In this document: positions 1 through 39,114 of the stretch, piece after piece
How positions within the stretch are numbered: the stretch's first letter is position 1
Layout: each line of letters opens with the position of its first letter
Origin: Clostridiales bacterium
Lineage (GTDB): Bacteria; Bacillota; Clostridia; Lachnospirales; CAG-274
DNA: 39,114 nt
Assembly: GCA_021201395.1 (NCBI GenBank)
Contig: JAJQFB010000022.1
Coordinates: 1-39,114 of the forward strand
Direction of reading: 5' to 3'
Translations under genes and position numbers: made by a program
Notes under the pieces: generated by a model
Told to the model about the DNA's origin: nothing
What the model saw: the letters and a program-made list of their open reading frames with translations, nothing else
Databases searched by the model: none

Positions 1-79
1 TTTGTTATGCAACTTTTTATTTATTGTACAAAATTTCTTACTTTCACGTTAACACTATAAGAAAGAGAGGCTGAACAAA

Positions 80-474
80 ATGAAAAGAGTTTATGATTTT
101 TTAAAAAAGCGGAAACCTATTATTTGGCTACGGCTGAGGGAGATCAGCCCAGAGTACGTCCTTTCGGAACAGTGAACATTTTTGAGGATAGGCTCTATAT
201 CCAGACAGGAAAGGGCAAAAGCGTAGCTAAGCAAATTGAAGCTAACCCAAAGGCGGAAATCTGCGCTATGTGCGGCGGAGAATGGATTCGTATCTGCGGA
301 ATGTTGGTTGAGGATAACAGGACAGAAACTCAGGAGGCTATGCTTGAAGCCTATCCGAGCCTTAGGAAAATGTACACAACAGGCCCCGACGGAAACACCA
401 TAGTATATTATTTTAAAGATGTCGCTGCAACTATATACTCCTTTACAAAGGAGCCTGAAACAATTAAGCTGTAA
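80..474 (+). pseudogene. Pyridoxamine 5'-phosphate oxidase-like flavin protein, frameshifted
   Basis: The sequence resembles small split-barrel FMN-binding proteins of the pyridoxamine 5'-phosphate oxidase superfamily (about 130 residues): RPFGTVNIFEDRLYIQTGKG, then QIEANPKAEICAM, GGEWIRICG and a C-terminal TIYSFTKEPETIKL. The best start is ATG at 80, behind GAGAGG at 65-70, giving MKRVYDFLKK. The frame then breaks at the A-run 103-108: the conserved continuation AETYYLATAEGDQPRVRPFG is in the -1 frame, as if one A were missing (A7 to A6). A shorter product could start at TTG 124, but it would lack the first beta strand and has no clear ribosome binding site. Members of this family bind flavin or reduce small substrates; the substrate is unknown here. 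Either a pseudogene, a consensus error, or rescued by slippage at the A-run. Confidence 0.8.
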
Positions 475-569
475 TAAAAAATCTTTCGATAAAGTGAACC
501 CACTCATGTCAAGTAGATAGGGTAAATAACAAAAAAATTTTGTATAGCACATCTGTTTAAGGTGTGCTA

Positions 570-790
570 TATTTTTAGTATGACCGGTATGTCAATGCTC
601 TGTGGTGAAAGTACACTGAGGTGCAGTTGCCGACGAACTGTAAAGCAACTTGCAGGTTTCACATCGTGAGGTGTGGGAGAGAAGAAGCAATAGCGGAATC
701 GTAGTCCATATGTGTAAATTAGGCAGGTGGACGAGGAAAGAGTATTGGCTTATCTTATGAGATCTCATTAACGATATAGTAGTATAATGT
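570..790 (+). ncRNA. Possible fragment of a group II intron ribozyme (5' domain), no maturase
   Basis: This stretch has no convincing ORF but reads like a structured RNA. It contains GTGGTGAAAGTACACTGAGG, GCAACTTGCAGG, and a hairpin-like segment around 658-676 (TTTCACATCGTGAGGTGTG), followed by GGGAGAGAAGAAGC. These strings resemble domain I of bacterial group II introns as I remember them. No reverse transcriptase/maturase and no recognisable domain V follow, so if correct it is a truncated remnant. It lies next to a decayed IS3 transposase, consistent with a mobile-element graveyard. The identification rests on resemblance only; a covariance-model scan would settle it. Confidence 0.3.
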
Positions 791-1187
791 TACTGTAAAA
801 TCCTTTTATATATTCAAACAGAGAAAGGTCAAGCTGTTCTTTGCTGTAAAATGTTCTTCGGAGAACCCAAAAGACGTTGGGACGGCAACCGTGAATGTGT
901 TTCTTTCAAAATACAGAAAATGAAGAAACGCATTAACGGTTGAAGAAACAAAATCATGCTTGGACCCTTTTGCGCAGCAAAGCTTCTGAAATAACGCAAA
1001 CATAAACCATACTATTGACCTTTATATAGGTAATATTGCTTACCCGTACAAGGTTAGGCTCTGAAACAGTAAAATTCTGCTTGACTTCATTATTGAATAC
1101 AGCGGAATTATCGGTTTTCTGCGTATTATATTTAGGTTTTACGGCAGGCATTAAAAATCGGAGCTGCTGCAAATCGGTTTCTCCCAA
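785..1187 (-). mobile_element. Decayed IS3-family transposase (OrfB) remnant
   Basis: Reading the minus strand, 1187-1010 encodes a segment with KQNFTVSEPNLVRVSNITYI, which corresponds to the start of the DDE catalytic core of IS3-family OrfB (usual form: PNxVWVSDITYI, with the first catalytic Asp). Here that Asp reads Asn (SNITYI). The frame is lost after YVCVI. Pieces resume in other frames: SKHDFVSSTVNAFLH near 930 and EQLDLSLFEYIKGFY near 790-840, matching the C-terminal end of these transposases. Several frameshifts plus the lost Asp mean it is not active. No clear terminal inverted repeats were found. Confidence 0.65.
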
Positions 1188-1239
1188 CCGTTTTACAGCG
1201 GCCCCTTTACATCATAACACTTATTTTTTAACTTTTTTG

Positions 1240-1857
1240 TTATTCTTCAACCGTAAAGCTGTAGGCTGAATCTAAAACCTTCGAGAAAATTTGGGCTGCG
1301 TCAGAGGCGGTTATTTCCCCGTCCCCGTCTACGTCCACAAATTCAAATTCCGCCTTTATTTCAAAGGCCGAATCCAAAACATTGCTTAAAACAACAGCCG
1401 TGTCGTTTGCCGTAACGACTCCGCTTAAATCCGCATCGCCGTAAAGCCCCGTTGCTTCGCTTCCGCTGCCCCCTGTTGTGTCGGTTGTAATGTCAAAGGG
1501 ATATTCATCGGGAGCCTGAGTTTCCGTTGCCCCCACTCTCAAAAGATATTTTTGATTTTCAACAACATCAAGGGTTATGTCAAAGCTTACGCCCTCGGTT
1601 GTATCGGAATATTCTCCGCTTTTAAGTTGGTTAATATAAACTGCATCGTCTATGGTATAGGCTCCCTCATCGTCGGTTTTATACACAAGCATTGTATACT
1701 GCATATCCTCTTCGGGGTCTGTTACAGTTACCTCAGCCGAAACCGTTCCGTCGGAATTTACCGTAACACCCGTTATGTCAACGGCTGCCGCAAAAACGGA
1801 GGCTGTCATTACCGCTATGGTTACAGCGGAAATCAAAACTGCAATAAATTTCTTCAT
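1240..1857 (-). CDS. Secreted protein with C-terminal dockerin type I domain
   Basis: A 205-residue exported protein. The start is ATG 1857, behind GGAGGAGATTAAGT; a longer reading from 1890 would begin before this ribosome binding site. Residues 1-24 form a signal peptide (MKKFIAVLISAVTIAVMTAS). Residues about 25-125 form an unassigned beta-rich domain. Residues about 139-200 contain two calcium-loop repeats, DADLSGVVTANDTAVV and DVDGDGEITASDAAQI, each followed by a helix (VLSNVLDSAF, IFSKVLDSAY), the duplicated F-hand layout of type I dockerins. Dockerins bind cohesins to build cellulosome-like complexes; no cohesin is seen in the window. It is the last gene of the rhodanese-GH3-dockerin operon, 25 nt after the GH3 stop. 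It may be a docking or accessory subunit for the GH3 enzyme; that is inference. Confidence 0.75.
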   Translation of the reverse strand: MKKFIAVLISAVTIAVMTASVFAAAVDITGVTVNSDGTVSAEVTVTDPEEDMQYTMLVYKTDDEGAYTIDDAVYINQLKSGEYSDTTEGVSFDITLDVVENQKYLLRVGATETQAPDEYPFDITTDTTGGSGSEATGLYGDADLSGVVTANDTAVVLSNVLDSAFEIKAEFEFVDVDGDGEITASDAAQIFSKVLDSAYSFTVEE

Positions 1858-1882
1858 ACTTAATCTCCTCCTTCCGCTGTTA

Positions 1883-4800
1883 TCACTCATAGGTAACTAT
1901 CATAGCAAATACATACTTGTTGCTGCTTCCGCCGTAGGTATAGACGGGCTGTGAGAAGTCGGTTATTTCAGCCGTCACCTCGTTAAGGCCGCTTGTGTCA
2001 TAGGTGGTCGAACGGGCAAGTTCAGCAGTTCCTCCTTGGGCTATAACCTGATACCTGTCGGCGTTGGGGCTGTTAAAAAGTACGGTTACGGTACACTTTT
2101 CATAGCCTGAAACCGATGTGAAATAAAGACATCTCTTAGTTGTGCCTCCGGAGCCTGCCTGTAAGCCTCTCGTAAAGTTATAGGTGGTTCCTGCCAAAGT
2201 ATAGGAATATTTAGCGCTCTTTTCCGTGAAGCCGCCGTAGCCTGAAAGACCGTTTACTGTCGTAAGAGCAACACCGTCGGTTGAGCCGTAGAAAGAATCG
2301 TAGTCGCTGTCTGAGAAGTTATAAACTACAATAGCCGCGTCCTCTGAGATGGTGTAGGTATGGTCGATTTTATCGCTTAAGGGCTTCATAGTGTCTATGC
2401 TGTCCCAAATGTAAAGCTCAATCTCCTCGCCGCTGTCAAAAGACCCTTCTATAACATATTCGCCGCTGTCGCCTATTTCCGTTTGGACGATTCTGTCAAG
2501 CTCTCCGCTTGTATCGTAAACCGCCGCTATCAAAACTGCACTCGGCTCCATATCGTCGCCGCTGTAGGTTATGACGGTTTCTATAGTGCCGTAGACCGTA
2601 TTGTCGGCACTGTCTATTGTGTAAACCGCCGTTCCCGAAGCAGGCTTAACTCTTATTTCAGCCATATCCGCAATAGCCGTTTCAACGGTTTCCGCAAGCA
2701 AATCAGAGTCAATTTCAGCTTTTACGGATTCACAAGCCGTTTCGTAAATAGAAGTAATAAGACCCCAGTTTGTTTCGGAATAGTCATCGCTTGAATAGGA
2801 CTCGTAGGCCTCCTTAAGCTCTGCAAGAGCCTCCTCTATCATTTCCTCCGTTACAGCCGCCTTTGTCTGATTAACAATGGGAATTTCAGCCGTCTGTGTA
2901 ACGCCGTCAACGGTTACGCTTGCGGTTATAATTGCCGTTCCGTCCTCTGTGCCGGCTGTTATAAGACCCTCTGAGTCAACAACCGCTACGCTTTCATCGC
3001 TTGAAGAATAGCTTACGGAAGCTTCGCTTAAATCAACCTCAGCTTCGTCTGACATATAAGCGCTTATGTTTGCCTCAACTGAGGTAAGGGTCGCCGCAAG
3101 GGTTCCGTCCTCGTTTACTGCGCCTACAACCGTAATTCCCGTGGGAATAGCACTTACTACACTTAATGTGCTGTCAAGGCTGCCTGTTACGGTGAAATTC
3201 TTCGTAAGCATACCGCTGTCGTCTGCGTTCTTTCCTACCATAAGCTTATATGTTCCTGCCTGAACATATTCTGTCTGAGTTTCTTCACTGTAGAAGTGAA
3301 GGTCGGGAATATCAACCGTAATTGAAACATTTGCCGATTCTCCCGGTTCAAGGGTTACTCTGTCGAAGCCCTTGAGCTGTTTAAGGGGAAGATTGACGCC
3401 GTCGCCGCCGGGGGAAGCTATATAAAGCTGAACAACCTCGCTGCCTGTTCTCTCTCCTGTGTTGGTAACCGTTACGGAAGCTGTTATACTGCCGTTTGCA
3501 TCAATGCTTGTGTCTGAAATGTTAAGGTTTGTATATTCAAAATCGGTGTATGTAAGACCGTAGCCGAAAGAATAAACGGGGGTTCCGCTGTAATACTGAT
3601 AGGTTCTTCCGGGATAGTTTGTTTCCTGTCTTATTTTGTAGTTTTCGTTTCTGTACCATGTAATGCCCTCGCTGTCCTTTACGCCTGAGGTGTTAACGGG
3701 CATCTTAAGCAGGTCGGCCGGGTCATACCATGTTGTTGAAAGTCTGCCTGAGGGGTTTACCTGTCCCGCTAAAATCTTAGCAAGGGAAAGACCCTGTTTC
3801 TGGCCGTTATAGCAACTCCAAATAATAGCCTTGCAGTTATCCTCAAATGTGGAAATATCCATCTGGCCTACAGTCTGTAAAACAACAACTGTCTTGTCGG
3901 GGTAAGCCGCCGCTATTTCAGCCACATGAGCCTCGTGTGAAGGCATAGCTATGGAGGAGCGGTCGCTTGACTCTTTAGCGTCTGAGGTGGTTGTTGTGCC
4001 GTAGGCTATAATAACGTCAGCCTCGTCAAGCTGTGTTTTATAGGCCTCTACGGAAAATTCGGAGCTTGCGGAAACGCTTAAGTAAAGGTCAGCCGTAGAA
4101 TTATAACCGCCTGAAGCTCCCGTATATTCAGCCGTTACTTCAACATAGGTGTCAAGTGAATCCGTGGTTTCCGTGGCAAGGGAAGCTACCTGAAGAGTGC
4201 TGCTGCCGTAGCCCAAAAGAAGTGTTCCGCCGGGTGAATCATAGCCCGTTGAAATCTCGGCTTTAACGGAAACAACGTCCGAAAAGTCAACTCCCTCTAT
4301 AACGGCGGAGCCGCTTGAGGTTATATTTATAAGAGATGAACCGCTGACCGTTAAGCCGCTTGTGCTTGCTGCTTTTGAAAGGTCAACTGACACGGCAGTG
4401 CCATCGCTCTTAACAAGAGTTAAGGATTTAAGGTTAAGTATAACCGTTGAATCGTCTACATTGCCTAAATAGTGTACCTCTGCGTCGGGGTGGGTCTCAG
4501 CCAAAACCTCAACAAGACCCTCATAGGGTGAGGTTGTGTCAACAGGTTCGCCGGAGTAATCGCCTAAATAGGTTGTGTCCGCCAAATCTCCCACTATAGC
4601 CACGTTTGTAACGGTGTCCGCAAAGGGAAGAATATCGTCCTCGTTTTTAAGAAGAACCCAGCTTTCCTCCGCCGCCGTTTCCGCAAGGGCAACGTGTTTG
4701 GAAGCTTCCAAAACGGAAGATGTTATGCTCCTATAGGAAACATTGCTGTCAAATTCGCCTGTTCTGAATCTCTGTAAGAAAAGTCTGTAAACCGCAAGGT

Positions 4801-5845
4801 CAATTTCTTCCTCTGATAAATAGCCCTCTTCAACAGCTTCGTATAATACAGCCTGTGAAACGGAGCCGCAGTCAAGATCGTTTCCTGCCTGAATGGCAAG
4901 AGCCGCCGTGGCCGACTGGGGAACGTCTGAAAGAGTTTCCGCATCGGGAAAAAGTGTTCTCTTATATGTTGCTCTTGAATTTAAATTGTTTACAGAGCCG
5001 CAGTCCCCTACTACATAGCCCAAAAAGCCCCATTTATTTCTCAAAAGCTCGTTTAAGAGATAGCTGTTTGCACTTGAGGGTATGTAGTCGTAAAGTGTTT
5101 CGCCGTCTCTTGTTATTGATGTGGCGTTATATGAGCTCATTACGGAAGCAGGATCAGCGTCTTTTGCAATGTCCTCAAAGGCTCTGCCGTAATAATCTCT
5201 TAGGGTCTGCTCGTCCATAACGGAGGAGCCGCCCTGTCTTTCGTTTTCGCAGTTGTTTGCTATGAAATGCTTAAGTGTTGCTATTGTTTTTAAATATGTA
5301 TCATCGTCCCCCTGCATACCCTTTACAAATTCCGTGCCATAGGAAGCTGTAAGGTAGGGGTCCTCTCCGTAGGTTTCGTCGTTTCTGCCCCATCTGGGGT
5401 CTCTTGCCATATTTATAGTGGGACACCAGTAGGAAAGGTCGGACGTACCTCTTTTGGCCGCCATACCTCTGGCTTCGGTCGATATAACGTCCGCCACTTC
5501 GGCTATAAGGTCTGTGTCCCATGAGTTTGACATAGAAAGGTCGGAGGGGAAGCTTGTGGCCTGTCCCTGCCTTGCTACGCCGTGGAGAGCCTCTCTCCAG
5601 TAATAATAGGATTTAACCCCTAACCTCGAAATTGCCGAAGCCGAATGGCCTAACTGGGAAACCCTCTCTTCAAGGGTCATCCTCGAAACAAGGTCAGCCG
5701 CTCTTTCTTCAAATGATAAGCTTTCGTTTTGATGTGGTAACACTCCGTCGTCTCCTATAACCGCTCCGCTTGCAAGGTTCGTTCCCGACAGTGTCATAAC
5801 CGCCGCAAGCCCTGCTGATAACAGTTTCTTAAATCTCCGCTTCAT
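1883..5845 (-). CDS. Secreted multidomain GH3 glycoside hydrolase (beta-xylosidase/beta-glucosidase type)
   Basis: A 1320-residue secreted enzyme. Start ATG 5845 is preceded by GGAGGGAAAA; the in-frame ATG at 5881 lies inside the upstream gene. Signal peptide at residues 1-27. The GH3 N-terminal barrel covers about 42-400, with RDPRWGRNDETYGEDPYL (148-165), KHFIANNCENERQ (192-204) and the expected nucleophile Asp281 in YVVGDCGSV. The GH3 C-terminal domain is interrupted by a beta-rich insert, probably a CBM6- or PA14-like module. Then follow a fibronectin III-like domain (about 795-880), a Big2-like Ig domain (905-993), a helical FIVAR-like spacer (996-1067) and two beta-rich modules to the end. 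The sequence around WREALHGVARQGQ is closest to bacterial beta-xylosidases, but substrate cannot be fixed from sequence. It releases terminal sugars from plant or host glycans outside the cell. Middle gene of the rhodanese-GH3-dockerin operon. Confidence 0.9.
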   Translation of the reverse strand: MKRRFKKLLSAGLAAVMTLSGTNLASGAVIGDDGVLPHQNESLSFEERAADLVSRMTLEERVSQLGHSASAISRLGVKSYYYWREALHGVARQGQATSFPSDLSMSNSWDTDLIAEVADVISTEARGMAAKRGTSDLSYWCPTINMARDPRWGRNDETYGEDPYLTASYGTEFVKGMQGDDDTYLKTIATLKHFIANNCENERQGGSSVMDEQTLRDYYGRAFEDIAKDADPASVMSSYNATSITRDGETLYDYIPSSANSYLLNELLRNKWGFLGYVVGDCGSVNNLNSRATYKRTLFPDAETLSDVPQSATAALAIQAGNDLDCGSVSQAVLYEAVEEGYLSEEEIDLAVYRLFLQRFRTGEFDSNVSYRSITSSVLEASKHVALAETAAEESWVLLKNEDDILPFADTVTNVAIVGDLADTTYLGDYSGEPVDTTSPYEGLVEVLAETHPDAEVHYLGNVDDSTVILNLKSLTLVKSDGTAVSVDLSKAASTSGLTVSGSSLINITSSGSAVIEGVDFSDVVSVKAEISTGYDSPGGTLLLGYGSSTLQVASLATETTDSLDTYVEVTAEYTGASGGYNSTADLYLSVSASSEFSVEAYKTQLDEADVIIAYGTTTTSDAKESSDRSSIAMPSHEAHVAEIAAAYPDKTVVVLQTVGQMDISTFEDNCKAIIWSCYNGQKQGLSLAKILAGQVNPSGRLSTTWYDPADLLKMPVNTSGVKDSEGITWYRNENYKIRQETNYPGRTYQYYSGTPVYSFGYGLTYTDFEYTNLNISDTSIDANGSITASVTVTNTGERTGSEVVQLYIASPGGDGVNLPLKQLKGFDRVTLEPGESANVSITVDIPDLHFYSEETQTEYVQAGTYKLMVGKNADDSGMLTKNFTVTGSLDSTLSVVSAIPTGITVVGAVNEDGTLAATLTSVEANISAYMSDEAEVDLSEASVSYSSSDESVAVVDSEGLITAGTEDGTAIITASVTVDGVTQTAEIPIVNQTKAAVTEEMIEEALAELKEAYESYSSDDYSETNWGLITSIYETACESVKAEIDSDLLAETVETAIADMAEIRVKPASGTAVYTIDSADNTVYGTIETVITYSGDDMEPSAVLIAAVYDTSGELDRIVQTEIGDSGEYVIEGSFDSGEEIELYIWDSIDTMKPLSDKIDHTYTISEDAAIVVYNFSDSDYDSFYGSTDGVALTTVNGLSGYGGFTEKSAKYSYTLAGTTYNFTRGLQAGSGGTTKRCLYFTSVSGYEKCTVTVLFNSPNADRYQVIAQGGTAELARSTTYDTSGLNEVTAEITDFSQPVYTYGGSSNKYVFAMIVTYE

Positions 5846-5855
5846 TTTTCCCTCC

Positions 5856-6629
5856 TTAACTGCCTGAGAGGATTTCTTCATATCCTCCCCCGTTGTAAAC
5901 GTTTACAAAGCCAAGCTCCAAAGCCGTTTCTACCGCCCTCTGTGAGCGGACGCCGCTGTAGCAGTAAAAAATCAAAACACTGTCTTTGGAATAGGCCTTT
6001 TCTATATACTCTATTTCGTCAATAGGTATATTTACAGCTTCGGGAATATGCGCCGTTTCATAATCCGCCTTGTCCCTGACGTCTATAAGATAGGCTCCGT
6101 TTACGGTTAAATTAATAATCTCCGAGGGGTCAATCTTATTCTGCCTTAAATCGCCTATGGGAACAAAAGTCCTTTCGCCCCCTTTTCCGTAAATTTCAGC
6201 ATTGCTTCCCGAAAAAATTATTTCCTTTATATCAAAATCACAGACTTTCTTAAGCTTGTAACACTTCTGACAGTCCGTAATTATAATAACAAGCCCTCTG
6301 TCACAGGCGGCATAAAGCTGGTTGCCGAAGCCCTCTATATCGTTTATCGTAAAAACTGTGTCGAAGCTTACGGGAACATCGCTTTCCTCAAAGCTGTCAA
6401 GATGAATGTCCGTCCAAACGGTTCCCATATATGTATAGCTTATACCGTGGAGATCCTTTGAGAGAGCCGCTATGTAATTTCCCCACACAGTCACGTCAGC
6501 AAAATCTCCCGATTCCGAAATTGTATTGTAAAGCTCCGCCCTGTCTTTTGCCATATCCTCTCCTCCGAAAACCGCACTTTGCATACACATAATTAGGACA
6601 AAAGATAAACAAATTATTTTTTTAGCCAA
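5856..6629 (-). CDS. Exported rhodanese-domain protein
   Basis: 257 residues starting at TTG 6629, with GGGGGAGG about 9 nt upstream. Residues 1-22 form a signal peptide (MAKKIICLSFVLIMCMQSAV). Residues about 30-165 are an unrecognised beta-rich domain with several Cys (C109, C120, C123, C130). Residues about 170-255 are a rhodanese fold: YLIDVRDKADYETAHIPEAV, then the active-site loop FYCYSGVRSQRA with catalytic Cys223. Rhodaneses carry persulfide or act as sulfur-relay or thiol proteins. It is the first gene of an operon whose second gene is the GH3 hydrolase, only 10 nt downstream of this stop. A secreted rhodanese leading a glycosidase operon is unusual. Its role there is unknown. Confidence 0.75.
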   Translation of the reverse strand: MAKKIICLSFVLIMCMQSAVFGGEDMAKDRAELYNTISESGDFADVTVWGNYIAALSKDLHGISYTYMGTVWTDIHLDSFEESDVPVSFDTVFTINDIEGFGNQLYAACDRGLVIIITDCQKCYKLKKVCDFDIKEIIFSGSNAEIYGKGGERTFVPIGDLRQNKIDPSEIINLTVNGAYLIDVRDKADYETAHIPEAVNIPIDEIEYIEKAYSKDSVLIFYCYSGVRSQRAVETALELGFVNVYNGGGYEEILSGS

Positions 6630-6661
6630 ATCAATCAGCCTCCCCCTTAATTTATACTTTT

Positions 6662-6690
6662 ATTATACATCTAAAAACCATATTATTAAA
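6662..6690 (-). promoter_or_regulatory. Predicted promoter of the rhodanese-GH3-dockerin operon
   Basis: On the minus strand TATAAT (6662-6667) is preceded, 17 nt away, by TTTAAT (6685-6690), a poor match to TTGACA. A strong -10 with a weak -35 is typical of activator-dependent promoters, and the 40-bp motif at 6691-6730 abuts the -35. Confidence 0.5.
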
Positions 6691-6730
6691 GACGGAAAGT
6701 ATAGGTTTTCGGACAAAAAGTATACTTTGA
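6691..6730 (+). promoter_or_regulatory. Operator-like 40-bp motif, copy 1 (GH3 operon)
   Basis: The segment shares 31 of 40 bases with the reverse complement of 13367-13406 in the araC-type gene leader. Shared blocks are CGGAAAGTAT, TTTT and GGACAAAAAGT, ending in CTTTG. It also holds the inverted repeat AAAGTATA (6696-6703) / TATACTTT (6721-6728). Its position right upstream of the weak -35 fits an activator site. The likely ligand is the AraC-family protein at 12567-13349 (inference). Confidence 0.55.
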
Positions 6731-6857
6731 AAATCAATGTTTTTCATGATTATATTATACAATTAGCTCTTTATTGATTAAGACAAATACTTTCCGAAAA
6801 TTTTAAGGAAAACCAAACAAAGCCGAAAACAATAGACTGTACAAATTGGCGGAATTG

Positions 6858-6893
6858 AAAAAGCCCTGAAAATGTGATATTTTCAAGGCTTTT
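6858..6893 (-). terminator. Terminator after tRNA-Thr / sigH operon
   Basis: On the minus strand AAAGCC and TTGAAAAT pair with ATTTTCA and GGGCTTT around a short loop, and a T-rich run follows. It lies just past the 3' end of the tRNA. Confidence 0.55.
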
Positions 6894-6897
6894 GTTA

Positions 6898-6969
6898 AGC
6901 TGAAGAGCGGAATTGAACCGCCGACCTACGCACTACCAATGCGTTGCGCTACCCCTGTGCCACTTCAGC
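6898..6969 (-). tRNA. tRNA-Thr (anticodon GGT)
   Basis: Minus-strand 72-nt cloverleaf: acceptor GCTGAAG pairs with CTTCAGC, D arm GCAC-AGGGGTA-GCGC, anticodon stem ACGCA/TGCGT around loop TTGGTAG (anticodon GGT, Thr), and T arm GGCGG-TTCAATT-CCGCT. The discriminator base is T and CCA is not encoded. The D stem has an A-C mismatch at pair 12-23. It starts 35 nt after the sigH stop and is followed by a terminator, so it may be cotranscribed with sigH. Confidence 0.9.
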
Positions 6970-7004
6970 GAACAAATCTATTTTACCATTAAGACGGCTT
7001 TTCG

Positions 7005-7622
7005 TCAAGTCTTTTCTTTAAATATATTTAAAACTTTTTTCTTAATTCTTTGGAGGGCGTTGTCTATGGACTTGTCCTCCTTGTTCATAAGTTTGGCTAT
7101 TTCCGTATATTTAAGTCCTCTTAAGTGATAAATAAGAACCTGACGCTCAAATTTGCTTAAGGCCTTTAATATTTTGGCCTCTATGTTTTCTCTTTCCTCA
7201 TTGCCTATAACAAGAACTTCCGGGTTTGTAAGGTTCCCGTCGGAGAGAAACTCAAGATAGGTGCTGTTTTTGTCCTCGTCAAGGAAATTTCTGTTTAAAG
7301 AAACGGAGGAGTTCAGAGGAATGTGTTTTTGGCGGTTGGCGGCCTTTATAGCCGTCATAATCTGCCTTGTTACACAGAGATCCGCAAAGGAGAAAAAGGT
7401 GGTGTCGTTGTTTTCCTTATAATCTCTTATAGCCTTAAAAAGCCCTATCGTCCCCTCCTGAATTATGTCATCCTTATCGGCGCCTATTATATAGTAGGCT
7501 CTGGCTTTAACCCTTACAAAGCCTTTATATCTCTCAATCAGAGCTTCCTCGGCAAACTTGTCCCCCTCCCTTGCAAGCCTCAAAAGCTCCAAATCGGTTT
7601 TTTCTTCATATTTCAAACGCAT
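7005..7622 (-). CDS. sigH: RNA polymerase sporulation sigma factor SigH
   Basis: 205 residues, the usual length for the sigma-30 (SigH) family. Region 2 contains YYIIGADKDDIIQEGTIGLF and KAIRDYKE; then TRQIMTAIKAANRQKHIPLN, a signature stretch of SigH. Region 4 is ERQVLIYHLRGLKYTEIAKL followed by KSIDNALQRIKKK. SigH directs transition-state and early sporulation genes. Start ATG 7622 lies just after the TAG stop of rae1 (7626-7628). It is the last protein gene of the ispF-cysS-mrnC-rlmB-rae1-sigH operon, the order seen in many Firmicutes. Confidence 0.95.
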   Translation of the reverse strand: MRLKYEEKTDLELLRLAREGDKFAEEALIERYKGFVRVKARAYYIIGADKDDIIQEGTIGLFKAIRDYKENNDTTFFSFADLCVTRQIMTAIKAANRQKHIPLNSSVSLNRNFLDEDKNSTYLEFLSDGNLTNPEVLVIGNEERENIEAKILKALSKFERQVLIYHLRGLKYTEIAKLMNKEDKSIDNALQRIKKKVLNIFKEKT

Positions 7623-7625
7623 AAG

Positions 7626-8138
7626 CTATTCACGCCTCATTTTTTCAAAAATTGCCCTCGTTTCCTTATCTAAATTATCCAAAAGAAGGTTATCCTTTAC
7701 GGGTCTTTCGTATTTTATTTTTTCCTCTATTTTTTTGTTGACCTTGTTTACATCCAAAAGAAGCTCGGAAGCGGAAAGTCTTACGGCTCCCTTGCTCATA
7801 ATTATGGCCTGTTCTAAATTATCGGAGGTAGCCACGAGGACATCGCTGTTCCGCTTAAGTTTTCCGACGGTACTTTCTATATAATTGTCGGCAGTTTCGG
7901 CTTCTTTGGTAAAAACAACGGTTATATTTCCCAGTTTTTCCGCGGAGCCTATTCCTCCCGTTACCTTATAGGCGTCGAAAACAACTATAACCTCATACTT
8001 CTTAACACCCTGATAGTTGCTGAGGATATGTACAAGCCTGTCTCTTGCTTCGTCAAGGCTTTTTTCGGAAAGCTCCTTAAGCTCATTCCACGCAAATATT
8101 ATATTGTAGCCGTCCACAAGCAGATAGGTTTTCTTCAT
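7626..8138 (-). CDS. rae1: NYN-domain ribosome-associated endoribonuclease Rae1/YacP
   Basis: 170 residues, a PIN-like NYN domain throughout. The N-terminal LLVDGYNIIFAW carries the conserved Asp, and VVFDAYKVTGG, ETADNYIESTVG and VLVATSDNLEQ supply the other acidic residues. B. subtilis Rae1 (YacP) cleaves mRNA in the ribosomal A site; function here is by family. ATG 8138 overlaps the rlmB stop as TGATG, so translation is probably coupled; a GTG at 8141 is the less likely alternative. The A7 run in its C-terminal half is intact, unlike the runs in several other genes of this window. Confidence 0.88.
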   Translation of the reverse strand: MKKTYLLVDGYNIIFAWNELKELSEKSLDEARDRLVHILSNYQGVKKYEVIVVFDAYKVTGGIGSAEKLGNITVVFTKEAETADNYIESTVGKLKRNSDVLVATSDNLEQAIIMSKGAVRLSASELLLDVNKVNKKIEEKIKYERPVKDNLLLDNLDKETRAIFEKMRRE

Positions 8139-8956
8139 CACAAAAACTTCCTTTGTCTTACAACCTCATACATAACAAGCCCTGCCGCAACGGAGGCGTT
8201 AAGGCTTTCTGTTTCTCCGTACATGGGAATTTTAACCGTAAAGTCGCAGTGTTCCCTTACAAGACGGCTTACACCTGTTCCCTCGGCTCCTATAACCAGG
8301 CCTACAGAGCCTTTGAGGTTGGCTTCATAATAGACAGTTCCTTTCATATGGGCACAGGTTATCCACAGCCCAGCCTTTTTAAGCTCCTCTATGGCTCTTG
8401 TCATATTTGTCACCTTAGCCACGGGAACATATTCCAAAGCTCCTGCCGCTGCCTTTGAAGCCGCCGCTGTCAGCCCTGCGCTTCTGTTTTTTGTTATAAC
8501 AGCTCCGTGGGCGCCTGCCGCTTCGGCACTTCTTATAATTGCCCCCAAATTATGAGGATCCTCTATTTCGTCAAGAAGAATAACAAAAGGCTCCTCGCCC
8601 TTTTCCTTTGCAATATCCAAAATGTCCTGTACAGAGCAGTATTCCTTAGCCGGGGTCATAGCAATAACGCCCTGACAGTTTCCCGTTGTCTGCATATTCA
8701 AAAGCTTCGCCTTGTCGACCTCCTGAACGGGTATCCCTGCGTCTCTTGCCTTTGCGGCTATAACCTTAAGAGTGCCCTCAACCTCTCCCTTTTTAAGGAA
8801 TATTTTGTCAATAGAGCGGCCATGGTTTAAGGCGGCCAAAACGGCGTTTCTGCCCTCAAGCTGAGTGCTTTCTCTTATTTCGTCAAATTTGTTTTGACAG
8901 CTCCTGCCCTTTTCGCTGTCCTTATATTCTTTGAAATTTCTCTTTCTTTTATCCAT
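8138..8956 (-). CDS. rlmB: 23S rRNA (guanosine-2'-O-)-methyltransferase RlmB (TrmH/SpoU family)
   Basis: 272 residues. An N-terminal substrate-binding domain (LEGRNAVLAALNHGRSIDKI) precedes the SPOUT knot. Motif 1 is LLDEIEDPHNLGAIIRSAEA, motif 2 LVIGAEGTGVS, motif 3 IPMYGETESLNASVAAGLVM. The family 2'-O-methylates a guanosine in 23S rRNA using AdoMet (G2251 in E. coli). Start chosen at ATG 8956, about 11 nt after an AAAAGGA; an in-frame ATG at 8977 overlaps the mrnC end but has no Shine-Dalgarno. The 3' end overlaps rae1 by TGATG. Confidence 0.92.
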   Translation of the reverse strand: MDKRKRNFKEYKDSEKGRSCQNKFDEIRESTQLEGRNAVLAALNHGRSIDKIFLKKGEVEGTLKVIAAKARDAGIPVQEVDKAKLLNMQTTGNCQGVIAMTPAKEYCSVQDILDIAKEKGEEPFVILLDEIEDPHNLGAIIRSAEAAGAHGAVITKNRSAGLTAAASKAAAGALEYVPVAKVTNMTRAIEELKKAGLWITCAHMKGTVYYEANLKGSVGLVIGAEGTGVSRLVREHCDFTVKIPMYGETESLNASVAAGLVMYEVVRQRKFL

Positions 8957-8963
8957 CTGTAAA

Positions 8964-9368
8964 TCAATCCTTTTCATTTTTTATACACAGGCCGAAAAGC
9001 TCCGTCAGCCTTTGGTTTTCGCCCCTTAAATAGAGCCAGCCGAAAAGAGCTTCAACCCCTGTGGCCCGTCTGTAGTCTGTGGGACTTTGATTTTTTGCCA
9101 TAGTGTGGGAGTTGGCGTTTCGTCCCCTTTTCATAACCCTGAATTCTTCCTCCGTAAGAACCCCCTCAAGCCTTGAATACATTCCCGACTGAGAGTGGGC
9201 GTTTACAATAGCCCTGACCTCGGCGTTTATTTTGTCAACGGGCTTGTTTCCCGATGAGAGAACATAGCTTCTGGCATAAAGCTCAAAAACACAGTCGCCT
9301 ATATAGGCAAGGGCAAGGGAAGAAAACTCCCCGGCCGCCGCCTTAAATTCAAAACCGTTTATAACCAT
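8964..9368 (-). CDS. mrnC: Mini-ribonuclease III (Mini-III)
   Basis: 134 residues: an RNase III catalytic domain without a dsRNA-binding domain, the Mini-III architecture. LALAYIGDCVFELYAR carries the catalytic Asp25, and ATGVEALFGWLYL supplies the second acidic motif. KRGRNANSHTMAKN is also conserved. It matures 23S rRNA ends in Bacillus. ATG 9368 overlaps the cysS stop as TGATG. The placement directly after cysS is a common Firmicutes arrangement. Confidence 0.93.
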   Translation of the reverse strand: MVINGFEFKAAAGEFSSLALAYIGDCVFELYARSYVLSSGNKPVDKINAEVRAIVNAHSQSGMYSRLEGVLTEEEFRVMKRGRNANSHTMAKNQSPTDYRRATGVEALFGWLYLRGENQRLTELFGLCIKNEKD

Positions 9369-10774
9369 CACTTAAAGCTCCAGCGGACGCCCTGTCTTGT
9401 GTCCTCTATTATAACGCCCATATCCGACAGACGGTTCCTTATTTCGTCGGCTTTGGCAAAATCCCTTGCTTTTTTGGCCGCCGTTCTTTCGGCTATAAGC
9501 GCCTCTATTTCCGCCGTGTCGGTTTCGGCCTTTTCCTCGGCTGTCTTTATGCCTAAAATATCGCAAAGCTCCGTTATGCCCTTAAGCATAGCCTCGCCGA
9601 AAGTTTTTGTGCTTGTTTCCTTAACATTTGTGTTTGCAAACTTTACAAAATCGAATATGGAGGCTATAGCGTCGGCCGTATTAAAATCGTCGTCCATAGC
9701 TTTTTCAAAAGCCGCCTTAAAATCGGCCGATTTCTTAACAAGCTCCGCCTCATCGGGGGTCAGAGTGTCTCCCTCGGAATTTGCAATATGGAAATTTATA
9801 TCCCTGACACAGTTTTTGATTCTCAAAAGGCCGTTTCCCGCAGCCTCCATAAGCTCTCTTGAGAAGTTAATGGGGCTTCTGTAGTGGCCGTTTAATATGA
9901 AAAATCTTACAACGTCATAGGGAACCTCGGCAACAATATCCCTGAGAGTAAAGAATTTCCCCTTTGACTTTGACATTTTTTCATTGTCAACATTTATAAA
10001 ACCGTTGTGAAGCCAATATCTGGCGAAAGGCTTTCCGTTTGCCGCCTCAGACTGGGCAATTTCATTTTCGTGATGGGGGAAGATTAAATCCTCTCCGCCG
10101 ACGTGAATGTCGATTGTGTCCCCCAAATATTCCTTGGCCATAACGGAACACTCAATGTGCCAGCCGGGTCTGCCCTCGCTCCAGGGGCTTTCCCAATAGG
10201 GCTCCCCTTCCTTTTTAGACTTCCAAAGCACAAAATCCGCCGGGGATTTTTTGTCTGTGTCTATGTCGACTCTGTTGCTTGCTCCGGCAATAAGGTCGTC
10301 AAGATTTTTCCCCGACAGCTTGCCGTATTCGGGAAAGGCCTTTGTATCGTAATAAACACTGCCGTTTCTCTCATAGGCATAGCCCTTATCAACAAGTGTC
10401 TTTATCATCTCTATAATATGGGGCATTTCCTTAGTGGCTCTGGGGTTATAGGTGGCCGGTTCCACGTTAAGACCCTCTGCGTCCTTAATTGCTTCCTTTA
10501 TATATCTTTCCGTAATAACCTCTGTGGAAACACCCTCCTCGTTGGCTCTTTTTATAATCTTATCGTCTACATCGGTAAAATTTTGGACATAGGTCACGTC
10601 ATAGCCCTTATATTCCATATACCGCCTTATTGTATCGAAAATAACGTAGGGTCTTGCGTTTCCTATGTGTATAAGGCCGTAAACCGTAGGGCCGCAAACA
10701 TACATTTTAACCTTGTTTTCCTCTAAAGTCACAAAATCCTCTTTTTTCCTTGTCAGCGTATTGTAAACTTTCAT
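9368..10774 (-). CDS. cysS: Cysteinyl-tRNA synthetase
   Basis: 468 residues, class I synthetase of normal length. The HIGH motif is HIGN at 36-39, with zinc ligands C27, C209 and H234/E238, and KMSKS at 266-270. It charges tRNA-Cys. ATG 10774 follows ispF by 4 nt. No T-box leader is visible in the operon leader. The 3' end overlaps mrnC. Confidence 0.97.
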   Translation of the reverse strand: MKVYNTLTRKKEDFVTLEENKVKMYVCGPTVYGLIHIGNARPYVIFDTIRRYMEYKGYDVTYVQNFTDVDDKIIKRANEEGVSTEVITERYIKEAIKDAEGLNVEPATYNPRATKEMPHIIEMIKTLVDKGYAYERNGSVYYDTKAFPEYGKLSGKNLDDLIAGASNRVDIDTDKKSPADFVLWKSKKEGEPYWESPWSEGRPGWHIECSVMAKEYLGDTIDIHVGGEDLIFPHHENEIAQSEAANGKPFARYWLHNGFINVDNEKMSKSKGKFFTLRDIVAEVPYDVVRFFILNGHYRSPINFSRELMEAAGNGLLRIKNCVRDINFHIANSEGDTLTPDEAELVKKSADFKAAFEKAMDDDFNTADAIASIFDFVKFANTNVKETSTKTFGEAMLKGITELCDILGIKTAEEKAETDTAEIEALIAERTAAKKARDFAKADEIRNRLSDMGVIIEDTRQGVRWSFK

Positions 10775-10778
10775 AGGT

Positions 10779-11270
10779 CTATCTTCCTTTCTCTGTTTTC
10801 TCTATTAAAACAACGGCCCGGGCGGCTATGCCCTCGCCTCTGCCAGTAAAGCCTAATCCCTCTTCCGTGGTGGCTTTTATGTTTATATTTTCAATATCCG
10901 TTTCCAGATCCTCGGCTATATTTTTCTCCATTTCGGGAATATAGCCCATCATCTTAGGCCGCTGGGCGATTATGCAGCCGTCCGCATTAACAACCCTATA
11001 GCTCTTTTCCTTAAGAAGCCTGTTGACCTGCCTCAAAAGAACCCTGCTGTCAGCTCCCTCATAGGCCGGGTCGCTGTCGGGGAAAAGCCGTCCTATGTCT
11101 CCGAGCTTCGCCGCCCCCGTCAAGGCGTCCATAAGGGCGTGAATCAAAACATCTGCGTCGGAGTGACCCAAAAGCCCCTTTTCATAGGGAATTGTTACTC
11201 CCCCTATAATAAGTCTCCGTCCCTCCGTAAGCCTGTGTACATCATATCCGAGCCCGACTCTGAAATCCAT
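10779..11270 (-). CDS. ispF: 2-C-methyl-D-erythritol 2,4-cyclodiphosphate synthase
   Basis: 163 residues. The N-terminal [12 protein letters not shown] carries the metal ligands D10 and H12; [20 protein letters not shown] carries the third His, then [11 protein letters not shown] and the C-terminal [19 protein letters not shown]. It catalyses the cyclisation step of the non-mevalonate isoprenoid pathway. ATG 11270 is placed 10 nt after AAAAAGG; TTG 11279 would sit on top of the ribosome binding site. First gene of the operon. A MITE-like element begins 18 bp upstream of the start codon, so the native leader has been replaced or lengthened. Confidence 0.95.
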
Positions 11271-11287
11271 AATTATCAAACCTTTTT

Positions 11288-11511
11288 CTTATGGAACCGC
11301 TGATTAATTAGTTCTTCGCATCTTCACCGCCGATTTTTCCGATTGCTTCGTCACGCATTTTCAGCGTAGGCTCCGACTGCGCCCTCAAATGCCTTCCTCA
11401 TACTCGAAAAAATCTGCAGAGAACCGAAAAGAAGTCCGGCGCCGAAAGCGATTTTGCGCAGCAAAACTTCTGAGGCAAATCTGCTTCGGCGAATTAATCA
11501 TCGTTTCCTTA
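11288..11511. repeat. MITE-like element, copy 1
   Basis: A 224-bp element with terminal inverted repeats. The left end ATGGAACCGCTGATTAATTA (11291-11310) matches the reverse complement of the right end at 16 of 20 bases. Copy 2 at 30918-31086 shares the left TIR, the block ATCTTCAC and TTTTTCCGATTG, the core GTAGGCTCCG, and the right end AAATCTGCTTCGGCGAATTA. Copy 1 carries about 55 bp more near its right end, including the palindrome TTTTGCGCAGCAAAA. No ORF. Small, non-coding and TIR-bounded, it looks like a non-autonomous transposon. It separates the ispF operon promoter from ispF. Confidence 0.65.
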
Positions 11512-11552
11512 TATTTTTATATTTTAAAAGCTTTTAAAGCACTAACACAAAT

Positions 11553-11581
11553 ATTATATATCAAAATTCCCTCCATTGCAA
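11553..11581 (-). promoter_or_regulatory. Predicted promoter of the ispF-sigH operon
   Basis: On the minus strand TTGCAA (11576-11581), a 17-nt spacer and TATAAT (11553-11558). It lies upstream of the MITE, so the transcript would carry the element as a leader of about 250 nt. Confidence 0.55.
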
Positions 11582-11692
11582 TAAAAAATACTTAAAAGAA
11601 AATAATTTTTAAATTGAGTTTGAATTGCTTAACGCAAAAAGAGCCACCGAAAAAGCAGCTCCCTAAACCGTTATCGTCTGTATTCAGCCTGT

Positions 11693-11983
11693 TTACGCTA
11701 CCGAATAAATCCTAACCTCCGGCTCGGCACTCCACGTTGGCTTAAGACCTGCGAAAACGTCGTTTTGAAACATTTCGCTTGAAAGATAGGCCTTTGCATT
11801 TTCTGCACTGTCGAAGCCGTGAAGAACCTGAACGTCCTCCTCCCGAATCAAAAGCTCCTTTGTTAAAGCTCCCTTAATGGTGTCAAGGAAAGGCTGACGG
11901 TAGTCAGTGTAAACCTTTGCCGCCGCAGGGCGGTTCTCCTCATTAATTTTCATTGTAATTTCAAGATAAGCCGATACCTTCAT
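11693..11983 (-). CDS. Small monooxygenase-like (ABM/dimeric alpha-beta barrel) protein
   Basis: 96 residues with alternating beta and alpha segments (KVSAYLEITMKI, RQPFLDTIKGAL, EEDVQVLHGFDSAENAKAYL, EVRIYSVA), the pattern of dimeric ferredoxin-like barrel proteins such as antibiotic biosynthesis monooxygenases. No catalytic motif is decisive. ATG 11983 is behind AGGAGGTTTTATAA. It is transcribed divergently from an HxlR regulator 200 bp away. HxlR proteins often control adjacent small redox or electrophile-response genes. Fold assignment is moderate, function unknown. Confidence 0.6.
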   Translation of the reverse strand: MKVSAYLEITMKINEENRPAAAKVYTDYRQPFLDTIKGALTKELLIREEDVQVLHGFDSAENAKAYLSSEMFQNDVFAGLKPTWSAEPEVRIYSVA

Positions 11984-12102
11984 TTATAAAACCTCCTGTA
12001 AAAATATTTTGCTCTTAAGAGCTTAAACTTATTTTATCAGGGCTGCTTTATATATTCAAGACGTCAATAAATTTATGAGCTGCTTACAAATTTAAAAGCT
12101 GC

Positions 12103-12131
12103 TGTACAAAAAGGAAACTGTTTGATATAAT
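12103..12131 (+). promoter_or_regulatory. Predicted promoter of the hxlR-type gene
   Basis: TGTACA (12103-12108), 17-nt spacer, TATAAT (12126-12131), 55 nt before the ATG. Confidence 0.45.
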
Positions 12132-12185
12132 TATTTTATAAAGAACGAAAAAATAAGATTTATTCGCAAAAGGAGCTGCTGTATT

Positions 12186-12560
12186 ATGTATAAAAAGAAG
12201 CTGGAGCCGGATATTCGCTGTCCTTTGGAATACGGGCTTGAAATATTCGGGGGAAAATGGAACTCACGCATAATCTGTGTTTTAGCCGGAATGGGTAAGC
12301 TGCGCTACAGCGAACTGCGCAGAGAAATGGGAAATATAACCGATGCCGTTCTTGCCTCGGCTCTTAAGGGTCTTATTTCAAACGGACTTATAGAAAGAAA
12401 AGCCTATAACGAAATGCCCCTGAGGGTTGAATATTCGCTGTCGGAAAAGGGGCTGTCGGTTGTGCCCATATTACAGAGTATATGCAGGTGGTCGGGGCAG
12501 TTTTACAAAAATGAGAGCGAAAACAGTCTTATACAGTGTAAAAAATGCGACTATAAATAA
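12186..12560 (+). CDS. HxlR-family winged-helix transcriptional regulator
   Basis: 124 residues. It shows the family hallmarks: Cys12 in CPLEYGLEIFGGKW near the N-terminus (redox- or electrophile-sensing in some members), LRYSELRREMGNITDAVLAS as the recognition helix region, and VEYSLSEKGLSVVPIL in the wing. A C-terminal CKKCDYK adds two more cysteines. ATG 12186 follows AAAGGAG by 10 nt. Likely controls the divergent monooxygenase-like gene. Confidence 0.9.
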   Translation: MYKKKLEPDIRCPLEYGLEIFGGKWNSRIICVLAGMGKLRYSELRREMGNITDAVLASALKGLISNGLIERKAYNEMPLRVEYSLSEKGLSVVPILQSICRWSGQFYKNESENSLIQCKKCDYK

Positions 12561-12566
12561 GTAAGG

Positions 12567-13349
12567 TTATCTCAGACTTTTTCTGTAAGCTCCGGGGGTT
12601 TGGCCGAAGTTTTCCTTAAAAGCTCTGTTAAAGGTTCTTTCGCTTTCAAAGCCCGTAAGACTGCTTATTGTTGTTATTGTAAAATCTGTTGTTCTCAACA
12701 GGGCGGCGGCCTTGTTCGTTCTTACCTGACCCAAATATGCCCTTATATTCATCTTGAATTTTTCCGAAAATATTTTCGATATATAGGAATTGCTTAAGTT
12801 AAACTCTTTGGCAAGGGATTCTCTTGTTATAGGGTCGGAATAGTTTGTGTCTATGTAGTTTATTATTTTTTCAACAAGGTTTTTGGTTGGTATTCGTGTG
12901 CTGCGGCTTATTTCCGTTTCTGCGTATAAATTTGAAAATATAATAAGAAGATAGCCCAGTCTTTTTTCCACGGGCATATCCTTATTTATCATTTTAAGAG
13001 CATAAACAGTCTCCTCCGTTATTTTCCCTTTGGAAATAACCGGATTCTTTGTATAGGCGGAATCCGCAAGGGGAAAAAGGGGCAGAAGATAGGCCGGGTC
13101 GAAAACCAAAATAAGCTCGTCCGCCGGAGGCCCCTGCTTCTTGAAATAGCCGTGGGTTGTGTTCGGAAAAATAACCGCCGCCTCCCCCTGTCTTACGGCG
13201 TAGGGCTTTTCCTCAACGGTTATATACTGTGTTCCCGAAAAAACATAGAGAATTTCTATATATTTGTGCATATGCTCCTTAAAAGAAAGCTGTCTCTTAT
13301 TATGTATAACCGAAAAATCCGACTGCAAAACCTCATAAAACAGTGACAA
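12567..13349 (-). CDS. AraC-family transcriptional regulator
   Basis: 260 residues from TTG 13349, which lies 9 nt after GGAGAGG; an earlier TTG at 13370 overlaps that site. An N-terminal cupin sensor domain (HMHKYIEILYVFSGTQYITV, GEAAVIFPNTTHGYF) is followed by two helix-turn-helix motifs, RESLAKEFNLSNSYISKIFS and ITTISSLTGFESERTFNRAF, ending FGQTPGAYRKSLR. Such proteins usually sense a sugar or small metabolite and activate catabolic genes. The leader carries a 40-bp motif shared with the GH3 operon, so this regulator may control that operon and itself. Confidence 0.9.
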   Translation of the reverse strand: MSLFYEVLQSDFSVIHNKRQLSFKEHMHKYIEILYVFSGTQYITVEEKPYAVRQGEAAVIFPNTTHGYFKKQGPPADELILVFDPAYLLPLFPLADSAYTKNPVISKGKITEETVYALKMINKDMPVEKRLGYLLIIFSNLYAETEISRSTRIPTKNLVEKIINYIDTNYSDPITRESLAKEFNLSNSYISKIFSEKFKMNIRAYLGQVRTNKAAALLRTTDFTITTISSLTGFESERTFNRAFKENFGQTPGAYRKSLR

Positions 13350-13366
13350 TATAACACACCTCTCCT

Positions 13367-13406
13367 CCAAAGCAGACTTTTTGTCCTAAAATTCATACTT
13401 TCCGCT
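13367..13406 (-). promoter_or_regulatory. Operator-like 40-bp motif, copy 2 (araC-type gene leader)
   Basis: In gene sense it reads CGGAAAGTAT, TTTT, GGACAAAAAGT, CTTTG, 31 of 40 identical to 6691-6730. It sits directly downstream of the predicted -10 (13411-13416) and runs into the Shine-Dalgarno, a position expected for autorepression. Confidence 0.55.
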
Positions 13407-13410
13407 TCTT

Positions 13411-13439
13411 ATTATATACTTTAAAAAAATATATTACAA
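13411..13439 (-). promoter_or_regulatory. Predicted promoter of the AraC-family gene
   Basis: Minus strand: TTGTAA (13434-13439), 17-nt spacer, TATAAT (13411-13416). Confidence 0.5.
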
Positions 13440-13487
13440 GCATAAATTAAAGGTATCCTCCAAATTTCATTATAATTTATTGTATTA

Positions 13488-13517
13488 TTGACAAATACCT
13501 CCCCCGCGTGATATAAT
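13488..13517 (+). promoter_or_regulatory. Predicted sigma-A promoter of the broken stalk-domain gene
   Basis: TTGACA (13488-13493), 18-nt spacer, TATAAT (13512-13517), about 50 nt before the gene. A consensus promoter persists in front of a gene that looks broken. Confidence 0.55.
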
Positions 13518-13565
13518 TGTATTGAAAAACATTTTACAAATATCATTTTCGAGGAGAAAACGGTT

Positions 13566-13923
13566 ATAAAAAATTTTATTTTGCATTTGTTTATTTGTTA
13601 TTTTGGGCTTTTTACAGGCTTTCGGATGGGACAGCATTACCGTTATTATAAACGGTGAGGAGCTTGACTGCGAAACGGAGCCTATGCTCATAAACGGCAG
13701 AACAATGCTTCCCGTCAGGGATATTTTTTTTGAAGCTTTCGGCACAGAGGTAAGCTATGAGGCTGAAACAAAGACCGTAATGGGTCTTAAGGGAGATAAA
13801 GTAATTGTTCTGACTGTCGGCAGCAATATAATATAGATAAACGGCGAAAAAAAGGAAACGGACACGGCTCTTGTTGTTTCCGACAGAAGAACCTTTGATT
13901 CGGTAAGATACCTTTCAGGATAA
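13566..13923 (+). pseudogene. Truncated stalk-domain (copper amine oxidase N-terminal-like) gene
   Basis: From 13574 the frame gives a signal-peptide-like run (ILFCICLFVILGFLQAFG), then a stalk domain: VIINGEELDCETEPMLINGR, TMLPVRDIFFEAFGTEVSYE. It is a paralog of the gene at 15522. The expected start position, 9 nt after GAGGAG, reads ATA, followed by A6 where A7 would restore frame. An in-frame TAG lies at 13834, after which INGEKKETDTALVVSDRRTF continues the second stalk repeat before a stop at 13921. Stalk domains occur in cell-surface and secreted proteins of Clostridia. With three defects and no C-terminal part, this is a decayed paralog. Confidence 0.65.
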
Positions 13924-14047
13924 ACACATGAATTAAAATTCTATTAAGAAACTGTTGCAGAGCTAAACTCAATTCACTGAATATCAACACCGCCCGAAGT
14001 CATTTGTTGTAAATCGATGTCTAAATAAAGCTGAAAGGGGAATGATT

Positions 14048-14977
14048 ATGGCAAGAGTGTTATCGGAAAACGAACTGAAGGTCTTCGTTAAACAGGTTTT
14101 GGATCTTGAACTTTCATACTATCGGCAAAACAAATTGTCGAATGCTTTATTCGAACGGGTTACAAACGCCAGAGAGAATCTTGAAGAACTGAATAAAGTC
14201 GCAAAAAACGATAAACCTCCGAAAAAAGAATTATTAGTGGATTCAATATTTACTACTGAAACTTTTATGGCTTTGGCTTGCGGAGCGGCGTGGGGAGCAA
14301 TTATAGGAGTCGGTGTATATCTGGTAACTCACTTCATGTTTAATATGAGTTTCTCATTGAAAAACCTCGTCATACTTTTGGCAGTAGTGGGTGCAATTAT
14401 TGCGACTGTTTACATAGTTATTACCGACAGGCAGAGCGAAAAGGATGTATATAAGCATCTGCTTCACGAGTATAACGAACGTGAACAGAAAAGAACACAT
14501 GACATACCGTACTATAAAAAATCTATTGCTGTGTGTTCAGAATTGATGGAATTAGGAAATAAGGAGCATTCAGACACTATGAAGCTTCTGATTGAGTACT
14601 ACAATTTAGGCTACATATATCCTAAGTACCAGGGACTTGTTCCGGTGAGCACAATATATGAATATCTTGATTCAGGGTGGTGCTCTTCGCTTACAGGTGC
14701 CGACGGAGCATATAACCTCTATGAGAGCGAACTCAGACAGAACTTGATAATCGAAAAACTTGATGATGTGCTCGTAAAACTTGATGAAATAGTATATAAT
14801 CAGAAATTACTTTCCGACGCAATTGCGGAAAGCAACAGACTGATATCTTCACTTTGTACATCTGTTGAAGTAATGAACAACAACACAGCGGTTACCGCTT
14901 GCTACAGCAAGGTCACGGCAGAGAACACAAAATACCTCTCAATGCTCGCAACCTATGAAGTTCTGAGCGGGCATTAA
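14048..14977 (+). CDS. Uncharacterised two-TM protein with C-terminal coiled coil
   Basis: 309 residues, family not recognised. ATG 14048 is 7 nt after AAAGGGG; ATG 14042 is too close to it. Residues 1-65 are helical and charged. Two membrane helices follow: about 72-98 (ACGAAWGAIIGVGVYLV) and 106-126 (LVILLAVVGAIIATVYIVIT). Residues 127-225 are soluble, with a Tyr-rich segment (LLIEYYNLGYIYPKYQGLVP) and GADGAYNLYESELRQN. Residues about 225-285 form a coiled coil (IIEKLDDVLVKLDEIVYNQ). Likely a membrane-anchored helical scaffold or sensor. It looks more AT-rich than the flanking core genes and sits between two broken stalk genes, suggesting an acquired segment. Confidence 0.65.
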   Translation: MARVLSENELKVFVKQVLDLELSYYRQNKLSNALFERVTNARENLEELNKVAKNDKPPKKELLVDSIFTTETFMALACGAAWGAIIGVGVYLVTHFMFNMSFSLKNLVILLAVVGAIIATVYIVITDRQSEKDVYKHLLHEYNEREQKRTHDIPYYKKSIAVCSELMELGNKEHSDTMKLLIEYYNLGYIYPKYQGLVPVSTIYEYLDSGWCSSLTGADGAYNLYESELRQNLIIEKLDDVLVKLDEIVYNQKLLSDAIAESNRLISSLCTSVEVMNNNTAVTACYSKVTAENTKYLSMLATYEVLSGH

Positions 14978-15234
14978 AAGCATTTGACAGATGTGTTGTA
15001 ATGGACTCAAAGAGACCATTGCGGAAGAAAGAAACCGACCGATTGCCGCAAAAGACAAAATCGCCAGATTATAGCGAATGTTCGCAGAAAATTCACATGG
15101 TTTTTTCAAATCCGCTGCATTTTCTCGACCTATCGGGTATAATTAAAATGGTTTAGTAAGGTTCGATTTAAATGCAATGCCGCTGTATTCTGCGTATTGT
15201 GATATAAACTAATAAAATGAGAGGAGATTGTTGT
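14978..15234 (+). other. Intergenic stretch with a short coding remnant
   Basis: No intact gene seen. Positions about 15008-15075 read LKETIAEERNRPIAAKDKIA before a stop, resembling the end of a coiled-coil protein and probably a gene remnant. TATAAT-like hexamers near 15138 and 15212 could drive the small ORFs that follow. Confidence 0.3.
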
Positions 15235-15335
15235 ATGAAAGTTGTATTAACAAAGAATTCAGCAGTGGTAATTTTGATGGGTTGTTTGCGTTTACTTTAA
15301 CCGATTGCACCGATTACTTTTCGGAGGAATTATAA
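15235..15335 (+). pseudogene. Tiny ORF, apparently frameshifted
   Basis: ATG 15235 has a well-placed GGAG 8 nt upstream and gives MKVVLTK. In zero frame it stops after 21 codons at 15300. Adding one A to the run 15252-15254 would continue as EFSSGNFDGLFAFTLTDC and TDYFSEEL, ending with TAA at 15333-15335, one base before the next start codon. This would make a 33-residue protein coupled to the following gene. Not recognised. It could be a remnant or a real small protein with a consensus error. Confidence 0.35.
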
Positions 15336-15336
15336 T

Positions 15337-15486
15337 ATGGATATTTTTCAAAGCTTTACTTGGGACAACATTGAAGAAACCGCTCCCGATGACCGGGACT
15401 TGAAAATGCTTTCGGAAATCGAAAACGACCCTGACTGCAGGGAATTTGTCTCAGAAGAAGAGCTTTTAGACAGCCTGAATTTATAA
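15337..15486 (+). CDS. Small acidic protein, 49 residues
   Basis: ATG 15337 with GGAGG 8 nt upstream. The product begins MDIFQSFTWDNIEETAPDDR, continues DLKMLSEIENDPDCREF and ends VSEEELLDSLNL. It is very acidic and has no signal or membrane segment. It is coupled to the preceding tiny ORF and lies 35 nt before the stalk-domain gene. The compact acidic character could suit an antitoxin or regulatory peptide, but no family is recognised and no toxin is evident. Confidence 0.5.
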   Translation: MDIFQSFTWDNIEETAPDDRDLKMLSEIENDPDCREFVSEEELLDSLNL

Positions 15487-15521
15487 ACAAATCTTTTATG
15501 AGGATAAAGGAGAAGAGGATT

Positions 15522-16680
15522 ATGAAAAAATTTGTTATAGGTCTTTGTCTTTTTGCCGCCTTGAATACAGGGCTGGTTTTGGGAGCGGAGGACGGAATCA
15601 CCCTAAACATTGACGGAGAGGAGCTTGTCTGCGACGTGGCGCCTCAAATTATAGACGGCAGGACGATGGTTCCCGTAAGGGCTATTTTTGAAGCCGTAGG
15701 GGCAGAGGTAAGCTATGAGGCCGGAACAAAAACCGTTACCGCCGTTAAAGATGATATAACCGTCATAATGGTTATAGACAGCACAACAGAGGAGATAAAC
15801 GGCGAAGAGGTAACAATGGACACAGCCCCCGTTATAATAGAGGGCAGAACCTTAGCCCCCGCGAGATACGTGGCAGAGGCTTTCGGCTGCAAGGTGGGCT
15901 GGGACGGCAATACCAAAACCGTAGACATAACCACGTCAAAGGAGGCCGAGCCGGAAACAGAAACAGAAGCGGAAACCGATGAAATAACAGAAGAAGCCAC
16001 GGAAAACGGCAATATATACGGTTATTTTGATTTATCTTTTTTCCGTGATAACACATTAGACATCGAGCCTGTGGACTACAGCGGAATAAGCAGCGAAAAC
16101 ACCGCAGGTCACGAGGAGCTGAGATCACGCTTTGAGCAGGATTATTTATACTGCCAAATAACCGTAAACAGCGATAATCTGTCCTCAAGCTTAAAAAAGA
16201 GGATTATGAAACCTTCTGCAATGCAATATATTCCTTTTGGGACGCAAATTTGTATTTCTACGCTGTGCATCAGCTTACGGAGCAATATGACGAATATAAT
16301 GACATAACCGACATTCCCGATGATGTTTTTAATGCCTATATGAACGGTCTTATAAACGACTGCCGGCTGTATGTTGAGGACAATATGGCTATTATTGTCG
16401 AGGGAACAGGAGAAGGCTCGGCACTGCTCCTTATTGAAATGGCGGAGGATACATACGAGGGAAGCTGTCTTTACATAGCTGTTGTATTTGACGAGGACGG
16501 CAATATTAAATATTACACTCTCGAAAAGACCTCCGGCGAGGACTATTCTCTTTGCGAAAAACCGCTTCCTCTTCCGGGTATCTTTCAACAAACAGCTCCG
16601 TTACAGCAAGCTTAGACAAGAACGATGAAGAACTCAAAATGACATTTTTGCAGACAGTCTGTGCCGATTATTTTTCATAA
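15522..16680 (+). pseudogene. Secreted stalk-domain protein with two frameshifts
   Basis: ATG 15522 follows GGAGAAGAGGATT. Residues 1-22 form a signal peptide. Two stalk (copper amine oxidase N-terminal-like) repeats follow: GEELVCDVAPQIIDGRTMVP with VRAIFEAVGAEVSYE, and TMDTAPVIIEGRTLAPARYV with AEAFGCKVGW. A Thr/Glu-rich linker (about 145-165) leads to a C-terminal domain. The frame breaks at A6 16193-16198; one extra A continues EDYETFCNAIYSFWDANLYF and on through ALLLIEMAEDTYEGS. It breaks again at A5 16557-16561; one extra A gives TASSSGYLSTNSSVTASLDK to TAA 16680. The restored protein would be about 386 residues. Two single-A losses in one otherwise well-preserved gene suggest consensus error or recent decay. 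Confidence 0.75.
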
Positions 16681-16704
16681 AACCAAATAAAACGCAATAT
16701 ATAA

Positions 16705-16749
16705 GCCCCGGTATGTATAACCTTATGTATACACATCGGGACTTTTTTT
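16705..16749 (+). terminator. Rho-independent terminator after the stalk-domain gene
   Basis: A stem CCCCGGTATGTATA pairs with TATACACATCGGG (one mismatch, one wobble) around an 8-nt loop and is followed by a T7 tract on the plus strand. Confidence 0.75.
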
Positions 16750-16759
16750 ATTTTCTTCA

Positions 16760-18508
16760 TCAATTTATTAATTTTTCGAGGCTGTCTATATCCTTTAAAA
16801 TGTTCTTTATTCCCTTTTTCCAAAAGGCTCTGTCAGTAAAGTCGATTTCCGCTAAGAGACCAACCTCTCTGACGGTTTTTTTGCCTGCGTTTCTTAATAT
16901 GGTGTCATATTGGGGAACAAAGGCTTCCCCCTTTTCCTCATACAGGGCGAAAAGACTTCTTGCGAAAAGGTCGCCGAAAGCGTAGGGATAGTTGTAATAA
17001 TTAAAATCGGCGTCATAATAGTGGGGCTTACAGAGCCACATATAGGGGTGGAGGAAGTTTACGTCAAGCCCCTGAAAATAGGCTTTTTTCTGGGCTTCCT
17101 CCATAAGGGAGCAGATTTCCCCGGCGGAGAGGCCGCCCTTTTCCCTTTCTTTAAAGAAGCTGTCCTCAAAGAGGAACCGTGAATATATGTCGCAAATACT
17201 TTGAAGCTCCCCCGAAAGGCGGCTTTCCTTTACGGTCAAAAGATTTTTCCCTGAAAAGACCTTTTCCGCCCGGCTGTAGGCCAGATTTTCACAGAAAGTT
17301 GAAGCCGTTTCCGCCAGTGTCATAGGGTAGTCTGAATTTACGGGGCTTTCCTGTTTAAGAGCCTCGTTGTGATAGCCGTGGCCGAGTTCATGGGAAAGGG
17401 TTATAATATCCTCAAAATTCCCCGAAAAATTCATTAAAACACGGCTTTCCTCCAGAGCCTTAATATATTCACAGTAGGCTCCCCCTACCTTACCCTTTCT
17501 CGGAAAAGCGTCAATCCACTGCCCCTCAAAGGCCTTGTCTGCAAAGGCTCCAAGCTTTTCGGAAAAACCGCCGTAGGTGCTTTTGACAAAATCCACAGCC
17601 TGTTCAAATGTGAATTTAAGCTCACTCTTTCCTACGGGGGCAAAAAGGTCGTAAAAGGGCAGTCTTTTCTCTCCCAAATAATCCGCCTTTATTCTGTAAA
17701 ACCTGTTGAGCTCACAGATGTTATCCTCTACCGCCCCAAGCATAGCCCCCAAAATATCAAGGTCGATGCCTGAGCCTATGACGGATTCCTCAAGGGGAGA
17801 TTTATAGCCCCTCATCTCACAGAGGGAAATAACCTCGCCCTTAATTGCGTTAAGACAGGCCGCCCCTACAGAAGAAATTTTACCGTAGGCCTTAAGCTCA
17901 CTTTCATAGGCTTCACGGCGAACGTTTCTGTCGGCACTGTAGGCCATTCCCCTGATTTCCGAAAGGGGAACCTCCCTGCCCCTGAACTCACACATAAGGG
18001 AGGAGCTTACACCCTCCCAAAGCTTTTGCCAGCTTTCGGAGCCTGTAGATTTAAGCTTCGCGGCCGTTTTTTCCGCTTCGGGGCTTAAGCTGTGGGCGGC
18101 GGCCTCCTTTTCGCGCCTTAAAAAAAAGATATGCTCCTTTATGACGGAATTTTTGCTGAATTTTTCTATATCTATGCCTTTAATATATTCCCTGAAAAGA
18201 CTTTCGCTCCAAGCTGCTTTGGCTGAAACCGCCGAAACCCCGTCGAAAAGCTTCGCCGCCTGTTTGTTTTCCGTGTCTGCGGAAAGTATAAGATTGAGAT
18301 AGGCCGAAATTTTATTATAAAGGAGAATATCGTTTACCTTGTCGATATACCCCTCTATTACCCTTTCCGGGTCGGCCTTATCGTTAAAATTTACCTCCGC
18401 AAAGGTGTTGAGAGCGTCAAGCTTTTCGGAATATTCGGAAATATCGTTTAAAAGCTCCTGACAGTCAACGCTTTTATATATATTATCAAGCCTCCATCTT
18501 ACGTCCAT
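16760..18508 (-). CDS. pepF: M3-family oligoendopeptidase F
   Basis: 582 residues, near the usual 600. The zinc site is H373-E-L-G-H377 in LSHELGHGYHNEA, with the third ligand E400 in MTLAETASTFCE. The N-terminal half is the helical M3 oligopeptidase domain (WRLDNIYKS start typical of PepF). It is a cytosolic metallopeptidase that cuts oligopeptides of roughly 7-20 residues. ATG 18508 lies 8 nt after AAAGGG. It follows apgM by 39 nt on the same strand, so the two may be cotranscribed. Confidence 0.92.
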   Translation of the reverse strand: MDVRWRLDNIYKSVDCQELLNDISEYSEKLDALNTFAEVNFNDKADPERVIEGYIDKVNDILLYNKISAYLNLILSADTENKQAAKLFDGVSAVSAKAAWSESLFREYIKGIDIEKFSKNSVIKEHIFFLRREKEAAAHSLSPEAEKTAAKLKSTGSESWQKLWEGVSSSLMCEFRGREVPLSEIRGMAYSADRNVRREAYESELKAYGKISSVGAACLNAIKGEVISLCEMRGYKSPLEESVIGSGIDLDILGAMLGAVEDNICELNRFYRIKADYLGEKRLPFYDLFAPVGKSELKFTFEQAVDFVKSTYGGFSEKLGAFADKAFEGQWIDAFPRKGKVGGAYCEYIKALEESRVLMNFSGNFEDIITLSHELGHGYHNEALKQESPVNSDYPMTLAETASTFCENLAYSRAEKVFSGKNLLTVKESRLSGELQSICDIYSRFLFEDSFFKEREKGGLSAGEICSLMEEAQKKAYFQGLDVNFLHPYMWLCKPHYYDADFNYYNYPYAFGDLFARSLFALYEEKGEAFVPQYDTILRNAGKKTVREVGLLAEIDFTDRAFWKKGIKNILKDIDSLEKLIN

Positions 18509-18547
18509 AAAAACAACCCTTTCTTTTTATTCTTTTCTCTTTTCTCT

Positions 18548-19750
18548 TTATTCTTCCTCAAAAAGCTTGTTTATAAACCTGTACCCCTCGGCAATATAAT
18601 TTCCGCTTGCTTTGGCTTCTCTTTCGTTGTATTTCCATTCCTTTGAAAGGGGCTTCGTGCTGTCATAGAGCATATAGGGTACGGCCTCGCTTGTGTGTGT
18701 CCTGCACTTTATGGGCGTGGGGTGGTCGGGCATAACGGCCATTCTGTAGTCAACCCCCTCTTTTGTAAGCTCTTCGTTTACAACCTTAATTACTCTTTGG
18801 TCGAGGTTTTCGATGGCCTTGATTTTCCTCTCTATGCTGCCCTGATGACCCATTTCGTCCGGGGCTTCAACGTGTATGTAAACAAAGTCGCAGCCCTCTC
18901 TTAAAGCCTTGCAGGCCGCAAGAGCCTTTCCCTCATAGTTTGTATTAAGAGAGCCGTCCGCCCCCTCAACCTCTATAACTTTCATACCTGCCCCTACGGC
19001 GATACCCTTTAAAAGGTCTACGGCTGAAATCATAGCACCCTTTTTGCCTGTTTTTTCCTCGAAAAGATCAAGAGCCGGTCTTGTGCCTGCACCCCAGAAC
19101 CAAAGGCAGTTGGCCTTGTTTAAGCCTTTCTTTGTCCTTTCGATATTTATGGGGTGGTTGTTTAAAATTTCATAGCTTTTCTCCATCATATACCTGAAAC
19201 GCTTTTCTTCAGGCAGATAAGGGCCTATAACCTCCGTCAGGTGGTCGTGGGGCTGTGACAGCTCTATAACCGTTCCCTTATCCCAAATGAGAAGATGGCG
19301 GTAGCTGGTTCCTACATAAAATTTAAACTCGTCGTTTTCAAGCTCCGCCTTTACGGCCTCAAGCAGGACGGCTGCGTCCTCAGTCGAAATTTCACCGGAG
19401 CTGTGGTCTATTATCGTTCTCTTTTCAAAAGGAACATCCTCTTCCGATATGGTAACTATATTGGTTCTTATAGCTATATCTGTGGACTTCATATCAACGC
19501 CTATTGAAAGAGCCTCAAGGGGCGAGCGGCCGCTGTAATACTTTCTCGGAAAATATCCCATAACCGCAAGATTGGCCGTGTCGGAGCCGGGTTTCATTCC
19601 CTCGGGCACTGTCTTAACCATACCTATTTCCGAAACCTTAGCCATTCTGTCCATCTCCGGCGTAGCCGCATATTCAAGGGGCGTTTTTCCGCCTAAAGCC
19701 TCTATATTCCAATCCGCCATTCCGTCGCCTAAAACAATTACATATTTCAT
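18548..19750 (-). CDS. apgM: Cofactor-independent phosphoglycerate mutase (ApgM type)
   Basis: 400 residues of the archaeal-type iPGM branch of the alkaline phosphatase superfamily. Key motifs: YVIVLGDGMADW at the N-terminus (metal Asp), KPGSDTANLAVMGY with the catalytic Ser, SGRSPLEALSIG, HVEAPDEMGHQG, and the C-terminal MPDHPTPIKCRTHTSEAVP (metal ligands). It interconverts 3- and 2-phosphoglycerate in glycolysis; the branch can be annotated as homoserine kinase-like by error. ATG 19750 follows GGAGGAAAAAACCG; a longer reading to 19798 would precede this site. Confidence 0.93.
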   Translation of the reverse strand: MKYVIVLGDGMADWNIEALGGKTPLEYAATPEMDRMAKVSEIGMVKTVPEGMKPGSDTANLAVMGYFPRKYYSGRSPLEALSIGVDMKSTDIAIRTNIVTISEEDVPFEKRTIIDHSSGEISTEDAAVLLEAVKAELENDEFKFYVGTSYRHLLIWDKGTVIELSQPHDHLTEVIGPYLPEEKRFRYMMEKSYEILNNHPINIERTKKGLNKANCLWFWGAGTRPALDLFEEKTGKKGAMISAVDLLKGIAVGAGMKVIEVEGADGSLNTNYEGKALAACKALREGCDFVYIHVEAPDEMGHQGSIERKIKAIENLDQRVIKVVNEELTKEGVDYRMAVMPDHPTPIKCRTHTSEAVPYMLYDSTKPLSKEWKYNEREAKASGNYIAEGYRFINKLFEEE

Positions 19751-20020
19751 CGGTTTTTTCCTCCTGTTATATTTCTTATTACCCATATATTTTATCACTG
19801 CCGCCTTATATTTTCAAGATGTATTTATTTTATTTATACTTTTTATGCGAACAAATTTTCGTATTTCAAAATAAAACGTAATACACTAAATAAATAAAAA
19901 AAATCGGTTCAATACTGAGGGTATATATGGCTGTCGAAAGCAAGCACTATTTTTGGTCTGAAAACAGGTGTTTTTACGGAATATTTGTGATATAATTAAA
20001 GACGAAAGGAGGCAATTCAT

Positions 20021-20065
20021 ATAAAGAAAGATAAGGAAATTTATTTTGCAAAGGAGGAGGCCTGA
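20021..20065 (+). CDS. Possible 14-codon leader ORF with ATA in start position
   Basis: AAAGGAGG (20005-20012) is followed 8 nt later by ATA AAG AAA, reading KKDKEIYFAKEEA and stopping at TGA 20063-20065, whose upstream bases form the ribosome binding site of the next gene. It could be a leader peptide with a rare ATA start or a mutated relic. A TATAAT at 19991-19996 is the probable promoter. Confidence 0.2.
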   Translation: MKKDKEIYFAKEEA

Positions 20066-20068
20066 TAT

Positions 20069-20326
20069 ATGACTAAACTGTGTGAAGAAACAGTACATAT
20101 CGACTTAAGCGAGCTTGACGTTAAATACAGCTTTATGGAAACTGAAGAGGAGGGCAAACCCGTTTACGGATTTATTGCGGAACTGTATGAAAACGGGGTC
20201 ATTGTTGGCAGAGCCGAGGAAAAGGCAACGGCGAGCCTTTCCAAAGCTGTAAAGCTCTACGGTATGCTTATAAAATCAAAAGCAACGCCTGTAGACCTTA
20301 AATATGTTATAGAGGATTTTGTATAA
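20069..20326 (+). CDS. Small DUF6514-like protein
   Basis: 85 residues, acidic, predicted alpha/beta and cytosolic. It contains VKYSFMETEEEGKPVYGFIA and ELYENGVIVGRAEEKA, then KAVKLYGMLIKSKATPVDLK and a C-terminal YVIEDFV. That end pattern (helix, P, L..VIEDF) resembles the small clostridial proteins grouped as DUF6514, as far as I recall; function unknown. ATG 20069 is behind AAAGGAGGAGG. The gene converges on the pfl operon and shares a terminator with it. Confidence 0.65.
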   Translation: MTKLCEETVHIDLSELDVKYSFMETEEEGKPVYGFIAELYENGVIVGRAEEKATASLSKAVKLYGMLIKSKATPVDLKYVIEDFV

Positions 20327-20359
20327 CCTGAAAAAGAATTTTAAAAAGGAGAAAGAAAC

Positions 20360-20391
20360 GGGGCGGCTTGCCGAAAGGGTTAAGCCGCCCC
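20360..20391. terminator. Bidirectional terminator between the DUF6514-like gene and the pfl operon
   Basis: A perfect 10-bp GC-rich stem GGGGCGGCTT / AAGCCGCCCC with a 12-nt loop. T-rich runs follow on both strands (GTTATTATTT on plus, GTTTCTTTCT on minus), fitting the convergent genes. Confidence 0.8.
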
Positions 20392-20425
20392 GTTATTATT
20401 TGGCATTATTTGTTATTTATTGTTA

Positions 20426-21194
20426 TTAATCATTGTTTGATTCTCCTGCTCTTGCGGCTTTTACTCCCGAAAGTATAACCGCCCTTGCTCCTTTTGCATC
20501 CTCTTTTGTAAGGGGCTTAACCCCCTTAAGAGGGTAGTCTATGCCGAGGCTTTCATATTTCTTAAGCCCCATATTGTGATAGGGAAGAACTTCTATTCCC
20601 TTAAGGTTTTTAAACCGCCCTATAAGCAGCCCCAAATTATACAGATTTTTTCTGTTAAAGGTTATTCCCGGAACAATAACGTGTCTCAATATAAAGGGAA
20701 TGTTGTTTTCCTCAAGCGCCTTTAAAAATTCAAGGTTATTTTTTCCGCTTCTGCCTGTCAGCTTAATGTGTTCCGCCTCGTTGCTGTGTTTTATATCAAG
20801 GAGAACAAGGTCGGTTGAGTTAAAAAGCCGTTCATATTCCTCTTTTTTTCTTCGGTATAGCAAGCCCCCGATGTGTCGAGGCAGGTGTGTATGCCCTTAT
20901 CCTCGGCCTTTTCAAAAGCTCCGTCAGAAATTCAAGCTGCATAAGAGGCTCGCCTCCCGTGGCGGTTATGCCCCCTGTTCTGTAAAATTCTTTGTTTCTG
21001 TCAAACTCGGCCAAAAGACTGTCAGCCGTTCTCTCCTCGCCGCCCTTAAGCTCCCACGTGTCGGGATTGTGGCAGAATTTACACCTCATAGGGCAGCCTT
21101 GAAAAAACACAACAAAGCGGATTCCGGGGCCGTCTACCGTTCCGAAGGTTTCAACGGAGTGAATCCGCCCTTTAAGCGGCTCAGAAGCTTTCAT
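20426..21194 (-). pseudogene. pflA: Pyruvate formate-lyase activating enzyme, two apparent frameshifts
   Basis: A radical-SAM activase. ATG 21194 gives GRIHSVETFGTVDGPGIRFV and the cluster motif C34-x3-C38-x2-C41 (CPMRCKFC), then GGITATGGEPLMQ. The frame breaks at the A4 run 20914-20917 (plus strand): one more base gives FEKAEDKGIHTCLDTSGACY. It breaks again at T7 20843-20849: one more base continues EEYERLFNSTDLVLLDIKH to IVPGITFN, EVLPYHNMGLKKY and the stop at 20426. The restored length is about 255 residues, normal for PflA. It installs the glycyl radical on PFL. The start overlaps the glycyl-radical gene by 14 nt. Since its substrate proteins look intact, consensus error is at least as likely as gene death. 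Confidence 0.85.
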
Positions 21195-21423
21195 GAAAGG
21201 TTCTGGATATAACCTCGTCCTGCTGAACCTTTGTCAGCTTATTAAAATTAACGGCATAGCCCGAAACCCTTATTGTAAGCTGGGGATATTTTTCCGGGTG
21301 AGCCTGTGCGTCAAGGAGCGTTTCCCTTGAAAATACGTTTACGTTTAAGTGGTGGCCGCCTTTTTCGGCATATCCGTCAAGAAGCCCCACAAGATTGTCA
21401 ATTTGCTGTTCCGTGGCTTTCAT
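21181..21423 (-). CDS. Separate glycyl-radical domain of pyruvate formate-lyase (GrcA-like small subunit)
   Basis: 80 residues from ATG 21423, with GGAGG about 10 nt upstream. The whole protein equals the C-terminal glycyl-radical domain of [59 protein letters not shown] with the radical Gly55, ending RTFHESF. In ordinary PFL this is the end of the same chain; autonomous versions (E. coli YfiD/GrcA) serve as repair domains for oxygen-cleaved PFL. Here the neighbouring PflB lacks the domain, so this protein should be required for catalysis. The gene starts 16 nt after the pflB stop and in a different frame, so a simple stop-codon readthrough would not fuse them. It overlaps pflA by 14 nt. Confidence 0.93.
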
Positions 21424-21439
21424 TTGTGAATGTTCCTCC

Positions 21440-23515
21440 TTACTCGGGTATTTCAATGTTAGGTTCGCAGCAGAGGCAGTCGTCGTTCAGGTCTATGACT
21501 ATATCGCTCATAGAAACCCTATCCTTGCCTAAGGCGTCGGGTATGATTGAGAAAGTGTTGCTTATGCCGTCCTGGGCTGCGTCAAAGGGCAGCTTTGAAA
21601 CGGAGCTTAAGGAAGCAACAGCCCCGTGGGAGTCTCTGCCGTGCATAGGGTTGGCACCGGGGGCAAAGGGTGTTCCTGCCTTTCTGCCGTCGGGGGTAGA
21701 GCCTGTTGCCTTTCCGTAGACTACGTTTGATGTAATCGTAAGCAGAGAGGTTGTGGCAACGGATTCCCTGTAGGTAGTATTACCCCTTACATACCTTGCA
21801 AATTCATGAACAAGCTCAAAGGCAAGGTCGTCGGCTCTGTCATCGTCGTTTCCGAATTTGGGGTAGTCCCCCTCTACTATAAAGTCGGTGGTTATGCCCT
21901 TTTCGTTTCTTATGGCCTTAACCTTGGCGTATTTAATAGCCGAAAATGAGTCAACCAAAACGGAAAGGCCGGCTATACCCGTGGCGAACCACCTCTTTAC
22001 GGTTGTGTCGTGAAGAGCCATCTGTAAACTCTCATAGCAGTATTTGTCGTGCATATAGTGTATAATATTGAGGGCGTTTACATAAACCCTTGCCAGCCAC
22101 TTAGCCATTTCCTTATATTTCTCATAGACCTCGTCAAAGTCAAGATATTCGCTTGTAACGGGAATGGTCTTGGGACCTATCTGCTTTCCGCTCATTTCGT
22201 CTACACCGCCGTTTATAGCGTAGAGCAGACACTTTGCAAGGTTCGCCCTTGCCCCGAAAAACTGCATTTCCTTTCCCACTCTCATAGAAGAAACACAGCA
22301 GGCAATAGCGTAGTCGTCTCCATGGGTAACTCTCATAAGGTCATCGTTTTCGTATTGTATAGAGGATGACTCTATAGAGGTTTTTGCGCAGAACCGCTTG
22401 AAGTTTTCGGGAAGTCTTGTTGACCACAAAACAGTCAGGTTAGGCTCCGGGGCCGTTCCCAAATTGGAAAGTGTATGAAGATATCTGAAAGACATCTTTG
22501 TAACAAGAGAGCGGCCGTCTATGCCCATACCGCCGATTGACTCCGTTACCCAGGTAGGGTCGCCTGAGAAAAGCTCGTCATATTCCTTTGTTCTGGCAAA
22601 TTTAACCATTCTAAGCTTCATAATGAAGTGATCAATAAATTCCTGAATTTCCTTTTCCGTAAATGTTCCCTCTTTTAAATCTCTTTCGGCATAGATGTCA
22701 AGGAAAGTAGGGGTTCTTCCCAAAGACATAGCAGCACCGTTTTGGCTCTTTACAGCGGCAAGATAGCCGAAGTATAGCCACTGAATTGCCTCTTTAACGT
22801 TTTCCGCAGGCCTTGATAAGTCAAAGCCGTAAATTTTGCCCAGCTCCTTAAGCTCCTTAAGAGCCTTAATCTGCTCCGAAACCTCCTCACGGTTTCTTAT
22901 AACGTCGGCATACATTATAACCCTTGAGTGGTTCTTCCAGCTTTCCTTGTCCTCTATAAGCTTGTCCACGCCGTAAAGGGCAACTCTCCTGTAGTCCCCT
23001 ATTATTCTGCCTCTGCCGTAGGCATCGGGCAGGCCGGTTATAATATGGCTTGAACGGCAGGCCCTCATCTCAGGCGTGTATGCGTCGAAAACGCCGTCGT
23101 TGTGGGTCTTGCGGTATTTTTTGTAGAAGCTTACAAGCCCCTTGTCAACCTCGTAGCCGTGGTCGGCGCAGGCTTTAACGGCCACTCTTATGCCTCCGTC
23201 GGGCATAAAGGCTCTCTTTAAAGGCTTGTCCGTCTGTAAGCCTACAATGGTTTCGTTTTCTTTGTCAATATATCCTGCCGGGTGAGAGGTTATTGTTGAG
23301 ACGATTTTGGTGTCCATATCAAGAACACCGCCGGCCTCTCTTTCCTTAGCCATAAGGTCTAAAACCTCTCCCCAAAGCTTGTTTGTTCTCTCGGTAGGGC
23401 TCTCAAGAAAACTCTCGTCCCCCTCATAGGGTGTGTAGTTTTTCTGTATAAAGTCCCTTACGTCAATTTCCCTGCTCCAGTTTCCCTTTATAAAGCCTCT
23501 CCATTGATTTTCCAT
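21440..23515 (-). CDS. pflB: Pyruvate formate-lyase catalytic chain lacking the glycyl-radical domain
   Basis: 691 residues; canonical PFL is about 740-760. The barrel is complete: RNKLWGEV-type N-terminus, [13 protein letters not shown]-like ([17 protein letters not shown] at 166-182), [10 protein letters not shown]-type loop, and the active-site pair Cys406-Cys407 in [17 protein letters not shown] converts pyruvate and CoA to acetyl-CoA and formate in fermentation. After [13 protein letters not shown] (to 665) the family continues into the glycyl-radical domain, but this protein has 26 unrelated residues with Cys680, Cys682 and Cys683 (DDCLCC) and stops. The missing domain is the next gene. 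ATG 23515 follows GGGAGG. The operon is pflB - glycyl-radical gene - pflA, with two consensus promoters upstream. Confidence 0.95.
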
Positions 23516-23583
23516 ACGGTTTATCCTCCCTGTAACAAAATATTAAAATAAGCTTGCAAAGCACAAGTTAGCCTATACTAACT

Positions 23584-23612
23584 ATTATAATGTTTATTTT
23601 GAAATCTGTCAA
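23584..23612 (-). promoter_or_regulatory. pflB promoter P1 (proximal)
   Basis: Minus strand: TTGACA (23607-23612), 17-nt spacer, TATAAT (23584-23589): a perfect sigma-A consensus, about 70 nt before the start codon. Confidence 0.75.
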
Positions 23613-23621
23613 GATGAATAT

Positions 23622-23650
23622 ATAATACTCCTTTTATTTTAATCTGTCAA
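23622..23650 (-). promoter_or_regulatory. pflB promoter P2 (distal)
   Basis: Minus strand: TTGACA (23645-23650), 17-nt spacer, TATTAT (23622-23627). The -35 surroundings (CTTGACAGATT) duplicate those of P1, 38 bp away. Confidence 0.55.
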
Positions 23651-23735
23651 GGCATATTTAGTAATTTATTCGGAAAATTTTACTATATGTAGTATGTATA
23701 TGGTTTTTAAAGGCTTACGGGAATAACTCTTCCCC

Positions 23736-24257
23736 TTATTCAATATAGCTTTTGCCGATTATTTTTATAAGAGCCTCGGCGCTTCCCATTATGTCCGAGA
23801 CTTCCCTGCCGCAGATTCCCGTAATTGCTCCGGCTATACCGAAAAAGTAAAAATCTGTCAGCACATCTGTTTCAGGGGACGCTCCCTCACGCTCTTCAAT
23901 GCATTCTTTTACAAAATCCCTTATTGTCTTAATCGTAATTCTCTCTACGGCTTCCCTCTCTTTATATTTGAGAAATTTGTTTATAATATCCGCCTTGTCA
24001 ATAGAAATACGTATAAGCTCCTCCACAGCCTTAACAGAGTCACCCTTTTCAGGGCTTTTCTCAAGAGACTTTTCAAAATTGCTTTTAAGTATCCACTCCA
24101 TAAGGTCTAAAATATCCTCAAAATGATAATAAAAGCCCTGACGTGTAATGCCGCAGGCTTCCGATATATCCTTAACAGTTATTTTATCTATATTTTTTCT
24201 CTTAACTAAATCCAAAAACACAGCGGCAATTTTGTATTTCATTCCCTTGTTCTGCAT
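23736..24257 (-). CDS. TetR-family transcriptional regulator
   Basis: 173 residues. The N-terminal helix-turn-helix is KITVKDISEACGITRQGFYY followed by HFEDILDLMEWIL, typical of the TetR/AcrR group with a DhaS-like C-terminal domain. The C-terminal part is helical and includes FYFFGIAGAITGICG. ATG 24257 is preceded by GGAGCAGGGT. It lies upstream of, and in the same direction as, the pfl operon but is separated from it by the two pfl promoters, so it is a candidate regulator rather than an operon member. Confidence 0.88.
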   Translation of the reverse strand: MQNKGMKYKIAAVFLDLVKRKNIDKITVKDISEACGITRQGFYYHFEDILDLMEWILKSNFEKSLEKSPEKGDSVKAVEELIRISIDKADIINKFLKYKEREAVERITIKTIRDFVKECIEEREGASPETDVLTDFYFFGIAGAITGICGREVSDIMGSAEALIKIIGKSYIE

Positions 24258-24285
24258 ACCCTGCTCCGTCCTTTCGGCTTAATTC

Positions 24286-24338
24286 AAAACCGACCTCCTA
24301 ATCGGCAGACTTTAACTCCTGCCTTTGGGGATCGGTTT
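24286..24338 (-). terminator. Terminator after the CBS-domain gene
   Basis: On the minus strand AAACCGAT pairs with GTCGGTTT, with CCCC/GGAGG-type pairs and an inner GGCAG/CTGCC stem, followed by TTTT. The position is just downstream of the CBS gene stop. Confidence 0.5.
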
Positions 24339-24381
24339 ATTATTTTTATGAATATGCTTAATAAGAATTTGACGACACTTT

Positions 24382-25008
24382 TTAATTTACAGCCGCCGTA
24401 TATATTATTTTAAAGCCTTTTTCTTTAAGAGCGGCTTCGGCTGCCTCGGCTTTGGAACCCAAAACCTTAAGGCAGATTTTTTCGTGATATGCGGAAATAA
24501 ACTTAAGCTCCGCCCCTGCTTCCTCTATACAGCGAACCACATCGAAAATATCCGTTTTTTCTTTGGCTTCAACGGATATAAACAAACCCGTATATTTTGC
24601 CCCCGTATAGTTTAAGAGTGCCTTAAAAAGGTCGTTTCTCGCCAAAACGCTTACAACCCTGTTCTCCTCGTCTACAACGGGGAGAATACTTACTCTGTGG
24701 TCTTTCATTGTCAGAGAAGCCTCCCAGATTGTGTCCGTTTCCTTTGCTGAATAAACATTTCCGTTCATAACGTCCCTTACTTTTGTCTGGCTTAAAAATG
24801 AAGAAAACTTAAGCTCCTTAAAGGGAGAGGAAGAGGATGAAATATCCTCAAGAACGTCCTTGTCCACAATTCCCACAAGTTTTCCCTCTTTGTCAACAAC
24901 GGGAAATTTGGAATGGTCAACGTCCTCTATTTGCTGATAGGCCTTAGCCGCCGACATATCACAGGAAACGGAGACCGCTCTTGCGGAATTTAATTCCGAA
25001 ACATACAT
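24382..25008 (-). CDS. CBS-domain pair protein with ACT-like C-terminus
   Basis: 208 residues. CBS 1 covers about 7-60 (KFPVVDKEGKLVGIVDKDVL) and CBS 2 about 76-132 (VRDVMNGNVYSAKETDTIWE, VSILPVVDEENRVVSVLARN). Residues 140-208 look like an ACT fold (GLFISVEAKEKTDIFDVVRC). Such proteins bind adenine nucleotides and act as energy or metabolite sensors; the partner is unknown. It lies 79 nt after nrdG on the same strand, so it may belong to the nrd transcript, but there is no direct functional evidence. Confidence 0.85.
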   Translation of the reverse strand: MYVSELNSARAVSVSCDMSAAKAYQQIEDVDHSKFPVVDKEGKLVGIVDKDVLEDISSSSSPFKELKFSSFLSQTKVRDVMNGNVYSAKETDTIWEASLTMKDHRVSILPVVDEENRVVSVLARNDLFKALLNYTGAKYTGLFISVEAKEKTDIFDVVRCIEEAGAELKFISAYHEKICLKVLGSKAEAAEAALKEKGFKIIYTAAVN

Positions 25009-25087
25009 AAAATCACCTTCAATCTTTATGGATTATATTACATCTATAATACCATATCCGCCCGAAATATTCAACCCAAATAAAATA

Positions 25088-25609
25088 TTATTCGTACAAA
25101 AGTATTATTTTTTTCTCAGAAAGGCTTCTTTTAAGGTCAATAACCCTTTGGTTTTCGGAGCCTCTGAATTTAAGGGAGATATTTCTTTTTGAAAGGTCGA
25201 ACCTGCCGTCTACCAAAACATCTATACAGCTTAAAATTTCGTCTGTGGCTTCACAGCGTTTTTCAAAGCCCTCTCTCAATAAATCCTCAAGGAGAAAGCC
25301 CGTAAAGGCCCAGACATTTTTATCGGGAAGCTCAGCCCTCATACGCCTTAAAAGGCCTAAAATTACTCTTTGGTTTTCGGGTTCAAAGGGCTCGCCGCCC
25401 AAAAGGGTCAGGCCGCTTACATAGGGTTTATTAAGGGCTTCCATAAGGCGGTTTTCCGTTTCTGATGTGTATTCCCTGCCGTAGGTAAAACTCCACGTTT
25501 CGGGCTGGAAACAGCCTTCACAGCGGTTTGTACAGCCCGAAACAAATATAGTAACTCTTATGCCGTCGCCGTTTGCACAGTCGGCAAAATCCATAGCTCC
25601 GTAATACAT
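25088..25609 (-). CDS. nrdG: Anaerobic ribonucleotide reductase activating protein
   Basis: 173 residues. Radical-SAM protein with C26-x3-C30-x2-C33 (SGCTNRCEGCFQPETWSF) and LTLLGGEPFEPENQ for SAM binding, the hallmark order for NrdG. It makes the glycyl radical on NrdD using AdoMet and a [4Fe-4S] cluster. ATG 25609 starts 3 nt after the nrdD stop, so the two are cotranscribed and probably translationally coupled. Confidence 0.96.
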   Translation of the reverse strand: MYYGAMDFADCANGDGIRVTIFVSGCTNRCEGCFQPETWSFTYGREYTSETENRLMEALNKPYVSGLTLLGGEPFEPENQRVILGLLRRMRAELPDKNVWAFTGFLLEDLLREGFEKRCEATDEILSCIDVLVDGRFDLSKRNISLKFRGSENQRVIDLKRSLSEKKIILLYE

Positions 25610-25612
25610 AAA

Positions 25613-27808
25613 TTATACCGCCGCCTCGTGGTTTGAAAGGTGCATAACTCTGTCCTTTATTTCCTGGGTTCTGCCCTGGTTCCAAAACTGTGTGCCTATA
25701 TAGCCGCAGGTTCTCCTTGCTACGTTTAATTTGTTTTGGTCACGGTTTCCGCAGGAGGGACACTCCCAAACAAGCTTGCCGTCGTCCTCAACAATCTGTA
25801 TTTCACCGCTGTAGCCGCAAATCTGACAGTAGTCGCTCTTTGTGTTAAGCTCGGCATACATAATATTGTCGTAAATGTGGCTCATAATAGCCAAAACCGC
25901 AGGTATGTTGTTCTGCATATCCGGAACCTCAACATAGCTTATGGCTCCGCCGGGGGAAAGCTTCTGGAACCGAGCCTCAAAGGTCAGCTTGTCAAAAGCG
26001 TTTATATTTTCGGAAACATGAACGTGATAGCTGTTTGTAATATAGTTTTTGTCCGTAACGCCCTCAATTATGCCGAAACGGTTTTGAAGGCATTTTGCAA
26101 ATTTATAGGTAGTTGATTCAAGGGGCGTTCCGTAAAGGCTGAAGTCTATGTTTGTTTCAGTCGCCCATTTCCGGCAGGCTGCGTTAAGCCTTTCCATAAC
26201 GTCCAAAGCAAAGGGAGTGGCCGAGGGGTTTGTGTGGCTCTTTCCCGTCATATATTTCGTACATTCGCAAAGACCGGCATAGCCCAAAGAAATTGTGGAA
26301 TAACCGCCGTAGAGAAGCTTGTCTATCTTCTCGCCTTTCTTAAGCCTTGCCAAAGCACCGTACTGCCAAAGTATGGGGGCTACGTCGGAGGGAGTTCCCT
26401 TAAGGCGGTTGTGTCTGCACATAAGAGCCTTACGGCAAAGCTCCAGTCTTTCGTTGAGTATCTTGTAAAACTGTTCCATATCTCCCCCTGAGGAGCAGGC
26501 AGCATCCACAAGGTTCAGCGTAACAACTCCCTGATTAAAGCGGCCGTAATATTTGGGCTTGTTGTTTTTGTCAACATAGGGGGTTAAAAAGCTGCGGCAG
26601 CCCATACAGGCATAGCAGTGACCCTCGCCGTTTTTATCCACCTTGTTTTGAAGCATTATCTTCTCCGAAATATAATCGGGAACCATACGCTTTGCGGTGC
26701 ATTTTGCCGCAAGCTCCGTAAGATAGTAATAAGGGCTTCCGGGGTTTACGTTGTCCTCTTCGAGAACGTAAATAAGCTTGGGGAAGGCCGGGGTTATATA
26801 AACGCCCTTTTCATTTTTAACACCCTGAATTCTCTGATTCAGCATTTCCTCTATAATAAGAGCAAGGTCTCTCTTTGTTTTGGGGTCTGTAACCTCGTTT
26901 AAATACATAAATACGGTTACGAAAGGAGCCTGTCCGTTTGTTGTCATAAGGGTTATAACCTGGTATTGTATCATCTGAACGCCCTGCTTTATTTCCCTCA
27001 TAACCCTCATTTCAGCCGCCTTTGCGATTTCTTCGTCGGTGGCCTTTATGCTCTGGGCTTCAAATTCCTCTTTAACCTCAGCAAGGAATTTTTCACGGCT
27101 TACCTGTACAAAGGGAGCAAGGTGTGAAAGGGTGATGCTCTGGCCGCCGTATTGAGAGCTGGCTATCTGGGCTATGCTCTGGGTGGCAATGTTGCAGGCC
27201 GTTGAAAAGCTGTGGGGCTTTTCTATCATAGTTTCGCTTATGACGGTTCCGTTCTGGAGCATATCCTCAAGGTTTACAAGGCAGCAGTTGTGCATATGCT
27301 GGGCAAAATAGTCGGCGTCGTGGAAGTGGATTATGCCCTTTTCGTGGGCGTCCAAAACATCCTCGGGGAGAAGAAAACGGCGTGTTATGTCTTTGCTGAC
27401 CTCCCCTGCCATATAGTCTCTCTGGACGCTGTTTATAGCCGGGTTCTTGTTTGAATTTTCCTGCTTTACTTCCTCGTTGTCATATTCAAGAAGGCTCAAA
27501 ATCTGTTCGTCCGTGGTGTTTGACTTTCTTACCATAGCCCTCTTAAAACGGTATTTTATATAATTTTTGGCAACATTGTAGGCTGCCTGTTTCATTATCT
27601 CCTCTTCAACCATATCCTGAATTTCTTCAACGCTCATAGCTCTTATCATTCTCTTGCAGTATTCCTCAATGTGGTCTGCAATGGTGACAATTTGCTTTTG
27701 AGACATTTTGTCCTCTTCGGAAACGGTGTTGTTGGCTTTTTGAATTGCGGCGATTATTTTGGTAATATTAAAGGTTTCCTCCGAACCGCTTCTCTTCAAA
27801 ATTTTCAT
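25613..27808 (-). CDS. nrdD: Class III anaerobic ribonucleoside-triphosphate reductase
   Basis: 731 residues. An N-terminal ATP-cone (MKILKRSGSEETFNITKI to about 95) gives allosteric control. The barrel includes HMHNCCLVNLEDMLQNG and RQGVQMIQYQ-like repeats (KQGVQMIQYQVITLMT). Near the C-terminus two CxxC pairs form the zinc site (CQICG, CPSCG), followed by the glycyl-radical motif RRTCGYIGTQFWNQGR with Gly702. It reduces ribonucleoside triphosphates without oxygen, using formate or thioredoxin depending on subgroup. ATG 27808 lies behind AAGGAGGGG. Two NrdR-like boxes upstream indicate NrdR repression. Confidence 0.97.
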   Translation of the reverse strand: MKILKRSGSEETFNITKIIAAIQKANNTVSEEDKMSQKQIVTIADHIEEYCKRMIRAMSVEEIQDMVEEEIMKQAAYNVAKNYIKYRFKRAMVRKSNTTDEQILSLLEYDNEEVKQENSNKNPAINSVQRDYMAGEVSKDITRRFLLPEDVLDAHEKGIIHFHDADYFAQHMHNCCLVNLEDMLQNGTVISETMIEKPHSFSTACNIATQSIAQIASSQYGGQSITLSHLAPFVQVSREKFLAEVKEEFEAQSIKATDEEIAKAAEMRVMREIKQGVQMIQYQVITLMTTNGQAPFVTVFMYLNEVTDPKTKRDLALIIEEMLNQRIQGVKNEKGVYITPAFPKLIYVLEEDNVNPGSPYYYLTELAAKCTAKRMVPDYISEKIMLQNKVDKNGEGHCYACMGCRSFLTPYVDKNNKPKYYGRFNQGVVTLNLVDAACSSGGDMEQFYKILNERLELCRKALMCRHNRLKGTPSDVAPILWQYGALARLKKGEKIDKLLYGGYSTISLGYAGLCECTKYMTGKSHTNPSATPFALDVMERLNAACRKWATETNIDFSLYGTPLESTTYKFAKCLQNRFGIIEGVTDKNYITNSYHVHVSENINAFDKLTFEARFQKLSPGGAISYVEVPDMQNNIPAVLAIMSHIYDNIMYAELNTKSDYCQICGYSGEIQIVEDDGKLVWECPSCGNRDQNKLNVARRTCGYIGTQFWNQGRTQEIKDRVMHLSNHEAAV

Positions 27809-27898
27809 ATATAATCCCCTCCTTGTAAAACATAAACATATTCTTATAAAAGCGGCCTTAAAACCGATTTTCCGAATATGTAAGGCTATAGGCCTAAA

Positions 27899-27946
27899 AA
27901 ACTAAATATAGTATTTTTTTTGAGCTCAAATCACTATATATCGTAC
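27899..27946. promoter_or_regulatory. Pair of NrdR boxes upstream of nrdD
   Basis: Box 1 (27899-27914) has the core CTAAATATAG and box 2 (27931-27946) CTATATATCG; each matches the CWATATATWG core at 9 of 10 positions. Their offset is exactly 32 bp, three helical turns, the spacing known for tandem NrdR sites. NrdR is the ATP/dATP-sensing repressor of ribonucleotide reductase genes. The rest of 27809-28166 holds only promoter-like AT-rich sequence. Confidence 0.7.
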
Positions 27947-28082
27947 TTAATGATACCATACGGGAGATAAGAATGCAATAAAAAGTTTTAAAAAAATTAT
28001 GACTTTATTTTTATATTTTTCCCTTCCTGTAACATTTGTAATATTTGAGAAATGTTAATTTAATTTATATTAATTTAACCTA

Positions 28083-28111
28083 TTGAGATTTTTCTGCTTT
28101 TGGTGTAAAAT
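28083..28111 (+). promoter_or_regulatory. Predicted promoter of the GNAT gene
   Basis: TTGAGA (28083-28088), 17-nt spacer, TAAAAT (28106-28111). A second TTGAGA-17-TATTAA lies at 28045-28073. Confidence 0.4.
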
Positions 28112-28166
28112 ATTTGTGAGGATTTTTACAGTATATTTCAGCATATTCGGAAAGGAGAATTAATTT

Positions 28167-28601
28167 ATGAATATAAGAGAATTCAGAGAAGAGGACAGGC
28201 AGGACTATTTTGTTATGTCGAAAAGGTTTTACTGCGGAGGCTCGGCCATAAGGGATATTCCCGAAAAACACAGAATAGATACCTTTGAGGAAATTATAAA
28301 GGGTAATCCCTTAATAAAGGGCTGTATTTTTGAAAACTCCGCCGAGATTGTAGGCTACGGCCTTTTGACCTTTTTCTACAGCCGCGAAGCAGGGGGCAGG
28401 GTTTGTCTCATAGACGAGATTTACATAAAGCCCGACTACAGAAACATGGGCTTCGGAACACAGTATCTCTACTATGTTTTCAGAGCCTACCCCGAGTGTA
28501 AATTCCGTTTGGAAGTAAGACCCAACAAAATAGGCGCCGTTAAGCTCTATGAAAAGCTGGGCTTTAAGAAAATCAACTATAACCAGTATATAAAGGAATA
28601 A
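28167..28601 (+). CDS. GNAT-family N-acetyltransferase
   Basis: 144 residues, one GNAT domain. The acetyl-CoA-binding segment is DEIYIKPDYRNMGFGTQYLY (RNMGFG being the Q/RxxGxG loop), with a C-terminal VKLYEKLGFKKINYNQYIKE. The N-terminal IREFREEDRQDYFVMSKRFY is also typical. Substrate unknown; no neighbour suggests one. ATG 28167 follows AAAGGAG by 9 nt. Confidence 0.9.
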   Translation: MNIREFREEDRQDYFVMSKRFYCGGSAIRDIPEKHRIDTFEEIIKGNPLIKGCIFENSAEIVGYGLLTFFYSREAGGRVCLIDEIYIKPDYRNMGFGTQYLYYVFRAYPECKFRLEVRPNKIGAVKLYEKLGFKKINYNQYIKE

Positions 28602-28691
28602 AATCACATCTTTCCGGAATAATTCAAGGGCTTGTCTAATATATTAATAATACATATATTAACAAAAGGAATTATTACGGAGGAGATTACA

Positions 28692-30893
28692 GTGAAAAAA
28701 ATAATATTTTCGGCGGTAACGGCGGCTCTTATTTTCTGCGGCTGCGGAGGAAACAAAACAGAGGACGCAGCGGCGGAAACGGCTCAGGCGGGAATTTACG
28801 GCGAGGCTCTCCCGATAACAAGGGGCGAGGCAGGAAGAATGCTGGCTTTATGCCTGTATGATTACGGGGAAATAATTTCTCTTGAGAACAAGGCAGATTT
28901 TGCGGACGTAAGCAGAGAGGACAAGCTTTACAAATACATAAACGCCGTATACAGCTTCGGACTTATGGTAGGAGACGGAGTTAATTTCAGAAGCGGAGAC
29001 TACTTAACCGTAGGAGAGGCAGAAGCTCTAATTGCTGCTTCCGACAGCTCCGGCAGACTTAAAATAGAAACAGAGGAGAATACTCTTGAAAATCCCATTT
29101 CCTACTATATGTGGCTTCAAATTTTGGAGAAGCTGGGCGAGGCGGAGGTTTTTCGGGGGGTTGAAAAACGGGAAATGACCGTTTTGATGACGGGAGAAGG
29201 GGCGGAGGAAATAGAGGGCTATGTTCTCTGTTCCGAGGGGCTTTACAAATCCGATGATTTTGTGCCTGAAAAGTTTGAAAATACGGTTTCGGAATTTTTG
29301 GTTAAAGACAGCAGCCTTATAGGTATATGCTCCGTTGTTTCCGACAGCCCTGTTTTTGAGAGGTGTCTTGTGACAGACTGCTCCAAGGGGGAAGCGGTTA
29401 TATTTTACGGCGGCTGTAAAAAAACATATAAAACGGAAACAGAAATAAGCAGCAAGACCCCCTTTATTGCGGATGCGGCGGTTAAGGGAGACAGGCTCTT
29501 AAATATTGAAAGGTATACGACGGAAAAATACGGCAGGGTTATTGCCGTGGGGGAAAATATACTCTTTGACGACGGCTATTCCTATGCTGTTGATGATAAT
29601 ATGGCAGTTTATTCCGTATATGAAGGCATAAAAAGCGGCGGCAGCGAAGCTATAATAAGCGGAAGCTATGCAAGAGTAATTTTTAAGGACAATACAGCCG
29701 TCTGTGTTCTTTGCGAAGATGAGCCTGAAGCCGATATTATAAGAGTGGCTTTAAGCTCTTCCGAGGGCGGTCTTATTCACAAAAGCGTTGAAATTTCATC
29801 GGAACAGGGCTTTACACTTAAAAGCGGAGAAAACGAAACCGAATATATGGGCGGACAGATTCTGAATATAAATCCCGAAAATCAAGGGAGTCTGTTTAAG
29901 GGCAAAAAAATAAGTCTTATCTCCCGGGGAGAGGGCAAAATATATGTAAACGGCACAGGCTATGAGGGCAGGATTGACATTATAAGCTGTGAAGGAGGCT
30001 ATAATGTTGTCTGCGAAATGGATTTAAACAATTACCTTTACGGTGTTGTCTGTGCGGAAATGCCGCCGTCCTACGGGGAGGAGGCTTTAAAGGCTCAGGC
30101 TCTTGCGGCAAGAAGCTACGCCTATAACCAAAGGTTGGGAAACAAACGGATAGCCTCGGGAGCCAATATAGACGACACAACGGCGTTTCAGGTTTACGAC
30201 CCAAATTCTGTCTGTGACGATGCAATAAAGGCCGTAGGCGAAACAGGGGAAGAAATGATTGTTTATGAGGGAAAGGTTATAAACGCCTGTTTTTATTCGA
30301 CATCCTGCGGAATAGGGGCAAACAGCGGCGAGGTTTGGCCTGAGGGCACATATAAAACGCCCGAATATTTAAGCTCAAGGGTAATAGGTGATATTAAAGC
30401 GCCTGATTTTTCCGATGAAGAGGAAGCTCTTAAGTTTTTTAAAACCGTGTATGAGGGCAGCTATGAGGCGGACTGCCCCTATTACAGGTGGAGTTTCAGA
30501 GCCGATAAAAGCAGTTTTAAGGCCGATATAAAAAATATAGGAAATATAGAGAGAATAAGCGTAACAAAAAGAGGCGAAGGGGGAAACGTCACAGAGGTTT
30601 TAATAGAGGGGGAAGAGAAAGATATTGTTGTTCAGGGTGAAAGCAATATAAGAAGCCTTTTAAGCCCCGGAGATGTTAAGCTGAACGACGGAACGGTTAA
30701 GGAATTTCAGAGCCTGCCCTCCTGCTTTTTTGCCGTTGAAGAGGTTTCGGGAGAATTTTATTTCTACGGCGGCGGTTACGGCCACGGCGTGGGAATGAGC
30801 CAAAACGGAGCGGAGGCCTTAGCGGCTCAGGGTATGGACTATAAAAAAATCATAGAATATTTTTATAAAGGGGCAGCGGTTGAAAAGCTTTAA
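28692..30893 (+). CDS. SpoIID/LytB-domain lipoprotein with SLH-like N-terminal region
   Basis: 733 residues from GTG 28692, behind GGAGGAGATTACA; the earlier ATG 28632 has no ribosome binding site. The signal ends in a probable lipobox (ALIFCGCGGNK). Residues about 38-115 resemble an S-layer homology module (ITRGEAGRMLALCLYDYGEI, VYSFGLMVGDGVNF, LTVGEAEALIAAS). The middle is not assigned. The SpoIID/LytB domain runs from about 440: DLNNYLYGVVCAEMPPSYGE, KAQALAARSYAYNQ, NACFYSTSCGIGANSGEVWP, ending YGHGVGMSQNGAEALAAQGM. SpoIID cuts peptidoglycan glycan strands during engulfment; long relatives work at the vegetative wall. No SpoIIQ- or SpoIIIA-type neighbours, so a wall role outside engulfment is possible. 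Confidence 0.88.
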   Translation: MKKIIFSAVTAALIFCGCGGNKTEDAAAETAQAGIYGEALPITRGEAGRMLALCLYDYGEIISLENKADFADVSREDKLYKYINAVYSFGLMVGDGVNFRSGDYLTVGEAEALIAASDSSGRLKIETEENTLENPISYYMWLQILEKLGEAEVFRGVEKREMTVLMTGEGAEEIEGYVLCSEGLYKSDDFVPEKFENTVSEFLVKDSSLIGICSVVSDSPVFERCLVTDCSKGEAVIFYGGCKKTYKTETEISSKTPFIADAAVKGDRLLNIERYTTEKYGRVIAVGENILFDDGYSYAVDDNMAVYSVYEGIKSGGSEAIISGSYARVIFKDNTAVCVLCEDEPEADIIRVALSSSEGGLIHKSVEISSEQGFTLKSGENETEYMGGQILNINPENQGSLFKGKKISLISRGEGKIYVNGTGYEGRIDIISCEGGYNVVCEMDLNNYLYGVVCAEMPPSYGEEALKAQALAARSYAYNQRLGNKRIASGANIDDTTAFQVYDPNSVCDDAIKAVGETGEEMIVYEGKVINACFYSTSCGIGANSGEVWPEGTYKTPEYLSSRVIGDIKAPDFSDEEEALKFFKTVYEGSYEADCPYYRWSFRADKSSFKADIKNIGNIERISVTKRGEGGNVTEVLIEGEEKDIVVQGESNIRSLLSPGDVKLNDGTVKEFQSLPSCFFAVEEVSGEFYFYGGGYGHGVGMSQNGAEALAAQGMDYKKIIEYFYKGAAVEKL

Positions 30894-30917
30894 TTTTTAT
30901 TTTACGTTCTTAAAACT

Positions 30918-31086
30918 CTTAAGGAATCGCTGATTAATTAGCTCATCGCATCTTCACTGCTGCTTTTTCCGATTGCGGCGTCAGTCGCTTTTGACGTAGG
31001 CTCCGGCTACGCCTGCAAGCGACTTCCTTGCCCTCGAAAAAAAGCAACATCAAATCTGCTTCGGCGAATTAATCATCGCTTCCTTA
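30918..31086. repeat. MITE-like element, copy 2
   Basis: 169 bp. The left TIR (AAGGAATCGCTGATTAATTA at 30921-30940) matches the reverse complement of the right end (AATTAATCATCGCTTCCTTA). The interior matches copy 1 (11288-11511) over most of its length but lacks the extra 55 bp near the right end. No ORF. It sits 24 bp after the SpoIID-like gene. Confidence 0.65.
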
Positions 31087-31129
31087 AAATATTAAAAGAA
31101 GCTGTTGTACCGAAAAGCGCACGAAAGAT

Positions 31130-31199
31130 AGCACAAACCGAGGGAGATGTCAAGGGTAATACAGAGCTGACGCCCTTGACATCTCCCTCGGTTTGTGCT
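31130..31199. repeat. Perfect 27-bp inverted repeat (long hairpin)
   Basis: Arms 31130-31156 and 31173-31199 are perfect reverse complements (left arm begins AGCACAAACCGAGGGAGATG), with a 16-nt loop; wobble pairs could lengthen the stem. No T-tract follows directly on either strand, so it is not a standard terminator. A smaller hairpin GCATTTGC/GCAAATGC lies at 31214-31234. It lies between convergent genes, and the rest of 30894-31414 has no gene. Confidence 0.75.
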
Positions 31200-31350
31200 G
31201 TTTAGAGGGTTTTGCATTTGCGCACGGCAAATGCCTCTTTTGACAATAGTTTATCCTCGACTGCGAAACTTTTTCGCCTTTCACTTGTTAAATCCTGCAT
31301 ATTCTTCGGCTTGAAAATTACTGCAAAAAATCAATTTGGGGGAACCGCAG

Positions 31351-31395
31351 GGGACTGCCTCTGCAAATTTAAAATACAGGTTTTGCGGCAGTCCC
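31351..31395 (-). terminator. Hairpin after dpaB, possible terminator
   Basis: GGGACTGCC (31351-31359) pairs with GGCAGTCCC (31387-31395), with an inner GCAAA/TTTGC pairing. It lies 20 nt past the dpaB stop, but no good U-tract follows on that strand. Confidence 0.35.
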
Positions 31396-31414
31396 TTAAT
31401 TTTACTCTGTGATT

Positions 31415-31993
31415 CTATAAAAGCAAACTTTGAAGCTGTCTGCCCTCTATGGCTTCCGAAACCGTTTCTTCTGTTTTTGAGAAGTCCGCCATAAGAGACA
31501 TAGGCTTGTTTAGGCTGTCGTCCTGACCGAAAGGCACAAAATATATATTCTTTTTATTTAAAAGCTGCCCTATATTCTGAAAATTTCCGCTTAGGCCATC
31601 GTTTGTGGCCACAGCTATAACTACGGGCTTTTGGTTCCGAAGATGGGACTTTACCGCTAAGGTTACGGGGGTGTCGGTTATGCCGTTGTTAAGCTTAGCC
31701 AATGTATTCCCCGTACAGGGGCAGACAATCAAGACATCGAACATTTTTTTAGGCCCTATGGGCTCCGCCTCCGTTAAGGTTTCTATTATATCCTTTTCGG
31801 AAATATTTCTAAGCTCTTTTTTAAAATCCTCTGCTTTGCCGAAACGTGTATCCGTTTCGGCAGCATTATAGCTCATTATAAACCGCAGCTCCGCGCCCTT
31901 TTCCTTAAGCCTCTTAAACTCCTCTATGGCTTTTTTAAATGTACAGAAGGAGCCGCAGACACACACACCTATCTTTAAGTCTTTTATTTCCAA
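31415..31993 (-). CDS. dpaB: Dipicolinate synthase subunit B
   Basis: 192 residues, a flavoprotein-like fold of the DpaB/SpoVFB family: KIGVCVCGSFCTFKKAIEEF, LRFIMSYNAAETDTRFG, EAEPIGPKKMFDVLIVCPCT, NTLAKLNNGITDTPVTLAVK. With DpaA it oxidises the lysine-pathway intermediate to dipicolinic acid in the mother cell during sporulation. TTG 31993 is 8 nt after GGGAGG; GTG 32002 would overlap that site. The gene usually follows dpaA, which is not present here; its upstream neighbour is the CLC transporter. Confidence 0.9.
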   Translation of the reverse strand: MEIKDLKIGVCVCGSFCTFKKAIEEFKRLKEKGAELRFIMSYNAAETDTRFGKAEDFKKELRNISEKDIIETLTEAEPIGPKKMFDVLIVCPCTGNTLAKLNNGITDTPVTLAVKSHLRNQKPVVIAVATNDGLSGNFQNIGQLLNKKNIYFVPFGQDDSLNKPMSLMADFSKTEETVSEAIEGRQLQSLLL

Positions 31994-32085
31994 AAAAATC
32001 ACCTCCCTGCCTAATAATATTCAAATTAAGGCGGAGAGGTTACTTTTATATTTTTACAATTATATGATTTTATGGTTTTACGGTT

Positions 32086-33642
32086 TTATAATTTCCTTTC
32101 CCTGTGGAAATATTCATCGGCGAACATAAGATCCTTTTCAAAGAGAAGAAGTGTAAGCTCATCGCCGCTTTTTATAATAACGTTGCCTTTGGGGACAATT
32201 ATATCCCCCTCTCTGTTTATGGAAGTAATAAGCAGACTTTCAGGCAGGTCAAGCCCCCCTACCCTTTTATGAACAAAGGCCGATGACATATGTATAGGTA
32301 TTTCGATAACAACCCTTTTTCCTTTATATTCTTTTTCGCCCTTTTGATTTTTAAGTGTATTGTGAAGAAGCATTTCATAAACAGGTCCGCAGCCGAAAGC
32401 TTCCGCTACCATAAAGGAAACTATTGTAACTACGCTTAAAAACAGGAACTGGTTAAAGCTGCCCGTCATTTCGCAGACGAGAATTATGCCTGTTACGGGA
32501 GCTTTTGTTACGGCTCCGAAAAAGCCTGCCAGTGAAACGGCTATAAAAAAGCCTAAGCTGTCGGGGCTTGTTCCCGTATATTTAACAAACAGAGCCGAAA
32601 AAAACGCTCCGCACAAGCCGCCTATTGTCAAAAGGGGCAGGAAAATTCCCCCCGGGGCTTTTGAAGCAAAACAGAACTGTGTAAAGAAAAACTTTACAAC
32701 AAGCATAAGGGCAAGCATCCCTAAACCATAGCCGCTCTCGGGCAGAGCATCTATGAGAGCGTGGCCGCCGCCCAAAAGCTGAGGCAGTGTAAGGGCTATT
32801 ATACCCGTAAGTATAAAGGCCGGAACAGGCTTTAAAAAATCGGGGATTTTAAAAAGCTTTCCGTAGTTGTTTGCACCGAAAATAATGCAGTTGTTGAAAA
32901 GAACCGCAAGAAGCCCCAAGGCTATGCCCAAAATTATAACATAGTACACAGCACTGTAGGGGATTCGGCTGACCTCTCCGAAAGTAAAGACGGGAGAGGT
33001 TCCGAAAATTCTTTTTGAAACCATATCGGCGGTTATGCCCGTAAGCATACCCCCTATGAGGATATATTTGTTAAAGGACTTGTGAAGCTCCTCCATAACA
33101 AAGAGGGCTCCGGCGAAAGGGGCGTTAAAGGCCGCCGCCAAGCCTGCCGCTGCACCGAAAGTCAGCAGGTAGCGTTCCCCTGTTTTGTTGCCCTTTATAA
33201 AACGGCTTATTCCCAAACCCGCAGCCGAGCCTATCTGAACCGAGGGGCCCTCCCTGCCTAAGGACATACCTGCCCCTAAGCATATAAGGCCGCCCAAAAA
33301 CTTAAGAACCAAAACTCTGAGCCAGTTAAACCTCATTCTGCCCAGCAAGACCCCCTCAACCTGAGGGATACCGCTGCCGGAAATAAGAGGCTCTTTTTTT
33401 ACCATAAGCCCTGCGGCTATGCCTAAAATAATTAATATTATAAACATAACCACAGCCTTAGGAACGGAATCCGCAAGCTTATAAAGGGAAAGGGCAAAGT
33501 CGAATATAACCGCCAAAAGATACCTGTATAGACTGACTACAGCCCCGGCAGCAAGCCCCACCAAAATACCCTCCAAAATTATAAGGTACTCATATTTTTT
33601 ATTGTTTACAAGAGATTTTTCCGATGTGTTCATAGTGTCCAT
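32086..33642 (-). CDS. CLC-family H+/Cl- exchange transporter with C-terminal RCK_C domain
   Basis: 518 residues, about 10-12 membrane segments. Chloride-site motifs: GSGIPQVEG (89-97), GREGPSVQIG with gating Glu131, and KAPGGIFLPLLTIGG. FVMEELHKSF keeps a Glu at the place of the proton glutamate of E. coli ClcA, which favours an exchanger over a channel. From about 430 a TrkA-C/RCK_C regulatory domain follows (VHKRVGGLDLPESLLITSIN, GDELTLLLFEKD). It lies 11 nt after sseB. No strong Shine-Dalgarno is seen at ATG 33642, so it may be translationally coupled. Confidence 0.93.
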   Translation of the reverse strand: MDTMNTSEKSLVNNKKYEYLIILEGILVGLAAGAVVSLYRYLLAVIFDFALSLYKLADSVPKAVVMFIILIILGIAAGLMVKKEPLISGSGIPQVEGVLLGRMRFNWLRVLVLKFLGGLICLGAGMSLGREGPSVQIGSAAGLGISRFIKGNKTGERYLLTFGAAAGLAAAFNAPFAGALFVMEELHKSFNKYILIGGMLTGITADMVSKRIFGTSPVFTFGEVSRIPYSAVYYVIILGIALGLLAVLFNNCIIFGANNYGKLFKIPDFLKPVPAFILTGIIALTLPQLLGGGHALIDALPESGYGLGMLALMLVVKFFFTQFCFASKAPGGIFLPLLTIGGLCGAFFSALFVKYTGTSPDSLGFFIAVSLAGFFGAVTKAPVTGIILVCEMTGSFNQFLFLSVVTIVSFMVAEAFGCGPVYEMLLHNTLKNQKGEKEYKGKRVVIEIPIHMSSAFVHKRVGGLDLPESLLITSINREGDIIVPKGNVIIKSGDELTLLLFEKDLMFADEYFHRERKL

Positions 33643-33653
33643 AGTATTAATAT

Positions 33654-34658
33654 TTAAAATATTCCGAATACCTTTCTTGTGTAAAAGGGTTTCTTATTTA
33701 TAATTCCGTCCTTTGCATATTTTTCGTCGGCGGTCATAATAGTAAGCTCTAAAGGTTCCTCCGTGTTTTCCCTGTATATTTCCTCTATTTCTTTGTAAAT
33801 ATCTCCCTTTGCGTCCTTGTCGCCCTTATAGTCGATTACCACAAGGGGAGAGGGCTTTCCGTGGTCGGAACGGTAAATTTCAAGGAAATAGGCTGCGCTT
33901 ACGCTTTTAACACCTCTGAAATACTGCTTAAGCTTACCCGTAAGCTCATAGGGTTCCTCAAGGGGCTCGCCGATATAGAGTATATCGTCCTCTGCTTTTT
34001 TGGAGCCGACAGTTACGGACATCTCCGAAGCGGACATATTTACACCCGTATCTTCCGTCGGAGCCGATGGCAAGGGTGCCGTTCCGGGAGCCGCTGCTCC
34101 GGGTGTTCCCGTTGTTCCTACTGCTCCTGCTGCCTGCTGAGCCTTAAGCTGCTCTGCGGCCTTTTTAAGGTTTTGATCCATTTGGTCTATTGTCTTTTCG
34201 TCTATCAAAAGACCGTGTTCAAAGGGATTTATAAGGATACCCTTTATATGCCCCTTTTGGCCTACGGCAATTTTAATAATTTCCGGAAAGGGCAGAGCCG
34301 CCGCTTCCTTAGGCGGATTGTTGGGCTGCTTCTTTATCTGATCCCAGTCGGTAAAGGCACCCAAAAGAGTTTCCCCCTGTTTGTTTTTAAGTGTCAAAAA
34401 CCGGAGCTGAACCTGATTTTTACCGTCATTTTCCGTTTTTTTAACAGCATTGCAGGGTACAAGGAGCTTTGACTTAAAAAGCTGCTGTATAAAGGCGGCC
34501 TGTGTGTTGGCACTTGGGTCTGCCTTAAAAACCTCCATAGCCTTACAGAGTATGGGGTTTGAAATCTTTTGGCCGTTTGCCCCCTGTCCCCTATCGGCTG
34601 TGGGGCCGACTCTCGGGGCTGCTTTCGGCTTAACCAAAGGCGGTTTTTTGTTACTCAT
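33654..34658 (-). CDS. sseB: SseB-family protein with a Pro/Ala-rich linker
   Basis: 334 residues. An SseB N-terminal domain at about 30-165 (FIQQLFKSKLLVPCNAVKKT, GAFTDWDQIKKQ, EHGLLIDEKTID) is joined by a low-complexity Ala/Pro/Gly/Thr linker (about 172-205) to an SseB C-terminal domain at about 225-334 (LYIGEPLEEPYELTGKLKQY, AYFLEIYRSD). The first 25 residues are basic and Pro-rich. E. coli SseB affects serine sensitivity; the molecular role is unknown. ATG 34658 follows GAGGTG. It lies 36 nt after the hydratase gene in a probable operon hydratase-sseB-clc. Confidence 0.8.
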   Translation of the reverse strand: MSNKKPPLVKPKAAPRVGPTADRGQGANGQKISNPILCKAMEVFKADPSANTQAAFIQQLFKSKLLVPCNAVKKTENDGKNQVQLRFLTLKNKQGETLLGAFTDWDQIKKQPNNPPKEAAALPFPEIIKIAVGQKGHIKGILINPFEHGLLIDEKTIDQMDQNLKKAAEQLKAQQAAGAVGTTGTPGAAAPGTAPLPSAPTEDTGVNMSASEMSVTVGSKKAEDDILYIGEPLEEPYELTGKLKQYFRGVKSVSAAYFLEIYRSDHGKPSPLVVIDYKGDKDAKGDIYKEIEEIYRENTEEPLELTIMTADEKYAKDGIINKKPFYTRKVFGIF

Positions 34659-34694
34659 AAAAACACCTCAATCTTTTATTTTTTTAATTTTTCC

Positions 34695-36992
34695 TTAATT
34701 TTCTTTATAATAGTTTATAAGACAGCCTGCGAGGATTATTTTTCTTTCGTCCTCCGTAAGCTCCGCCATATTGAGTATGAAGGGCTTCATTTCGCCCTTC
34801 TTTACAACATAAGCGGCAATGTCTTTTTTGTTTTGGGAAATTGCTTCCCTTACGTTTGGAACAAATATATAATCGCTGTTTTCAAAAGGGGGTTCTCCCT
34901 CAAAAAGAAACGGAAGCATACCCCAGTTTATAAGGTTGGAGCGGTAGCGTTTTGTGGCGTATTCTTTGGCAATATTCGCCCAACCGCCTATTACCTTTTG
35001 ACAGCTTGCGGCCTGTTCCCTGGCGGAGCCGTCGCCGGGCTTAACGGCGTAAATCGTCGTACCTATGCCCAAATCCTCTCTGAAATGTATATCCTTAAAT
35101 TTATCGTCTTTCTTTATGGTGTCGAAAATTTCGCTTATTTCAGGCAGAGCCTCTCTGGGACACTGACCCTCTGTGTTTCTTGCGATTTCCGCCTTTTGAA
35201 CCTCTTTGGTTCTTCCCACATAGGCCGGGTCTTTTCTTGAAAGCGTAAATTCCGCAAGGCCTAAAGGGTTGGAACGGTAGGAGCTTGTCTCACCCGAGGG
35301 GATAAGCTCGTCTGTTGTTGTAACAGGGTCGGTTATATATGAAACAACCTTTAAGAGGAGATTGTCGGGCAGAGCGCTCATCTTCGGCCAGTCGGTAATG
35401 TTGGGACCGAATTTAAGCTCTACAGAGGAGTCGGCCTTTCCGAAGCCCTTGTAAACTCTGTTGTCATAAACAGACCTGTTAAAGAAATATTTGGGCTTAG
35501 AGAAATTAAGGTCAAGGTCTGTGGCCGCCGTAAGAACGCCGTGGTTTACTGCCGTTGCGGCTATGGAACGGGCGTCCATAAGGGCTACGGAGGCTATCTG
35601 GCCGTTTCCGGGTTTGGAGCCTTCTCTGTTGGGGAAGTTTCTGGTTGAATGCCTTATTGAAAGACCCTTGTTGGGAGGCACGTCTCCTGCGCCGAAGCAG
35701 GGACCGCAGAAAGCGGAGCGAACCGTAGCCCCGGCCTCCATAAGCTTGAATATGGAGCCGTTTTCAACAAGGCTCATAAATACAGGCTGTGAAGAGGGAT
35801 AAACCGACAGCGTAAAATCCTGGTCGCCTATTGTCTTTCCCGAAAGAATGTCCGCTGCATCAACGATATTGTCGTAGGTTCCTCCGGCGCAGCCTGCTAT
35901 AACGCCCTGCTCTACCGTAAGCCTGCCGTTTTTAACCTTGTCCTTAAGCTTAAAGCTTATGCCGGGATTGTCAATCTGCTTTGCTCCGTTTTTCTCCACA
36001 ATATCTAAAATATCCAACAGGTTTTCGTTTAACTCCTCGATTGTGTATACGTTTGAGGGGTGGAAAGGCATAGCTATCATAGGCTTAACCTTTGACATAT
36101 CCACATAAACAAGACCGTCGTAGTAGGCTCCGTCCTCAGGCACCAAAACCTTAAAGTCCTCGGGGCGGTTGTGAATGTCATACCACTCCTTTGTTTTATC
36201 GTCCGTAATCCAAATAGAGGAAAGACAGGTTGTTTCCGTTGTCATAACGTCTATGCCGTTTCTGTATTCGGCGGAAAGATTTTTAATTCCGTCCCCTATA
36301 AATTCCATAACCTTGTTTTTAACATAGCCGTTTTTGAATACCGCCCCTATAATGGCAAGAGCAATGTCCTGAGGGCCTACCGCCGGGTCGGGCTTTCCCG
36401 TTAAATAAATTCCTATAACCTCCGGACGGTTTACATCGTATGTCCTGCAAAGAAGCTGTTTGGCAAGCTCTCCGCCGCCCTCGCCTATGGCCATTGTTCC
36501 CAAAGCACCGTAGCGTGTATGGCTGTCGGAGCCTAAAATCATCTTTCCGCAGCCTGCCATCATTTCACGCATATACTGGTGAATAACCGCAAGATGGGCA
36601 GGAACGTAAATACCGCCGTATTTCTTTGCCGCCGAAAGGCCGAACATATGGTCGTCCTCGTTTATTGTTCCTCCCACGGCACAAAGGGAATTGTGACAGT
36701 TTGTAAGCACATAGGGAATGGGGAACTTCTCAAGCCCGGAAGCTCTGGCCGTCTGTATAATACCCACATAGGTAATATCGTGGGAAGCCATAGCATCGAA
36801 TTTAATCTTAAGCTGTTCCGTATTTCCCGATGTATTGTGTGCCTGCATAACAGAATAAGCTATTGTTTTTTTCGAGGCCTCCGCCTTGTCAGCCGAAACT
36901 CCCATTGAGCCAAGCTTCCTTAAGCCCTCGGCGTCGTCCTTTATAATTTCCCCGTTTACATAAAATACCCCTGAATCGAAAAGTTTTACCAT
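34695..36992 (-). CDS. Aconitase-superfamily hydratase (YbhJ-like)
   Basis: 765 residues from ATG 36992, 9 nt behind GGAGGAAAA; in-frame ATGs further upstream lack a ribosome binding site. Three cysteines bind the [4Fe-4S] cluster: Cys368 ([13 protein letters not shown]), Cys429 and Cys432 ([12 protein letters not shown]). Other aconitase motifs are [20 protein letters not shown] and [20 protein letters not shown]. The swivel domain includes [20 protein letters not shown]. The overall form matches the YbhJ-type hydratase branch, whose substrate is not established, more than classical aconitase A. It could replace aconitase in a partial TCA route to glutamate; not provable here. Confidence 0.88.
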
Positions 36993-37159
36993 AGCAATTT
37001 TCCTCCTAAGAAAGATTTTTTTCATCTCCAAAAAATCCACAGCCCTATTTTATCACATATTTTTCACAATTTCAACCCCCGACTGACAAACAGTCAAATT
37101 TTTTACCTGTGTTTTTATCTTAGTTTTTAAGACATTTTTTTGCAATAAACGCAATAAAA

Positions 37160-37190
37160 GGAGAGCGTACCCCCTCGGAATACGCTCTCC
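37160..37190. terminator. Bidirectional terminator
   Basis: A perfect stem GGAGAGCGTA / TACGCTCTCC with an 11-nt loop, followed by TTTTT on plus and TTTTATT on minus. It lies 50 nt after the SLH protein stop and serves that gene on the minus strand. Confidence 0.75.
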
Positions 37191-37239
37191 TTTTTATTGT
37201 TTTTAAATTTATGCTGACCGTATTTATTAGCTTATTAGT

Positions 37240-39114
37240 TTATTCACTTAAAACAGTTCCGTCCGCAAGGGTTATCGTGTAGCCGTTAAAGTTGATTGTT
37301 CCGTTATTTGTAAGCTCTGAAATAACACAGTCCCCTGTCAGGTTCCAAACAGAGCCCGAATCTATTGCTATAACAGCGTTGTCGGAAACTGCCGTTCCGC
37401 CCTGTTCATTGTCAATTATGCTGATTATGCCCGTAAGAACAGAGCCGTCTGTAAGCTCAAGCTCCAAAGTTGAAATTGTATCAACGGAAATGTCGCCTTC
37501 AAGCTCCTGATTGCTTACCGTAAGCTCAACCCGAGAGCCGTTTGCTCCTGCCGTACCCCAGCCTCTTGAGGCGCTGTTGCCGACTATTCTGAAAAGAAGC
37601 CCCTCCGAGTCCTCATTTACAATATCAACACCGGAAAGTTCAATTACGGAATGTGTATTTGTAACATAGAATACGTCTCCGTTGTTGCTTGTAAGGCTTC
37701 CGCCCTCCATTGTAAATTCGGAGGTTCCTGCCTCTGCGTCTCCCGACATAGACTGGTAAATCATAACATTGTGAACGTTTTCATCGGAGCTTGTACCCTT
37801 TGTGTCGCTCATATTTCCCGTTACGTCGCAGTCATAGAGCGTAATTGAGTTTTGTCCCTCTATAACGAGAGCCTCGGAATTGTTTGCCGTAAGCTCGGCG
37901 TTTGAAACGGTTATGTCCGCTGTGGAATAAACCGCAGGAGAATTATAACCGTTTGAGGTGTAGCTTCCGCCCTCCACAACAACTGTTCCGCCCCCTCTGT
38001 CAGAGCGGATTGCCGCTGCGGAGCTTCCGCTTGTATCAACCGTCAAATCATAGGCATAGGTGGTTCCGCCGCCTGTGGTCTGGATTCCGCCGGAGTTATC
38101 GGCTGTTGTTGTAATCGTTGTGTCGGAAACAGTAACAACAGTGCCCTCGCCGTAGCTGAATACACCGTTTCCGTTTTGTGCGGAGGAGCTTATATTTGAA
38201 TCGGTTATTGTAACCGCCGCTCCGTTTGCAGCCAAAAGAGCCGCATTCATACCGTAGAAATCTCCGTTCTCCGTGTTTGAAGAGGAGCCTGCGGACTTAT
38301 TTACCGTTATGCCCTCAAGTGTAACCGTTGCTCCGTCTATTCTCAGGGCATTTTCGTCGTCCCCTGTTGAGGTGTAGGTTTCGCCGCTGTAGGTTCCGTC
38401 CTCGTCAATGGTTGTTGCTGCCGTTCCCTGGGTTACCTCTCCCGAGCCTCCGAAAGAACCGCCGCTCATTCCGCCGCCCTCTCCGTCGGGAGCTTCGCCC
38501 ATCTGACCCATACCGCCGCCTGTTTGACCCCCTGCGGGTTCAACAGTATCGCCTATGGCAATTATCAAAATCGTAGCCGCCTCGGCTCTTGTAAGGGTTC
38601 CCTTAGGCCTTAAGGTTCCTGCGTCGTCCCCTGAAATAATTCCCTTTGACACAAGAACAAGTATGGCCGTCTCGGCATAAGAGGAAATGTCGCCACTGTC
38701 TGTAAAGGCCGAAAGGTCTCCCTCGGCTGTTACATCCATACCCTTATAAACCATATATCTGTAAATAATTACCATAACCTGTTCACGGGTAAGACTTGCT
38801 TCGGCGCTGAAGCTCCAGCCGTTATCTTCAAGAATTATGGAATTTTCCTCCGCCCACTCTACCGCAGGGTCATACCAGTTTTCCTCAGAGGCTGTGTCGG
38901 AGGAATTTCCGTCTGCTCTGTAGAGTATAGACAGAAGCTGAGCCGCCGTTACGGTTCCGTCAGGCTGAAAGGCTGTGTCTGAAACACCTGAAATAAGACC
39001 TAAGCTGTAAGCCTGTGAGATGTAGCTGTAATACCATGAATCCGAGGAAACATCGGTAAAGGGTAAACCTCCCTGAGCTTCTCCCTGTTCCCCCGGTTCT
39101 CCGTCGGGGGCTTC
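37240..39114 (-). CDS. SLH-domain surface protein with beta-helix repeats (5' end outside window)
   Basis: The reading frame is open to the window edge, giving 624 residues without start or signal peptide. Three SLH modules follow a Gly/Glu-rich stretch: FTDVSSDSWYYSYISQAYSL (about 17-66), NWYDPAVEWAEENSIILEDN (about 73-125) and SSYAETAILVLVSKGIISGD with LTRAEAATILIIAIGD (about 130-180). They should anchor the protein to secondary wall polymers. A Gly/Met-rich linker (GGGMGQMGEAPDGEGGGMSG) leads to a right-handed beta-helix-like region (about 205-624) of repeated short strands such as AAVTITDSNISSSAQNGNGV. Thr/Ser/Asn-rich passenger regions like this are common in adhesins. The linker motif EAPDGE also occurs at the truncated N-terminal edge. 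Confidence 0.88.
   Translation of the reverse strand, partial: EAPDGEPGEQGEAQGGLPFTDVSSDSWYYSYISQAYSLGLISGVSDTAFQPDGTVTAAQLLSILYRADGNSSDTASEENWYDPAVEWAEENSIILEDNGWSFSAEASLTREQVMVIIYRYMVYKGMDVTAEGDLSAFTDSGDISSYAETAILVLVSKGIISGDDAGTLRPKGTLTRAEAATILIIAIGDTVEPAGGQTGGGMGQMGEAPDGEGGGMSGGSFGGSGEVTQGTAATTIDEDGTYSGETYTSTGDDENALRIDGATVTLEGITVNKSAGSSSNTENGDFYGMNAALLAANGAAVTITDSNISSSAQNGNGVFSYGEGTVVTVSDTTITTTADNSGGIQTTGGGTTYAYDLTVDTSGSSAAAIRSDRGGGTVVVEGGSYTSNGYNSPAVYSTADITVSNAELTANNSEALVIEGQNSITLYDCDVTGNMSDTKGTSSDENVHNVMIYQSMSGDAEAGTSEFTMEGGSLTSNNGDVFYVTNTHSVIELSGVDIVNEDSEGLLFRIVGNSASRGWGTAGANGSRVELTVSNQELEGDISVDTISTLELELTDGSVLTGIISIIDNEQGGTAVSDNAVIAIDSGSVWNLTGDCVISELTNNGTINFNGYTITLADGTVLSE

Follow-up and report, generated by a model that had tools for sequence, protein, structure and literature searches.

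The locus examined here raises the question of why a GH3 operon and a gene for an AraC-type regulator should have similar sequences in front of them. The window (the whole stretch of 39,114 nucleotides that was analysed) contains both, and the initial annotation had proposed that a 40-bp motif upstream of each serves a single regulator, which activates the operon and represses its own gene.

The operon and the regulator

The genes concerned are as follows.

1240..1890, minus strand: dockerin-domain protein, last gene of the operon (PF00404, E 3.1e-8)
1883..5881, minus strand: GH3 beta-xylosidase-like enzyme, 1332 aa (PF00933/PF01915/Fn3-like)
5856..6629, minus strand: rhodanese-domain protein, probably secreted, first gene of the operon (PF00581, E 1.6e-15)
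12567..13349, minus strand: AraC-type regulator, 260 aa, with an N-terminal cupin and a C-terminal double HTH (PF12833, E 4.2e-21; PF02311, E 2.7e-9)

The nearest NCBIfam model to the GH3 enzyme was that of the xylosidase Xyl3A, with a score below the cut-off, and the best PDB matches were GH3 beta-xylosidases. Because the enzyme is closest to beta-xylosidases, a xylan-type inducer is our guess for the regulator. The C-terminal double HTH of the regulator, the mark of its family, scored above the curated cut-offs (with PF00165 at E 6.9e-13 in addition to PF12833) and matched the DNA-binding domains of RamA, SoxS, Rob, MarA and AraC in the PDB, while the N-terminal cupin that is typical of the AraC subtype was also above cut-off (PF02311 AraC_binding, 37.3 bits; PF07883 Cupin_2, 35.3 bits). 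Scores against the NCBIfam equivalogues AraC, MelR, RhaS and RhaR were all far under their cut-offs (e.g., MelR, 62.6 vs. 253 bits; AraC, 57.2 vs. 208), and on these scores the regulator is judged not to be AraC, MelR or RhaS itself.

Similarity of the two sites

An ungapped comparison of positions 6691-6730 with 13367-13406 in reverse complement gave 31 identical bases out of 40, as had been claimed, and the core of the motif (CGGAAAGTATNNNTTTTNGGACAAAAAGTNTNCTTTG) had two matches in the window at up to 3 mismatches and none in 100 dinucleotide shuffles. The match is real, but 40 bp was too short an extent for it, as the similarity of the two copies spans ~86 bp (6644-6729 vs. 13453-13368, 74%) and the shared block covers the whole divergent promoter region. 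A comparison of every ungapped pair of 40-bp stretches across the window gave nine with at least 30/40 identity, the 6691/13367 pair among them; several of the others were self-palindromes, a dispersed repeat or paralogous coding sequence.

The initial annotation had named a dispersed repeat as the finding that would speak against its proposal. A scan of the whole 2.32-Mb genome with the core returned only the same two matches, at the operon and at araC (reversed control, 0), and since the genome has only two matches and the shuffles none, a dispersed repeat is rejected. A larger regulon in the window's genome was rejected, as a relaxed tandem pattern identified the two sites and one 3-mismatch match vs. 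two matches for the reversed control; these genome-wide scans employed patterns rather than a weight matrix. A role at the RNA level was also rejected, because the operon copy precedes the operon promoter and the sole Rfam match in the window was the tRNA.

The divergent pair in congeners and its separation

The initial annotation had considered the genes to be otherwise unrelated, which was wrong: in 8/8 searched congeners an araC orthologue (53-79% identical; frameshifted in G004) is immediately divergent from the same rhodanese/GH3 operon, with one shared intergenic region, and the dockerin gene has the same place in the operon in six of the eight (G001, G002, G003, G004, G005 and G007). 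In the window's genome araC is 6.7 kb from the operon on the same strand, so that the two are not a divergent pair there, and by comparison with the congeners the window arrangement is read as a derived, split form of that pair.

Alignment of the congener intergenic regions extends over the site and the two promoters. Where the region is undivided, the araC promoter is TTGNAT-17-TATAAT (TACAAT in G008), its -35 is overlapped by the operon -10 (TATAAT, other strand), and the operon -35 is weak (1-3/6) and abutted by the tandem site. The two window copies align with the single intergenic region of G003 at 83% over 75 bp and 77% over 71 bp, and the window sites are taken to have arisen by the copying of a single divergent promoter region in an ancestor. 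As they are less alike to each other (74%) than each is to G003, the duplication may predate the split between G003 and the window's genome (G000), or decay may have been fast.

The window has a tRNA-Thr/sigH-cysS-ispF cluster adjoining the operon and an HxlR gene beside araC; in the congeners, both sigH-cysS-ispF and the HxlR gene are located on different contigs or far away. The tRNA-Thr is beside sigH in G003, and the join of the operon to tRNA-Thr/sigH was seen only in G000. A simple 6.7-kb inversion with the site duplicated at its ends was dropped as an explanation, as the intervening genes are elsewhere in congeners, and at least two rearrangements are needed because sigH-cysS-ispF and the HxlR gene lie elsewhere. 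All of the genomes are draft assemblies (138 contigs for that of the window), and the split is present in one assembly. Four tests for a decayed araC remnant beside the operon copy were not convincing (p 0.04 to 0.26).

The second HTH has ESERTF/ESEHTF in G000, G003 and G004 and ESIRTF/KSIRTF in the other congeners, which co-varies with CG vs. CA in half-site 1; this was dropped as evidence, as it concerns one clade and hence one event. Frameshifts break each of the three genes (GH3, rhodanese and araC) in G004 (L044, G004:C63, 2049-7721), for which sequencing errors of the draft are more likely than real decay.

Promoters and half-sites of the two copies

The features assigned to the two copies are listed below.

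6657..6715, plus strand (araC orientation): 59-bp putative bidirectional promoter-operator, operon copy, in an ungapped register common to the araC copy and seven congener regions
6662..6667, minus strand: predicted operon -10, TATAAT (6/6), with a 17-bp spacer; present in all seven undivided regions
6685..6690, minus strand: TTTAAT, the predicted weak operon -35 (3/6), immediately next to the site
6658..6686, plus strand: apparent decayed remnant of the araC-direction promoter in the operon copy, TTTTAT-17-TATTAT
6691..6702, plus strand: half-site 1, operon copy, GACGGAAAGTAT; direct repeat, 21-bp period
6712..6723, plus strand: half-site 2, operon copy, GACAAAAAGTAT; direct repeat, 21-bp period
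13382..13440, minus strand: 59-bp putative bidirectional promoter-operator, araC copy, ungapped register
13411..13439, minus strand: predicted araC promoter, TTGTAA-17-TATAAT (10/12 of consensus)
13395..13406, minus strand: half-site 1, araC copy, AGCGGAAAGTAT; ~-2 to +10 of the predicted transcript
13374..13385, minus strand: half-site 2, araC copy, GACAAAAAGTCT; ~+20 to +31 of the predicted transcript

The site starts at the base following the operon -35, which agrees with the activator position that had been annotated for it. At araC the site 13367-13406 covers ~-2 to +38 of the transcript, whose start is predicted near 13404, the operon start being predicted near 6655, both on the minus strand; the annotated repressor position is supported on that predicted start, and the site is over the regulator's own transcription start as in an autoregulated pair. 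In the operon copy TTTTAT and TATTAT replace the araC -35 and -10 and the operon -10 is kept, and in the araC copy TATATT replaces the operon -10 and its own -35 is slightly improved to TTGTAA. Each copy appears to have lost the promoter that it does not need and both to have kept the half-sites, with the promoters called as consensus matches and their decay judged from a few substitutions. The shared block is best described, from its sequence, as a presumptive bidirectional promoter-operator and more than a protein site.

The site has the form GACGGAAAGTAT-N9-GACAAAAAGTAT at the operon and AGCGGAAAGTAT-N9-GACAAAAAGTCT at araC, with AGTCT in place of AGTAT in half-site 2 of the latter. Among lags of 12-40 bp in 23 upstream regions of araC relatives, that of 21 bp gave the strongest repeat, with a mean of 7.35 matches compared to 6.65 or fewer for every other lag, and z = 5.2 vs. 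shuffles, a value that is no strict probability as the sequences are related and non-independent. Motifs with a 21-bp period have been described for several AraC-family regulators (PMC3870299), and upstream tandem sites were taken as activator sites in PMC8579813. The operator at the operon is a tandem direct repeat with half-sites two helical turns apart against the target -35, as in the AraC/XylS family. The half-site cores are identical at 21/21 positions between the window copies vs. 45/66 elsewhere in the block (Fisher p = 0.002, which is optimistic, as the cores were picked as the best-matching blocks). This conservation is most simply read as the result of selection to keep the operator in both locations, though the promoter changes are few.

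An additional exact half-site 1 (CGGAAAGTAT) occurs at 6787-6796 on the minus strand, ~60-80 bp past the operon site, and another copy of CGGAAAGTAT is inside a gene at 18280-18289; the copy at 6787-6796 may be due to chance or may be a looping site.

A 59-bp register in distant relatives

The distance from the first base of CTTG (in the araC -35) to GNCA of half-site 2 is 59 bp, ungapped, in both window copies and seven congener regions. A matrix built from the genus only identified the same register upstream of AraC relatives of ~27-45% identity (L089, L090, L092, L093, L096, L103, L108, L019 and L020, with L093 being from Paenibacillus tengchongensis), and 0/200 shuffles scored as high; the register was absent upstream of other AraC relatives, e.g., L091, L094 and L099. 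Across 392 genomes of the order, the 59-bp pattern had 13 matches vs. 1 for the reversed pattern, most of the 13 being upstream of AraC relatives. The divergent partners are usually carbohydrate genes and include GH3 genes (L089, L092, L096 and L142), a pectate lyase with CBM6 (L093), Gfo/Idh/MocA oxidoreductases (L103 and L108) and xylose-isomerase-like proteins (L019 and L020). Remoter araC relatives (L100, L102, L103, L104, L106 and L108) are divergent from Gfo/Idh/MocA or ThuA genes, and several of these have a different form of operator, with the end CAAATATTGC.

A description of the 59-bp register was not found in the open literature searched, which is a weak sign of novelty. We suggest tentatively, at a little less than even odds, that an AraC subfamily in Clostridia and Paenibacillus has in common a rigid 59-bp promoter-operator, whose two overlapping divergent promoters would be in competition for RNA polymerase, with the direction determined by a single regulator site. 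On this view the switch has been duplicated and divided in the window's genome, yielding two promoters of one direction each, with the operator retained in both.

Proposed mechanism and alternative explanations

We consider it probable (roughly 0.8) that both sites are copies of an ancestral divergent promoter-operator and are the operators of the AraC-type protein 12567-13349. In the relatives there would be a single intergenic region with overlapping divergent promoters and a tandem AraC site on the araC side. The regulator, when bound to sugar, would occupy the half-sites (21 bp, two helical turns apart) directly upstream of the weak operon -35 and recruit RNA polymerase, so activating the rhodanese-GH3-dockerin operon. 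Its occupancy over ~+1 to +38 of the araC transcript would repress araC, because the site covers the start of that transcript. A rearrangement in the window's genome would then have parted araC from the operon, with the region now present beside both, and the copies would afterwards have lost the unneeded promoter and retained the operator. The common origin of the copies, their conserved half-sites and register, the differences between their promoters and their uniqueness in the genome can be read from the sequence; we infer the binding of the protein, the xylan-type sugar as inducer, the sign of regulation at either promoter and the order of events. The single AraC-type regulator of the initial annotation, acting as activator of the operon and repressor of itself, fits with the form, positions and uniqueness of the sites and with the conserved divergent neighbour.

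As the copies are homologous by descent, their likeness alone is no proof of function at both, and the similarity might be a mere relic of a duplicated intergenic region, with at least one copy no longer binding and either araC not autoregulated or the operon constitutive. The AGTCT in half-site 2 of the araC copy would be consistent with this. However, the half-site cores are identical (21/21 vs. 45/66 for the rest), and the retention at either copy of its own promoter, with apparent loss of the other one, indicates that neutral decay had time to act in other parts of those 86 bp; we regard this explanation as unlikely. To a similar degree we doubt that the logic is opposite or different, such as the operon being repressed without inducer (e.g., by looping to 6787-6796) or araC being activated. 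AraC itself represses by looping and also activates (PMC4760080), and there is the extra exact CGGAAAGTAT on the minus strand, but that half-site is single, the site follows the araC start, a location from which activation is uncommon, and its place upstream of the weak operon -35 is the standard position of an activator.

It is very improbable that a DNA-binding protein other than 12567-13349 uses the motif, as the genome has the motif at the two loci only, the motif adjoins the araC gene in every congener, its 21-bp tandem form is AraC-type, and the 59-bp register is met again in front of even distant members of the AraC subfamily. The least credible origin of the match is chance, a dispersed repeat or an assembly artefact, even for a draft genome of 138 contigs with a real dispersed repeat nearby (11283-11517): shuffles gave 0 matches, only two copies exist genome-wide, and these are 26% diverged and so do not represent a single locus assembled twice.

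If the proposed pair of operators for the AraC-type protein is correct, a regulator, its operator and its target operon have been assigned from sequence alone in an uncultured lineage. The locus would also be a natural test of how a separated divergent pair survives, by a duplicated and kept operator with each copy shedding the promoter it does not need, and the fixed 59-bp register would provide a search pattern for the targets of unassigned AraC regulators near polysaccharide genes.

Other features of the window

Positions 11283-11517 and 30917-31095 carry a non-coding dispersed repeat with blocks of ~128 and 50 bp, for which there were 215 candidates at first look and ~40 scored copies in the genome at 89-95%. 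It had no Rfam match and is possibly a non-autonomous mobile element. Similar copper-amine-oxidase-N-like coding sequence is present at 13620-13890 and 15498-16307 (40-mers identical at 34/40 and 33/40), and the former, just upstream of araC, is without a long open frame and looks degraded. A 311-aa protein encoded at 14042-14977 had no Pfam or NCBIfam match and was found at 95% identity in one of the eight congeners (G001); it is possibly a recent horizontal transfer or mobile piece adjoining the relocated araC.

Comparison with known systems

At E. coli araBAD, araI1 and araI2 are direct-repeat half-sites with a 21-bp period, the proximal one positioned against the target -35, and the site described here is alike in these respects. 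Also shared with E. coli AraC are the divergence of the regulator from its target, which is the arrangement of the congeners here, and an N-terminal cupin-type sugar domain with a C-terminal double HTH, although clear sequence likeness is confined to the DNA-binding half. In contrast to the E. coli system, for which the roles of the AraC sites are given in PMC4760080, one site here would serve both jobs, the two promoters overlap and no looping site is established. A further difference is that the window's genome has the regulator and its target apart, each with its own copy of the site.

E. coli MelR, also of the AraC family, activates the glycosidase operon melAB and represses its own divergent gene; the repression of melR by MelR was reportedly described by Wade and colleagues in 2000, a study to which PMC12825309 refers. 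Activation of a glycosidase operon and repression of the regulator's own gene are both predicted here, but MelR has several sites and a repression loop, whereas here a single tandem site would serve both promoters. Local AraC-family regulators of the RhaR type in Bacillales, Bacteroides and Enterococcus also have motifs with a 21-bp period (PMC3870299, in the part drawn on here). Their targets differ, the likeness is one of period and not of compared motif sequence, and that part of the paper reports no rigid bidirectional promoter. Overlapping divergent elements on both of which RNA polymerase cannot sit are known from the bidirectional promoters of E. coli (PMC12825309); those are pseudo-symmetrical, whereas the element described here combines an overlap of -35 and -10 with an AraC-type site at one end, in a fixed register.
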